Of a stretch of 52,149 nucleotides of DNA, positions 1 through 52,149 are shown piece after piece. The position numbers and the translations under genes were made by a program. The DNA comes from a virus. Every line of letters starts with the position of its first letter. Position 1 is the stretch's first letter. The notes under the pieces were generated by a model. It was not told the origin of the DNA, ran no database searches, and was given only the letters and a program-made list of their open reading frames with translations. The stretch spans positions 1 to 52,149 of IMG/VR virus record IMGVR_UViG_3300013101_000013. One strand, given 5' to 3'.

Positions 1-2274
1 ATAGAAATCGATCTGCCCGCCTTCATAGGGCTGGCGACCCATCATCCACCAGCGAGCCTTGCGATAGGGGATCAGCTTGTCGCCAGAGAGCTCCCTATTC
101 ACCTCACTGGGAGATTTAGTGACATCACCCCAACCAGCAAAGGTGCCAGCGAGAGCACCCGCCATTGCGCCGGACTTACCTCCGCCGATCATCCCTCGAG
201 CGATCGGGAGCAGGAATCGAGCACCATGTGAGAGGGGGCTCTCAACAGAGCCGGGCAGGAGGTCCTCGGCGTACCGAGCAGCTCCTGTCATGCCTGTTAT
301 CTCACGGACATGCTGGAGCCCTGTCCTGAGCCCCGCATACGCGTCCAGCGAGGTTTTCCACGGGCTTATGCCTGTGTACTCCTCAGCCAGGTAATCACCG
401 TAAGCAGCTGCCTCAGCCCCTATGCGAGCCCCTGCATAGACTCCGTAAATCTTACCGATGTTGCCGAGGCCACCCCACTTACCAGCAGTCGGCCTGAAGC
501 CGGCTCCCATGGTGAACGACATCAGGTCGTTCAGGCGAATGGTCTGGAAGTGTGCTGAGAGACCGAGCGCTTCGTCGACACCGGTATAGGTGACGTGGTT
601 GGGAACCCGGCGATAGGGATGGAGACTACCCAGCCCGGCTGTCGGGGTCCCAGGACGAGCGTTGGTGTGGTACCTCCGCCCAAGCTGAGCGAAGTACCTC
701 TTCTGGGGAACAGCGATGTCCTTGGGGCGGATCGTTCCGCTCTTCATGAACTCCTGGACACCGCGGGGCTTCAGGATGACTCCATGAGCCTCTTTACCGA
801 ACAGGGCCTCGAGCTCACCCCACTCGGAGGCACCCATGAGCTTGGCTACCTGGTCCCTGACGGGTCCCGCTTGGGACCCTTGAGCCATAACCGGCTCGCC
901 TTGATGGCGGCCGGTAGCCCAATCGCTCAGCTGTTCAACGAGAGTCCTGCGCTGCTGACCCCGCTTGATGTACCCGAACCCAGGTGTGGCTCCCTCCCGG
1001 AAGGGGATATAGGCACCACCACCCTTGAGAGTTTCCTTCCGCTTGATCGGATCAATCAAGAACTGTTGAAGAGCATGCTCACGCGTCTTGAACGCTGAAC
1101 CAATACCGAGTTTGTCCTGGAGAGACTCGTAAAGACCTCGAGCCCCTCCAGCTCCAGTACTGGCCTCGACACCTTGGAGCATGTGCTCCCCGATACGAGC
1201 TTCGAAGGACTGGGCTAGAAGCTGACCACCGTCCTCAGTACCGAAGAACTTGTAGCTCCTGCTGGTGGGAACCTGAGTGAACCGGCCTCTACCACCGGGC
1301 ATCTCGCTGAAGATCTTTCCAGCGATACCGAAGTGCCGTCCGCTACTGGCCAGCTTATGACCAGGACCGATCGGGAGACCAGCTCCCAGCTCGGCGAAGA
1401 ACTTACCCTCGGTGAAGGGTCGAACCAGGTTAGCTATGAAGTCTGCAGGACGAAACCCGATGATCGGGATCTGGACAGAACGGCCGATCCTCCAGGCCTT
1501 GTTCGCGAGACCCTTCGGGTTAGCCCAGCGAGAGTCAACGATCTGGCCGAACTCATCCTTATAGAGACCAGTCAGGCGGCTGCGGTCGAGGACCATGTGG
1601 TCCTGAACAAGACCTCGACTCCGAGCCTCACTTAGGACCTTGAATTGGCGTTCACCAATCTGCTTCGACAGATTGGAAGTATCGAATACATCTCCGACCG
1701 TGGCATACCGGAGACGACCTAGGGACTCATGGGTCCTGGTGTACCGCTTCGCGATATGGTGTGTAGCGATCTCTCCAGCTGAGAGGATGCCGTGCTTCGA
1801 CCCATGGACTCCTGAAGGGAACTTCCCGTACGGGCCAAGGGTGTTCTCGAACCCGATGACATGCTCGAGCTCATCGATCAGCTCGAGGTTCTTGTACTTC
1901 GTCTTGGTTACGTTAGCGAAAGCACGAGACAGGCCCTCGTGTTCAGGGAACGTACCGAGCAGGTCTCCAACGAACTGCTTAGCCGGCGCCTGGAAGGGAG
2001 AGACAGACTTCCGTCCGACCTGCCCCATGTAGTGGAGAGCAGAGCGGATGCTGTCTCGAGGAAGGATGCGGCCGCCTAGATAGGCACCGCTGGCAAGCAG
2101 CCCGACCTGAGCCAGGGTCCGATAGAAGTTCCCCTTGGAGTGGAGATCCTGGTAGGCCTTGAGGGCTTCCCGGGTATCACGGTCACCGGGGTCCCTTGTG
2201 GAGTAGGTCCGCTGACCGTAGTACGACTCCCGAAACCAGTCCGTATTTCGGTCGTACGGGTCACGACGAGCCAT
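1..2274 (-). CDS. Long virion protein in tape-measure position (partial)
   Basis: An open frame starting with ATG at 2274 runs off the left edge without a stop, giving at least 758 residues. The start lies 4 nt after the preceding stop and has a GGGGGA ribosome-binding site. The visible part is basic and rich in Gly, Arg and aromatic residues, with a hydrophobic patch near residue 55 and a Gly/Ala-rich hydrophobic stretch around residues 690-720. In contractile- and flexible-tailed phages the long gene directly after the tail assembly chaperones is normally the tape measure protein, and that position is the main argument here. The sequence lacks the long regular coiled coil of a typical tape measure, so an internal virion or ejected protein is an alternative. 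Position-based inference only. Confidence 0.5.
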   Translation of the reverse strand, partial: MARRDPYDRNTDWFRESYYGQRTYSTRDPGDRDTREALKAYQDLHSKGNFYRTLAQVGLLASGAYLGGRILPRDSIRSALHYMGQVGRKSVSPFQAPAKQFVGDLLGTFPEHEGLSRAFANVTKTKYKNLELIDELEHVIGFENTLGPYGKFPSGVHGSKHGILSAGEIATHHIAKRYTRTHESLGRLRYATVGDVFDTSNLSKQIGERQFKVLSEARSRGLVQDHMVLDRSRLTGLYKDEFGQIVDSRWANPKGLANKAWRIGRSVQIPIIGFRPADFIANLVRPFTEGKFFAELGAGLPIGPGHKLASSGRHFGIAGKIFSEMPGGRGRFTQVPTSRSYKFFGTEDGGQLLAQSFEARIGEHMLQGVEASTGAGGARGLYESLQDKLGIGSAFKTREHALQQFLIDPIKRKETLKGGGAYIPFREGATPGFGYIKRGQQRRTLVEQLSDWATGRHQGEPVMAQGSQAGPVRDQVAKLMGASEWGELEALFGKEAHGVILKPRGVQEFMKSGTIRPKDIAVPQKRYFAQLGRRYHTNARPGTPTAGLGSLHPYRRVPNHVTYTGVDEALGLSAHFQTIRLNDLMSFTMGAGFRPTAGKWGGLGNIGKIYGVYAGARIGAEAAAYGDYLAEEYTGISPWKTSLDAYAGLRTGLQHVREITGMTGAARYAEDLLPGSVESPLSHGARFLLPIARGMIGGGKSGAMAGALAGTFAGWGDVTKSPSEVNRELSGDKLIPYRKARWWMMGRQPYEGGQIDFY

Positions 2275-2278
2275 CTAG

Positions 2279-3007
2279 CTATCCCCCGGGTGTGTTGAAC
2301 TCTCGGATCATCTTGTTGAGCGCGCTCGGATCACTGAAGTTTACAGCGCTCCGGTCACTCAAGATCTCTTCCTTCGAGCGTTCTCCCATAGCCATGGCTG
2401 CAGCACGGGGGTCGACACGAGCACCGGCGGGAACCGGGATGTCTCGACTGACCCCTCCGCGGCTCTGCTGCTTGCCACCGTTCTCCTTCACCCACGCCTC
2501 GTTGTCGAGGTAGTACTGGAAGGGGAAAGGTGTGCCCTTGGCGAACTCCGCGATACGCAGGTGTTTCGCCAGCTCAGGGGCGGTCATCTCATAGACCTCC
2601 TCTGGCTTGAAGTTCAGGACAGAACAGATGAAAGCCGTGACTCCGCCATGGAAGGTCTCGAGGTACTCCCCGGCCTCTTCCATAATGGGAACCAGATCTT
2701 CATCACCCCACCCTGAACTCGAGCAGATGCTCTCGTAGGCACAGTGGGCCGCTCCCGCGGACCACTGATCCAGCTCATCAGGAGCAGGATGGAGTAGGGC
2801 GAGCCGGAGAGTACCCTCCGTGTGGAGGATCTCATCCGGCTCACCATCCAACATGTCGGCCTCTCGCTTCGTGAGTCCGCGGTAGATGATGAACTTCTCT
2901 CCATCATCATCCTGGATAGTGGTGAAGAAGACCCGCTTATAGGTCTCCTTCCACTCCCGCACCTTCAGCTGAAGGTCCACAGACATCCCGAGGAGAGGGC
3001 TGATCAC
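2279..3007 (-). CDS. Tail assembly chaperone-like protein, second copy
   Basis: A 242-residue acidic protein with a GTG start that overlaps the upstream stop as GTGA. Around residues 12-75 it shows a pattern seen in tail assembly chaperones: a Trp-Lys-rich start, a short strand, then IIYRGLT followed by an R-E pair, and a later Leu-rich strand ending in HP. The neighbour upstream carries the same pattern (WYVYRSLGRHEF), so the two look like distant paralogs. Such proteins normally bind the tape measure protein during tail assembly as a G/GT pair made by ribosomal slippage; here they are separate, translationally coupled genes. The C-terminal third is disordered-looking and Arg/Ala/Ser-rich. 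The function is inferred from position and weak similarity. Confidence 0.5.
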   Translation of the reverse strand: MISPLLGMSVDLQLKVREWKETYKRVFFTTIQDDDGEKFIIYRGLTKREADMLDGEPDEILHTEGTLRLALLHPAPDELDQWSAGAAHCAYESICSSSGWGDEDLVPIMEEAGEYLETFHGGVTAFICSVLNFKPEEVYEMTAPELAKHLRIAEFAKGTPFPFQYYLDNEAWVKENGGKQQSRGGVSRDIPVPAGARVDPRAAAMAMGERSKEEILSDRSAVNFSDPSALNKMIREFNTPGG

Positions 3008-3513
3008 AGCGAGATCGGCTCCGAAGTCTGTTCGAAGTTCGAACGTGCCATGACACCGTCATGCAGGAGCTTCGGGACACCAGCCTCGCCCTCGTTGATC
3101 GAGCCGGCAGACAGGCGAGGGTAGACCGAACCGATCACAGAGACCTTCTCTTCGAGCCAGGCCTGACTCTCAGCGTTCAGCACCGCCGGATTCAGTTGCT
3201 GACCGGCTTTGGCGGCAGCCTCAGCCTTCTTAGAGATGCGGTCAGTGGCTTCCTTCACGATTGCCTTGAACTCGTGACGACCGAGGGACCGGTAGACATA
3301 CCAGTCACCGTTGGCCTCGATGAGACCGATGCGCCGGGGCTTCACGGCATCAAGAATCGCCGGGAGTTTCATGACGATGTCCTCGGGAACACCGGCCATG
3401 CGGAGCTCACCAACAGTGAACTTCGTGCCGGCCAAAGGGGTGTCGTCGGTCAGGACGGGAGCTACCGGGGCAGCTTCAGCAGCCTCCGGCGTAGCGAGCA
3501 TTTCTTCGGGCAT
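3004..3513 (-). CDS. Tail assembly chaperone-like protein
   Basis: A 169-residue protein with ATG start and a strong GGAGGAACC ribosome-binding site. After an Ala/Pro-rich acidic N-terminus it has WYVYRSLGRHEFK near residue 72, a Lys/Ala-rich helix, and EAWLEEK-type and VYPRLS motifs. Together these resemble gpG-like tail assembly chaperones, which coat the tape measure before tube polymerisation. It sits between the tail tube paralogs and the long protein at the left edge, as expected for this function. Its stop codon overlaps the start of the next gene by 4 nt. The similarity was judged by eye; a profile search would settle it. Confidence 0.5.
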   Translation of the reverse strand: MPEEMLATPEAAEAAPVAPVLTDDTPLAGTKFTVGELRMAGVPEDIVMKLPAILDAVKPRRIGLIEANGDWYVYRSLGRHEFKAIVKEATDRISKKAEAAAKAGQQLNPAVLNAESQAWLEEKVSVIGSVYPRLSAGSINEGEAGVPKLLHDGVMARSNFEQTSEPISL

Positions 3514-3523
3514 GGTTCCTCCA

Positions 3524-4366
3524 TCAACTCAGATAATCACTCACCGTCTTCAACGGGACGGATGAGCTGAATGCTTTCGGAGTTCTACCATACTCCTTGA
3601 CCGTCCCCTCATGGGGATCCACAACCCATTGGTCGAGGCGACGAGCGATGAAAGGGTAGGACTCGAAGATGGCAGCACCTGAGACAGACCCTCGGGCGCC
3701 ATGGGCGCTCGAGGTGATGTGCTTAGACATGCCTGTGATGTAGCAGTCCTTCAGGATGTCCACCTTCATGGGTCCACTGGCATCACCGTACGCAACCTGG
3801 ATCTCGAAATTCCCCCCTCGAGAGGGAGCTAAGACAGGGTTCTCGATCGGTCCCTCAGGAATGTGGTCCCCGACAGCAGCACGAGCCAGCTTAGAGACCT
3901 CCTGAAAGTTCCCATTACTGAGGGATAGAGCGAGGATCTGCAGACGAGCATTGGGATCATCGGTAGCCCGAAGAGCCTGAAGGGTGACCTTCAGCTGATC
4001 CCTGTTCATCTTTTGATAAGGGATCAGGTGAGGGGAGCTCGCTCTCTCTGCAATGTTCGACTCCGGGACTCCAAACCGGTTTCCGACCTTATTGATAATC
4101 CGATCAATAGTGCCGGCCGTGGCTTTGGTCCGGTGGTAGTTCTTGATGGCTTCAGCTAGATAACCCGGGTACCTGAAGTTGATCATCAGGGTTCCGGTTA
4201 CCAGGATCTTGCCGTCGGCAACCTGGGAGAACTCCGACTGGTTGTAGCTGTACAGGGGAACTCGAGGATGCTGAACCTCGAAGTGGACACCATAAGCATC
4301 ATCGATGTGATACCCGCCAATGAAGACCGTGGTCTGTGCAGGTGTCGGGTAGTGATTAATATCCAC
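3524..4366 (-). CDS. Tail tube-like protein, third paralog
   Basis: A 280-residue protein with GTG start 2 nt after the previous stop. Residues 10-75 follow the same plan as the two genes upstream: a beta strand, a VPLYSYNQ segment matching APLYTMGS of the tube protein, a loop, and a strand with GTLMINF matching GSLIFLTF. A helical insertion of about 80 residues near the middle is not present in the tube protein. The C-terminal half again matches the tube plan, with a GDASGPMKVDIL strand, CYITGMS and FESYPFIARR. Possible roles are tail initiator, baseplate-proximal tube cap or hub component. It belongs to the sheath-tube block and was probably formed by duplication of the tube gene. Confidence 0.55.
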   Translation of the reverse strand: MDINHYPTPAQTTVFIGGYHIDDAYGVHFEVQHPRVPLYSYNQSEFSQVADGKILVTGTLMINFRYPGYLAEAIKNYHRTKATAGTIDRIINKVGNRFGVPESNIAERASSPHLIPYQKMNRDQLKVTLQALRATDDPNARLQILALSLSNGNFQEVSKLARAAVGDHIPEGPIENPVLAPSRGGNFEIQVAYGDASGPMKVDILKDCYITGMSKHITSSAHGARGSVSGAAIFESYPFIARRLDQWVVDPHEGTVKEYGRTPKAFSSSVPLKTVSDYLS

Positions 4367-4368
4367 GA

Positions 4369-5163
4369 CTAGAGCTCGCTAAGTCTGTCGAATCGACCCG
4401 GCATGCCAATGATGTCATCGATGATCTTCGCATCCCGCTCTGCCTCATCCACACCATCCCTGATGAACCCAGGCATCTTGTTCCTGGGTACCTTGCTCAG
4501 GATGGCCTTGGAAGCGGGAGGATCGTTCGGCATCGTACTCACAGCGTTGCGACGCTGGAGGAATGCGATCGGATCGTCGACGAACGGGTAGTAGTGCTCA
4601 GCCACATAGCTGTAGGTCGACTCCATGAAGATGTCGTCCACGGACATGGTCTGCCCGAAGTTCGTTAGGTGGATGTTCACCAGGACTGCAGACGCGACGC
4701 CTCCATACTCGTTCTCCGCGATCGCGGTGATGGAGAAGGGAGGTATCTGGTCTACAAAGAACGGGGCGTTCATAGAGATCTCACTACCGCTCCGTCGATA
4801 GAACTCGGCCATGACATCCCTGTTGAGGATGGAGAAGACAAGGGTGCCAGCGATCGTCCGGGCACCACGCGTGTATGTGTAAGCGTGAGACTCCCCCAGG
4901 CGCCGCACAGGGAACACGTTCCGGTGGGATGACACCGTGATGGTCTGCAGCTCAGCGAAGACCTTATAGGTCGTCGGGGACGCCTGGGCAGAGAGTCTGT
5001 GAGCGACCTTCTCCTCCGGCGTCATCGGCATGAACATGATGCACTGCAGGTCCGAACCCGAGAACGAGTTGTTGTAGGTGATCAACTCCTTATTAAACGG
5101 ATCATCCGTCTGGATCTTGGGAGCTGCAGGGAACTCGGAGTTCGTGAAGGGGTCGTTGATCAT
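4369..5163 (-). CDS. Tail tube-like protein, second paralog
   Basis: A 264-residue protein clearly related to the tube gene upstream. Shared landmarks are NSFSGSDLQCIMF against NSFSGADMQVMMG, a TYTRGARTIAGTLVF segment against FSRGKRGIAGSLIF, PPFSITAIAENEYG against RPFKIVVYAANEYG, and MSVDDIFMES against MSVDDITTDE. The ATG lies 7 nt beyond the stem of a strong terminator and has no visible ribosome-binding site, which suggests expression far below that of the tube. A minor, baseplate-proximal or cap version of the tube subunit is a reasonable reading. The paralogy is seen directly; the role is inferred. Confidence 0.65.
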   Translation of the reverse strand: MINDPFTNSEFPAAPKIQTDDPFNKELITYNNSFSGSDLQCIMFMPMTPEEKVAHRLSAQASPTTYKVFAELQTITVSSHRNVFPVRRLGESHAYTYTRGARTIAGTLVFSILNRDVMAEFYRRSGSEISMNAPFFVDQIPPFSITAIAENEYGGVASAVLVNIHLTNFGQTMSVDDIFMESTYSYVAEHYYPFVDDPIAFLQRRNAVSTMPNDPPASKAILSKVPRNKMPGFIRDGVDEAERDAKIIDDIIGMPGRFDRLSEL

Positions 5164-5170
5164 ATTAAGA

Positions 5171-5192
5171 GCGGGCCCCCGAAGGGGCCCGC
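5171..5192 (-). terminator. Intrinsic terminator with UUCG loop after tube gene
   Basis: On the minus-strand RNA a perfect 9-bp GC-only stem (GCGGGCCCC with GGGGCCCGC) closes a UUCG tetraloop and is followed by UCUUAAU. It lies 7 bases beyond the stop of the tail tube gene. It probably limits transcription into the tube paralogs, so that sheath and tube are made in excess. Confidence 0.85.
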
Positions 5193-5199
5193 GGATTGG

Positions 5200-5901
5200 T
5201 TAGAGGCCACCATGCGGACGCGGGCGAGACACACCGTCGGCCGGAAGGACGACTTCCACGCCGTCGAAGTCCACGTAGCGCTGGTCATGCCAGAACTCGA
5301 TAGACGTCGCGACGAAGGTGCAGGACTCGTCCGTGGTGATGTCGTCAACCGACATACCCGAACCGCAGTTCATGATCTCAACGTTGTGGACTTTCAGCTT
5401 AGCGCTGTGGCCGTACTCATTCGCCGCGTAAACGACGATCTTGAACGGCCTGATCTGATCGTGGTACTGGGGGAGAGCAACGATCTTGTCGGTGCGGAGT
5501 ACGTTGCCGGCGACATCGCCAGCACGCACGGATCCGACCGAACCAGTCGCAGTCTCACCATCCACCTGAAGGCCCTTGAACACTGCCTGTGCCCCCGGGG
5601 TGCGATCGGACTCGCGGACCTCGTACTCCCAGCCCATGTACGTGCCGCCTCGAGTACGCCGCATGGCGTTGAGGAGAGCGGAACGATCGAAGGTCAGGAA
5701 GATGAGAGAGCCAGCGATACCTCGCTTGCCTCGGGAGAACGCCCGCGGGTCGGAAGAGCCCATCGTGTAGAGAGGCGCCTTCTCGCGGGTGACGGTGTAA
5801 GAGAGACCCTGCAGCTCGCCGATGATTTCGGTGCCCATCATGACCTGCATGTCGGCGCCGGAGAACGAGTTGAAGGTCTGGCTATAGCTTGCGAGAGCCA
5901 T
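5200..5901 (-). CDS. Tail tube protein
   Basis: A 233-residue protein directly after the sheath gene, with an AAAGGAC ribosome-binding site 5 nt before its ATG. It has the beta-rich pattern of contractile-tail tube subunits: NSFSGADMQVMMGTEIIGE at the N-terminus, then LYTMGSSDPRAFSRGKRG and GSLIFLTFDRSALL, and a C-terminal part with RPFKIVVYAANEYG and SGMSVDDITTDESCTFVATSIEF. The subunit would stack as hexameric rings inside the sheath to form the DNA channel. The sheath-tube order and the terminator that follows fit a pair of abundant structural genes. Two diverged copies follow downstream. Confidence 0.8.
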   Translation of the reverse strand: MALASYSQTFNSFSGADMQVMMGTEIIGELQGLSYTVTREKAPLYTMGSSDPRAFSRGKRGIAGSLIFLTFDRSALLNAMRRTRGGTYMGWEYEVRESDRTPGAQAVFKGLQVDGETATGSVGSVRAGDVAGNVLRTDKIVALPQYHDQIRPFKIVVYAANEYGHSAKLKVHNVEIMNCGSGMSVDDITTDESCTFVATSIEFWHDQRYVDFDGVEVVLPADGVSRPRPHGGL

Positions 5902-5911
5902 GGTTAGTCCT

Positions 5912-7357
5912 TTACTCCTTGGCGAGCGAGGTCACGACCCGCACCGTACGCAGCTCGAAAGCCGGCACAAGCGTCAGATCGATCTGAGCCTCACCCAAGA
6001 CCTGCATGTCGGGTGTAGTGAGGATTACGAAGTCCGCACGGCGCAGAGCGCCTTCCGCCTTGAGGCGGTTCATGGACGACTGGATAGCACCCTCCATCGC
6101 CGACATGCGAAGCGGCGAGATGGGTCCACCAATGAATTCCTCTGCCGCAAGACGGACGAGGTCCATCGCGGCATGCGTGATGCGAACAGTCGTCAGGTTC
6201 ACGAAGTCCGAGCGGGTGTACTTACTGGCGTTATACGCCGCAGTAGTAGCCGCTGCGACCACATAGCCCTTCGGCCGGTCCAACGCCGTGACGTACCGGT
6301 ACTCCATGAGTTCCTCCGCCAGTCCGGCAGCCATCTGCCGGCCCGCGAAGACACCACCCATGATCCGATTGGTCGGAGCGAAGTGAGGGTCGAGAGTCGT
6401 GATCAGCCCCGCGTAGGACGCGGCGCCATTCGTGTTCATGTCGCTGTTGCCTTCTTGACCGACCCTGACCGCGAGTCGTGCAACATCGGGATGCCGGACT
6501 CGAGCTGCCATGGCCACGATGGAAATGAACTGGCCACCATCAACGTTGTTTCCGAGGAAATCCGTTGCGGTGGAACCAGACGTATCCTTCGCGTACAGGT
6601 CATAGCTCGAACTGACAACACCAGGAGAAGTCTCAGCTGCGCCGTTCAGGAAGCCGGAGAGCAGAGTCTCCGAGGAGTGATCAACGAGCACTCCCGAGTC
6701 CTCGGACAGGTGGTCTACCCATTCGCGGACGTACGCAACCTTCGGTTCGTTGAAACTCTGCTCGGCGCGGTTCGTGGGAACATCAGCGTCCCACGACTCC
6801 TCGTCGGCAACCTGCATCATCGGCTTGACGCCGAGGACACCGATAGCGGTGTTGCCCTGCTTGTTGGCCTGATAAAGCTTATCGGCCAGCAGGTAATGGA
6901 AACCCTTCCGGGCGGCACCGCTGTAGGCAGAGGTACCAGTGACGTCTTCGTCCACATAGGCGCCAGCCAAGTGAACGATGTCGACAGGAACGAGCTTCAG
7001 AATGTCCAGCGCCTCTTCAAGATCGTCGAAGCGATCGATGACCGGGTAAAGAAGGGGATCCTCACCCGAGACCGATGCGATCCGCATGATCTCGATGTTG
7101 CGCGCGCCTGCTGCTATTGCCTCGGCCACAGCGAGCGTGAGCTCGGACGGCGTACCGTCGTTGTGGTCGAGAGCCGAAGCAATGAGCTTAGCGTCCATCA
7201 ACTGGACAGGCTCATTGATCGGCAGCAAGGCGTTCGTGGTCGTTCCCACAATTGTGAGCTTAGTCCCCGAGACAACCGGCGAAATACGCAGGCCACCGTC
7301 GTTGACTGTAACGTCAAGGCCGGGAAGGTTGTAGTCGGCAGTCTTCGAGACAGCCAT
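5912..7357 (-). CDS. Contractile tail sheath protein
   Basis: A 481-residue tail sheath protein, the strongest evidence for a contractile tail. It starts with an N-terminal segment ending in LPGLDVTVND, followed by a first beta domain and a long middle domain with insertions. The C-terminal part has the features of phage sheath proteins: an Arg-Pro-Lys-Gly segment (LDRPKGYVVAA), VNLTTVRITHAAMD, a helix with FIGGPISPLRMSAMEGAI, and a final mixed strand with TLVPAFELRTVRVV. Sheath subunits assemble around the tube and contract on host contact. The length is typical. The tube gene follows 10 nt downstream, giving the usual sheath-tube pair. Confidence 0.92.
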   Translation of the reverse strand: MAVSKTADYNLPGLDVTVNDGGLRISPVVSGTKLTIVGTTTNALLPINEPVQLMDAKLIASALDHNDGTPSELTLAVAEAIAAGARNIEIMRIASVSGEDPLLYPVIDRFDDLEEALDILKLVPVDIVHLAGAYVDEDVTGTSAYSGAARKGFHYLLADKLYQANKQGNTAIGVLGVKPMMQVADEESWDADVPTNRAEQSFNEPKVAYVREWVDHLSEDSGVLVDHSSETLLSGFLNGAAETSPGVVSSSYDLYAKDTSGSTATDFLGNNVDGGQFISIVAMAARVRHPDVARLAVRVGQEGNSDMNTNGAASYAGLITTLDPHFAPTNRIMGGVFAGRQMAAGLAEELMEYRYVTALDRPKGYVVAAATTAAYNASKYTRSDFVNLTTVRITHAAMDLVRLAAEEFIGGPISPLRMSAMEGAIQSSMNRLKAEGALRRADFVILTTPDMQVLGEAQIDLTLVPAFELRTVRVVTSLAKE

Positions 7358-7368
7358 GGATTACCTCC

Positions 7369-8568
7369 CTAGGTATCAGAGAACGATTCGTAATAGCTTC
7401 GGGTGTCCGCCACATCAATCGTGCCACCTAGCCAATTCCCACTCTCATCATGGAATTGGTCCCACTGGGAGACCCACGGGCCGCCACCCGTTTCCGCGCT
7501 CGAAGGAATAGGTCCAGGTGCATGACGCAGCTTCGCCTGAATCCGGAGTGAGGTTACGTTCCTCACCCTGACCGGATTAACCAGGTTGATCCGGAAGTAG
7601 TACTGGAGGCTTCGCCGAGGCACCCCGTCGCGAAAACTCTGCGTAAGCAGGTCAGCACGACGATGCCAGTAACGGACCTCCGAGACACCATTCCTTTTCA
7701 ACACCCACGTGTAGAGATTCATAAAGGTCTGCATCCAATCCGCCAACCGTTCCGCCTCAGCGTGGAGGGGGGACCAGCAGTCGAACTGGATGATGTTTTC
7801 AAACCACTGCCATTGCAGCTCGAGAGAATAGGCCTTGGGGTCAAAGGGATCAGGGGCGTACCCCATGATCTTGGGCTTCGACAACTTAGCCGGATCAAAC
7901 TCTCGCTTTCCGATAGTACCCGGCTCCTGGCGTACCAGCAAAGAGGTCACTGTCGGAGGGAGAGAGTCTCCTGATGTTATTGATTCATCCTGATTCGCCG
8001 TGGGAGGCGAAGCAGCATTAGCTTCTGATTCAGGCCATGAGACATGGAAGTCCACAACCTTGTTAGCCGGCTGTACCCACTCGAGACGATCCCATCTGCC
8101 GGGTAGGTCTCCGGTTCCCTGGCCAGGAGCGGAGAGCCCTTCATTGAGAAGCACAGACCCCGTGAACATCTTGTGCTTATCGATCCCTACGTTCTTGACC
8201 GTATAGACCTCTCGGGTCTCGGTGTTCCGTAGACGCCAGTTGAGCTCCGGGGTCACGAACATAAAAGGGAAGTACAGCAGATACGGGTTCCGATCGGAAG
8301 GACGCCACTCCATCTGATGGAGCATGATCAGATCCCGGAGCATGTAGAGGATGTCCTTGATAGGACGGACCTCTCGGCTCGGAGGAGCATCACCTCTCAG
8401 CAGAGAGTCGTCGAAGTCGCTGGAGCTCCGAACATGCTGGCCAGAAGTAAAGACCTGGCGTCGGTTGTCGAAGCTAAGAGGGAAACTCTCATCTTGCCGC
8501 GGCAGCCGGCGGTTATCGCCCCACTCCGGTTCATTGGGATTAGAGATGGGTGCTGAGGGATCAACCAT
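7369..8568 (-). CDS. Putative neck or tail-terminator protein
   Basis: A 399-residue protein directly before the sheath gene. The central-to-C-terminal part (about residues 235-330) has FENIIQFDCWSP, helices with AEAERLADWMQTFM, and SLQYYFRINLVNPV. This alternation of a strand, helices and a strand pair resembles tail-terminator or completion proteins that cap the tube and join it to the head. The N-terminal 60 residues are polar and probably unstructured, and a Pro/Ser-rich linker lies near residues 190-220. It overlaps the preceding gene by 8 nt. The assignment rests on gene order and a loose secondary-structure likeness. Confidence 0.35.
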   Translation of the reverse strand: MVDPSAPISNPNEPEWGDNRRLPRQDESFPLSFDNRRQVFTSGQHVRSSSDFDDSLLRGDAPPSREVRPIKDILYMLRDLIMLHQMEWRPSDRNPYLLYFPFMFVTPELNWRLRNTETREVYTVKNVGIDKHKMFTGSVLLNEGLSAPGQGTGDLPGRWDRLEWVQPANKVVDFHVSWPESEANAASPPTANQDESITSGDSLPPTVTSLLVRQEPGTIGKREFDPAKLSKPKIMGYAPDPFDPKAYSLELQWQWFENIIQFDCWSPLHAEAERLADWMQTFMNLYTWVLKRNGVSEVRYWHRRADLLTQSFRDGVPRRSLQYYFRINLVNPVRVRNVTSLRIQAKLRHAPGPIPSSAETGGGPWVSQWDQFHDESGNWLGGTIDVADTRSYYESFSDT

Positions 8569-9040
8569 GACCGCCGACCTGGCTCTCCTCTACCCGACAA
8601 CGGAAGTAGGCGATTCTGCCCAGCTCCATGCGCATCTCGTCAACATCCATCAAGTTATAGTACCGAACGATCTGATACGGAACGACGGGGTTGGCCTGCT
8701 TCAGGTCTGTGTCTTCGGTTTGTGCGATCTCGAGAACCCAGTCCTGACGCGTCGGCTTTGCCTTGGACTGGATATAGAAGAAGTGACCAGGGACAGCGAC
8801 CGACCCGAGCTTGGACCTCTTCTCGAAACCGGGCACTACGACCCTCTTGATCATCTTGAGAAGGTGATCGGAGTAGGGCCGACCGTCTGTCAGCTCCTGG
8901 ATAGCAGCTCGAGAGGACTCTTCGAAGTACGCGTCGTAGCTAGCCGACTTTGAGATATCTCTCTCGAACCGACGAAGGACACACCAGTGACCCCATTTGG
9001 CCAACATCTGTTCGAAGGAGAGACGTTCATTCAGGCTCAT
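8561..9040 (-). CDS. Hypothetical connector-region protein
   Basis: A 159-residue protein, if the ATG at 9040 is used; an in-frame ATG at 9049 adds three residues and cannot be excluded. It is helical at the N-terminus (MSLNERLSFEQMLAKWG) and then beta-rich, with VPGHFFYIQSKAKPTRQDWVLEI. No family is recognised. Its place between the repeat fibre gene and the sheath block suggests a neck or completion protein. The C-terminal end overlaps the next gene by 8 nt. Confidence 0.55.
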   Translation of the reverse strand: MSLNERLSFEQMLAKWGHWCVLRRFERDISKSASYDAYFEESSRAAIQELTDGRPYSDHLLKMIKRVVVPGFEKRSKLGSVAVPGHFFYIQSKAKPTRQDWVLEIAQTEDTDLKQANPVVPYQIVRYYNLMDVDEMRMELGRIAYFRCRVEESQVGGHG

Positions 9041-9042
9041 AG

Positions 9043-10686
9043 TCAGCATCCATCCGGCGTCGGAAGCTTATCAGGCAACCGATCACCGAGCGTGTCCAAA
9101 GAGGGAGCTACCCGAACGTTTCCTACGGGCTTCCGAATCGGACCACGATAGCGACGGTATCGGAGGATATCCGGACGCTGGGCGAGGATCGTAGCAAGGA
9201 TCTTGGCAGCAGATCGGACATCCACCGAAGTGAACATGGTCTGCTGAACACCGGAGTAGACCGAAGACCCCGCTGCGATCACCGCGGTCAGGAACTGGAT
9301 GTGCTCGATGTCGATACTGAGACTGGAGTCACCACCGATATCGGCACTGAGGTACCGGATGAGCTGACTCTGGATATCTAGAGAAGCACCAGAACCGATG
9401 TCCGCGTAGATGAACGACCCCGCCGACATGACGACATCGAGGTTAGAAGTACTGCTGATGTCTCCTTGGATAAGGTGGACCTGCTGAACAAGAGTGTCCA
9501 GATCACCCTGAGACCCAACGTCCACTCCAACAGACTGAATCAGATGAATCAGACTCGAGACAGAGGTATCTGCTCCTACATCCGAGAGGATGTACTGAGC
9601 CAAGTAGACATTCGAACTGAGAGCTGCACCGGATCCAATATCCGCAGCCATGAAGGTACCAGCTGTGAACTCCGAACTGATCCCAGCCTGAGACTTGATC
9701 TGAGAGGCTACCTCGTGGATCAGGAAGACTTTAGGACCTACAGACGTCCCAGCAGATACATCCACGCTGATGGACTGTGAGACGGTCACAGAGGAGCTGA
9801 GAGAGGCTGTAGAGCCTACGTCCGCTTCGATGCTGATCTGACCAGCCAGGTGAGCATCAGCGTCAACCTGGCCAGAGACAGAGACGTCGGCCGAGACCAT
9901 GACGCCCTGGACGATGTCCATATCAGCTGTGGTCGTGGATCCGACATCAGCTAAGACAAGCTGACCCACATAGATGGCGGAGCTAACTGCAGACCCGGCT
10001 CCTACATTAGCTGAGATGAAGATCCCGGCTTGGACATCGGTAACGATGCTCGTCTCGGAAGAGATGTCCGAAGAGACAAGGTGGGTCTGAGCAACCGCAA
10101 GATTAAGGGAGGCTTCACCTCCAATATCCACCAGGACCTGATGGCCCTGGTAAATGGAGGGAGAGACACCAGCCGCAGCTCCAATCTCAGATTGGACCGT
10201 CTGGGCCTGAAGAACACCGGAAGAGATCCCAGCGCCAGCTCCTACATCAACCGAGATGAAGACACCACTCTGGGCATCAGCGTCGATCGAAGAGACAACA
10301 GAGACATCAGCGAAGAAGGTCTGGGTCTGGGCAACAGCAGAGCTGATTTCGGACCGAGACCCAACATCCGCCGTGATCAGGACATCTGTGGTTACGTCAG
10401 CCGAGAGAGTCGCATCGGCCCCGACATCTGAGGAGACCAGGTGGGTCTGATGGATGTCGAGGTTTAGATAAGAGGCAGCACCGACATCAGCAGATATGGA
10501 GAGAGCCAGATAGATATCAGAGCTGGTACCAGCCTCGGCAACAACATCGGCCGAGACATTTTGGACCAGTACTACATTCGAACTGAGAGCGGAAGCGGCA
10601 CCAACGTCGGCTTCGATCGATACGACGACAGCAGCATCATCATCTACCTTGGCACCAACGCCCCACTCACGACGAAAAATCTTCAC
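9043..10686 (-). CDS. Repeat-solenoid fibre-like protein
   Basis: A 547-residue protein built almost entirely of tandem 20-residue repeats. After 24 leading residues, about 24 consecutive units follow from residues 25 to 506, each with the pattern [ST]-x-D-[VI]-G-x4-[LIV]-S-x2-[VI]-x3-Q-x-[VI]. Only one unit (the 13th) is two residues longer. A basic tail of about 40 residues (ILRYRRYRGPIRKP and so on) ends the protein. The strict period, small residues and alternating hydrophobics suggest a beta-solenoid or extended fibre. The GTG start overlaps the preceding stop as GTGA. It lies in the adhesin module between capsid and sheath, so a neck, collar or side fibre is likely. No named family is assigned. 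Confidence 0.75.
   Translation of the reverse strand: MKIFRREWGVGAKVDDDAAVVVSIEADVGAASALSSNVVLVQNVSADVVAEAGTSSDIYLALSISADVGAASYLNLDIHQTHLVSSDVGADATLSADVTTDVLITADVGSRSEISSAVAQTQTFFADVSVVSSIDADAQSGVFISVDVGAGAGISSGVLQAQTVQSEIGAAAGVSPSIYQGHQVLVDIGGEASLNLAVAQTHLVSSDISSETSIVTDVQAGIFISANVGAGSAVSSAIYVGQLVLADVGSTTTADMDIVQGVMVSADVSVSGQVDADAHLAGQISIEADVGSTASLSSSVTVSQSISVDVSAGTSVGPKVFLIHEVASQIKSQAGISSEFTAGTFMAADIGSGAALSSNVYLAQYILSDVGADTSVSSLIHLIQSVGVDVGSQGDLDTLVQQVHLIQGDISSTSNLDVVMSAGSFIYADIGSGASLDIQSQLIRYLSADIGGDSSLSIDIEHIQFLTAVIAAGSSVYSGVQQTMFTSVDVRSAAKILATILAQRPDILRYRRYRGPIRKPVGNVRVAPSLDTLGDRLPDKLPTPDGC
9169..10614 (-). repeat. About 24 tandem 60-bp coding repeats
   Basis: Each 60-bp unit encodes one 20-residue repeat of the fibre-like protein. 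The DNA copies are much more diverged than the protein pattern, which indicates old duplications kept under selection for the protein fold rather than recent slippage. The period is exact except for one unit with a 6-bp insertion. Confidence 0.85.
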
Positions 10687-11711
10687 GTGATCATCGTCCT
10701 TTTACGTGTGCGGATTGTATAGGTGTTCCCTGTGTCGACAGCCGGAATCGCGAACGGCCCAATATCCTGCGGGCTATTGTGCGCGTTACCCGCCACGTCG
10801 GGATCAATCGCGGCTATCGTCGCACCGCCACCGTCGGCGTTCGTGCTGGCAACGAGCGTAAAGTCACCGGCCGCCGCGTCGGTCCATATCTTGCCCGCTC
10901 CGGTCGCCGCCTCGTTCGAGTGGTTACCGTTCGATGATCCCGCGCTCGTGTCCGACGACATCGAGTTATTGAAGGTGTCGTAGAGCGAAGCGTCTACAAA
11001 GTCCTCGCGCCCGTTGCCAAGGGCGAGGCAGTTGCTCACCGTGGCGGTCAGCGTCCCGGCGGTGTGAGCGTAGAAGTCCAGCCCACCCGAATCTCCGTCG
11101 CCCCTCTTGTTGCAGTTATAGAACGCGCAACCCTCAACGTGAATCGTCAGTCCGGTCGAGTTGCTGCTTCCGAATCCGGAACCGCCGAGGTTCTCGAAAA
11201 TGCAGTTCCTCACCACCCATGTCACGCTGTCTTCTTGGTGCGTGATCCCGTTGTCGTCGAAGCGAGCGTTAGACGTGTTGTGGAAGTAGCAGCGTTCCGC
11301 GATGAACGACCCGCCCCCCGCTGCCACAGAATTATCGCGGAGCGGTCCCCCGGTGGCACTGAATCCGCCGCCGTCGATCTCGATGTCCTGAATCGTCATC
11401 TCGCAGACGTTTGAGAACCACAGATAACCTGCGGCATTGGTCGTCTCGATCACAGCGTTGACCGACGAGCCTCCTGCCTCACCGAGGCACTCTTCGCCCG
11501 TCTTCGCCTTGATCGTCAGAGAGTCGATATTCGTGGCGGCATACAGATCGGCAACGGCTGCGTGATCTGCGAGTCCGCTCACGATTACTTCGACATCGCG
11601 TCCCGAACTATCGAAGTCCGCTCCCTGAAACCCGTTCAGCGCGAAGTCGCGCATGTCCGTATAGTCGGGACTTGTGTGTCCGTCTCCGACCGTGATCGTC
11701 GTGACGGCCAT
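10683..11711 (-). CDS. Parallel beta-helix (pectate-lyase-like) protein
   Basis: A 342-residue protein with the rhythm of a right-handed parallel beta helix. Short strands repeat about every 20-30 residues, for example VEVIVSGLADH, DSLTIKAKT, MTIQDIEIDGGGF, FIAERCYFHNTSN, WVVRNCIFENLGG, LTIHVEGCAFYNC and LTATVSNCLALGNG. Asn and Cys ladders are visible. The N-terminus (TITVGDGHTSPDYTDMRDF) is typical of such proteins. In phages this fold is common in tailspikes and in surface polysaccharide-binding or -degrading proteins, but no catalytic residue set is evident. Codon use is much more CGN- and GCG-rich than in the neighbouring terminase or sheath genes, which suggests acquisition as a module. 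Confidence 0.65.
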   Translation of the reverse strand: MAVTTITVGDGHTSPDYTDMRDFALNGFQGADFDSSGRDVEVIVSGLADHAAVADLYAATNIDSLTIKAKTGEECLGEAGGSSVNAVIETTNAAGYLWFSNVCEMTIQDIEIDGGGFSATGGPLRDNSVAAGGGSFIAERCYFHNTSNARFDDNGITHQEDSVTWVVRNCIFENLGGSGFGSSNSTGLTIHVEGCAFYNCNKRGDGDSGGLDFYAHTAGTLTATVSNCLALGNGREDFVDASLYDTFNNSMSSDTSAGSSNGNHSNEAATGAGKIWTDAAAGDFTLVASTNADGGGATIAAIDPDVAGNAHNSPQDIGPFAIPAVDTGNTYTIRTRKRTMIT

Positions 11712-12190
11712 CAGTCGGGGTCCTTGATCGCGTTTCCGTCACGGCGGTCGCGGAAGAGCGAGAAGAATGCAATACGCGTCTTGATCGCCTTGTCCGGTCC
11801 GACTTGGATCACGGTGCGACCTGACGCGCGTAGTTGGTTCCGCTTCCGCGTGGGAAGGTCTGCGAACGCGAGCCGCATCCGAAGCCCCCCCGCCTTTACG
11901 GAATCATCGGCGTACTTCCCGCCTGCCCCCTTCTCGATCCCCGACCGAACCTTGCGCGGCGTCCGGTACGTCCCAAGCATCTGCGTGAGGCGCAGATACA
12001 GACGGTCTTCCAGAGCAGGGTCGTCACAGAGGAAGTCGATCACCATCGTCCCGGCCGCGAGTGAGTGTGATCGAGTACCCCACTTGGCGAACGCGACCGG
12101 CAGCCCGTCCTCGCGGTAGGTGTTCGGCTTGACGACAGTGAGATGAAACCCTCGCGCATCTCCCTCGGCTCGAAACTGCACTGACGGCAT
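11711..12190 (-). CDS. Hypothetical protein in adhesin module
   Basis: A 159-residue basic protein. ATG at 12190 is preferred over an upstream ATG because GAGGAG lies 8 nt before it. It contains YREDGLPVAFAKWGTR, FLCDDPALEDRLYLRLTQMLGTYRTP and a C-terminal TRIAFFSLFRDRRDG. The family was not recognised. It shares the CGN-rich codon use of the beta-helix gene that follows and is coupled to it through a TGATG overlap, so the two were probably acquired together. An accessory subunit or assembly factor of the beta-helix protein is possible. Confidence 0.6.
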   Translation of the reverse strand: MPSVQFRAEGDARGFHLTVVKPNTYREDGLPVAFAKWGTRSHSLAAGTMVIDFLCDDPALEDRLYLRLTQMLGTYRTPRKVRSGIEKGAGGKYADDSVKAGGLRMRLAFADLPTRKRNQLRASGRTVIQVGPDKAIKTRIAFFSLFRDRRDGNAIKDPD

Positions 12191-12194
12191 ACGA

Positions 12195-12650
12195 CTACTC
12201 CTCGATACCACCATTGAGGTGCATGTTGAGAACACCAGTAGCAGCGCTCTTGCGCGTCACGTAGATGTCCATGATCTCAGCAGGCTTGATCGACTGTACG
12301 TCTGCAGGAAGCGGAATGGTTCCACCACCAGGACCGATGTAGAACTTCTTGGTTCTGTCGTGCCCGCTTTCACCGGAAGTTCCCGTGAACACATCGACCA
12401 GGAACGTCGCGGAATAATTCCCATCACGGTTGTCCAGGTTGCTACCCGAACCATCCGTTCCGGCTGTGGAAGGTTCGCTGGCGATCTCGACTTCAATGGG
12501 AGCTTCATCTCCCAACGCGTCGAAACTTACATCCAGATACTCAATGAGTACCCCGACGCTGGTACCGGCTTTGATCCGCGCAATGTGCGTGCGTGTTCCC
12601 GCGACCAGTGTCGTTTCCGCGATAGAGAAATCACCGAAATGTTGTGCCAT
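12195..12650 (-). CDS. Hypothetical small virion protein
   Basis: A 151-residue beta-rich protein (strands at ARIKAGTSVGVLIEYLDVSF, SATFLVDVFTG and KKFYIGPGG). Its codon use is like that of the core virion genes, unlike the GC-rich adhesin genes on both sides. It resembles in general plan the 125- and 122-residue proteins at 14990-15367 and 15504-15872 (small beta sandwich, central charged strand). A fibre-associated or head-decoration protein is possible; the function is unknown. Confidence 0.6.
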   Translation of the reverse strand: MAQHFGDFSIAETTLVAGTRTHIARIKAGTSVGVLIEYLDVSFDALGDEAPIEVEIASEPSTAGTDGSGSNLDNRDGNYSATFLVDVFTGTSGESGHDRTKKFYIGPGGGTIPLPADVQSIKPAEIMDIYVTRKSAATGVLNMHLNGGIEE

Positions 12651-13445
12651 CTATTTAACTCCGACTGAGGACCTGACAGGCCATCTGTACTTAGGTCGTG
12701 TACTTGATCGTCTTGCTGCAACTTCCCGTTTCGAATGTCGATGGGTACTTTCTTCTTCAGCGACCGGCTCAAGCGTGCGAATCCAGCGGCGTCGCGTGGG
12801 AGGCAGGGTCGCGTGGGAACGCGCAACGAACGAGCCCCCGTCGCGCGCGCCAGCCAGCCCCGTAGCCGGGTCGCGCGTGTCCCCGTTTAGCGGCGGTGCC
12901 CACTTGAGTCCGCGCGGGAACCAGAGCGGCGACATCGTCGCGAGCGACCGGGCCATTCTGTTCGGAATCAGATAATCCCAAAACCCCACGTCGCGCATCT
13001 CGCCTTCAAAGTTTTGCGTGTCGGCGAACGTGAACCCACCCAGCGACATGCTGCCGTCGTTGGGTTCGTAGGTTGTTCCGCTGCCGCCGACCGACGAGTA
13101 CTCGACACCATCGACGTAGAGCTTCAAACCAGCAGGCGTGCCGTCGTGTGTGAACACGACGTGATACTCGGTTCCGATTGACAGGTTCGGCCCTGCCACC
13201 TCTCGATAACTTGTCGTGGTGCCAGTCCAGCAGAGTAGTTGTCCTGTGGTCGCTTTGATGTAGAGGTCGAACCGATCGACCGTGTCCGCTGCATTGTTCC
13301 GAGTCACGAGCGCTTGGTTGTTCGCCGGAAACGATCCGAGCGGCTTTACGAATAGCGAAATCGACTTGGGTACGCCTGCGGAATCCCACCCATGCGGATT
13401 CCCGTATCCGATGTGATCGGTGACGCCGTCGAGCAGTAGGCTCAT
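12651..13445 (-). CDS. LamG/concanavalin-like adhesin
   Basis: A 264-residue protein with one LamG-type jelly-roll domain at about residues 5-165. It shows SISLFVKPLG, FDLYIKATTGQLLCWTG, GTEYHVVFTHDG, GLKLYVDGVEYSSVGG and MSLGGFTFADTQNFEGEMRDVGFW, the usual strand order with the Asp-Gly turn. Such domains bind glycans or other cell-surface ligands. The last 38 residues are basic and of low quality, and the DNA there (about 12651-12765) changes composition. The stop overlaps nothing and lies next to the following gene. The start overlaps the preceding LamG gene as ATGA. Confidence 0.7.
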   Translation of the reverse strand: MSLLLDGVTDHIGYGNPHGWDSAGVPKSISLFVKPLGSFPANNQALVTRNNAADTVDRFDLYIKATTGQLLCWTGTTTSYREVAGPNLSIGTEYHVVFTHDGTPAGLKLYVDGVEYSSVGGSGTTYEPNDGSMSLGGFTFADTQNFEGEMRDVGFWDYLIPNRMARSLATMSPLWFPRGLKWAPPLNGDTRDPATGLAGARDGGSFVARSHATLPPTRRRWIRTLEPVAEEESTHRHSKREVAARRSSTRPKYRWPVRSSVGVK

Positions 13446-14986
13446 CGTCGCGGCACCCGTTTCGTGTAGCGGCGGTCACGCTTGAGGCGGCGACGACTCG
13501 GTGCGTAGATGTTCCACGGGTCGGCGGATAGTTCACCCGCCATCGCGTCCGTCATCATGCCGTTACCCGCGACGAGCAGCTCCATCGAGCCATCGTAGAA
13601 CTCGCTGACTCCGGTCCACGTTCCGATGCGGAGTGTGTACCCGGTTTGGAACGTGCCTGTCACCGCTTGGTCGTCGAACTTCTTGCCATCGATAAAAACG
13701 ACCATGCGAGCACCGTCGTAGAAGCACGCCATCCCGAACGGCTTATTGATCGTCCACGCGCCTGTACCGCCCGCGCTTGACGAGAGGTTGTACGCTTTCC
13801 AGATCATATGCTGCGTGTTCAGGTCGCGGCACGCGAGATACCATTGCCCGGTCAAGTCGGAGATGATGTCGGCCCACTGACCGCTACTTGAATCGTCGGT
13901 ATACATCCCCTTGAACACGACCCAGAACGGCTCGTCGTCGACGGAGTCGATACCGGGGCTGCCGCTCAGGTAGTTCCCGTCGTCGTGCGTCCCGAAGTCG
14001 AGTCCGCGCGCACGGTCCCACGCGAATCCCGGCGTGTCGTTGTTGAACGTCCAGACGCGGCGCGTGTCGCCGAGGTCGCGCACGGTGCCGCCGAGAGCGA
14101 GCGGGCCCATCTCCTTGAACGGCAGATTCACGTGCGGTCGAATGCGCCCGTGCAGCTCTTGGTACCTCGGGTTCAGCGTGAAGTCGCCCGGCGAACGCGA
14201 GCGCGTAATGATCTCCGCGCGTCGAACCGGCAGCACCATGCCCGGCTTGTTCTGGGTCCAGTAGCGTCGGCGGCGATCGAGAGCGTACAGCTCGTCGCCG
14301 TCCATCGAGAGTTGCTGCGCAAGTTCGCGCGTCAGGTGCGTATTGAACACCGCCGCGAGCGACATCGGCCCGGACCATTCTTCCGGCTCGGGCGGTTCGT
14401 AGTTTCCGATCCACAGGTTCTTGCCGGTCGGCGTGTCGGAACCGCTCGCGTCGATCACGCTCTTGCCGTTGATGTAGGCGTACATATCCACGCCGTCGTA
14501 GCAGGCCACAACGGTGTAAGGAACGCCCTTCGGAATCTTGGCGCTGTTGGTTCGGTAGACGCCTCCGCACTCGTACACGAACCGATTCGTCGAGTCGCGC
14601 GCTATGAATAATCGGTCGCCGGTCGACGTCATGCAGATCATTTCACGCCAACCGCTGGAGTCTTGATTGTCGACGCCCTTCCATACCATCGTGACTCGGT
14701 CGGTCGGGTTCGCCCACCCGGGAGTTCCCGCGAGGCATTCGAGCCAATTCTCGTCGGCGTGCCCTCCGAACTCCAGCCCGCGCGCCGACCATGCGAGCGG
14801 GTTCGTGGCGTCGGACGTAACGTCGAACGGCACGCGCGTCGGCCCGTGGCTCACGAACGTCGCGCCGTCGTCGATAGGCTCGGCGATTCCGCGTACGCCG
14901 TGAACGCGAAACGGCAGCGCGAAGTTGAGCGCAGCCCAGAGCGCGGCGTACTTCGGGTTCGGTCGAAGAATGCCCGCGCTGGACAT
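13442..14986 (-). CDS. Double LamG-domain adhesin
   Basis: A 514-residue protein made of two related halves, each with a lead-in NP[KR]Y segment and a LamG-type jelly roll. The first domain lies at about residues 80-235 (PYTVVACYDGVDMYAYINGKS, LWIGNY, GPMSLAAVFNTHL) and the second at about 320-495 (FGMACFYDGARMVVFIDGKK, LRIGTWTG, GSMELLVAGNGM). Each ends with a DPWNIYAP- or DELYALD-like segment and an Arg-rich stretch. This is a typical carbohydrate- or cell-wall-binding architecture for virion adhesins. Codons are strongly CGN-rich compared with the capsid genes. A shortened copy of the N-terminus lies nearby at 15370-15495. Confidence 0.75.
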   Translation of the reverse strand: MSSAGILRPNPKYAALWAALNFALPFRVHGVRGIAEPIDDGATFVSHGPTRVPFDVTSDATNPLAWSARGLEFGGHADENWLECLAGTPGWANPTDRVTMVWKGVDNQDSSGWREMICMTSTGDRLFIARDSTNRFVYECGGVYRTNSAKIPKGVPYTVVACYDGVDMYAYINGKSVIDASGSDTPTGKNLWIGNYEPPEPEEWSGPMSLAAVFNTHLTRELAQQLSMDGDELYALDRRRRYWTQNKPGMVLPVRRAEIITRSRSPGDFTLNPRYQELHGRIRPHVNLPFKEMGPLALGGTVRDLGDTRRVWTFNNDTPGFAWDRARGLDFGTHDDGNYLSGSPGIDSVDDEPFWVVFKGMYTDDSSSGQWADIISDLTGQWYLACRDLNTQHMIWKAYNLSSSAGGTGAWTINKPFGMACFYDGARMVVFIDGKKFDDQAVTGTFQTGYTLRIGTWTGVSEFYDGSMELLVAGNGMMTDAMAGELSADPWNIYAPSRRRLKRDRRYTKRVPRR

Positions 14987-14989
14987 CGC

Positions 14990-15367
14990 TTATGCGTCTA
15001 CGCCGTCGAGCGAATAGGTCGGCGTGGCGTCGCCTGCGGTATCCGTCGAACCGCTCATCGTCAGACCGAGCTTGAACGAGCGCACGTCCTTGACGACGAT
15101 CGGCGCGCGTTGAATGTCTCCGTCCGCGACCGCGATCACGCCCGACATCATCGCGATTCCGTCATCAGCTGCGCCGTCGATCGTCCCGCTCTCGGCGGCG
15201 TAGATGCGCCATCCGAGATCGTCGGTCGTACCGCTGAAGTCAATCGGCAACGTGATGTTCGCGATCTCTCCCGGCTTGAGGTTGATCGCGTTCGACAGTC
15301 GCTCGGTGTCGGTCAGGTTGTCCCAGTTGGTCGCAACCGGAACCGCTGCTGAATCATTCCAAGACAT
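14990..15367 (-). CDS. Small beta-sandwich virion protein
   Basis: A 125-residue protein starting MSWNDSA. It contains the segments INLKPGEIANITLPIDF, DLGWRIYAAES and VRSFKLGLTMSGSTD. The gene at 15504-15872 starts MSWQVED and has ALNPGELASFEVVANLF, MVVYVYHSVDG and KYVRLGFLSSGATD, so the two are clear paralogs with the same strand order. Either may form part of a fibre or a connector between fibre and virion. The codon use here is GC-rich like the LamG gene downstream, while the paralog has core-phage codon use. Confidence 0.65.
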   Translation of the reverse strand: MSWNDSAAVPVATNWDNLTDTERLSNAINLKPGEIANITLPIDFSGTTDDLGWRIYAAESGTIDGAADDGIAMMSGVIAVADGDIQRAPIVVKDVRSFKLGLTMSGSTDTAGDATPTYSLDGVDA

Positions 15368-15369
15368 AG

Positions 15370-15495
15370 CTAGACTCCCACGCTTATCAGTTTGCCGACC
15401 ACGTTGAGCGGGTCGTCGAACGTCTCGTACTTGTCCTTGTAGCTCGCGACGTACTTCGGGTTCGGGATCAGTAGAGGAACCCCAGCAGAAAGCAT
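15370..15495 (-). CDS. Short remnant of LamG-gene N-terminus
   Basis: A 41-codon frame with ATG at 15495 and AGGTG upstream. Its N-terminal part, SAGVPLLIPNPKYVASY, closely matches SAGILRPNPKYAALW at the start of the double LamG adhesin at 13442-14986. After about 20 residues the similarity ends. This looks like the 5' end of a second adhesin gene whose body was lost or replaced. It could still be translated, but a function is doubtful. Confidence 0.5.
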   Translation of the reverse strand: MLSAGVPLLIPNPKYVASYKDKYETFDDPLNVVGKLISVGV

Positions 15496-15503
15496 GATTA
15501 CAC

Positions 15504-15872
15504 CTACGCGCTCACGCCATCGGTAACGACTCGAACATCGACAGCAGTATGTCGATCGGTTGCTCCGGAAGAAAGGAAGCCGAGCCGAACGTACTTCGGA
15601 CCTGAGACTTCGAATGTCATCGTGTGCGGATCGAAATCCGTACTGAGGACGAAGCTCTGATTGGGGGTATCCGGCCAGACAGTTCCGTCGACGCTGTGGT
15701 AAACGTAGACCACCATGTCGTCCGTAGCAGCCGGGAAGAGGTTTGCGACCACTTCGAAAGATGCGAGCTCACCAGGGTTCAGAGCCCGCGCGCTGCTGTA
15801 CTGCTCGGTGCCGGCAGCTACATCAATTCCCGTGAGCTGTCCACCAAGGGTGTCTTCTACTTGCCAGGACAT
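15504..15872 (-). CDS. Small beta-sandwich virion protein, paralog
   Basis: A 122-residue protein with ATG at 15872. It shares the MSW start, the LNPGE turn and the C-terminal KYVRLGFLSSG strand with the protein at 14990-15367, so the pair arose by duplication. The sequence (strands separated by short loops, no helix) fits a small beta sandwich. Its position in the adhesin module suggests a fibre-attachment or decoration role, which is inference. Confidence 0.65.
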   Translation of the reverse strand: MSWQVEDTLGGQLTGIDVAAGTEQYSSARALNPGELASFEVVANLFPAATDDMVVYVYHSVDGTVWPDTPNQSFVLSTDFDPHTMTFEVSGPKYVRLGFLSSGATDRHTAVDVRVVTDGVSA

Positions 15873-15881
15873 ATCTACTCC

Positions 15882-16262
15882 TTAGAGATCGATGAAAATA
15901 CCGACCAGACTATCGGGGTCAGTACTGCCGTACCGCTTCTCGTACTTGACCTGGTAGTCGACTTCGTTGTTCGGATGGACGATCGTCTTCACGTGAGCCG
16001 AGAGTTCAGCCTTCGACATGCTGTTCGGCCAGTTGACTACACGCTGGACATAGGCCGCGCTTCCGTCGTTGAGAGCATCGGCCAGAACCGTGACCGCTTC
16101 CACGATAGACCTGACGTGAAGCGGCAAGGCTGTCGTGGGAGTTGGGATCTGTCCAGCGGCCTTGTAGGCCGTGATATCGAAAAAGAGGAAGACCTCAACT
16201 TTGGCCTTGTACAGGGAATGGGTGTTCGGCATCCGCCGTCCGACCAGAATTTCTTTAGCCAT
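15882..16262 (-). CDS. Hypothetical protein
   Basis: A 126-residue mixed alpha/beta protein with ATG at 16262. It has KVEVFLFFDITAY, LHVRSIVEAVTVLADALND and KYEKRYGSTDPDSLVGIFIDL. No family is recognised. It lies in the leftward virion operon between two fibre-like genes, after a 113-bp gap containing an inverted repeat. Confidence 0.6.
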   Translation of the reverse strand: MAKEILVGRRMPNTHSLYKAKVEVFLFFDITAYKAAGQIPTPTTALPLHVRSIVEAVTVLADALNDGSAAYVQRVVNWPNSMSKAELSAHVKTIVHPNNEVDYQVKYEKRYGSTDPDSLVGIFIDL

Positions 16263-16289
16263 TGGGTTTCCTTCTTACGAACCAATTCC

Positions 16290-16313
16290 GAATTCACCCT
16301 TGGTGAATTCACC
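16290..16313. repeat. Inverted repeat and 12-bp palindrome in virion operon
   Basis: In the 113-bp gap between two minus-strand genes, GAATTCACC and GGTGAATTC form a 9-bp hairpin with a 3-nt loop (16290-16310). The right arm continues into a perfect 12-bp palindrome, GGTGAATTCACC (16302-16313). No T-run follows on either strand, so it is not an obvious terminator. It may be an operator, an RNA processing hairpin or a recombination scar. The rest of the gap shows nothing I can name. Confidence 0.5.
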
Positions 16314-16375
16314 GGTGTCTCTGCTAAGAATAGCCTCCTGATCGACGCCTGTCCCGGCATCGTCATAAGAAGCCT

Positions 16376-17038
16376 TTAGTTCAGCTGAATGTTCAGGGCA
16401 CCCGCTGCGATCTTAAGCTGGTTGCCATCCGAAATGAGCTGGGCGTTGCTGGCACCAATCTGGCCGCCGGCGTCGCTGCTGATCGTAACGGCACCACCAC
16501 CCTCGGTCAGCGAGAGCTGGACTGTGTCCGTCGTCGACGAGACAACATAGTATTCCACGCTCTCGAGATAGCCGGTGGGCAGCGCCAGGCCACGGACGAA
16601 GACACGATCGTTGTCCGAGTAGCCGTGGCTGGTACAGGTGATCGCTTCGGTGTCTCCATCAGCCGTGAAGTCCTGCCAGCCGGTGGCCAGAGCACTCCAG
16701 AACAGATAGTCGGCCGCCGTGGTACCCGAGATGGATGCCATGATGGCGATGCCAATGACCCGCTCTGCAGAACCTGTCAGGTTCCCGAAGTCGATCTCGG
16801 AGTTGTTGTCGGTTTCGCCTTGGGTACCAGCCGAGGGGTCCGTCCAGTCCGTGCCATCCTGGGCAAGGAGCTGACGAGCATAGACGCCCATCCCTAGCTC
16901 AGCAACACCAGTCATGGCGTCATCTGTGGGGAGAGTAAGAAGCGCAGCCACATAGGTAGCCGCGGGTCGAATCGAGACAGTGGTACGGAAGATCTCGTTG
17001 ATGATCTTCTCTTCTCTGTCATTCGTCAGTCCGCTCAT
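16376..17038 (-). CDS. Tail-fibre-like protein with inserted module
   Basis: A 220-residue protein of a type often annotated as phage tail fibre. It has TYVAALLTLPTDDAMTG near residue 28, GVYARQLL, TWTDPSAG-like polar turns, an acidic strand with IDFGNLTG, IGIAIMASISG and LFWSAL, and the typical C-terminal LKIAAGALNIQLN. Between LFWSAL and that end lie about 70 extra residues with TSHGYSDNDRVFVRG, SVEYYVVSSTTDTVQLSLTEGG and SSDAGGQI. This second module occurs independently in many phage virion proteins and appears to have been inserted here. A receptor-binding or fibre-tip role is likely but unproven. Confidence 0.6.
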   Translation of the reverse strand: MSGLTNDREEKIINEIFRTTVSIRPAATYVAALLTLPTDDAMTGVAELGMGVYARQLLAQDGTDWTDPSAGTQGETDNNSEIDFGNLTGSAERVIGIAIMASISGTTAADYLFWSALATGWQDFTADGDTEAITCTSHGYSDNDRVFVRGLALPTGYLESVEYYVVSSTTDTVQLSLTEGGGAVTISSDAGGQIGASNAQLISDGNQLKIAAGALNIQLN

Positions 17039-17067
17039 GGTCGAGATCCTTTCTTGAATCTATCTCA

Positions 17068-18525
17068 TCAGCTCCACTGATCATTTTGACCAGGGGAACT
17101 GGGCCACCTTTCCGCAGCCGTGTTTCCAGCAGGCAAATTCTCGACCACGGGTCGAGTGTCATAACTCAAGGTCTTTCCGACCTGTCGCCAGAGTCGGGTC
17201 CTGTAGTTAGGTCGTTCATGCGCACCCAATAGGCCTTTAACGAAGGTCCTGGGAGTACCAATCCAGTAGTTCCTTACCCGAGCCTCGAGCTTAGCGATCT
17301 CCTCGTCAGCAGCCCTTAGCTTCTCGGGCTTAGCATCCGCTGCTCGAGAGGTCGGGAACCTAATCTCATGCTCCATGTCGCCTAGACGCTTATACTCGCC
17401 CGCAGCGAGCTGCTTCTCAGCCATGAGCATGCGGAAGATGTCCGCGATCGTCTTTGCTTCTACCAGGTCCCTGACGAGACGAGGGGGAAGAATAAGATCA
17501 TCGAGAGCCCATTGGACCAGATCACCTACCTGAATCGACGCGTTCCAGGCAGCAAGGCCCAGGACATCATCAGGATATTCAGCGAGGTTGATGGGGTGTA
17601 GAGCTCTCCGGATTCGGCGAGGGCTCACCCACTCCGGCCAGGGGTCGGTGTAGAAGGTGAACTGTTGATCGACGCCGAGGGTATTAGCGCCTGTATCTCC
17701 AAGAGTACGATCGAGCGTCACCTCGATACACGAGTTGTATGGGAAGTCGACACCGGTCTCCTTCGACCAGATCACCTCGGTACTGGAGACCGAAAGAGTA
17801 CCGGTGGGAGGGATCCAGTTCAGCTCAGTCCCATTAGCATCTGTCTGAGGAGCCTGCCACTCGAACTGAGGGAGGTAGTCAGGGTCTTCACTGGCACCCT
17901 GATAAGAAGGAACAGCGAAGTGCTTTGGGTCTTCCAGAAAAGGAAAGACCTCGACCGTCACTGTGTTCTCGTTTACTAGATCATCATCGATGAGACTCGA
18001 GAACGCGATTCGGATCTCGTCGAGAGACCGGGGCACATCCCAAGCCTTGTTTTCGGGGTTAGTACTACACACGTAGAACGTGTTGGTCGGGCTCACCGTG
18101 ACCTGGTCGGGAAGCTCGAGGTCGCCTTCAGCGGTCTCTTCCTCGAACGTCTTCTCTAGCCCTGAAGTTGAAATCTCCGTTCCAGTCTGGAACGGGATGG
18201 AAATGGTTGAGGAGAGCTCTGTGGTGTCAACAGCCTCAAGAGCACCGAGACTGGTACTGGTATCAGTCCCGGTGATCCGAAGGATATAAGCCGTGTTCGG
18301 CTGGAGCTGACGGTCGGGGACAACAGTGACAGCCAAACCCCCGGCTGTGTACTGGACGTCACTGTCCACGACCTCGTCCGTCTCCGAATTCTCCAAGTAG
18401 ATGATCGCTGGAGAAGCAGTGACGGCGCTAAGAGCGACGTCCCACGTCAGGATCATCTGCACGTTGAGGTTTACATTTACCTCATTCGTGGTCGGGGAGG
18501 AGGATTGGAGAACGGGTTCCGGCAT
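17068..18525 (-). CDS. Ig-like-domain virion protein
   Basis: A 485-residue protein. Residues 5-115 form a bacterial Ig-like domain (SPTTNEVNVNLNVQMILTWD, strands, then LQPNTAYILRITGTD), and residues 150-295 look like a second, diverged copy that ends in QQFTFYTDPWPEW. The C-terminal 190 residues are helical and charged (VGDLVQWALDD, LVRDLVEAKTIADIFRML, IAKLEARVRNYWIG) and may anchor the protein to the virion. Ig-like domains in virion proteins commonly mediate weak surface binding. Lying just after the capsid genes and at the head of the adhesin module, it could be a head fibre or collar protein. Confidence 0.55.
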   Translation of the reverse strand: MPEPVLQSSSPTTNEVNVNLNVQMILTWDVALSAVTASPAIIYLENSETDEVVDSDVQYTAGGLAVTVVPDRQLQPNTAYILRITGTDTSTSLGALEAVDTTELSSTISIPFQTGTEISTSGLEKTFEEETAEGDLELPDQVTVSPTNTFYVCSTNPENKAWDVPRSLDEIRIAFSSLIDDDLVNENTVTVEVFPFLEDPKHFAVPSYQGASEDPDYLPQFEWQAPQTDANGTELNWIPPTGTLSVSSTEVIWSKETGVDFPYNSCIEVTLDRTLGDTGANTLGVDQQFTFYTDPWPEWVSPRRIRRALHPINLAEYPDDVLGLAAWNASIQVGDLVQWALDDLILPPRLVRDLVEAKTIADIFRMLMAEKQLAAGEYKRLGDMEHEIRFPTSRAADAKPEKLRAADEEIAKLEARVRNYWIGTPRTFVKGLLGAHERPNYRTRLWRQVGKTLSYDTRPVVENLPAGNTAAERWPSSPGQNDQWS

Positions 18526-18528
18526 GAG

Positions 18529-19146
18529 TTAGAGCTCGCCGATTTCCTCGGCAGTAGGCTCCTGGCCAAAGGAGGGAGCCGCACGACCCGGGCCTTTACG
18601 GTCCGGAATCACAGGCTCATCGATGACATCACGAGCACCAGGGACATAGTCCATCGCGGAAGCGATGTACTCAAGGACATTTCGACGAGACTGGCCTTCA
18701 GTCTCGGTCTTGAACAGAATGTCCAGAGCCTGGTAGCGACTGTGGCCGCCCAGCTTCGGATCCGAGTCCGACATGCGGACGATGCCCTTGATCATTTCCT
18801 CCACCACCGTATAGCCGATACCGGGTGTAACGAGGATGGCGACCTGAGCCTTCAGAGCCGCCGGCTTCTTGGGTGCCCGCAGAATGGGCTTGTCCGTCAC
18901 AAGGAGTTCCTGGCGACGAATACCGACACGGATCTGACGCTTCTGGATCTCCGTGAGGAAGTCCGGAAGGCGACACGTCGGCTGAGAGGCATTGAGACAG
19001 AAGTCTGTCCCAGGGAGCTTGTAGAGAGCTCGCATGGTCAGGTTGAGAGAGAGCGTCTGGCTCTCGAGCCGCATGGGCACGACAGACGCCTGGGAGGAGA
19101 TGGCTTCTTCAGCAGTCCCGCCCACAATTCGATCCTGGTTCGGCAT
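18529..19146 (-). CDS. Hypothetical head or neck protein
   Basis: A 205-residue protein first after the capsid terminator. It begins with a polar region, then MRLESQTLSLNLTMRALYKLP, and a central AQVAILVTPGIGYTVVEEMIKGIVRM helix. The C-terminus is Pro/Gly-rich and probably flexible. No family is recognised. The gene position right after the major capsid gene is often used for head completion or connector proteins, which is inference only. Confidence 0.55.
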   Translation of the reverse strand: MPNQDRIVGGTAEEAISSQASVVPMRLESQTLSLNLTMRALYKLPGTDFCLNASQPTCRLPDFLTEIQKRQIRVGIRRQELLVTDKPILRAPKKPAALKAQVAILVTPGIGYTVVEEMIKGIVRMSDSDPKLGGHSRYQALDILFKTETEGQSRRNVLEYIASAMDYVPGARDVIDEPVIPDRKGPGRAAPSFGQEPTAEEIGEL

Positions 19147-19163
19147 AACTAATTGTTCCTCTT

Positions 19164-19203
19164 AAAGAAAAAACCCGAGGCAGGGCGTAAGCCCCGCCCC
19201 GGG
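19164..19203 (-). terminator. Intrinsic terminator after major capsid gene
   Basis: On the minus-strand RNA a 13-position stem (CCCGGGGCGGGGC with GCCCTGCCTCGGG, containing two G-U pairs) closes a UUAC loop and is followed by UUUUUUCUUU. It lies about 25 bases past the capsid stop codon. It should cap the highly expressed capsid transcript and lower expression of the adhesin module downstream. Confidence 0.9.
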
Positions 19204-19227
19204 TAGATTACCAGGATCAGCGACGGA

Positions 19228-20703
19228 TTAGGCTACCGGCAAGTTGCCAGCACCAGTCGCGTCGTCGAGGTCAGGCAGTCCGGCGCCGCCCGAAGCATCC
19301 CACGTGAGGAGATCTTCGATGGCGTAGCTGCGTGCGATCTTGACGTTCTTGGCCTGGCGAGTCGCCTGGCCTTCGTTCAGCAAGGCCATCGCGTAGCGTT
19401 CCCGGATCTTGACCTTGTGGATGTCACGGGCCGGGTCCTTCCACTCTTCAGTCACCGGCATCTCGTCGGTGATAAGGACGCCGAGCTCCTTGCTGTCACA
19501 CATGATGATGTCAGTGGTGTTGAGTGTCGGGTTGTACGGAATGAACGGGCTGATGATGATGCGGAACGGGACCGGGAAGAACTGCGAGGGCGGGGCGACA
19601 TAGGTCGTCGCGACTGCGCTCGGGTCCGAAACGGTCGTGTTCTGGTTCAACCCACCAACGCGCCACTGCGGGGCATTGCCCACAGAGCCCTGGTAGGGGT
19701 TGAACATCTGGGTTCCGTGCGTGAAACCGTAGTTCCGGAGGTTCGGATCAACGGCGAAGATGTACCACCCGTAGGGGTTCATGATCAGCGTGTCCGGCAC
19801 GAAGCCCGAGTTGCCCATGTCCGCGAACATGGAGAACAGGTCCTGGATGTGGAGCGTACCGTTGTAGGTACCGGTCGAGTCGCGGCCCGTCGTGAAACGA
19901 TCCGTGCCCGGAACACCGGTGTTCTCGAAGTACGTGATGCCCTGCTCAGTGATGAGCTTCTGGGCCTTCTGCTCCTTCCAGCGGATGAGAGCACGACCAG
20001 CAGCCGAGAGGTGCATGCGCATGATGTCCCACTGCGAATAGCGGATCATCTCCTCGGTCATCTTGATCGCGATACCGCTCTTACCGATCTTCGTGGTGAC
20101 CTCTCCCGAGAACTCGAGGCGCTGCTCGGGGTACTCACCACCCTCGGCGATGTCGGCCGCCTGCATGGCGCTCATCGCGGGGAAGGTAACGTGGGTACCG
20201 TTCTGGAAAGAGATGTTCTGAAGAAGACCGGTCAGCACGATGTTGGGCTCGATCGCTTCGCGAACGAACTCGGACACCACGCGCGGAATCAGAATCGGCT
20301 GGTCAGTCGAGAACTGCGTATCAACGTAGTCCGACTTCTTGAGCTTTCCGTCGACCACGTCACGCATGCGCTTCTGGTCGGCCTGAACGAAGTGCTCGTA
20401 CTTGTAGCGAATGTGAGGCTTGTCCGGGTCATACCCGTTGTTCCGCCAGATGTCGCACATCTTGCGGAAAGCCTTGTCGATGTCGCGGAGCTGACGGCGG
20501 GGGAGACCGGCGCGCATACGAGCGAGCTCGATGTCGTTGCCGGCACCCTGCAGTCGGTTGTCCGCCTCGTCAGCAATGCGCTGTTCGAGGACCGGATCGA
20601 GAGCCTTGAACAGGCTTACGACCTGCTCACGGGTGTTCTCGTCGGTGATCTTGTCGAAGTCGACGCCCTGGTCCTTCAGGGAGTCGAGAAGCTTGATAGC
20701 CAT
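19228..20703 (-). CDS. Major capsid protein
   Basis: A 491-residue protein. ATG at 20703 is chosen because the frame upstream of it overlaps the preceding gene and AAAGGG lies before it. The N-terminal 110 residues are helical and charged, like the delta domain of HK97-fold capsid proteins. After that come QPILIPRVVSEFVREAIEPN, a long beta hairpin and axial segments with QNGTHVTFPAMSAMQAADIAEGGEYPE (the E-loop and spine region), and a C-terminal domain with DTLIMNPYGWYIF and DIIMCDSKELGVLITDE. It follows the protease-scaffold and decoration genes and is followed by a strong terminator, as expected for the most abundant virion protein. Confidence 0.85.
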   Translation of the reverse strand: MAIKLLDSLKDQGVDFDKITDENTREQVVSLFKALDPVLEQRIADEADNRLQGAGNDIELARMRAGLPRRQLRDIDKAFRKMCDIWRNNGYDPDKPHIRYKYEHFVQADQKRMRDVVDGKLKKSDYVDTQFSTDQPILIPRVVSEFVREAIEPNIVLTGLLQNISFQNGTHVTFPAMSAMQAADIAEGGEYPEQRLEFSGEVTTKIGKSGIAIKMTEEMIRYSQWDIMRMHLSAAGRALIRWKEQKAQKLITEQGITYFENTGVPGTDRFTTGRDSTGTYNGTLHIQDLFSMFADMGNSGFVPDTLIMNPYGWYIFAVDPNLRNYGFTHGTQMFNPYQGSVGNAPQWRVGGLNQNTTVSDPSAVATTYVAPPSQFFPVPFRIIISPFIPYNPTLNTTDIIMCDSKELGVLITDEMPVTEEWKDPARDIHKVKIRERYAMALLNEGQATRQAKNVKIARSYAIEDLLTWDASGGAGLPDLDDATGAGNLPVA

Positions 20704-20723
20704 CTGCTTGTTTTCCCTTTCCT

Positions 20724-21713
20724 TTATGCGACCTGAACGACGATGACCAGACCCCACCAGTATCCCGAGGCATCAGCCTCGGAGAAGGTGAGGTAACCCG
20801 GAACACCGAGGGTACCCGAACCCGGCAGGGCCAGACCAGGAACGGTCTGAACGAGACGGGTGCTCCAGTAGCCCCAGTTCTGGTTGAGTTCCGCGACGTC
20901 GACGTTACCCGCGGTTACAGCCGCAGTGATCGTCTGGCCGGCAGACGTGGAGGTCTGCTTGCCGATCGGGAACTTGTCGATGCAACGACCGACGGTGTAC
21001 TCGGCGACCTTGTGAATGGCCCGCTCGATACTGACGGTGTCAGTAGCGATACCAGTCATCATCAGATCTTCCACTTCGTCCTCGACTCGAGCGAGACGAC
21101 CGGGCGAAGCCGCCGAGCCTTTGTCCGCCCAGTTGAGGGTCGGAAGCAGACCAAAGTCCAGGCAAACCTTGTCGCCGGGTGCAATGGTCATTTCCTTGGC
21201 CGTAATGGCCGGGATGAGGATGGCCTGGTTCTGGACCAGGACCTGCGTCACCTCCATGTTCCGGTTGTAGTTCGTGTACCGGTCACCGAGGTACGGTGCG
21301 AAGACAGGCTGGGGGACAAGCCCGATGGGCTTGTTGGCTGCCACGGTCTGGGTCGAAGCGCCAGCCGTAGTGACCACACCGCTGATCGTTCCGTCCCCAT
21401 CGATGTCGGGGCTGGAACCCCACTCCTGGTCGATGTCGAGAGCGGAGTAGGTCAGGGTGTAGGCATTCGGACAGGCCGGCACGAGGGGTCGATCGTAATC
21501 GATTGCCCAGTTGCCTTCAGCTGCGCCAAGACCTCGGCCTACGAAAGTTCCGGGAAGCAGGACCACCGGGTCGTCGTCGTGCGACTTGTCGATGGCAGCA
21601 ACCGGAAGGAAAGCAGCCGGCTGGAGAGCCGGGATGCTGGGACGAGTCCCTTCGTAGAGCTCGTGGTATGCCCAGCTCGTCTTTGCCTTTTCGCGGGCAA
21701 TGCGATGAGCCAT
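20724..21713 (-). CDS. Putative capsid decoration or stabilisation protein
   Basis: A 329-residue protein between the protease-scaffold and the major capsid protein. It is beta-rich with many Gly, Pro and Asp turns, for example PVVLLPGTFVGRGLG, AKEMTIAPGDKVCLDFGL and GYLTFSEADASGYWWGLVIVVQV at the C-terminus. The promiscuous location just before the capsid gene is typical of head decoration or cement proteins in large myoviruses. No named domain is recognised. ATG at 21713 has AAGGAAC upstream. Confidence 0.5.
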   Translation of the reverse strand: MAHRIAREKAKTSWAYHELYEGTRPSIPALQPAAFLPVAAIDKSHDDDPVVLLPGTFVGRGLGAAEGNWAIDYDRPLVPACPNAYTLTYSALDIDQEWGSSPDIDGDGTISGVVTTAGASTQTVAANKPIGLVPQPVFAPYLGDRYTNYNRNMEVTQVLVQNQAILIPAITAKEMTIAPGDKVCLDFGLLPTLNWADKGSAASPGRLARVEDEVEDLMMTGIATDTVSIERAIHKVAEYTVGRCIDKFPIGKQTSTSAGQTITAAVTAGNVDVAELNQNWGYWSTRLVQTVPGLALPGSGTLGVPGYLTFSEADASGYWWGLVIVVQVA

Positions 21714-21753
21714 GGGTTAGTTCCTTGTTGGTTCTGGTTGTGAAGAGCGACGA

Positions 21754-23388
21754 CTAGATGTCCGACAGATCGTCGGGAGTCGGTTCGTCGCTAAACGCCG
21801 ACTCGTTCGTGGTGTCCTTCTGAGGGTCACCCTGGTTGGTCTTATCCATGTGGCTATCCACCGGAACTTCGCCCTTATCCCTGTCGAACAGGAACTCGGA
21901 CTTGTTGTCGGTGAGCTTACCCACGGTGGTTCGGACCTCCGGGATGGCGTCACGGACAGCATCCTGGAGAGACTCGACGGTTCGTTCGGCGTACTCGCCA
22001 ACGAGAGCCTCGAAGTCTTCCTGCTTCTCGACACCATGGGTATCGAGATGCCCCGTGATCACACGGGAGAAGGCGAGCTGCTGAGCGAGCGCAACGCGCA
22101 GGGCGTCACGGGTGCTGGACAGCTCATCGGAGCGGGCTTCGATCTGCGACTGACGGGTATCCGCCAGGCTCTGCAGCTCGGAGATCTGCTCCTTCTGCTG
22201 ATCGATCGTGTCGGTCAGCGTCTTCTGGACCTTTTCCTCGGTGGTCAGGTCCTTGTTGTCCTTGGACGGCGGAGCCTCGGGCGTCGGCGCGTCCTTCTGA
22301 GTCTTGGTCGTCATTGAACCTTCCTTGTTCAAAAGCGCATCCACGCCTTCCTGGACTTTGTCCAGGATTGCCTCCGCCACCTTGGCAGGAGAATGCTGTT
22401 GCATGGAACCATCCGGACTTTCCTTATCGTCACCTTCTGTGCTGGCGGGCACCTCTAGATCGATGAAGGATACGTGCGTGGCACCACGAACGTTGTCGCT
22501 CGAGTACGGGATCTTATCATCCGCCCCCTCTGGGCGAATGAGCTCAGTTGTGTGGCCCTCGGAGTCCATCAAGGTCACCTGGGCGTACTTGTCGAATGTG
22601 CCAATGCCCAGGGACTGGGCATGGGGTAGTTTCAGATCATCCTCGACCTGTTTGAGAGTGTCCTCTACGTCTGCGACGGAGGTCACCTTAGCGAAAGCAT
22701 TACCCGGGATGTTCACGAAACTAACCTCGTGGTAATCCAGGAGGCCAGTGATGAGGTACATAACCACGGTCTTGGTCTGGTCAGTTCCCTCTACTTCGAC
22801 CTCGTAACGACCACCAGGATAGTGCTGGCAAAAGTCCTGGGTCTTTCCGATGTTGTGCTTACAGATCGAGCACCAAGCATCAGGAGAGCTCTGACCGGAC
22901 GAGACTGTCCGATAGCGACCATCAAGGATCTTGAGCATGGCATCCGGATCCATGATCTCAGCATCAATGACGATCTTGCCCGAGCCTAGGTCATAGCGAC
23001 CGGCCGGGTTCTTGAAGTCATCCTTGAACCGACTCTCATCGGACCAAAGGCGCTCGAATTTGGCACCTACAACACGACCGATGGGGTCGCCATCGGTCTG
23101 ATTGTGGTGGGTGAGGACAGGCTTGTTGAAAGGCGCGAGACCGCCTTTCTCTTCTGAAACCCATGTGCCCCAGGACCGTCTATCGCTCATGAACTTACCG
23201 GGATAGACCCGATTGTTCAGGAGATAGCCGGAGTAGGTGGCATCGACAGTGATGATCAGGCTGGTCTTCTTCGACTTCTTGGCGTCGTCGAGGAGGTTCA
23301 GCGTGTCTCCATAGAGGAAAGAGAGGGGTGTCCCCTCTTTATTCTCCTCTTCAGGAGTCAGTGCGTAGAAATCCCTAAACCGATACAC
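21754..23388 (-). CDS. Prohead protease fused to scaffold domain
   Basis: A 544-residue protein starting with GTG at 23388. Residues 1-270 have features of prohead maturation proteases: NKPVLTHHNQTDGDPIGRV with the probable catalytic His, then YRTVSSGQS with the probable nucleophilic Ser, and YHEVSFVNIPGNAFAKV. A four-Cys/His patch (CSICKHNIG, CQHYPGG) lies inside the protease domain. From about residue 350 a long acidic coiled coil begins (EKVQKTLTDTIDQQKEQISE, then SQIEARSDELSSTRDALR), typical of capsid scaffolds. A protease-scaffold fusion fits the place between portal and capsid. Catalytic residues are assigned by pattern only. Confidence 0.7.
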   Translation of the reverse strand: MYRFRDFYALTPEEENKEGTPLSFLYGDTLNLLDDAKKSKKTSLIITVDATYSGYLLNNRVYPGKFMSDRRSWGTWVSEEKGGLAPFNKPVLTHHNQTDGDPIGRVVGAKFERLWSDESRFKDDFKNPAGRYDLGSGKIVIDAEIMDPDAMLKILDGRYRTVSSGQSSPDAWCSICKHNIGKTQDFCQHYPGGRYEVEVEGTDQTKTVVMYLITGLLDYHEVSFVNIPGNAFAKVTSVADVEDTLKQVEDDLKLPHAQSLGIGTFDKYAQVTLMDSEGHTTELIRPEGADDKIPYSSDNVRGATHVSFIDLEVPASTEGDDKESPDGSMQQHSPAKVAEAILDKVQEGVDALLNKEGSMTTKTQKDAPTPEAPPSKDNKDLTTEEKVQKTLTDTIDQQKEQISELQSLADTRQSQIEARSDELSSTRDALRVALAQQLAFSRVITGHLDTHGVEKQEDFEALVGEYAERTVESLQDAVRDAIPEVRTTVGKLTDNKSEFLFDRDKGEVPVDSHMDKTNQGDPQKDTTNESAFSDEPTPDDLSDI

Positions 23389-23399
23389 CTATGTCATCC

Positions 23400-25676
23400 T
23401 CACTTGCCGGCTACACCATAGTTCATCCGACAATGCCGTCGAATGCAAACGAGACGGTTCAAGTCCTGCTCGACCGGAACGAGCTTGGAACCAGCTCGGG
23501 GGCATTTTGCTCCGTCTTCATGAGATACCAGGATCGCATTTGAACCGACCGCACGAGTTCCGAGTTGGAAGCCGTACGCATAGGCGAGCTTAGCCTGTCG
23601 GCTGGCGCAGTCCATTAGATCTAGCCCATGAACCTCAAGATTTGAGCGCATAGAGAGAGCTTGAGGCGGTCGACCGATGCCCCAGAGGCGCATCACACCC
23701 ACACTGGACTTCAGCGTATCCTTGAAGGAATCCCGAACATGCTTACGAAAGAAGAGATCTAGCTCATCCCGCGAGACGTAGTCAGGAGCTGCATTCTGGG
23801 GGCCAACAGCTGTATCAAAACCGAGCTCAATAAGCGGAGTGAGGTACGTTCGGGACTCGATAAGGATCCCAGCCTCCGCTGAGCGGAGGTGATGAATCAA
23901 ACGAGAAGCCTGGAAGTCAACCAAGCTACCCTTGCCCTTCACGTACTTCGGCTTAGATGTGTTCTTCCACCCATCTCCGATGTCCGGATCCTCACCAGGT
24001 CGGAGAGTGACACCACCAAGGAAGGCATCTGAAGCCATCTGATAGTGGTAACGGATCTGCTCACGGAACTGGACCTCGAGAGTATCTCTCCGGTTCTTCG
24101 AGATCCGCGGCTTAGCCTTAGTGCCATGCTGGTTTGTCGGCCGGCTCTTACTCGTTGTGGTTGCCTTGGAGGCAGCCTGAGCGGCCTTCGCTTTACTCTC
24201 CATCTCGGAGGTAGGCTTCGTAACTTTGTCGAGGACGAGCTCCTTACGCTCCGCGTCACCAATAGGCTGACGGCCACAGTGACGACGAGCTTCGGTCTCG
24301 GTTATCAGATTGCCCTGGTACTGCTCGAGAGCATGCACTTCCTGTTGACGCTGCTCGGCAGTATCGATCGGAGCAAAGTCGAGATAGACCATGTCTTCCT
24401 CTGGGCGAGAAAGGTCTACCTTGAAGTCTCCCTCCATCAGGAGGGGGAAGAACAGCTTCCAGCTGAAGGTTTCCTCAACAATGCGCTGAACGTCTGTGCA
24501 GGCATCTACGAGGGTCTGGGTAATAGATTGGGCGGTGTTGCGGTTCGCAGAGTCTCCACGACCCAGATCGATGTCCGAGAGACGGAGACCTCCCAGTACG
24601 CGCGACTCGAGGTGCTCGAGGTACGGCTTCAGATCGATCGCTTTGTTCTCAGCGCCTACGAACTGGATGTCATATCGCTCCGTGACCACAACACCACCCT
24701 CAAAGTCCAGGTCCTCCATCTTCCCCTGGGCAATATCCACCTCAGGAATCATGCTTCCACCCGGCATCATGACCTCGTCAGCCGGCTTCTTCTCGGTACC
24801 AATCTTGACGACCAGAAGAGGGAAAGCGTGCTTGTGAGCGATGATATCGACCAGCTCCTCCAAACGGCGGAGAAGCCTCATGTCGTCCAAAACAGGGATG
24901 ACGTAAGGGGTACCGAATATGAAACCCGTCTTGCGATCCACAAAGAGGTGGACCACATCAGTCGGCCGGAAGAACTTGTCCTTCTGGCCGCTGCCCGTGA
25001 ACCCGTAGGTCCCCATGCTCTGGCGCCACCGCTCAGTAAGCCCTGACCTTGATTGCTTCACGCTCATGGTGATCGGATCCGCCGGGTAGAGCCCGGAGAT
25101 CGGTTCATGAGTCCGTCCGTGAAGACGGATCTTCCCGCCAGAAGAGCGAAGCGGATCTCGCTTCAGGACAATTTGATGATTGGCGTAGCTAAAAAGGTTG
25201 TTGAAGGACTCTCGGAGGACCTGACCGAAGGTCGTATCCGAGATCATCATGATCTCGTTGATCCGCCGGGTGATGTATCGAACCCGCTGCTGATCACGAC
25301 CGACGATGCGCCAACCGTTCTTCATGCAGAGCTCGCGGTGCCGTTGGATAGCACGAGCGAAGTAGGACTCGACATCGATCGCCTTAGCGATCTCTCCAAG
25401 GTTGTGAACCGGACCACGGTAGTCCGCATTCTCGCCTCGGACACTGGTGATCCCGCGGCCGCTCTGCCAACTCAGGGTCCCAGGAGACTGCCGGCGGAAC
25501 TTCCGCATGGCGGTCTGAACGTGAGAAGGAGTAGTAGTCTCGGTGCCAGACTTCAGTCTGATGTCCTCAAGGAGAGTGCGCTGCTCCTTGAGTCTTTCAC
25601 CAATACGATCGATACCATCGTTGAGCTGCTCTTCCAGCTCATTGATGGTGGGTGCATTCCTGTTCCAGAAGGCCAC
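23400..25676 (-). CDS. Portal protein with C-terminal extension
   Basis: A 758-residue protein with a GTG start overlapping the preceding stop. It carries portal landmarks: an N-terminal coiled coil, FARAIQRHRELCMKNGWRI, ISGLYPADPITM, RPTDVVHLFVDRKTGFIFG, PVLDDMRLLRRLEELVD, GGVVVTERYDIQFVG and RLSDIDLGRGDSANRNTAQ, followed by a wing/stem helix and an RRHCGRQPIGD segment. The portal forms the dodecameric ring through which DNA is packaged. About 250 residues beyond the usual core include a Lys/Ser-rich linker and a helical domain ending in a Cys/His-containing tail (HEDGAKCPRAGSK). This extension may be a virion-internal domain. Confidence 0.85.
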   Translation of the reverse strand: MAFWNRNAPTINELEEQLNDGIDRIGERLKEQRTLLEDIRLKSGTETTTPSHVQTAMRKFRRQSPGTLSWQSGRGITSVRGENADYRGPVHNLGEIAKAIDVESYFARAIQRHRELCMKNGWRIVGRDQQRVRYITRRINEIMMISDTTFGQVLRESFNNLFSYANHQIVLKRDPLRSSGGKIRLHGRTHEPISGLYPADPITMSVKQSRSGLTERWRQSMGTYGFTGSGQKDKFFRPTDVVHLFVDRKTGFIFGTPYVIPVLDDMRLLRRLEELVDIIAHKHAFPLLVVKIGTEKKPADEVMMPGGSMIPEVDIAQGKMEDLDFEGGVVVTERYDIQFVGAENKAIDLKPYLEHLESRVLGGLRLSDIDLGRGDSANRNTAQSITQTLVDACTDVQRIVEETFSWKLFFPLLMEGDFKVDLSRPEEDMVYLDFAPIDTAEQRQQEVHALEQYQGNLITETEARRHCGRQPIGDAERKELVLDKVTKPTSEMESKAKAAQAASKATTTSKSRPTNQHGTKAKPRISKNRRDTLEVQFREQIRYHYQMASDAFLGGVTLRPGEDPDIGDGWKNTSKPKYVKGKGSLVDFQASRLIHHLRSAEAGILIESRTYLTPLIELGFDTAVGPQNAAPDYVSRDELDLFFRKHVRDSFKDTLKSSVGVMRLWGIGRPPQALSMRSNLEVHGLDLMDCASRQAKLAYAYGFQLGTRAVGSNAILVSHEDGAKCPRAGSKLVPVEQDLNRLVCIRRHCRMNYGVAGK

Positions 25677-27574
25677 TATCCCTCCATCTCTTTCAGCAGT
25701 GCCTCAAACACTTCTCGACAGCGTTTCACAGAAGAGGGGTCTTCTCCGTCTTTCACACCGTCGATAGGTCCGGTACGAATCGTGGACTGGCCCATCTGGG
25801 GGATTGTATCTCTCACAGCCCCGGGGACACCATCGGGCACTTCGATCGGCTTTGTATCCCCAAAGTACTTCGAGATGTCATCTGGTGACAACTTGATGTG
25901 AGGTAGATCAGGGACTCCCTTTGTGAACGTATCGATCGTCTCGTCTGTATACACGCCACCGTCTTCGGCACACAGTAGACCAGAATCGAGAGCCTGAATC
26001 ACCTGACTGAATGTACCGAGGAGAGCTTGAAGCTTCCGGCGTGTGTTCAGTACGTACCATCGCTGCTGCATGGAGCTGCCAAAGGTGAGGTCCCAGCTGA
26101 GGCTGATATCAGGGATCAAGTCGACCAAGACGATCACCAGATGATCAATCGCAGCAAGGATCATGTCGATCATGTGCTTAACCAGAGGGCATGCGAAAAG
26201 CTGGTTCCACTCCTTGTCGGAGTGAATCTCGAGGCTCTCGAGGATCGGGTCACCGATCTTCCTGCTTACCTTCTGGATCAGATGCACCAGCTCCTGCTTT
26301 ACGCGCTGATTGATGATCGAGATGAAGTTCGCAGCTAGCCGACCGAAGTCGACCTGCAGGATGGGTCTCTGGCTCATCAGGAAGATCTTGAGGAGCTGGT
26401 TGACCTTCCGAATCCACTCCACGTCCTTCTTCTCAAGGAAGAGCCCAATGCAGCACAGGGTGTCTTGTCCGAGATGGGAAGAGAGGACTTGAGCGATCGT
26501 GTTGAGCCCCTGATCCAGACGCGTGGTCTGGTTGTGAAGCTCACATAGGTACTGGCTGTTAGCAGGAACAATCGAGTCGGCGATGGCCGCCTCGATAGCG
26601 GGATTATGTCCACCTCCACGTGTTGCCGTATGGCTCCCGAAGTTCAGCTGATTAGCATGCTTCTCCGAGTAATGAGGAGCTGCACGCCACGACATCATGG
26701 CTTCACTGCGGATATGACGAGATTCGTAGTACCCGAGCCACATCTCGTAGCCGGTCTTCTCAGTTCGACCAATGAAGTCGAGGGAGTACTTGAGGATCAG
26801 CTCATAGTCACCCTCTCCCATCTTCCGAGCAGCTAGCTTCTGCATCTCAGTGGGAACTTCAGCTTTGGCTCTCTCGATGACTGTATCGATCGATTCCGAG
26901 GAGTAGGAGCCGCTCTGGGTAAGGAAAGATTTGAGAGTCTTCTCCTCGAGTCCATAGATGAGCAGCTGCATCGTGAGACCTATAAGAGTGTCGCTGAGAA
27001 CCGAGCCTAGCTCTGTCGCAGGGGGCCACTTCCCGGAGACAGCCATAGACGTGCTTTGAGCACGCCAAGGGCCCATCAGCTGATGCAGAGTCCAGATGAT
27101 CATGAGCTCGGAGACATAGAGACCCAGCTGGTTGTCGTCCAGATCAGGGTGCTCCGACTTCGAGGTCTTGCCCTTGATTCTCAGGTCGTCGGATACATCG
27201 TTACCGGTGAGGTCATCGAAGTCCTCAATCTTGATGGCTTCCTTCTGACGTTCGAAGTGCTCGATCGTGTCCTTGAAGAGATCGAAGGTGATCCGATTTC
27301 CATCCTGGACCGTAGCGTCTTTTCGCCGGACAGCCCTGCGTACATGGCTATCCTGATCAGGGACATCGATCCACGGAGGGGCAGCCTTCTCCGTAGCGTC
27401 GGCTAGGCGCTTGGCCTTGTTACCAATGCGAGCCAGACTATCGAAGAGAGCTTCCGCATTGGGGAGATTGGACTGAGCTTCGAAGTCAGCATCAACAGAA
27501 CGACGAGGAGGCGTCTCGACGATACGTCGTTCTTTGTTGAACTCAGGGGTCCCGTCGTACCAGGGAGTCGACAT
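25676..27574 (-). CDS. Hypothetical protein between terminase and portal
   Basis: A 632-residue, mostly alpha-helical protein, with ATG at 27574 overlapping the terminase stop. It has hydrophobic helices such as LYVSELMIIWTLHQLMGPW, LIGLTMQLLIYGLEEKTL and MIDMILAAIDHLVIVLVDLIPD, a Pro-rich N-terminus and a Pro/Asp-rich C-terminal 90 residues. No family is recognised. A gene this long between large terminase and portal is uncommon, and tight coupling to both suggests a head or portal-associated structural role. Confidence 0.6.
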   Translation of the reverse strand: MSTPWYDGTPEFNKERRIVETPPRRSVDADFEAQSNLPNAEALFDSLARIGNKAKRLADATEKAAPPWIDVPDQDSHVRRAVRRKDATVQDGNRITFDLFKDTIEHFERQKEAIKIEDFDDLTGNDVSDDLRIKGKTSKSEHPDLDDNQLGLYVSELMIIWTLHQLMGPWRAQSTSMAVSGKWPPATELGSVLSDTLIGLTMQLLIYGLEEKTLKSFLTQSGSYSSESIDTVIERAKAEVPTEMQKLAARKMGEGDYELILKYSLDFIGRTEKTGYEMWLGYYESRHIRSEAMMSWRAAPHYSEKHANQLNFGSHTATRGGGHNPAIEAAIADSIVPANSQYLCELHNQTTRLDQGLNTIAQVLSSHLGQDTLCCIGLFLEKKDVEWIRKVNQLLKIFLMSQRPILQVDFGRLAANFISIINQRVKQELVHLIQKVSRKIGDPILESLEIHSDKEWNQLFACPLVKHMIDMILAAIDHLVIVLVDLIPDISLSWDLTFGSSMQQRWYVLNTRRKLQALLGTFSQVIQALDSGLLCAEDGGVYTDETIDTFTKGVPDLPHIKLSPDDISKYFGDTKPIEVPDGVPGAVRDTIPQMGQSTIRTGPIDGVKDGEDPSSVKRCREVFEALLKEMEG

Positions 27575-29670
27575 TAAAAGGTACTTCTCCGACCACCACC
27601 GCGGCGATGGCGCCTTACAACACGATTCCGATTCGCTCGAATCATACGCATACTGGCCTTGCCGGTGTTAACAAGATCAAGTTGATCTTCAAACTCCGCC
27701 TTGGTCATGCCGATACCAGGGACCTGTTCTTTCTCATCGGTGTGCTTGAGAATGTATCCCTTATCAGGGCGCTCCTTCGGTCGTGAAGGTTCGATCTTGA
27801 TGCCACTATCAAACCCACTGACCCGGTCTACCGGCTCTAAACGCTGACGACGGTACTGTCGATCTGCTTTAGCTTGGCGCATCTCTTCCGAAGACTTCAC
27901 CTCGCCCCCGATACCACCGAAGCCACAGACATCGTGGTTGTATCGAGTCTGGTTCATGTCGGAGAAGTTCAGGATGAACCCACCGATCGCGCACATAAAG
28001 GCAGTCAATGTGTGCTCGAAGTCCTGAGAGTAGCTCGGGCGCCCCTGGGGCGAGTACTTCGTAACAGTGAACTCACGCATCTGCTGAACGAGACCAATCT
28101 CGATTACAGCGATCTCGTCAGGAAGGATGCGAGTATCAGTATCTTCCTCGGTGGTAATCTCGATACGACCCTGCTCGAGCTGAGCAGCCAGGAGATTCAC
28201 CATCAGGGGCTTGGTCGGCTTCTTTTCATCATCGTGGGTAAGCGGGTTCTTGATGATGGTGTTGCCACCCATCTCAACAGGGACCACTTTCTTCCGGTAG
28301 TTGGTCCGCAGGTGAGGATTGTCCACGTCGTGCTTCCAGAGCATCTCGACCTGAACAGCTCCATACCCAGCATCCACATAGATGAACTTCGTCTGCCACT
28401 TCTGATCGAGCTCCATGATCTTCTCGACCGCGGTGATCTGCGTGAAGTCCTGTTTCCGAATGATCACCTTCTCGACAGGACGATAGATCGCACCCTTCTC
28501 GGGATCCCATCGCTGCTCCACCACAATGATGTGAGTACCGGTGTTCTTGTTCCAGTCCACACCAATGATGTAGTTGCGGTTGGGGTCATAGAAGCAGTCC
28601 TTGTACTTGTAACCCCCAAGAGAGCCCTGGATGTCGACGCCACGGAAGACGCCAACCATCTCAGTGCCGAACTCGGCCAAGAACTCACGAGAGTAGCCAC
28701 CCTCGGAGTAGTTTGATTTGAAGTAGTTCTCAGCCTTCTCACTCCAACTGGGAGATTCAGATGAGACGAACCAGAACTCCTTGAACTGCTGAGTCTTATC
28801 CGTGCACCACCGGTGGAGCTTCTGACGAATACCAGTGGGAGTCGAGGCTACAACCAGACCAGTGTCGGAGTTCGACGCCAGAATCGCGGAGATGACCTCG
28901 AGGTCCGCATCAGCCAGGTAATCAACCTCATCCATGATGATCAGGTTGGCATCCTGACCACGAATCTTGTCCGACTTGGCTCCGGTCCGAGCACCGGAGG
29001 AGAATCCACGGATCGTAGATCCGTTGTTGAAAGTGATCTGTTCGTAGGGAGACTCACGGTTGATCTTCACCGACCCTCGAAGAGACACTGAGGTGTTAAT
29101 GAAGAGCCGCATCATCTCGAACAGCTTCTTCACCTGAGGCTGATAAGGAGCAATGATCAGGACCTCATAGTTGGCAGTAGTCCATGCCTTATGAAGTGTC
29201 CCGATAGACATCTTCTCGGTCTTCCCTACGCGTCGACCCGCTCGATTCGCCTGGAACTGGGAGCTGCAGCGAAGCATATCCTCCTGATACCAACGAGCGG
29301 TCCAGTTGAATTCGGCGAAAGCCCAAGCAGCAGGATCTAGGAGAGTGATCGCGCTTAGGTATTCAGAGCGATCCTCAAAGTCCTCAGGTGAATAGAGATC
29401 TGCTCGTTTCGAGAGATCTCCACTGCAGATAGGAAGAAACCAGGGCTCAGGATTCGGAGTCCCGTCTGTGTTAACAGCGTTCTCTTCATCGCAATATTCT
29501 GTCGTGATGCCAGCGTCATAGATCTTCTTGTAGTAGGCACGACACCGTTCACAGACAGAGCCTTTACCCGGACCGAGAGGCTCGTATTCCTGTCCTCGGT
29601 AATCGATTTCAGGCCAATAGCCCTTGGAGGCACCGATGTCGGAGTAGGTCTTAGAGAGGTTGAAACTCAT
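27574..29670 (-). CDS. Terminase large subunit
   Basis: A 698-residue two-domain packaging motor. ATG at 29670, overlapping the preceding stop as ATGA, is preferred to a longer upstream frame. Residues 40-85 contain a Cys cluster (CERC, YCDEE, PICSGD) that probably binds zinc. The ATPase has Walker A GRRVGKTE at 145-152, Walker B LIIMDEVD at 243-250 and the coupling motif VVASTPTG at 273-280. The RNase H-like nuclease domain has IIGVDWNKN (Asp 372) and IYVDAGYG (Asp 433), followed by a C-terminal acidic/His region. It cuts concatemers and pumps DNA through the portal. Confidence 0.93.
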   Translation of the reverse strand: MSFNLSKTYSDIGASKGYWPEIDYRGQEYEPLGPGKGSVCERCRAYYKKIYDAGITTEYCDEENAVNTDGTPNPEPWFLPICSGDLSKRADLYSPEDFEDRSEYLSAITLLDPAAWAFAEFNWTARWYQEDMLRCSSQFQANRAGRRVGKTEKMSIGTLHKAWTTANYEVLIIAPYQPQVKKLFEMMRLFINTSVSLRGSVKINRESPYEQITFNNGSTIRGFSSGARTGAKSDKIRGQDANLIIMDEVDYLADADLEVISAILASNSDTGLVVASTPTGIRQKLHRWCTDKTQQFKEFWFVSSESPSWSEKAENYFKSNYSEGGYSREFLAEFGTEMVGVFRGVDIQGSLGGYKYKDCFYDPNRNYIIGVDWNKNTGTHIIVVEQRWDPEKGAIYRPVEKVIIRKQDFTQITAVEKIMELDQKWQTKFIYVDAGYGAVQVEMLWKHDVDNPHLRTNYRKKVVPVEMGGNTIIKNPLTHDDEKKPTKPLMVNLLAAQLEQGRIEITTEEDTDTRILPDEIAVIEIGLVQQMREFTVTKYSPQGRPSYSQDFEHTLTAFMCAIGGFILNFSDMNQTRYNHDVCGFGGIGGEVKSSEEMRQAKADRQYRRQRLEPVDRVSGFDSGIKIEPSRPKERPDKGYILKHTDEKEQVPGIGMTKAEFEDQLDLVNTGKASMRMIRANRNRVVRRHRRGGGRRSTF

Positions 29671-30203
29671 GCAGTAATCGGAATCCCGTAAGCACGCCAA
29701 GATCCCTGAACAGGCACAAGGTGCGTGTAGCTATCACCTGATGTCAGAACCCGAGCCCACCAACAATCCGCTCCTTCTCTAACCATGCCTCGGAACCAGG
29801 AGCGATCCTCCTTGATAGAAAAGACCCATCGATCTTTCTTCCAATCCGAGAGATGGTCTTCGCAATCCATCATGTCTATCAGTCCGAAAGGGTAGCACCA
29901 CGATAGCTGCTGCATCCACTCCCAGACCTGTTCGGTTGATCCGTGCAGATAGTAGGGCGTCTCGCACTGGGCGGAGGTCGTGTCATCACGTGCCACCCGG
30001 AGCCAGTCATCAGTAGTGATTTGTCCGGCCGGGACATGACCACGTGATGTCTCCAAGAGAAGATCCTTCGAAACACAGATGTCGGGAAGCCAGTAAGTCT
30101 CGATACGACGTCCATAGGAAGAAGATCCTTGTCCTTGAGTCCAGGCCCGGCAAGGGCCTGTGGATTCAGACCAGAGGAGAGTGTTTACACCCACAGCAGG
30201 CAT
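29667..30203 (-). CDS. Hypothetical protein upstream of terminase
   Basis: A 178-residue Trp- and Cys-rich protein with ATG at 30203. It has LPDICVSKDLLLETS, TTDDWLRVARDD, a Trp-rich EQVWEWMQQLSWCYPFGLIDM segment and a C-terminal LVPVQGSWRAYGIPI. No family is recognised. Its stop overlaps the terminase start, so the two are translationally coupled. Confidence 0.6.
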   Translation of the reverse strand: MPAVGVNTLLWSESTGPCRAWTQGQGSSSYGRRIETYWLPDICVSKDLLLETSRGHVPAGQITTDDWLRVARDDTTSAQCETPYYLHGSTEQVWEWMQQLSWCYPFGLIDMMDCEDHLSDWKKDRWVFSIKEDRSWFRGMVREGADCWWARVLTSGDSYTHLVPVQGSWRAYGIPITA

Positions 30204-30205
30204 AG

Positions 30206-30928
30206 CTAACCGTGCATCTGCGAAGCTTCACCACCCAGTGCGGCTCGTACGCCGAGCTGAGAGTTATGGATAGCCTGCAAAGCCCTCATTCGTTGGGTTG
30301 TTGCCGCACGCGGCATGTAGAAGTTCTGCTCATCACCGAAGTCAGGAGACGGTCCCTTTGCAGGTGCCGGCTCCCAGTCCGCGATCGCGTTAGCCATTCC
30401 CTCAACCAACGTGGCCCCAAAGTACAGACCGCCGGCGACCTCTAAAGCGCCAAGGCCACCCTGGAGAAGAGCACCTGCTCCAATCCTGGTAGCCATGCCA
30501 CGTCCATATCGGGCGGACATACTGTAGCCCTGAGACCGAGCACGGTTCCAGAGGCGCCAATTCAGGTTCTTAGACCCGCGGCGCGCTCCTCCAAACGACT
30601 TCTGTCCAACCGTCTCCTTGATGTCCTGGAGGATGTTGGCATAGGGGCCACCCGCTGTAGTCCAATGACTACCCTGCTGAGAGAGACTTAGCAGGAGACC
30701 GGCAGGCTGTGCTGCATGCCGTCCTGCTGCAATGCTTGAGGCTCTCATACCCGATCGCCCGAGCATGTCCCTCATGAACTTCTGAGGCTTGTTCATCTGG
30801 CTGCTGGCGAAGCTCAGCCCGAGCCACCCAGCAAGACCACCCATGGGACCCATACCAAAGTCTAGAAACCAGGGAGCATGCTCCTCGCCACCTCCAGGGA
30901 TCACCAGGCCAGCATACGGGTCGCTCAC
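30206..30928 (-). CDS. Gly/Ala-rich putative internal virion protein
   Basis: A 240-residue protein with GTG start overlapping the previous stop as GTGA. It is rich in Gly, Ala, Met and Arg, with hydrophobic glycine-zipper-like patches: MGGLAGWLGLSF and GAGALLQGGLGALEVAGGLYFGATL. The C-terminus is more polar (RMRALQAIHNSQLGVRAALGG). Together with the next two genes it forms a set of similar composition before the terminase. Membrane-active or ejected internal virion proteins often look like this; no family is recognised. Confidence 0.5.
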   Translation of the reverse strand: MSDPYAGLVIPGGGEEHAPWFLDFGMGPMGGLAGWLGLSFASSQMNKPQKFMRDMLGRSGMRASSIAAGRHAAQPAGLLLSLSQQGSHWTTAGGPYANILQDIKETVGQKSFGGARRGSKNLNWRLWNRARSQGYSMSARYGRGMATRIGAGALLQGGLGALEVAGGLYFGATLVEGMANAIADWEPAPAKGPSPDFGDEQNFYMPRAATTQRMRALQAIHNSQLGVRAALGGEASQMHG

Positions 30929-32070
30929 GCTCGTCCTCCAAAGGCCATGCGCTGTGAGACAGCCTGACTACCCAAGGAGATAGAACGACGACTGGTGTTG
31001 GTTGAAAGGGAGATACCGCCCCCATAGTTTTGGGGGCGGATACCGGTGTTGCCACCGATAGCCCGGCTCATCCAGTCCATTCCATGAGGACCAGGGCCTG
31101 TCCAACCTCGCTGACGTTCATTCTGAGAGGAGACGATCGCAGATGCACCACCGAAGATCCCTCCCGCACCGATCGCACCAGCAATGGGGTGTCGGACATT
31201 GGCCAGGCGACCCATGTACCCGGGGGCGTTCCGTCGGAAGGCATCCATGGTGCCACCTAGAGCAGCCCCTCCGAGGCCGAGCATGCCGTGGGGTACATCC
31301 ACCGCGGCGAACTTGGCTCCTCGATAGAGGCCCTTCCCGACAAGACCCCCAACACGACCTGCAGCCGTGAGACCTCCAACCACACCACGGAAGGGTTCAG
31401 GCGTTCTCTGCACCAGGTTGGCGAGCATGTTGGTGGGAGTACCACCTGTCTGCTTATACCGACCCTTCCCGTACATGAGCTCACGGGGCTTCTGGTAGAG
31501 CCACTTGTCGTAAGAGTCCATGAGGCGACCGGTCAGCCTCGAAGCAGGGTTCCTCCGGTGAGTAGGACCAGCACCACGCCCAAAGGCCTCCCTTTTCCCT
31601 CCGATGTAGTTCTCTCGGATGGGAGTCTGCTTATTCCGGAGGTGGACCCCAAACCTGCCTTTGATGTGCCGGGAGGTATCTCCAGCAGGCAGATACCCAG
31701 CGAACCGAGCAGGACCTACTGCAGCACGGTGAGCGCCCCGAAGGATGCCACGACCAGCCGCACGGTACCCACCCAGCTTGAAACCGGCGCCAGAGACAAA
31801 GCCTCCGAGCTGCGCGGCTCCACCGAGGACCCCACCGTACGCGTCATTGACCTGCTCACCTGCGCTCTGAAGCGCGCTACCGAAGGTGTAAGCACCAGCA
31901 CCCTTGACCGCTCCCCAGGCAGCTTCGCGGATAAAGCTCTGAGTACGATCCGGATTGAACACCGCATTGCTGATGTTCCGGAAGTCCTGCCCTATGGCAG
32001 CACGAAGGGTATCGTCAGTCCGAGTCCGGCCGGCTCGAGTGACAGCTCTCCTAAATAGGCTGGCTACCAT
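30925..32070 (-). CDS. Gly/Arg-rich putative internal virion protein
   Basis: A 381-residue very basic protein rich in Gly, Ala and Arg. Hydrophobic glycine-rich patches such as GGVLGGAAQLGGFVSGAGF, GVVGGLTAAGRVGGLVGKG and IAGAIGAGGIFGGASAIV alternate with Arg-rich segments. The first 40 residues form a charged helix. The composition suggests a DNA- or membrane-interacting virion protein that could be packed in the head and ejected. It overlaps the HNH gene upstream by 1 nt and the following gene by 4 nt. The function is unknown. Confidence 0.5.
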   Translation of the reverse strand: MVASLFRRAVTRAGRTRTDDTLRAAIGQDFRNISNAVFNPDRTQSFIREAAWGAVKGAGAYTFGSALQSAGEQVNDAYGGVLGGAAQLGGFVSGAGFKLGGYRAAGRGILRGAHRAAVGPARFAGYLPAGDTSRHIKGRFGVHLRNKQTPIRENYIGGKREAFGRGAGPTHRRNPASRLTGRLMDSYDKWLYQKPRELMYGKGRYKQTGGTPTNMLANLVQRTPEPFRGVVGGLTAAGRVGGLVGKGLYRGAKFAAVDVPHGMLGLGGAALGGTMDAFRRNAPGYMGRLANVRHPIAGAIGAGGIFGGASAIVSSQNERQRGWTGPGPHGMDWMSRAIGGNTGIRPQNYGGGISLSTNTSRRSISLGSQAVSQRMAFGGRA

Positions 32071-32603
32071 CAGACCTTGCCTTCCAGATAGTCCGCAGCA
32101 CGACGAAGTAAAGCAGGATCATCGCCCATCTTGCCGAGAACCGTATTGCACTTCAGGCAGAGCAGACCACGGATGCACTTCCCACAGGCCTTAGTCGTAG
32201 ACGAGCAGCAGGAGTGATCGTGGTCAACAGCCAGAGCACGCGGCTTCCCAGTCCGATGATCAGTGATCTTCTCGGGCTTTTGACAGATGGCACACACACC
32301 ACCCTGCTTCTTGAGAAGAGCTTGGTACTCCTCTTCGGAGATGCTGTACTTCTGAACCATCTTCCGTGCATGTCGAATCGGCTGACGCTTAATATCGTGT
32401 CTCCGCATCGACTCCTTGCAGTTCTCCCAAACCTCCGGCGATCGCCTGGTGGCAGACATCTTGTTGCGCTGCCTCATGCAGGGCTTGCAGTAGGACGTAC
32501 GACCATCAGCTCGATTTCGAGCATTGTAGAAATCGTCTACAGACTTTTCAGCATCGCAGTCAGGACAGGTTTTGGTGAGGGTTTCCATACTAGAAGGGGC
32601 CAT
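32070..32603 (-). CDS. Endonuclease VII-type HNH endonuclease
   Basis: A 177-residue protein with two zinc sites. The N-terminal ribbon has CPDC near residue 14 and YCKPC near residue 40. The C-terminal recombination endonuclease VII (T4 gp49-type) domain has CAIC, VDHDH with the catalytic His pair, and RGLLCLKCN, followed by LGKMGDDPALLRRAADYL. Such proteins cut branched DNA, or act as free-standing homing nucleases. Its location inside the virion operon, between two Gly-rich genes, favours the homing type. ATG at 32603 has GGAGATAAC upstream and overlaps the preceding gene by 14 nt. Confidence 0.85.
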   Translation of the reverse strand: MAPSSMETLTKTCPDCDAEKSVDDFYNARNRADGRTSYCKPCMRQRNKMSATRRSPEVWENCKESMRRHDIKRQPIRHARKMVQKYSISEEEYQALLKKQGGVCAICQKPEKITDHRTGKPRALAVDHDHSCCSSTTKACGKCIRGLLCLKCNTVLGKMGDDPALLRRAADYLEGKV

Positions 32604-33189
32604 AGTTATCTCCGCTACGGATCATGTTGATCCCAGCGAGACCCCAATAACCCATGCCTACCTTGGGATGTCCCAGGGCTCTGGCTCCGTAGCCAACGCC
32701 GGCGTGCATGCCAGCCTTGGCCGCGAAGCCAACAGCTCCACCCACAGCACTGTCTCCAGCAAATACCTGGTTAAGACCGACGGCACCAGCTGCTGCCGTA
32801 GTACCAATGCGGTTCCAGGAGCGTTGCTGCATGATCTCGGAAGCGGAGAGGAGTCCACGGCCTGCTGTAGGCAGGATCCCGAGAGACTCAAGAGCTCCGC
32901 CCGTGGTACCCGAGGCCTTGGAGTACAGCAGATCCTCGACGTTACCCCCTCGGAAGTAGTTGCTCGTGCGCTGGCCCATGGAGAACTCACTACTCATGGC
33001 ACTCCAGGCACCCCCAAGCTTCTTCAGGTAGTCGGTTCCTGCGTCGACAGCATCCGTGAAGCCTCCCTGACCCATTCGAACACCTCGAGGCATGCCCATG
33101 GCGGCCATGGTGTGCTTCCCCATTGTGGGAGACATACTCTCGAAGTAGTTCCCAATAGCGAACCCGAGCTTTGCTCCAAATCCCTGCAT
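32590..33189 (-). CDS. Gly/Ala-rich putative internal virion protein
   Basis: A 199-residue protein similar in composition to those at 30206-32070. It has a Met/Gly-rich N-terminus, a helical middle (FTDAVDAGTDYLKKLGGAWS) and hydrophobic glycine-rich segments such as IGTTAAAGAVGLNQVFAG, SAVGGAVGFAAKAGMHAGVG and GMGYWGLAGINMI. The start at 33189 coincides with the stop region of the large nuclease-like gene. It may be an ejected or membrane-interacting virion protein. No family is recognised. Confidence 0.5.
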   Translation of the reverse strand: MQGFGAKLGFAIGNYFESMSPTMGKHTMAAMGMPRGVRMGQGGFTDAVDAGTDYLKKLGGAWSAMSSEFSMGQRTSNYFRGGNVEDLLYSKASGTTGGALESLGILPTAGRGLLSASEIMQQRSWNRIGTTAAAGAVGLNQVFAGDSAVGGAVGFAAKAGMHAGVGYGARALGHPKVGMGYWGLAGINMIRSGDNYGPF

Positions 33190-36100
33190 TATCTGGCCTC
33201 ACACCGGCTGGCCCGATTGACGGGACAGGGGGCTCGGGAAGTACTCATATTCGGTGAAACCCGAGAAAGACGGGTCCTCTGGTCTCTAATCTTAGCGCCC
33301 TTCGCCCCTCGATGCAGCTGTTGGACTACCCCACCAGCGCCATTCGAATAGAAGGCAGCCCTCTTGTGCTTCCCGTAGTCCTCCAATCGAGAGATGGCGT
33401 CAAAGGAGTTCATGGCCCGCGGGTAGTTACCCAAGGGAACATTCGCCGGACTGGAGAGAGCTAGGGGTTTGAAGGTCGAGGAGAAGGTGTCCCACAGTCG
33501 CTCAAGACCGATACCTGGGTTATTCAGTGAGATGAAACGAGAACTCTGGAAGGGCTCCCACCGTTTCTGCCCCGAATCGACAGCCATCCTCTGAGCCTGA
33601 AGAACCTCCTGACGATCAGCCAGGAGACGCTGCCGATCAGCATGCACCTTGAAGAGCTTGTAGTCACCGGGGTTCTCTCGAGAGAAGTAAGCCACGTAGG
33701 CATGCGGCTTACCGGTAGCCAAAGCATAGAAGTTGGCCTGGGAGACAGCCGCGGCTTTGGGGCCTGCCAGCGACTTCAGCTTCTCGGCAGTCTCTACGGT
33801 TTTAATCTCCATCGGGATACCCGATGCGAGATGGATATCAATCTGACCATGAATACCGAGCTCAGGGATCGCAACGTACTGTTCAGAACCCGAGATCGAG
33901 TCCTTGAGGGTGTCGGCAACCATCTCACCGATCCATGTGCCCTTGCGCATCACCTCATTGGGCTGGTTCTGTTCAAGGATCGACGCGTAGAGGAAGTCCC
34001 CTCGGAGACCGAGCTGGCTAGCACCGATCCATTCGACCTGAGCTCCGTAGGGAGTTCCTAAGAGCTGGTTCATGGGGTTACGACCACTACCGAAGTCGGT
34101 CTTGGTATCACCACTCGGAGTGATGCCGGCGATCTGCTCCCATGCACCGTGAGGATCTCGGATGGCATGGAACGCGTTCACGGCATCAGCATCATCGTTT
34201 CGCTCGTTAAGCAGGTAGGCAGCACTAAGACCAAGGACACCCCATGCGCCCATCACCTTGGGCTGCATGCCGGTGACCTGCTCAAGTCGACCGAAGAGCT
34301 TAGAGCCATGCTCCTTGATCTTCCCGACAATGGTTCTCTCAGCAGCTGCTGCGTGTCGGACTACGCCCTTATCCGCAAGCTTCGACTCAAGCAGCTCATG
34401 CATACCAGCCTGGTAGTGCTTAGTCCTTTCCATCTGCCCTTGGAAGAGGGCATGGAACTGGTTGTCGTATGCCCCCTCCTGCTTATCCATGAAGTCGAAG
34501 ATGCCGTCCAGAGCACTGGTTAGCTTGGTATCGACATCCGAGTCATGGACTTGGCCCTTAAGGACCTGCTCGAGAGCACGGAACTGGGTAGGTAGCTTGT
34601 CCTCCCATCGTTCTTGGGCTGCAGCCATAGCCATGTCACCGACTTGGCTTTGCCTACCACCCAGAATGAAGTTGAACGCGTCATCGAAGATGCCGATCGC
34701 AGCACCGGTCTGCTCACGGATCCCCTTACCTACAAGGCTGACGTGCTTCTGATCTCCAATGAACTCGGAGTAGGTCTCGTGAAAGACGTTCTGCAGCCAC
34801 TTCTCATCACCCCCATCGATGAGACGCATCTGACGCTGGGCTTCGTGGAAGCTCTGGTACGAAGGCTTCTCCGAGCTCTTCGTAAGGATGTCGACGATCT
34901 GCTCGATCTTCTTATTCGAGTCGAGCGGCTTCTTCCCACTGAAGCGCTTGGTCCAGACCTTCCGCGCATGCTTCGTTCCACCTTTACTCGCCTCGTCAAG
35001 ATCATCCATGAACTTGCGGAGAGAGTGGTGCGGACGTAGGAGCTTTCCTATGTCATCAGGAGCAGCAATGCCCTTGTCGACGAACTGCTGAACTGCCTTG
35101 TAATCGGTATGGACCGGAGTGAAATTCCGGTCCCTCATCATCGACTCGAAGACCTGCTGCTTCCAGCGGCCGTGGACGTCAACCCACTTAACCTTCGCGT
35201 CAGGACCCTTGCTCAGGTCCATGACCTGATCAAAGAGACTCTTGAACTTCCCTCCTCGATCCGTAGCTTCGTCCGCCAGGATCTTCCAGTCGTAAGAGAG
35301 GTTCCAACCCTTGACCGTAGTCGGGCCCTTCTTGGACCGCGAGATGATGTTGCCTAGGAACTCTTCACCATAGACAGAAATGTCCTTGGCTTTGCCTGGT
35401 GATTCCTGCGTTGCCTTGATGTGGCGTTGCAGGACTCCTCTTAGAACATTTCCTGGACGTGTGATGCCCTTGTCCCAGAACCCAGCTCGATACAGAGAGT
35501 CTGTCTTAGGACGCTTCCTCTGGAGGTCGTTTAAGACAGCCTCTGAAAGATTATTCGGGTCAACATCCTTACCAAGGTGATCAAGGATGTTGGTGAACTG
35601 CCCGGTCTGGCTGTACTCACCTCTCGGATCGAAAACAGAGAACTGAGAGATCCGGACGACGTCCTGGAATGTTCTCTTCGTCTGTCCTCTTGCAGACATC
35701 GATCGACGGAGACCTTGTGTCTCTACATCGACGTACAGGACGGAACGTTCTGAACCGGACTTGAAATCTTGCTTACGTCCACCCGGGAAGTCGAGACCAT
35801 GGGGCTTCATGACATCGGCTTTGGGGAACGCCGCACCATGCCCACCAGAAGAAGGACGAACACCACTGAATCGATATCCGCCCTCGACAAGAGATTGGAA
35901 CTTCTTAGCCCTTGCTACTTCCTTTTTAGCTCTCTTTAGACGCAGAATACGACCCTTGCCGTATAGCGACAGGTCTCCTCGAGGACCCTCGGATAGGCCT
36001 CCCACGAACTCGTTCCATTCCGCGTCTCGAACCTGTCCTTTCAGGTAGCTCTTGAGACCTTTCTGTTCACCCCTGGAGCCGAACTTAGTAACAAATCTAA

Positions 36101-36761
36101 CGTGATCAGCGATTACTCCAGGCGAGTGATGGGAGAGGTAATTCCTTCCTGACTTTTGAAGTCCATCAGAGCCGATGAGTCTCTCGGCATGGATACCTTC
36201 TAAGCCTTCATGAACAGAGACCTGCCGAAGCAGCCTTCGGTTGAAGAAACGAGCGCTATACCCACCTCCTCTGAGACTCTTCTTAGTCGCCTTCGGTATC
36301 ACCCATGAAATGGACTGATCCTTGTGGCGCCCTTTAGGTGAAAAGCTCTTGTACGCAGTGCGATCCTTGATCGCCTGAGGGCGATCAATCGGATTGCCTA
36401 GTAGATCATCTACCCCCCGCATGAATCGGTGGTATGACAGCTCACGCTTACGAAGAGCACGCGTGCCAAGACTGGCAGCAGGACTGCCACGTGCTCGCTT
36501 AGCGAACTCGGTTCCGTAAGACTTCTCGAGAGCTTCAAAGCTATCGAAGATGTCTACGCCGATCTTCTTGCTGAGAGCTTGGGGGGAGGCTTTTCGGAAG
36601 AACTTATCAGTACCTTCACCGAGTAGCTTCCATAGCTGTGCACGACCCGCGGGGAACCCGTAAGCCGAGTGCGGCTTCATCACATCGGCTTTACCGAGCC
36701 ATGAAGCAAGACCTCCCTCAGCCGGCCGGATCCCAAGGAGGTTCTTGTAAGCGGAGTGCAC
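33189..36761 (-). CDS. Giant protein with DEDD- and PD-(D/E)XK-like nuclease domains
   Basis: A 1190-residue protein with GTG start at 36761 and AAGGAG upstream. A motif, KADVMKPH followed by F-P-[AG]-G-R, occurs twice (about residues 24-40 and 314-329). Residues 340-610 resemble a DEDD 3'-5' exonuclease: YVDVETQG (Asp 345, Glu 347), KGWNLSYDWKIL (Asp 491) and a His near 598, though the last acidic residue is not evident. Residues 935-1045 resemble a PD-(D/E)XK nuclease: GTWIGEMVAD, HGQIDIH (Asp 975), MEIKTV (Glu 985, Lys 987) and SQANFYALATGK. The region between is helical. It sits in the virion operon, so it could be packaged and injected, or act during packaging. The domains were recognised by eye. 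Confidence 0.65.
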   Translation of the reverse strand: MHSAYKNLLGIRPAEGGLASWLGKADVMKPHSAYGFPAGRAQLWKLLGEGTDKFFRKASPQALSKKIGVDIFDSFEALEKSYGTEFAKRARGSPAASLGTRALRKRELSYHRFMRGVDDLLGNPIDRPQAIKDRTAYKSFSPKGRHKDQSISWVIPKATKKSLRGGGYSARFFNRRLLRQVSVHEGLEGIHAERLIGSDGLQKSGRNYLSHHSPGVIADHVRFVTKFGSRGEQKGLKSYLKGQVRDAEWNEFVGGLSEGPRGDLSLYGKGRILRLKRAKKEVARAKKFQSLVEGGYRFSGVRPSSGGHGAAFPKADVMKPHGLDFPGGRKQDFKSGSERSVLYVDVETQGLRRSMSARGQTKRTFQDVVRISQFSVFDPRGEYSQTGQFTNILDHLGKDVDPNNLSEAVLNDLQRKRPKTDSLYRAGFWDKGITRPGNVLRGVLQRHIKATQESPGKAKDISVYGEEFLGNIISRSKKGPTTVKGWNLSYDWKILADEATDRGGKFKSLFDQVMDLSKGPDAKVKWVDVHGRWKQQVFESMMRDRNFTPVHTDYKAVQQFVDKGIAAPDDIGKLLRPHHSLRKFMDDLDEASKGGTKHARKVWTKRFSGKKPLDSNKKIEQIVDILTKSSEKPSYQSFHEAQRQMRLIDGGDEKWLQNVFHETYSEFIGDQKHVSLVGKGIREQTGAAIGIFDDAFNFILGGRQSQVGDMAMAAAQERWEDKLPTQFRALEQVLKGQVHDSDVDTKLTSALDGIFDFMDKQEGAYDNQFHALFQGQMERTKHYQAGMHELLESKLADKGVVRHAAAAERTIVGKIKEHGSKLFGRLEQVTGMQPKVMGAWGVLGLSAAYLLNERNDDADAVNAFHAIRDPHGAWEQIAGITPSGDTKTDFGSGRNPMNQLLGTPYGAQVEWIGASQLGLRGDFLYASILEQNQPNEVMRKGTWIGEMVADTLKDSISGSEQYVAIPELGIHGQIDIHLASGIPMEIKTVETAEKLKSLAGPKAAAVSQANFYALATGKPHAYVAYFSRENPGDYKLFKVHADRQRLLADRQEVLQAQRMAVDSGQKRWEPFQSSRFISLNNPGIGLERLWDTFSSTFKPLALSSPANVPLGNYPRAMNSFDAISRLEDYGKHKRAAFYSNGAGGVVQQLHRGAKGAKIRDQRTRLSRVSPNMSTSRAPCPVNRASRCEAR

Positions 36762-36763
36762 GA

Positions 36764-37516
36764 CTACTCCTTCACTTCGAACTCAGCGTCGACAGTATTC
36801 TCTTCGACGCGTCGTTCCATCTGCCTCTTCTTCTCCAACTCTTCCATCTTCACCATGAGCTCTGCGGCAGCACGAGATCGATCATACATACCGGAGGTTG
36901 CCGCCTTGACCTTGTCTTGCGGCGTCGCCAGGAGCTTGGACATCAGCTTGTCCTTCATCTTCCTCAATTTCTCATACACCTGGATTCCACGATGTACGTC
37001 CTTGCTCATGAGGGGTGACCCGTCGGGGGCATGCCCGACGGTAATGTCTTGTTCAATATCGCCTGTCTCAGCGACCTTCACCATGGCGCGTTGTTCATTG
37101 AGCTGGAGAAGAACGATGTCCCGAATCAACATGATATTGAAGGGGTCTCCCTGTTCCTCCTTAGGGAGGGTTTCGAAGAGCCGCTTCTCCCAGGCGCGAA
37201 TCTCAGCTGATTCGACAGGACAATCATCCCCTATGGGTCTGATGATTTGAAGCCGCTTCAGGGGACACTTCTCGATCATGGGACACGCGTAGTCCCGGCA
37301 GATCATTGGAGCAAAGTGGAGAAAGCCGTCCCTGTCGATGGACTTCGATAGCCCAGCCTTCTGATCATCAGAGAGCTTGTCGATCTGATAAGCGGGGAGG
37401 TGGTCGAGTATGGATACTTCGCTCCGGTCGATCGGGGGAGAGACTCGAGACAGACCGACGTCCGTCTCAGGAGTAACCCCCGTTCCGAAGGGCGAGTTCG
37501 AAAGCGGGCTGGTCAA
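36764..37516 (-). CDS. Four-cysteine protein in small-terminase position
   Basis: A 250-residue protein starting with TTG at 37516; a GGAGG 8-9 nt upstream supports that start despite a 50-nt overlap with the preceding gene. Residues 70-100 have the cluster CRDYACPMIEKC then GDDCPVE, a C-x4-C-x5-C-x14-C metal or Fe-S type site, followed by helices. The C-terminal 90 residues are a charged coiled coil (VYEKLRKMKDKLMSK, then a Glu/Lys/Met-rich stretch). Proteins with a similar cysteine motif occur near terminase genes of other phages. A small-terminase or packaging role is possible but unproven. Confidence 0.5.
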   Translation of the reverse strand: MTSPLSNSPFGTGVTPETDVGLSRVSPPIDRSEVSILDHLPAYQIDKLSDDQKAGLSKSIDRDGFLHFAPMICRDYACPMIEKCPLKRLQIIRPIGDDCPVESAEIRAWEKRLFETLPKEEQGDPFNIMLIRDIVLLQLNEQRAMVKVAETGDIEQDITVGHAPDGSPLMSKDVHRGIQVYEKLRKMKDKLMSKLLATPQDKVKAATSGMYDRSRAAAELMVKMEELEKKRQMERRVEENTVDAEFEVKE

Positions 37517-37697
37517 GGTTGTTTGCCTCCAGGTACAGCAGTTTTAGTGTAGCCCGGGCATAGATGCAATGCTCCCCCAGCCGCCGAACATATCCATCGT
37601 ATGCATCGAGCAGCTGGGGGACATGCCCGCCTAAAGGTAGGAGATCGCCCCGTATCGAGGGCAAGACGGTCTTGAAGAGTTCGGGTTGATACCTCAC
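37467..37697 (-). CDS. Small hypothetical protein
   Basis: A 76-residue helical protein with GTG at 37697 overlapping the stop of the preceding gene as GTGA. It has LPLGGHVPQLLDAYDGYVRRLG and ATLKLLYLEANNLDQPAFE. No family is recognised. Its 3' end overlaps the next gene by about 50 nt and contains that gene's ribosome-binding site, so expression is coupled. Confidence 0.6.
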   Translation of the reverse strand: MRYQPELFKTVLPSIRGDLLPLGGHVPQLLDAYDGYVRRLGEHCIYARATLKLLYLEANNLDQPAFELALRNGGYS

Positions 37698-37885
37698 GCC
37701 GAAGCAGAGGGTACCTTCTTCGTAGACCGCTTGAAACGAGTAGAGCAGCGGAAGTCCACAGCCTTAACACCCTTGCCATGAGCTGTACAGAGACCAGCGC
37801 TACCCCGGACCTCGACGAAGTGGAGGCAGGCCTTGCAGGTCTCGAGGGCGCAAAGCTCTGCGCTGGAGATGTGCTTGGTGACCAT
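37694..37885 (-). CDS. Small cysteine-rich zinc-binding-like protein
   Basis: A 63-residue protein with six cysteines. The pattern C-x4-C-x2-C, then LCTAHGKGVKAVDFRCSTRF, resembles tiny zinc-binding proteins common in phages. It is the first gene of the leftward virion operon, about 75 bp from a divergent gene pair, so it may be an early-expressed leader gene or regulator. ATG at 37885 with GAAGG upstream. Confidence 0.6.
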   Translation of the reverse strand: MVTKHISSAELCALETCKACLHFVEVRGSAGLCTAHGKGVKAVDFRCSTRFKRSTKKVPSASA

Positions 37886-37962
37886 AATGAGGACCTTCTC
37901 TATATCTATTAACCCCTGTGGACAGAAAAAGTCCGGAATTATTTACAGGAAACTTTCTCAAA
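37886..37962. promoter_or_regulatory. Divergent intergenic region, probable promoters
   Basis: This 77-bp AT-rich gap separates the leftward virion operon from a rightward holin-like gene, so promoters in both directions are expected. A TATA-like element (TATATCTATTAA) is present but neither strand shows a clear -35 box of the host sigma-70 type. A phage-sigma-dependent promoter is possible. GGAC and GTCC flank an A-rich loop (37920-37934). Confidence 0.4.
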
Positions 37963-38184
37963 ATGATTAAAAGCGCAGCCAACGTCCTTGTCGGAGGCAA
38001 CGGAACCAAGGGTCTACTCCAACGTTCGGGCATCGTTACCGCGGTTATGACCACGCTCTTCGTGATCATCAAAGGCCTCTCGACCGACGACGTACTGGGC
38101 CATGTCGCATCCCAGTCCGAGGCCTTGCTCCCCATGTGGATTGCGGCCATCACGGTTCTGATCGGTAACCCTTCGAAGCGATGA
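37963..38184 (+). CDS. Holin-like small membrane protein
   Basis: A 73-residue protein. ATG at 37963, with AGGA 12 nt upstream, is preferred to an earlier in-frame codon. Two hydrophobic segments, GIVTAVMTTLFVIIKGL and LLPMWIAAITVLIG, are separated by a short polar loop and followed by a basic tail. Size and topology fit a two-span holin, but no endolysin lies next to it in this window. The stop overlaps the next start as ATGA. Confidence 0.5.
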   Translation: MIKSAANVLVGGNGTKGLLQRSGIVTAVMTTLFVIIKGLSTDDVLGHVASQSEALLPMWIAAITVLIGNPSKR

Positions 38185-38381
38185 GCTACGGTGAAGCTTC
38201 GAAGGACTGCTGCCGGTGTGGTCTTGATAAGCCACTAAGCGACTACAGAGAGAAGCACAACAGCGGCAAGTACTACCGCTCGAGCTGGTGTCGGAAGTGT
38301 GACGTCGAGTACACCCGTGCGTGGCGTAAGCGCAATCCTGACTACCATGCCAAGAAGTCGAAGTACTACCGCAGCCTATAA
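38181..38381 (+). CDS. Orphan zinc-knuckle protein related to HNH N-termini
   Basis: A 66-residue protein with CCRC near residue 10 and WCRKCDVEY near residue 36, followed by a basic RAWRKRNPDYHAKK tail. This matches the N-terminal zinc ribbon of phage HNH proteins such as the one at 32070-32603 (CPDC, YCKPC), but the nuclease domain is missing. It may be a small DNA- or RNA-binding protein, or a decayed homing nuclease. It is translationally coupled to the holin-like gene. Confidence 0.55.
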   Translation: MSYGEASKDCCRCGLDKPLSDYREKHNSGKYYRSSWCRKCDVEYTRAWRKRNPDYHAKKSKYYRSL

Positions 38382-38499
38382 AGAAACCCCTCCTCAGCGA
38401 ACCAAGGAGAGGCCTCACCCTTCTAGCAGAGTGTGGAGCGAGAAGGGACCCTCTTGTAGGAGGGAAAGAACGACCATACCGGCAACACGCCGGCTGGGC
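38382..38499. terminator. Convergent gap with hairpins
   Basis: The gap lies between convergent genes. CCGGC-AACAC-GCCGG (about 38479-38493) forms a hairpin which, in the minus direction, is followed by TATGGTCGTTCTTT. It could terminate the leftward lipoprotein transcript. CCTTCT and AGAAGG form another weak stem-loop. No gene is visible here. Confidence 0.4.
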
Positions 38500-38688
38500 T
38501 TAGTCGAGTTGAGGGGGCGCTTCAGGCGGTTTCGGAGCCAGAGAATCCCAGCGGGATACCGCGGCCTTCCGCTCGGCACCGAGGGTGTCGAGGGCATCGT
38601 TCACCTTCGCTGCGTCCTCTTCGTTGAGCTGGCTGGCGGCGATCAGCTGGCGAACCAGACCGATACCACCGAGAATGAGTTCGACCAT
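38500..38688 (-). CDS. Small hypothetical protein
   Basis: A 62-residue protein with ATG at 38688 and GAAGGAG upstream. The N-terminus is hydrophobic (VELILGGIGLVRQLIAA), the middle is a charged helix, and the end is Pro-rich. Coupled to the lipoprotein gene 2 nt upstream. It may be a small membrane-associated partner of that protein. No family is recognised. Confidence 0.55.
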   Translation of the reverse strand: MVELILGGIGLVRQLIAASQLNEEDAAKVNDALDTLGAERKAAVSRWDSLAPKPPEAPPQLD

Positions 38689-38690
38689 CG

Positions 38691-39023
38691 CTACTCCTTC
38701 GACCTGTAGTACGCCAAGGCGAGCTGCTCAGTGAGAGCGAGAAGCCGATTGAGGTACTCGATTTTGATCTTCGCTTTCGGATCGACCCGGAGCTGATTCT
38801 CGATCAGCTCGAGGATGTTGTTGGCCTCCTGCACGATCGGATTCAGAAGCGCGTACGCCTCATTGTCGATCTTGCCGGCCTGGCGGGCATCGGACAGGCG
38901 GTTGAGAGCAAAGGTGTACGAGGCCTCCGCCTCCATGAACTTCCCGAGGGAGCTTCCCCCGCCAAACGTAGCGCACGAGATCGCCATGATCATGAGTGCA
39001 GCCACTGAGGTCTGTCGTCGCAT
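38691..39023 (-). CDS. Putative lipoprotein
   Basis: A 110-residue protein with a lipoprotein signal: RRQ, then SVAALMIMAISC with the lipobox Cys at residue 17. The mature part is a charged helical bundle (LNRLSDARQAGKIDNEAYAL, ANNILELIENQL). ATG at 39023 has GGAGGAAC upstream. A lipoprotein near a holin-like gene could be a lysis (spanin-type) or superinfection-exclusion protein; neither can be decided from the sequence. Confidence 0.6.
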   Translation of the reverse strand: MRRQTSVAALMIMAISCATFGGGSSLGKFMEAEASYTFALNRLSDARQAGKIDNEAYALLNPIVQEANNILELIENQLRVDPKAKIKIEYLNRLLALTEQLALAYYRSKE

Positions 39024-39100
39024 AGTTCCTCCGTTATTTACGCCGACTGGCGTGTCTCAGAGCCTATCACTTCTCTTCGTTCAGATCGAGACGAGTAGGA

Positions 39101-39433
39101 CTACGAAGGCTGCTCCGACATACGCTCTACCTTCCGATAGATGGTCGCTCGGCCGATGCCAAGGCGCCGGGCGGCCTTGGCCATACTCTTCTCCTCCAGC
39201 TTCAGCGCCGCTCGGATGATCAGAGTCTCGATCTCCTGGAGGGTTCCTGCTCCCAAGAGCACCGCGGCGACGTGCTGGTAATCGATCTCGGACTCAGCAG
39301 CACCCTCAGGTCCCTTCAGTCCACGGAGCTTCTCATAGCAGGATGTGCACCACAGACCCTCCTTGGTCTTGATCCACTTTGAGTCTCCGTACAAGGACTT
39401 CCCGCAACTTTTACAACTTCCGAATCCAGTCAC
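39101..39433 (-). CDS. Zinc-ribbon and Fis-type HTH regulator
   Basis: A 110-residue protein with GTG at 39433 and GAGGAG upstream. Residues 7-32 form a zinc ribbon (CKSC, CTSC). Residues 65-105 match the Fis-type helix-turn-helix found at the C-terminus of enhancer-binding proteins: a long helix LQEIETLIIRAALKL then MAKAARRLGIGRATIYRKVERM. It is transcribed head-to-head with the sigma factor gene, so it may control that gene or partner with it in switching phage transcription. No AAA+ domain is present, so it is not a full sigma-54 activator. Confidence 0.75.
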   Translation of the reverse strand: MTGFGSCKSCGKSLYGDSKWIKTKEGLWCTSCYEKLRGLKGPEGAAESEIDYQHVAAVLLGAGTLQEIETLIIRAALKLEEKSMAKAARRLGIGRATIYRKVERMSEQPS

Positions 39434-39477
39434 AATGAGTCTCCTCGCTCAAGATTTTCCAAAAGTCTATCCCTCAG

Positions 39478-40449
39478 TTGGATCAAAAGTTACATGAGAA
39501 CCCGTATAGTGAGCGGAACTTGCAGAACCAGATCTTTCGGGATTACATCGATCAGATCTCACAGGTTCCCCTCCTGAAGCCGGCCGAAGAGAAGGATCTC
39601 TCGGCTAAGGCGAAGGAGGGTGACAAAGAGGCCTTCGACCACATGGTCGAGGCCAACCTCCGTCTAGTGGTGAATATCTCTAAGAGGTACACCGGTAGAG
39701 GGATACCCCTGATGGACCTTATTCAGGAGGGAACGATCGGTCTAATGAGAGCTGTCGAGAAGTTCGAAGGCGAAAGAGGCTTTCGGTTCTCGACCTATGC
39801 GACCTGGTGGATCAAGCAGTCGGTACGTCGGGCGATCGTGAACAAGTCTCAGACCATCCGGATCCCCTCGTACCTGGTCGAGGTCATTAACCATGTCCGG
39901 GGTGCTCGTAATCAGTTGGGAATCGAGCTCAACCGAGTTCCCACTGTGGAAGAAATCCAAACTCGTCTCATGATGAGAACACCTACACAAGAGAAGGTGT
40001 TTAGAAGAGCTGTGGAAGCTGAACGGGCCCTTGGCCAGGGCCCTGGACTATTGAATGAATCTCTGGAAGACAGCAGGACAGGACAAGGGGGAAGGGGAGT
40101 AGTAGGCACCATCGTGCACCAGAGCGAGCTTGGGAGGATGATAAAAGCGGTGAAGAAGCTAAGCGGGCGGGAGCAGACGGTACTGGTACACAGGTTCGGG
40201 CTAGAGGGACAAGAGACGAAGACTCTAAAGGAAATAGGGGAGATGCTGGGGCTCACGAGGGAAAGAGTCCGGCAGATCCAGGTCGAGAGTCTGGCTAAGC
40301 TGTACAGGCGCCTCGAGAGACCTGACGGTCTCCCGGCGCAGAGCATCATGAGCGTACGCGTGCACCTCACGGGAGAAGAACTGGAGCTTGGACTACCAGG
40401 ATGGGCTGTGAGGCCTAAAGACCCGGAGAGAGGCTCTCAGGAGGCCTGA
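39478..40449 (+). CDS. Phage RNA polymerase sigma-70 factor
   Basis: A 323-residue primary-type sigma factor. Region 1.2 lies at about 22-50, region 2 at 50-130 ([57 protein letters not shown]), region 3 is short (NRVPTVEEI) and region 4 at 228-283 ([35 protein letters not shown]). An extra 40-residue tail follows. The start is uncertain: TTG at 39478 has no good ribosome-binding site, and a TTG at 39520 is an alternative. Codon use shifts to AGA/AGG-rich in the 3' half. It would redirect host RNA polymerase to phage promoters. Confidence 0.88.
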
Positions 40450-40460
40450 GGAGAGAGAGC

Positions 40461-40655
40461 ATGTACAAGATGGTGAATGGAGTCCTTCACGACCACCGCG
40501 GACCCTACAGACTGGAGTCACAGTTGGAGATCGACTGGTGGGAGGACTTCATACTCGATCGGGTCTACGGAATGTGCCCTGGACCGGAGCAACTGAAAGA
40601 GAAGCCGGATATCTGGAAGTATCAGAGGAACGACCTGTACCCAGAGCTCGATTAG
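40461..40655 (+). CDS. Small hypothetical protein
   Basis: A 64-residue acidic protein with GGAGAGAGAGC before its ATG, 11 nt after the sigma gene. It has YKMVNGVLHDHRGPYRLESQ and ILDRVYGMCPGPEQ. No family is recognised. Co-transcription with the sigma factor suggests an early role. Confidence 0.5.
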   Translation: MYKMVNGVLHDHRGPYRLESQLEIDWWEDFILDRVYGMCPGPEQLKEKPDIWKYQRNDLYPELD

Positions 40656-40665
40656 CCGGGCTTGA

Positions 40666-40974
40666 TTAGAAGATATGAGCTCGGAAGACGCCGGTCTCTC
40701 TGGCACGATCGAAGTAGTACGAAGGGACGGGAGCCTCGAACCCGTGCTGCGAAGACTCCCACTTGTTCTGCTCGTTGGCGTTCGCGGTGTCGCACCACAC
40801 ATCACAGTCCGTCTTAGAGCGGAAGTAGAGAGTGTCGTTGATCACGAAGGTAACGGCGCCACCCAGGGCAGACGCAGGGTACGTGTGCGGGAACCCCACC
40901 ATCTCCGGGATCCAGTAGTAGGCACACATGGACGAGACCCTGTACCGGACAGGGACACGGCCGGCTACATCCAC
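40666..40974 (-). CDS. Tiny-gene operon member J
   Basis: A 102-residue protein, last gene of the leftward operon of overlapping small genes. It shares VPVRYRV near the N-terminus and LYFRSKTDCDVWC in the middle with its neighbours, where F-x5-C-x2-W recurs. It overlaps the preceding gene by 10 nt. The function is unknown. Confidence 0.55.
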   Translation of the reverse strand: MDVAGRVPVRYRVSSMCAYYWIPEMVGFPHTYPASALGGAVTFVINDTLYFRSKTDCDVWCDTANANEQNKWESSQHGFEAPVPSYYFDRARETGVFRAHIF

Positions 40975-41216
40975 GGGACGTCTGTCTGTGTCCCGATCGG
41001 GAGAAGGACGGGATCAGGCAACACGTTCAGGATCCCTTCTGTACGTTTATCCATGCACCAGTCCAGACAGTCCTGGTGACCCCAGAAGAGCTTAGCGTCC
41101 GAGACATCAGCAGTGAGCCCTCCATGTCGACTGGCGTAGCGCCAGTGGCCCAGCATGAGAGGTCGAGCGACCCAGAACTCCGTAAGAGACCCAGCGGTGT
41201 AGATGACGGGCTTCAC
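40965..41216 (-). CDS. Tiny-gene operon member I
   Basis: An 83-residue protein starting MKPVIYTAGS, the shared N-terminal pattern of this operon. It also carries KLFWGHQDCLDWCMD, the F-x5-C-x2-W motif seen in members E and J. It overlaps the preceding gene by 4 nt. The function is unknown; the family resemblance suggests one fold reused for different targets. Confidence 0.6.
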   Translation of the reverse strand: MKPVIYTAGSLTEFWVARPLMLGHWRYASRHGGLTADVSDAKLFWGHQDCLDWCMDKRTEGILNVLPDPVLLPIGTQTDVPWM

Positions 41217-41506
41217 GGGGTCCTCTGGTCGACGGACATCGTGCAGTGGACAGAGGTACTGACATCTAGCCAGATGTCATCCAGGTTCACAGAACCGGTC
41301 CACCTCACGATCGGGTACTTACGAAGGTTCACACAGGTCCAACGACTACTGGCCGCAGACACGTAGTGCTTGAAGACCATGGGCCTGTCGTCAACCTGGA
41401 CGTACTCCTGGATACGTCTCTTACTACCGATGCCGTACCAATGAGGCTCCGGAAGCTTGATGGCCCAGTAGTGGACCGGCTTAGCAACGTAGGTAGTCGG
41501 AGTCAC
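41213..41506 (-). CDS. Tiny-gene operon member H
   Basis: A 97-residue protein. The GTG at 41506 overlaps the preceding stop as GTGA and gives an N-terminus MTPTTYVAKPVHYW that matches its neighbours; a longer frame upstream is not supported. Later segments (RRIQEYVQVDDRPMVFKHY, TSVHCTMSVDQ) are not recognised. Confidence 0.6.
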   Translation of the reverse strand: MTPTTYVAKPVHYWAIKLPEPHWYGIGSKRRIQEYVQVDDRPMVFKHYVSAASSRWTCVNLRKYPIVRWTGSVNLDDIWLDVSTSVHCTMSVDQRTP

Positions 41507-42057
41507 AGAAACTTCTTCTGGGGATAAGCGTACTGAGTGGTACCGCCCCATATGACGTTATTCTTGATGAGAGCGGGAGGGAGCTCCTCCTGTCCGTTGT
41601 GGCCACCCATGGTGTACAGAGGCGCCATACGACGCGTCGGATAGACGCCTACGTTGATTAGGGTGCATCCCTCGAGTGTTGCGCCCTCCGGAACGATGAT
41701 CGTCGCAGGGGTGCTCTTAGAGGCGTCGTAGAGCTTCCTCAGGACGAAGGAGTAGAGCACATGGTGCGCATGCTCAAGCATGGACCCGAACTCCTTCTTC
41801 GACAGCTTAGGGCCCCACTTCACGGCGATACCACTCATGGTGGTCCCGACCTTGTGAATAGTCCTCGGAGTTTCCGGGTAAGCACCCAACTCAACGATCC
41901 GACCATTCCAGTTGGTCGTAAGCCGATAGCCGATCTCCTTGAACTCTTCTTCATGAGGGGCGCTCATGAGTGTGGTGGGCTGCTTGCTGTTCGGCTTGAA
42001 GGCCGACAGCAAAGGCAGACCTAGGAGAGCACTGAGGATCTTACGGCGTGTGATCAT
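41503..42057 (-). CDS. Tiny-gene operon member G, Tat-like signal protein
   Basis: A 184-residue protein and the one operon member without the shared start. Its N-terminus, MITRRKILSALLGLPLLSAF, has twin arginines followed by a hydrophobic stretch, as in Tat signal peptides. The mature part is mixed alpha/beta (TIHKVGTTMSGIAVKWGPKL, HVLYSFVLRKLYDASK, TIIVPEGATLEGCTLINVGV). Possible export through the twin-arginine route in the host is an inference; the function is unknown. Confidence 0.6.
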   Translation of the reverse strand: MITRRKILSALLGLPLLSAFKPNSKQPTTLMSAPHEEEFKEIGYRLTTNWNGRIVELGAYPETPRTIHKVGTTMSGIAVKWGPKLSKKEFGSMLEHAHHVLYSFVLRKLYDASKSTPATIIVPEGATLEGCTLINVGVYPTRRMAPLYTMGGHNGQEELPPALIKNNVIWGGTTQYAYPQKKFL

Positions 42058-42260
42058 TCCTTCATTCCCTTCAGGATCATCGCGTCCATCTTCTTCATCA
42101 TAGTCTTAGCCATGGACTTCATGACGGTCTCCTCGTGATATCGATCGAAGCTGTACTTGTTGAACAGGGGCTTAGCCGCGGCCATCCTGATGCGCCGGAG
42201 TTCGACCTCGGTCAGACCTATGAACCGAGTCGGCTTAATGCAGTAGATGTCGGGAGTCAT
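42054..42260 (-). CDS. Tiny-gene operon member F
   Basis: A 68-residue basic protein starting MTPDIYCIKPTRF, the shared pattern. The C-terminus is a Met/Lys-rich helix (KSMAKTMMKKMDAMILKG). It overlaps both neighbours by 4 nt. The function is unknown. Confidence 0.6.
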   Translation of the reverse strand: MTPDIYCIKPTRFIGLTEVELRRIRMAAAKPLFNKYSFDRYHEETVMKSMAKTMMKKMDAMILKGMKE

Positions 42261-42559
42261 GAGGGCTCCGGAAGACCCAGGCCAGGGACTGTCTGCTGCA
42301 TACCGTAGCGGGGCTTGTGAGGCTTCCTTCTCTTGGAGAGGATCAACCGCGGCTCCCAGGTGTCGTTAACAGGCGTCCTAAGAAGCTGGTCATTTTCCCA
42401 GATCCAATCTTCGCATGCTGCCTTGGTCTTGAACTGATGAGCACGACTGTGGTCGGTCGTAAGAACAACACCCGTGTCCTCCTGGCCGGCGAAGCCGCCC
42501 CTGAAGGCCTTGTGCTCGGCGACCCAGATGGGATAGGTGATGTAGGTAGTGCTGCTCAT
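42257..42559 (-). CDS. Tiny-gene operon member E
   Basis: A 100-residue protein starting MSSTTYITYPIWV, a variant of the shared pattern. It has HQFKTKAACEDWIWEN, the F-x5-C-x2-W motif also seen in members I and J, and a basic C-terminal tail. The function is unknown. Confidence 0.6.
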   Translation of the reverse strand: MSSTTYITYPIWVAEHKAFRGGFAGQEDTGVVLTTDHSRAHQFKTKAACEDWIWENDQLLRTPVNDTWEPRLILSKRRKPHKPRYGMQQTVPGLGLPEPS

Positions 42560-42723
42560 GCGTACTTCCTGTTCCGGAAGGGTTCTCTCTTGAGCACTTC
42601 CTTGATGACCTTGTTGAGGTTATCGATCTTCAAGTCTCTCTCCATGATGATGTCGAACGCGATGTCGAAGACTCCTTTGGGAGTCCTCGAGGTTGCGTAG
42701 ATGCAGTACTTGATGGGCGTCAT
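42556..42723 (-). CDS. Tiny-gene operon member D
   Basis: A 55-residue protein, ATG at 42723 overlapping the preceding stop as TGATG, stop overlapping the next start as ATGA. It begins MTPIKYCIYATSR, then a helix VFDIAFDIIMERDLKIDN and a basic end. The overlaps and the shared N-terminus support it as a real gene despite its size. Confidence 0.6.
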   Translation of the reverse strand: MTPIKYCIYATSRTPKGVFDIAFDIIMERDLKIDNLNKVIKEVLKREPFRNRKYA

Positions 42724-42869
42724 CAGTCGATGTCGCTGTAGGAGTTCACTTCCCAGGTGGCTTCCCAGTCGGAGTAGGTAGAGAACGACTGGATAGTGTC
42801 TTCGAAGTCGGAGGGGTCAACCCAGACGTAGTCGACAGCGGGCTTGATGATGTACTTAGTCGGCTTCAT
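42723..42869 (-). CDS. Tiny-gene operon member C
   Basis: A 48-residue acidic protein with ATG at 42869. It starts MKPTKYIIKPAVDYVW, the clearest form of the shared pattern, and ends with Trp/Ser/Asp-rich residues. It overlaps the preceding gene by 14 nt. The function is unknown. Confidence 0.6.
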   Translation of the reverse strand: MKPTKYIIKPAVDYVWVDPSDFEDTIQSFSTYSDWEATWEVNSYSDID

Positions 42870-43017
42870 AGTTAACGCTCTCCCAGTAGCGCTCGGCCAT
42901 CCGTTCGTCTTCCTCATAGAGTAGCGCGTCACGACGTGCGACCTCCGTGAAGAAGTCGAGCATGCTGATCGTCTTGTAGTGGTCAGGTTCGATGATGTAG
43001 TGCACGGGCTCTCTCAT
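42856..43017 (-). CDS. Tiny-gene operon member B
   Basis: A 53-residue protein with ATG at 43017 overlapping the preceding stop as ATGA. It begins MREPVHYIIEPDHY, then an acidic helix (SMLDFFTEVARRDALLYEED). The shared start and overlaps support it. The function is unknown. Confidence 0.6.
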   Translation of the reverse strand: MREPVHYIIEPDHYKTISMLDFFTEVARRDALLYEEDERMAERYWESVNYEAD

Positions 43018-43160
43018 CGTCGGTTCTTAAGGTTGTAAGGGTGACTCCTGTCGATGATCTTATCCGGACGCTGATCACGGTAGTAGACGTACGTACCGGC
43101 GATCGTGTAGTAGCCCTTCGAGAAGAACGCAGGGACGAGGTACTTCACGAGCTCTCTCAT
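43014..43160 (-). CDS. Tiny-gene operon member A, first gene
   Basis: A 48-residue basic protein with ATG at 43160 and AAGGAAG upstream. It begins MRELVKYLVPAFF and continues with YYTIAGTYVYYRDQRPDK. It is the first gene of the leftward operon, so the promoter should lie within 43161-43300. The function is unknown. Confidence 0.6.
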   Translation of the reverse strand: MRELVKYLVPAFFSKGYYTIAGTYVYYRDQRPDKIIDRSHPYNLKNRR

Positions 43161-43768
43161 AACTTCCTTTCCACAGGCCTGTCGATCCGTCGTTCCGACT
43201 TCTCAACAGTTGTGCCGGCATCGTGGATGACGGCACGGAGATCATCCTACTCAAAAATATGGATGAAAAAAATGAAGTGGATGCATGTGTTCCATGAACA
43301 CGAGCGCCGCTTTGCGAAGTTCGAAGAACGAAGCAAAGTGGAGACCGTCCTACTAACCGTGTGAGTAGGACAACTCCTTAACTCACGGAGTAAAGGAGAC
43401 CCGGAGGACATGACCGAAAGTGGAAAAGAAACTGCGTACCGTTTACACGGTACTTGTCCCAACCTCATAGAGGTTGAGACTGCAGGAAGCGTGAAGAGGA
43501 ACTTCGAATGGCCAAGGGCGGAACGAGGAACGCCTATATCAACTCCGGGTCTCCAATGGGGAGGTTAGCGCATAGAGGGAGATCTGCGGAGAAAGAAAAG
43601 AACGGGTGGGTGGGACACCAGACAGGTACGAAACCCGTGTACTGCAGTGCACTCTTCTTATAGGAAAAATAAATGGGAAATATTTAGGCGGAGTCACAGT
43701 TGTCTATATGTGTTCTTGAAACACTTTCTTGTTTCGAGCCCCCGGGTTCATTCTCTAAAGGAGAAGCT
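43161..43768 (+). ncRNA. Candidate large structured RNA, about 600 nt
   Basis: This 608-bp gap has little coding signal and many perfect inverted repeats. They include GTGCCG-G-CATC/GATG-A-CGGCAC (43212-43236), an 8-bp stem at 43347-43371, CTCCTT-A-ACTC/GAGT-A-AAGGAG (43374-43398), 7-bp stems at 43436-43453 and 43460-43476, and an 8-bp stem with one G-U pair near 43720-43740. A 12-bp perfect long-range helix joins 43395-43406 to 43543-43554 and encloses two of the hairpins. The G-U pair suggests the plus strand. Large ornate phage RNAs such as ROOL and GOLLD are of this scale, but I cannot assign a class. Some 43161-43260 structure may instead be the leader of the leftward operon. Confidence 0.6.
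43410..43568 (+). CDS. Possible small ORF inside structured region
   Basis: A 52-codon frame starting with ATG at 43410 directly after CCGGAGGAC, a strong-looking ribosome-binding site. It encodes a polar peptide (MTESGKETAYRLHG, then VKRNFEWPRAERG). The ribosome-binding site lies in one arm of the 12-bp long-range helix and the frame contains two hairpins, so it may be a fortuitous frame within a structured RNA, or a gene regulated by that structure. Confidence 0.3.
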   Translation: MTESGKETAYRLHGTCPNLIEVETAGSVKRNFEWPRAERGTPISTPGLQWGG

Positions 43769-44092
43769 ATGTTCGATCTCATCATCCGTCTGTTCTCTTA
43801 CTTCATGCGTGTGGATGCTGTGCATGGTGCGTCCATTGCTCGTACATGGAAGTGCCCTGTGCTGTTGGCCCTGGACAGTGAGGGTACTGCTCTGTATCAG
43901 GAGCTTGATGCCATGACATGGTGTGAGGGTAGGACTGCCAAGCGTAGCTGGATGTGCACCGTGCTGTACTACCGGCTAGAGCTACGTAGGGACATGGTGC
44001 ATGAGCACATGTTCGGTGACAGGCCTGCTCAGAACGAGCGTAACGCTGCTTACTATGCCATGTACTTCGGTGCTGAGGTGATAGGCGAGTAG
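43769..44092 (+). CDS. Hypothetical protein
   Basis: A 107-residue protein with ATG at 43769 and AAAGGAGAAG before it. It starts with a hydrophobic helix (FDLIIRLFSYFMRVDAVHG), then CPVLLALDSEGTALYQELD and an Arg-rich middle, and ends with AAYYAMYFGAEVIGE. No family is recognised. It is the first gene after the structured RNA region. Confidence 0.6.
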   Translation: MFDLIIRLFSYFMRVDAVHGASIARTWKCPVLLALDSEGTALYQELDAMTWCEGRTAKRSWMCTVLYYRLELRRDMVHEHMFGDRPAQNERNAAYYAMYFGAEVIGE

Positions 44093-44162
44093 CACACATA
44101 GGTACGGGTGCACCTACCCCTAAGCACCCCTCTTGTGACCCCTACCAAGGAAGGAGTACGTC

Positions 44163-44300
44163 ATGTACACCAAGGTCACTACCCCCAGGCCCAAGGCTCC
44201 TATGCCTAAGGCCCCCATCACTACCCCCATTGGGTACGTGGTGAAGAAGCGCACCCCTAGGCCCATGCCCCTGCATAGGCTCATGGAGAGGTGGGCTTAG
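44163..44300 (+). CDS. Small Pro/Lys-rich protein
   Basis: A 45-residue basic, proline-rich protein with AAGGAAGGAG upstream of ATG 44163. Its sequence alternates KAP and TP units (RPKAPMPKAPITTP), followed by GYVVKKRTPRPMPLH. Its stop codon lies inside the 5' strand of stem II of the hammerhead ribozyme, so translation and ribozyme folding may interfere with each other. Confidence 0.5.
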   Translation: MYTKVTTPRPKAPMPKAPITTPIGYVVKKRTPRPMPLHRLMERWA

Positions 44301-44377
44301 CTACATCGAAACCCTGCCCTTAGGAGGCGGGGTCTACGTGCATTGGTAGCACGTACTGATGAGTCACCAGTAGCTGA
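44297..44377 (+). ncRNA. Type II hammerhead self-cleaving ribozyme
   Basis: All invariant core bases are present and correctly spaced. C 44307 and GAAA (44308-44311) lead into stem III (ACCCTGCC 44311-44318 with GGCGGGGT 44326-44333, one G-U pair). Then comes the cleavage base C 44334 (GUC), stem I (TACGTGC 44335-44341 with GCACGTA 44349-44355), the core CTGATGA (44356-44362) and G 44363. Stem II closes to the flanks through 44307/44363, an internal loop and TTAGCTAC (44297-44304) with GTAGCTGA (44370-44377). Loop I TGGT (44344-44347) can pair with internal-loop ACCA (44366-44369), a typical tertiary contact. Predicted cleavage is between 44334 and 44335, between two small genes. Confidence 0.85.
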
Positions 44378-44394
44378 CTACTAAGGAGGCCGTA

Positions 44395-44718
44395 ATGGCC
44401 ATACTCGCTGTCCTCATGTCCGTGGTCCTGTACCCGATCTGGGTGCGGAACGCTTTGTCCTCCAGGCTGTACCTGCGCCGACCGACGCTGTGCAGGTGGG
44501 TGGATAGCACCATTGGGGTGCTCTCCATCGCTCTCTACCTGTGGGTCAACCCCCTGCCCTTCTTGTTGGCCTTGCTCACCGTCCCCCACTACGTGGTGGC
44601 CGTGTGCTTGCTCTGCAAGATGCTCTTCGGAGTGACCTACCAGCGCTTCTATTGGGAGTGCGCCCTAACCACCATGTTCATGTCGAGCGTGGTCTTCATC
44701 ATCGTCCTCGTTTACTAG
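44395..44718 (+). CDS. Small multi-span membrane protein
   Basis: A 107-residue membrane protein with AAGGAGG before ATG 44395. Three or four hydrophobic segments are visible: AILAVLMSVVLYPIWV, STIGVLSIALYLWV, LPFLLALLTVPHYVVAVCLL and TTMFMSSVVFIIVLVY. After ribozyme cleavage its mRNA would begin at 44335 with a 5'-hydroxyl and a terminal hairpin. A holin-like or exclusion function is possible; no family is recognised. Confidence 0.65.
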   Translation: MAILAVLMSVVLYPIWVRNALSSRLYLRRPTLCRWVDSTIGVLSIALYLWVNPLPFLLALLTVPHYVVAVCLLCKMLFGVTYQRFYWECALTTMFMSSVVFIIVLVY

Positions 44719-44729
44719 AAAGGAACGTC

Positions 44730-44855
44730 GTGGACAACCCCAACATCGTCAGTGAGCAGGAGCTCGAGACCGAGGTCACCAAGGCCGGTGATCTGTTCGA
44801 ACAGTGGGCCAACGACAACGCTGTCACGCCCATCAGCCACAAGAACGAGGACTAG
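44730..44855 (+). CDS. Small acidic protein
   Basis: A 41-residue acidic protein with AAAGGAAC before GTG 44730, 11 nt after the membrane protein stop. It has VSEQELETEVTKAGDLFEQW. It may be a small partner or antagonist of a neighbouring product. No family is recognised. Confidence 0.5.
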   Translation: MDNPNIVSEQELETEVTKAGDLFEQWANDNAVTPISHKNED

Positions 44856-44877
44856 GTCCTCACACAGGAGTAGTTAG

Positions 44878-45381
44878 ATGATCAATGCAATCTTCTCGAT
44901 GCTGATCAACAGCATCACCATCTACGTGTACCCCATGGCGCGTTGCTCCATGCGGTCCACCCTCCACAAGAAGCAGGGCAAGCCGTCCACCTTCTATGTG
45001 GAGCCCGTCAACCCGGCCGTCAGGGACTGGATGTTGCTCAACGCCCCCATGGAGGGCACGTCTATCGTCATCCCCATCAAGATGGAAGAGAGCGGCAAAC
45101 CCCTCTATGAGCTCAAGGGCTACAACGCCATCATCTTCAAGGCCAATGGTGAGTGGGGATTTGACCCTGATACGAACAAGGCCTGGATGGAGGACCTGGT
45201 GCAGCGTGTGACCAGCAAGGAAGACAGGCAGGTCCTCACTCCCCAGATCGTCTTGGATGAGCTCATCAAGCACGTCAACAAGTACTCCGAGGACAAGAAG
45301 GAGTTGCTCAGCGTGCACCACGTGGTGGAGAAGACCAAGAAGGAGCAGTCCACCGAGAAGCAGGGTGAGTTCGACATCTAG
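44878..45381 (+). CDS. Hypothetical protein
   Basis: A 167-residue protein with AGGAG 8 nt before ATG 44878. The N-terminus is hydrophobic (INAIFSMLINSITIYVYPM); an internal ATG at 44935 would remove it. It continues with FYVEPVNPAVRDWMLLNAP, SIVIPIKMEESGKPLYELKG and a charged helical C-terminus. No family is recognised. It is the last gene before a strong terminator. Confidence 0.6.
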   Translation: MINAIFSMLINSITIYVYPMARCSMRSTLHKKQGKPSTFYVEPVNPAVRDWMLLNAPMEGTSIVIPIKMEESGKPLYELKGYNAIIFKANGEWGFDPDTNKAWMEDLVQRVTSKEDRQVLTPQIVLDELIKHVNKYSEDKKELLSVHHVVEKTKKEQSTEKQGEFDI

Positions 45382-45404
45382 TCCTTCTCATCAACCGTGT
45401 CATT

Positions 45405-45441
45405 GGGAGGTGTGCCAACAGGAGGCACATCTCCCTTTTTT
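45405..45441 (+). terminator. Strong intrinsic terminator
   Basis: A 12-bp stem with one G-U pair (GGGAGGTGTGCC 45405-45416 with GGCACATCTCCC 45424-45435) closes a 7-nt loop and is followed by six Ts (45436-45441). It ends the small-gene transcript that begins near 43769 and separates it from the zinc-ribbon/PcfJ operon. Confidence 0.95.
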
Positions 45442-45447
45442 CGTGTC

Positions 45448-45468
45448 CTTAGTCGAAAGGAGACTAAG
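45448..45468 (+). promoter_or_regulatory. Ribosome-binding site presented in a hairpin loop
   Basis: CTTAGTC (45448-45454) and GACTAAG (45462-45468) form a perfect 7-bp stem whose 7-nt loop is GAAAGGA, so the ribosome-binding site AAAGGAG straddles the loop and stem just before ATG 45471. Such an arrangement can be a protein-binding translational operator or can expose the site constantly. It follows a strong terminator by only a few bases. Confidence 0.6.
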
Positions 45469-45470
45469 TC

Positions 45471-47705
45471 ATGAGTGTGTTCAAGCACACTGAAGTTGAG
45501 GGCGAGACCCTCGCAACAGAAGAGGTGCTCTCGAGAGATGCACTCGATAACCTCTTCGACCACGACCCCGAGAAGCGGGTCATGGGCAAGATGCAGGTCA
45601 GGACCACTGGCACCATCGACGGTGCGAAGTGGAGTCTGTCCCGTGCCTTGAGTGATGCCATGGATAGTGGGCTCTGGAGGTTCGTAGAGAACCAGGGGTC
45701 ACCTACTCTCGGCAAGCTCGAGAAGTACATGGATAGGCGTGAGCTGGCCTTCCGTGAGGTGAAGCCCGTGGTGATGTACTGCCACGAGATCACCGAGGCT
45801 GCTGTACGTAACGTGCGGCGCAAGTTCAACGGTGTCATCCATCAGGGATGCAGCCTACTCCTGGACCTGGAGTGGATTGATCAGAACGACCCCGGTCAGG
45901 GCGCCATGGTCACCCACAATGGGCTCCGTCTGTTCTCGGTCCGTGTTCCCTTCAGGTTGGAGGGCAACAAGGTCAAGAGCAAGGAGGGCTGGACCTTCTG
46001 GCTGGCACACCCCTACACCCACAGTGGTGTCGAGACGGTGGAGTTCCACGATGTCATCATCGAGATCCCCGAGACCAAGCGAAAGCTGCGGCTGATTGGA
46101 CTCCCGGCCGAGATTGACAACCTCTTCTCTAAGAAGCGTGGGCTCACCCTGATCACACAGGTGCGGGTGCTGAGGGACAACGAGTGGAAGTGGATACCCC
46201 ACAGGCTCCTCAAGGACAACGACATCACCTACCGTCCGACGCCTGAGGGCCCGAGGTTGGTGAAGCGTGTCTCCCGGTTCATCAAGATGGCCATGCCCCT
46301 GCCCAGCCTGATCAGTGATGGTCACCTCAGGTGGGTAGCCAAGGCTCAGGAGCTACTGAAGGAGCTGGCTGGTGGTCTCAAGGAGATCGAGCACTGTGAG
46401 GGTATCAAGACGGAAGTCCTGGTCCCTGGCTCTTACAGGGTGCCTGAGGAGGTCCTGAGCACAGGTGCGGTGGAGCGCATCAGTGACAGTGGCATCGATG
46501 TCCATGAACAGGCTCACTACAAGCTCAACGAGTGGTTCCCGTGTGGGACTGGCTGGACGAGCAGACTGGACCCGTTCCCGGAGTTCCATGGTCATGGTCC
46601 CTACAACACCAGGCCGTCCACAGGTGAGTGGGTCTATAAGCGGTACTCCAACGCGGATGGACACACCAGGCAGGACTTCTACCCCCGTGATGGTGAGGAG
46701 GTCTACAAGCAGCGTGACGAGTGGGACAGGTCATCCGAGATCTGCATCCAGGACATTGTCGTCGGTGACGACATGATGGATGAGAACCCCATCGACATCG
46801 CTACGATCGCGTTCAGCATGCCTGGTACGTGCCAGGGTTGCGGGATGTTCTTCGATCACGGTCTCGAGAGGAAATGCCCCCGATGTGGTCACCACGCGGG
46901 ACACGGCATCCTCTGGACTACTCAGGAGGGTGTGAAGCGCCCCATCAAGTGGTTCAACCTGCGTGCTAACCCCTCGGTGAAGCATGGTGATCAGTGGTTG
47001 GGTGGTACCAGCCTCAGCGAGTTCATGTCCATGACCAGGAGACTGATCCGGGACAAGGACTGCCTGATCAACGTGGTCACACCGTGGATCCTGCGTAGGG
47101 ACCTGGACGAGTGGAGTACCTGGGTCGAGGAGCACGGGGATGACAAGAACTACCCCGGTGCCATGCTCAAGCAGCGGAGGCTGAAGTCGTTCGAGGGTGA
47201 GACCAGCATCAAGAGGATGCACTACGCTCGGATGTACAGCGATCCGTATCGGTTCCGTCGGATGATGTACAGCACCCCTGATGGTGTGAACGTACGTGGT
47301 TCACCCAACAGGATCTTCTGTGTCCGTGGTGAGCTCAAGAATGGGCTCGTCAACAAGTACGCCCTGCGTCCGGACAGGAAGGGTATGGAGTCCATCATCG
47401 GCAAGGCGTTCTTCTTCCTGGATGAGGAGAAGGCAGACGAGATGGGTATGAAGTACCTGCAGCTGCCCAGCAAGGTCATGGTCGTCACCTTCATGAATGA
47501 TGAGGTGAGGGATCAGAAGCTGTTGCCGGCCATCCATATCGGGGACAACGCCCATGGCTCTGCCAAGGGTGAGTCCAGCGGCATCGTGACCACTCACAAG
47601 GTGGGCGTGAACAAGCCCTTCGACTACAGCAAGGTCAAGAGGCTGAAGCCCATGGACTACAGCGAGAACCTCGGTGCTGATTACATGAAAGGAGGTGTGC
47701 GATGA
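45471..47705 (+). CDS. Large zinc-ribbon protein upstream of PcfJ-like gene
   Basis: A 744-residue protein not recognised as a known family. A zinc ribbon with Cys 454, 457, 469 and 472 (CQGCG, KCPRCGHH) lies just after the middle. The N-terminal half is mixed, with TDA/His-rich segments (VVMYCHEITEAAVRNVRRKF, SLLLDLEWIDQNDPGQGAMV) and beta strands (FRLEGNKVKSKEGWTFWLAH). The C-terminal part is basic (MHYARMYSDPYRFRRMMYS) and ends FDYSKVKRLKPMDYSENLG. Its stop overlaps the PcfJ-like start as ATGA, so the two proteins are probably made in fixed ratio and may form one system. Replication, processing and defence-related roles are all possible. Confidence 0.65.
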   Translation: MSVFKHTEVEGETLATEEVLSRDALDNLFDHDPEKRVMGKMQVRTTGTIDGAKWSLSRALSDAMDSGLWRFVENQGSPTLGKLEKYMDRRELAFREVKPVVMYCHEITEAAVRNVRRKFNGVIHQGCSLLLDLEWIDQNDPGQGAMVTHNGLRLFSVRVPFRLEGNKVKSKEGWTFWLAHPYTHSGVETVEFHDVIIEIPETKRKLRLIGLPAEIDNLFSKKRGLTLITQVRVLRDNEWKWIPHRLLKDNDITYRPTPEGPRLVKRVSRFIKMAMPLPSLISDGHLRWVAKAQELLKELAGGLKEIEHCEGIKTEVLVPGSYRVPEEVLSTGAVERISDSGIDVHEQAHYKLNEWFPCGTGWTSRLDPFPEFHGHGPYNTRPSTGEWVYKRYSNADGHTRQDFYPRDGEEVYKQRDEWDRSSEICIQDIVVGDDMMDENPIDIATIAFSMPGTCQGCGMFFDHGLERKCPRCGHHAGHGILWTTQEGVKRPIKWFNLRANPSVKHGDQWLGGTSLSEFMSMTRRLIRDKDCLINVVTPWILRRDLDEWSTWVEEHGDDKNYPGAMLKQRRLKSFEGETSIKRMHYARMYSDPYRFRRMMYSTPDGVNVRGSPNRIFCVRGELKNGLVNKYALRPDRKGMESIIGKAFFFLDEEKADEMGMKYLQLPSKVMVVTFMNDEVRDQKLLPAIHIGDNAHGSAKGESSGIVTTHKVGVNKPFDYSKVKRLKPMDYSENLGADYMKGGVR

Positions 47706-49501
47706 GGTCTATCCACAAGAACTCGTTGGTTGGGCGTGTCCTCAAGCAGGCACGTCTGGATTACTCCAGTCTGGAGGAGTACTTGAACAGTGACGCTGTT
47801 CTCAACGCGATCGACAGCTACAAGGACCTGATGTGGGTGTGGATCAAGGAGAACATGCCGGTCCGGAAGTACACCACGTGCTGGGAGGAGACACCGGGGA
47901 AGATCAGCTGGGTCAACGGCACCATCAGGATGGACATCATCCGTGGACAGGACGGAGCCATCGACCGAGCCTTCAAGCGGTTGGCTGGGAAGGGTCGAGG
48001 AGGAGGCGTCCGGCTGAACCTGCTACCCAGCAAGGGGATCAAAGTCCGTGACGACTTCATCATGGAAGAGATGTACGCGGCCATGAAGGAGAAGCACGCG
48101 TTCGTACTACCCCGTGTGTCCAGAGGAGTAGTCGAGAAGCACATGGCAGAGCAGACCGACAAGTTCAAGAAGAGAGGTATCGAACTTCATGTCTGGGACG
48201 TAGAGATGAGGGCGAAAGACTTCAGGCGAAGCACCATCACGATCCAGAAGGACCTTCAACGGGCCATCTTCCGTGAGACATCTCTTAAGTGGTTCATGTG
48301 CACGCCTCACACGCTCTCCAAGAGGGTATGGAACCACTTCCTGTTCCAGGTCCTGGACAAGGATGCACTGGCCATCGCTACGAGCTGCAACACAACGAAC
48401 GTCACGATCGACCACTACAACACGGTAGTACGTAGCCTGGAGTCGGCCAAGGAGGCCCATGCGCTCAACCCCTCGGTCACTGCGCTCTGGATGAACATCA
48501 TGGGTTCTAACTACCCGTGCAAAGGCGCTATTCACCAGGCGCTCAAGATCCACATGAAGAGGAACGGCCTAACCAACCGTGGATGGAAGTACCTGCTCAA
48601 GCTGTCGGTGCTGACGGTCACGCACATGGTGAACACCATCAAAGCCAACGTACATGTGGACCTGGACATGCTGAGGCCTCAAGAGGGTCGCAGGATGCCC
48701 AACCAGCTCTACGTTGAGCTGCACGAGGTTATCGCGAGAACCCTGAACAACCTGGCCATGACCGATGTCAGCCCCAGGTACACCGTGATGCGTTGGCTCA
48801 GTCGTGAACTCATAGACATCTCCATGTGGGCCGTGCAAGAGGACATGATTAGCTCCAAGGTAAGCATCCTGCGTGCCTGCTTCAAGGCCACTAAGTACGA
48901 GGCCATCAGCAACAAGAGGTGGAACAAGCTGAACAACGAAGCCCTCCAGAACCAGACTCAGCTTCCTCCTCCCCGGTGGAGTGGGCGTCTGCATGTCGTA
49001 TGGGACTGGATGCACCAGCTCAATGTCCCTCTGGCTCGTAACCAGAGGAACATGGACTTCATTGGCATGGAGAGGCTGGCTGCAGCATGGCATCAGGAGC
49101 TGAGGAACAACCAGATAGGTGGCCACGACATCTTCGGATACAGCTCGCTACGTGAGCCCAAGGAATGGGAGAGTGCCATCGAGAGCTACGAGTACGAAGA
49201 GCTGGTGGCCCTACCTATCAACTCCACAGTGGAGCTGATGGAAGAGGGCAAGGCCATGCACCACTGTGTTGCCGGCTATGACAGCTACTGCGTAAATGGC
49301 ACCACGAGGATCTTCAGCATCCAGGACAAAGAGGGCAAGCGCATCTCTACCCTGGAGCTGAGGTATGACGCACAGAGCAACAGGTGGAACACAGGTCAGA
49401 ACTACGGACCCTGCAACCACCAGGTAGAGCACAGGATCACAGGCTTCGGTACGAAGGTCGCAGCGAAGTACACGGAAGAGTTCAGAAAGGACGAAGAGTG
49501 A
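47702..49501 (+). CDS. PcfJ-like protein
   Basis: A 599-residue basic protein. The C-terminal 95 residues carry the PcfJ-like pattern: STVELMEEGKAMHHCVAGYD (helix plus H-H-C-V-x-x-Y), then YCVNGTTRIFSI, STLELRYD and WNTGQNYGPCNHQV. The rest is helical with many Lys, Met and Asn residues, including LRPQEGRRMPNQLYVELHEV. PcfJ-like proteins are known from conjugative plasmids and mobile elements and are seen in some phages; their biochemical role is not established. Coupling by ATGA to the 744-residue gene, and by TGATG to the following tiny gene, suggests a four-gene unit. Confidence 0.7.
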   Translation: MRSIHKNSLVGRVLKQARLDYSSLEEYLNSDAVLNAIDSYKDLMWVWIKENMPVRKYTTCWEETPGKISWVNGTIRMDIIRGQDGAIDRAFKRLAGKGRGGGVRLNLLPSKGIKVRDDFIMEEMYAAMKEKHAFVLPRVSRGVVEKHMAEQTDKFKKRGIELHVWDVEMRAKDFRRSTITIQKDLQRAIFRETSLKWFMCTPHTLSKRVWNHFLFQVLDKDALAIATSCNTTNVTIDHYNTVVRSLESAKEAHALNPSVTALWMNIMGSNYPCKGAIHQALKIHMKRNGLTNRGWKYLLKLSVLTVTHMVNTIKANVHVDLDMLRPQEGRRMPNQLYVELHEVIARTLNNLAMTDVSPRYTVMRWLSRELIDISMWAVQEDMISSKVSILRACFKATKYEAISNKRWNKLNNEALQNQTQLPPPRWSGRLHVVWDWMHQLNVPLARNQRNMDFIGMERLAAAWHQELRNNQIGGHDIFGYSSLREPKEWESAIESYEYEELVALPINSTVELMEEGKAMHHCVAGYDSYCVNGTTRIFSIQDKEGKRISTLELRYDAQSNRWNTGQNYGPCNHQVEHRITGFGTKVAAKYTEEFRKDEE

Positions 49502-49710
49502 TGAACGACTACTACACATGCCCCGTGACCGGAGAGCTGGTCGAGCTGGACAGGGATGAGATCGAGACCGAGAGCTGCTTCACCCACGCGCCTGGTGCCA
49601 AGACCTACGTCGAGTGCCACAGCTGTGGTGGGCACCACGACTGGGACAAGGTCCAGGAGGCGCAGAAGGAGCTCGACAAGAAGGAAAGCGAGGAACAGAA
49701 GGATGCCTAA
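49501..49710 (+). CDS. Small zinc-binding-like protein
   Basis: A 69-residue acidic protein whose ATG overlaps the previous stop as TGATG. It has YYTCPVTGELVELD, then CFTHAPGAK and ECHSCGGHHDW, giving a possible Cys/His metal site, and an acidic-basic tail. It is coupled to the PcfJ-like gene and may act with it. Confidence 0.6.
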   Translation: MNDYYTCPVTGELVELDRDEIETESCFTHAPGAKTYVECHSCGGHHDWDKVQEAQKELDKKESEEQKDA

Positions 49711-49909
49711 GAAGGAATGCTGCCCCAAGTGTGGGCATAGGTACACAGTCACCTACTTCGAGGACTGTCTGGACCCGGATTGGCTCCAGGTGACCGACGC
49801 CATCAGCATGCTGGAGAAGATCCAGGAGAAGCATGGGACTGACATGGGTGTGCTGATCGGGACACTGGTAGAGACTAGAACCAAGATCGAAGAGAGGATC
49901 CTCCCTTGA
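49703..49909 (+). CDS. Small zinc-knuckle protein
   Basis: A 68-residue protein starting MPKKECCPKCGHRYTVTYFE at 49703, overlapping the preceding gene by 8 nt. CCPKCG and a later Cys suggest a zinc site; the rest is a helix (TDAISMLEKIQEKHGTDMGV). It is the last gene of the operon before a terminator. Confidence 0.6.
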   Translation: MPKKECCPKCGHRYTVTYFEDCLDPDWLQVTDAISMLEKIQEKHGTDMGVLIGTLVETRTKIEERILP

Positions 49910-50130
49910 CCGCCACCGGAAACCGGACCGGACCGCCTGCGGCGGGCGCTTCGCGCGTCTGCAAGGGGAGAGGTGACCGCCTCAAGGGTGCTAGAGTGAA
50001 CGACTAACTCGGTTGGTTGCGCCTGACACGGACGCAACCAGCTACTCCTGTCGCCTCCCGGGTATGCATTGCCCGGGGGGCATTTTCGTGTCTTGACAGA
50101 CACATGAAGCACAGAGGAGGAGGTAACCAC
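49910..50130 (+). terminator. GC-rich hairpin cluster and intrinsic terminator
   Basis: The gap holds several short GC stems and two clear hairpins. TGGTTGCG pairs with CGCAACCA (50014-50040, 8 bp). GCCTCCCGGG pairs with CCCGGGGGGC (50053-50062 with 50072-50081, 10 bp, one G-U pair) and is followed by ATTTTC, a probable terminator of the PcfJ operon. A TTGACA lies further on but no matching -10 box is visible. Nothing protein-coding is seen. Confidence 0.7.
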
Positions 50131-50535
50131 ATGAAGAGTGCTATGAGTAGAAACGAAGAAGACACTGGTGAGAAGCGGGAGCCCATCACCAACACCATTG
50201 CGGATGGCATCGGCAGTGGTATCGAGGGACTGTTCTATCTCGTCGGCAGGGCTTCGCCCGTCGTCGCTGATGCAGCAGCCGCCGTCGCAGCAACCCGTGC
50301 CGGGACCCACGTCGTGCAGCATGCGCACACCGGTTACGTCAAGGGGTGGAACGCCACCTTGGAGAACCGCATGAAGAAGCAGCGTCGTGCTGGGCGTGCC
50401 CGGTTCGGCGACAAGTTCGACGAGGGCGTCCAGCGCGCCAAGGTCGGAGTCCGCGAACTCGTGGATCAGGTGCACAAGGACATCGAGAGCCTGCGTGGCA
50501 ACGAGCCGCAGCTCAAGCCGGTACCCGGCGAGTAG
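50131..50535 (+). CDS. Hypothetical protein
   Basis: A 134-residue protein with ATG at 50131 and GGAGGAGG upstream; an ATG at 50104 is possible but has a weaker context. It has a Gly-rich segment with a mild hydrophobic helix (GIGSGIEGLFYLVGRASPVV), an Ala-rich stretch, and a basic helical C-terminus (NRMKKQRRAGRARFG, then VRELVDQVHKDIESL). A DNA- or membrane-associated protein is possible. Confidence 0.6.
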   Translation: MKSAMSRNEEDTGEKREPITNTIADGIGSGIEGLFYLVGRASPVVADAAAAVAATRAGTHVVQHAHTGYVKGWNATLENRMKKQRRAGRARFGDKFDEGVQRAKVGVRELVDQVHKDIESLRGNEPQLKPVPGE

Positions 50536-50542
50536 GAGGGAA

Positions 50543-50555
50543 GAGGTAACCACAT
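50543..50555 (+). repeat. Second copy of leader element GAGGTAACCACAT
   Basis: The 13-nt leader of the gene at 50131 (50120-50132) recurs exactly at 50543-50555, but the following base makes ATC instead of ATG. It looks like a duplicated translation-initiation region that has lost its start codon. The in-frame continuation encodes a short Cys-containing peptide. Confidence 0.55.
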
Positions 50556-50632
50556 CAAAGGACGGTGTAAGAGAGCCACCAATTACTGCTCTCGTGAGAC
50601 GGAACATGTGAACCCTAGAAAGGGACCTAAGC

Positions 50633-51394
50633 ATGCCCACCAAGAAGGAACGACAGGCCGCTGCCAAGAAGCTCGCTGACGAGCAGGCCGCCGCCGCGGA
50701 GCAGAAGCCCACCGAGGAGACCGTCGAGGTCGCGGTGGAGGAAGCTCCCGAAGAGACGACGGAAATGCCCGTCGTTGATGTGACCGAACTCTACTCCGGC
50801 GTGACCTCGCACATCGCGGCCGGTGCGGAGCGGTTGCAGGTTATCGTCCGCGTGCCCGTGCTCGATGCGCTGGTCGCGAAGCGGCACCCGGACTTCAAGG
50901 CCTACGCCTCGATGTTCGGCCCGAAGGACACCAAAGGCATCGTGCATCCGGACTACCGCGGTGCGGTGCTCTGGGGCGCCACGGCCCGGGACCAGTGCAA
51001 CAAGGCTGGCATCGCGCTCGGCAACGCGTCGGTCGGCTCGTCCGGCTTCCCGGCTCCGCGCAACTCGTACGTCAAGACCAACAGCGGCTCCTCGTCGTTG
51101 GATGGTCGCACGTTCGGCGGCGGACTGTCCCTGACCAACGAGTGGCTGATCCTGCTCTTCGCCACCGAGGTGGAGACGCTGGAGGACTTCAAGGCCCAGC
51201 AGTGCGATCCCGAGACGATCGTGAACGAGCTGCGGGACAAGGTCCAGCAGTCCAAGGCCAACCGTCTGCGTCGCGAGGCCCGCCAGAACCGGCAGACCAC
51301 GTCGCAGAGCCGTAAGCCGCAGGGTCGTCAGCCCGAGGGCGTGACCTACGGTGGCGACAACAAGGACGAAGAGACCGGCGACATCGACGTCTAG
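50633..51394 (+). CDS. Hypothetical abundant-type protein
   Basis: A 253-residue protein with AAAGGGACC before ATG 50633. The N-terminus is a charged Lys/Ala/Glu coil (TKKERQAAAKKLADEQ). The middle has VIVRVPVLDALVAKRHPDFK, VLWGATARDQCNKAGIALG and GSSSLDGRTFGGGLSLTNEW. The C-terminus is basic and Gln/Arg-rich. No family is recognised. A 14-bp terminator follows immediately, suggesting a strongly transcribed single gene, and the codon use is more GC-rich than in the genes before. Confidence 0.6.
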   Translation: MPTKKERQAAAKKLADEQAAAAEQKPTEETVEVAVEEAPEETTEMPVVDVTELYSGVTSHIAAGAERLQVIVRVPVLDALVAKRHPDFKAYASMFGPKDTKGIVHPDYRGAVLWGATARDQCNKAGIALGNASVGSSGFPAPRNSYVKTNSGSSSLDGRTFGGGLSLTNEWLILLFATEVETLEDFKAQQCDPETIVNELRDKVQQSKANRLRREARQNRQTTSQSRKPQGRQPEGVTYGGDNKDEETGDIDV

Positions 51395-51414
51395 CTCGTA
51401 CTCCTGCCCATCCT

Positions 51415-51451
51415 GCCTCAGCTGCCCCTCAGGGGTGGCTGGGGCTTTCTT
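51415..51451 (+). terminator. Strong intrinsic terminator
   Basis: A 14-bp stem with a UCA loop (GCCTCAGCTGCCCC 51415-51428 with GGGGTGGCTGGGGC 51432-51445, several G-U pairs) is followed by TTTCTTC. It ends the 50633 gene transcript and shares its last bases with the leader of the next gene. Confidence 0.85.
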
Positions 51452-51458
51452 CAGTGCT

Positions 51459-51869
51459 ATGAAGGACAACAAGCTCTACCTCGCGTCGGCCGGCGTACTC
51501 ACGGCCCTGGCCATCTTCGGCACAGGCTTCATCGTCACCTGCCTCATCGCTGGGTTCCTGGTGTTCTTCTGCTTCTGGCTACTGGTTCAGAAGAGCCACG
51601 TGGTGAGGTTCCTCGTTCGGAGGTTCCCGCTGATCACAGATGCAGCTGTCACCCTCGGTTCATTCTTCATGTTCTCCGGGATGGGCATCGTCGCCATCCT
51701 CGCCTCCTCGGTGGTCGGCATTCTCACCACTGGGTACGTGGCCAAGGAGCGCATGCGCTGGCTGGAGTCCAAGGAGCAGTCCAAAGAGAACGGGCAGGGG
51801 CCCCGAAGGGGGGCGAAGCCCCCCGTACACCACTCACATCAGAAGTACTCACTTCCCGGCAGGGCCTAG
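51459..51869 (+). CDS. Small membrane protein
   Basis: A 136-residue membrane protein. ATG at 51459 lies 13 nt after a terminator stem with no visible ribosome-binding site; a GTG at 51351 would overlap the preceding gene and adds a Ser/Cys-rich stretch. It has hydrophobic spans LASAGVLTALAIFGTGFI, VTCLIAGFLVFFCFWLLV and FMFSGMGIVAILASSVVG, separated by basic loops, and a basic tail. The C-terminal region is encoded by a GC-rich hairpin (GGGGGGC with GCCCCCC). Function unknown. Confidence 0.55.
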   Translation: MKDNKLYLASAGVLTALAIFGTGFIVTCLIAGFLVFFCFWLLVQKSHVVRFLVRRFPLITDAAVTLGSFFMFSGMGIVAILASSVVGILTTGYVAKERMRWLESKEQSKENGQGPRRGAKPPVHHSHQKYSLPGRA

Positions 51870-52149
51870 GGCCCCTGCGGGAAGGAGACCAGTAGAGAGT
51901 AGGTTCAGCACCTTGACCGACTCCTCGTAGTGTCTCTTCACTAAGACAGGAAAACATACTGTTTAGTGTGACCTACAGATATTGCTCTCACAGAGGTACT
52001 TAGCTCTCTTGGAGTTGAGTAACAACACCGGCACCGGTCAGGTGCCGGGAGAGTAGAAGTAGAGGTACAGTCGAAGTGGAGAGTGGGTACCACTGGAGTA
52101 CAGGAGAAGTGAAAGTGGCCTGGCTCTAGGGGGGTACATAATAGAGAGA
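51870..52149 (+). other. Structured non-coding stretch reaching the right edge
   Basis: No gene is visible in these 280 bp. Three good hairpins follow each other: CACTAA-g-ACAG with CTGT-TTAGTG (51939-51968), ACTTAGCTC with GAGTTGAGT (51998-52020, two G-U pairs, which favours the plus strand) and CCGGCACC with GGTGCCGG (52028-52048, 8 bp). Further weak stems follow. This may be an untranslated leader or another structured RNA continuing beyond the window. Confidence 0.5.

Follow-up and report, generated by a model that had tools for sequence, protein, structure and literature searches.

Does the short interval between two small genes near position 44,335 encode an RNA that cuts itself and so divides an operon transcript, or does it only carry hairpins that resemble such an element? 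The DNA analysed here, referred to as the window, is a 52,149-nucleotide (52-kb) stretch of a phage whose genes include a tail sheath, a terminase and a sigma-70 factor. The terminase is about 33% identical to the terminases of Moorella phage MTATph1 and Bacillus phage KLEB27-3, and the best terminase identities in IMG/VR reach up to 50%. No DNA relatives of the region were found among named phages. The window is a piece of a poorly known myovirus lineage, probably a large one. The five ORFs around the element all lie on the + strand and are likely one operon with a transcript of about 43.7-45.44 kb, which is presumed since a promoter was not identified. The genes and signals of this neighborhood are the following.

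43769..44092, + strand: small ORF, 107 aa from its ATG, which opens the presumed operon; no family found
44163..44300, + strand: small basic ORF, 45 aa, immediately 5' of the ribozyme, with its TAG stop at 44298-44300
44383..44389, + strand: ribosome binding site AAGGAGG (from the sequence), serving the 107-aa gene 3' of the ribozyme
44395..44718, + strand: hydrophobic 107-aa gene 3' of the ribozyme, ATG at 44395; no relatives found
44730..44855, + strand: small ORF with a GTG start, 41 aa, presumed part of the same operon
44878..45381, + strand: ORF, 167 aa, the final gene ahead of the terminator
45405..45441, + strand: strong intrinsic-terminator-like hairpin, 12 pairs followed by T6, which ends the presumed operon

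The element is flanked on both sides by same-strand genes with ribosome binding sites, and the terminator lies past the last gene. The hydrophobic product of 44395..44718 is likely a membrane protein. The small genes flanking the ribozyme are ORFans, for which the searched libraries and collections yielded no relatives, and both 107-aa neighbors had zero matches in viral contigs. Elsewhere in the window, a 599-aa protein (47702-49501, + strand) has a C-terminal PcfJ-like domain (PF14284, E 4.9e-12). The 744-aa downstream protein that adjoins it on the upstream side had zero matches in viral contigs, named phages or the records of terminase relatives. A series of small ORFs at 41213-43017 on the - strand shares an N-terminal pattern like M-x-P-x-x-Y-x-(I/V/A) and is possibly a paralogous small-protein family.

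An initial annotation had proposed a complete type II hammerhead at this place, with the core C-GAAA, GUC and CTGATGA-G, a stem III of 8 bp and a stem I of 7 bp. Every one of these core bases is present in the sequence, and a pair-by-pair script bore out both stem lengths, with one U-G pair in stem III. The parts of the element are as follows.

44304..44372, + strand: type II hammerhead ribozyme, extent taken from the RF02276 match (33.9 bits, E 9e-7)
44307..44311, + strand: C11.1 (C44307) and the GAAA core strand (44308-44311), from the sequence
44311..44333, + strand: stem III hairpin, 8 pairs, 44311-44318 with 44326-44333 (checked by script; -14.2 kcal/mol)
44332..44334, + strand: GUC cleavage triplet, predicted cut 44334/44335 (sequence and RF02276 alignment position)
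44335..44355, + strand: stem I hairpin, 7 Watson-Crick pairs, 44335-44341 with 44349-44355 (checked by script; -9.3 kcal/mol)
44344..44347, + strand: loop I strand of the pseudoknot, TGGT
44356..44363, + strand: CTGATGA core strand (44356-44362) and G10.1 (44363), invariant or nearly so in relatives
44366..44369, + strand: 3' strand of the pseudoknot, ACCA, three bases past G10.1 as in the family
44297..44377, + strand: outer helix enclosing the ribozyme, 44297-44304 with 44370-44377, 8 pairs including one U-G; marginal significance

The pairs of stem III run A-U, C-G, C-G, C-G, U-G, G-C, C-G and C-G, and loop I spans 44342-44348. Stems I and III are closed by hairpins and stem II is open, the order of a type II hammerhead. 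Among the marks of membership, the element has the catalytic core, an NUH triplet, at least one C-G pair of stem II next to the core and a pseudoknot joining loop I to the tail. The permuted order, open stem II, catalytic core, GUC site and loop I pseudoknot with a tail 3' of stem II are shared with Hammerhead_II (RF02276) as described by Perreault et al. in 2011 (PMC3088659), as is the intergenic, sense-strand position in phages. The differences are in detail. Stem II has one pair where two (G-C/G-C) are usual, C-A-U-C-GAAA stands for the usual A-A-G-C-GAAA, the tail reads G-UC-ACCA instead of G-CA-GCCA, and the window copy has a possible extra outer helix and slightly longer spacers (-10, +32).

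The Rfam hammerhead search suggested in the initial annotation gave a full-length match to RF02276 at the score and E-value listed above, the latter calculated over the window; on a 281-base stretch searched against all Rfam families, the E-value was 2e-5. The score of 33.9 bits lies below the gathering threshold of 37 bits, which is a curation cut-off and not a biochemical feature. Rfam run over the entire window with default settings reported nothing because the RF02276 score was 3 bits under this cut-off, which is likewise missed by other copies whose cores and pseudoknots are intact. A covariance model (R1) built from 29 diverse phage hammerheads, with the window copy excluded, gave 39.6 bits and an E-value of about 3e-8 at 44306-44370, its sole match in the 52-kb window. 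The structure behind R1 covaries strongly: in the training set 85% of stem cells were paired, compared with 32-45% for slid structures, and 109 double changes were counted against a shuffle mean of 39.

These scores bear on the possibility of a chance match, that is, an ordinary intercistronic hairpin pair or an attenuator that happens to bear the core letters. A mechanical descriptor found one match in the window, with 7+7 stem pairs when stem III is counted without its A-U pair. In 400 Markov-1 simulations of the window, 25 core matches had stems of at least 3+3 pairs and none had 6+6; the best total was 12 pairs, as compared with 14 in the window. The outer helix close to chance level and the finding of no conserved homologous locus speak for coincidence. 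Against it stand the E-values of two separately built models, the simulations, and the fact that the element has the correct strand, spacing and gene context and the pseudoknot its correct register. We regard a chance origin as highly improbable. Judged by its sequence, the complete type II hammerhead in the window is real.

The claim of an 8-bp closing stem II requires correction. An 8-pair helix does exist and is present in the minimum-energy fold. It is a detached outer helix, however, separated from the core by an internal loop in which the pseudoknot strand lies. Stem II proper consists of the single pair C44307-G44363, a C-G pair that is invariant in the 29 diverse relatives. The second position is unpaired, with T44306 facing T44364 (U-U), unlike the G-C/G-C found at stem II in 115 of 137 relatives among the matches listed. 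Similarly, the stop codon that had been placed in stem II (TAG, 44298-44300) does lie within the 8-pair helix, but that helix is the outer one. Equally long helices arose in controls at a rate of about 4% (6 Watson-Crick pairs, mismatched flanks) or about 8% (8 pairs with G-U, shuffled flank), and no enrichment of an outer helix was seen across 144 phage hammerheads among the matches listed. Being near chance and not enriched in relatives, the helix was rejected as a family trait and can not be counted as evidence, although it may help the ribozyme.

The proposed tertiary contact between TGGT and ACCA, in contrast, holds in full: it forms four pairs, all Watson-Crick, in the exact register of the family. 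Among the matches listed, the four tail bases starting three past G10.1 pair with loop I in 114 of 137 distinct phage copies, a count that is partly circular because the search pattern for most copies fixed two C's in the tail. With the letters of the same tail shuffled, a mean of 38 and a maximum of 59 of 137 pair, and other offsets reach at most 47. Copies outside the pattern pair through other letters, such as GTCGCG with GCGA and GTAGTG with GCTA. The window pseudoknot has U-A where most relatives show U-G.

Does the element still cut? It may be a decayed or very slow hammerhead, a homologue of the family that cleaves little in the cell and now serves mainly as an intercistronic double hairpin. 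Several features are in line with such a loss: the non-canonical stem II with its one pair and U-U mismatch, the RF02276 score under the gathering cut-off, a degenerate copy without GAAA in a related phage (L212, described below), and a competing fold in which CAUC (44304-44307) pairs with the core GAUG, adopted in the minimum-energy fold of a longer piece. On the other hand, no catalytic base is lost, the two long stems are whole, all pseudoknot pairs are Watson-Crick, and a phage copy (L126) shares the TC/GT context. In published type II hammerheads the pseudoknot is required for fast cleavage, and a construct with a one-pair stem II and the pseudoknot was fast in vitro (PMC3088659). Type II hammerheads of the same design cleave in vitro, and some also upon transcription in E. 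coli (PMC3088659). We therefore consider decay unlikely, and the sequence argues that the window hammerhead probably cuts its own mRNA.

To place the element in the family, IMG/VR was scanned for the hammerhead core and tail, which yielded at least 120 stretches; all 50 IMG/VR records searched whole held one or two copies each. Two pattern matches (L127 and L128), apparently inside coding sequence and without stems, were attributed to chance, as was the sole match in a cellular genome (L214), whose stems do not form. The placement sample comprised 144 copies (L002-L126) with distinct surroundings, many of them from related phages and hence not independent. Among the matches listed, an ORF of at least 40 codons stops within -14 to +1 of GAAA in 123 of the 144 copies, compared with 6.2% of random same-strand points. 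The commonest stop position in these matches is -5, the usual junction reads TAA, TGA or TAG and then GC-GAAA, and from the core to the following start codon the median distance is about 19 nt. The window spacers, with the stop at -10 and the start at +32, are consistent with this family placement. A literature search of incomplete coverage turned up no published account of where phage hammerheads lie relative to stop codons.

This placement raises the question of whether translation and cleavage are coupled, a refinement that is compatible with cleavage of the operon mRNA. A terminating ribosome has a footprint large enough to cover the C-GAAA strand. A ribosome terminating at TAG 44298-44300 would thereby link the processing of the downstream mRNA to translation of the upstream gene, so that cleavage would occur only while the upstream gene is not being finished. 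The stop codon 10 nt 5' of GAAA in the window, and the stops within -14 to +1 elsewhere, are in keeping with this. Tight gene packing alone, however, would also leave a ribozyme flush with a stop codon, and one ribosome-free moment suffices for cleavage. We offer the coupling as a tentative proposal with the balance against it. A ribosome-binding-site switch upon cleavage, which was also considered, is not supported, since folding gives no clear sign that the site becomes more or less accessible.

The distribution among relatives of the window phage was uneven. No hammerhead was found in the closest IMG/VR terminase relatives (48-50% identity), including a 47-kb and a 193-kb record, nor in MTATph1 or KLEB27-3, which are relatives by terminase and tail sheath. 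Covariation is thus seen in the family only, the terminase relatives of the window being without the element. A weak match of 14 bits (G015) looks like chance. Among terminase-related phages, an intact copy occurs only in a distant 244-kb record (L209; IMG/VR 3300025009_000050; terminase 34% identity), beside different genes. Like the window copy it is type II, has the TCGAAA context and carries a UAG stop directly 5' of GAAA; it differs in having GUA rather than GUC, another tail and other neighbor genes, and represents a separate locus. A degenerate hammerhead-like element lies at L212:1501-1560 (-) in a 178-kb terminase-related phage (G017; IMG/VR 3300005077_000003), just 5' of a gene start. 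It retains a stem I with a GTGGT loop, CTGAAGA and a GAGCCA tail, and GCAA replaces GAAA. As terminase relatives mostly lack the hammerhead and the distant copy sits at another locus, the ribozyme is more likely mobile or frequently lost than ancestral at the window locus.

Clustered hammerheads are known from phages or prophages of Agrobacterium, Azorhizobium and Clostridium scindens, where they lie between small co-directional genes, as in the window, and processing of polycistronic RNA was proposed (PMC3088659). The window, in contrast, holds a single copy on a 52-kb fragment of an unrelated, uncharacterized myovirus-like lineage. Clusters of 3-5 type II copies between small genes were also seen in L246 (IMG/VR 3300019458_000494), L090 and L100; L018 and L246 have a TTC/GAA-type stem II, and tails vary across the small clusters. 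The largest assembly observed is in the 57-kb record IMG/VR 3300017605_000570 (L245; G027:C1:9932-17520 (-)), with 24 type II hammerheads on one strand within 7.6 kb. All 24 score over the RF02276 gathering threshold, and in an alignment that was fitted to the model every modelled stem cell of the 24 copies is paired and 98 double changes are counted. In nearly every interval a small gene stops only a few bases from the ribozyme that follows it, with the ribozymes starting at the stop codons, and the whole has the look of an operon cut up into mRNAs of one gene each. Apart from single ribozyme-sized matches, the array had no counterpart among named phages. These matches lie at unannotated places in Streptomyces phages Marav and Salutena and Rhodobacter phage RcWaterboi (H43-H46), and look like unannotated hammerheads.

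Then, what would the ribozyme do for the window phage? After transcription, the RNA would fold into stems I and III, loop I would form its pseudoknot with the tail, and by the chemistry of the family a cut would fall between C44334 and U44335. The operon transcript would be divided into an upstream mRNA of two genes and a downstream mRNA of three. Because the type II architecture closes stems I and III as hairpins, both product ends would lie in hairpins. The stem III hairpin, carrying a 2',3'-cyclic phosphate, would close the upstream mRNA at its 3' end, and the stem I hairpin, carrying a 5'-OH, would open the downstream mRNA; these end groups again follow from family chemistry. The new 5' end would be 60 nt ahead of the start codon (44335 to the ATG at 44395), the distance given in the initial annotation. 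Hairpins at the new ends would be expected to slow degradation from there, so that each half of the operon could have a lifetime of its own. We are confident in a genuine, pseudoknot-stabilized type II hammerhead between presumably co-transcribed small phage genes that would split the operon mRNA, likely with separate lifetimes or protected ends for the two products. That the element could separate two mRNAs, as suggested earlier, is the interpretation that best suits the locus, in keeping with the family model, the register of the pseudoknot and the stereotyped gene context.

A 2011 study (PMC3088659) had already described type II hammerheads with this pseudoknot, placed them in phage operons and put forward the idea that they process mRNA. 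The kind is already known from hundreds of phages, and the window copy is ordinary by itself. It is a divergent addition to the known type II phage hammerheads, from a phage lineage without a named close relative. The window offers a simple five-gene operon for testing the role of phage hammerheads, a question that dates from 2011. More speculatively, and with low expectation on our part, phage type II hammerheads including this one might be a gene-separation device set flush with the stop codon, its cut timed by the terminating ribosome and its mRNA ends capped by hairpins, with the dicing of an operon by 24 ribozymes as the extreme. The stop-codon-flush placement makes both translation coupling and mRNA dicing testable, and the 24-ribozyme array would be the best case.
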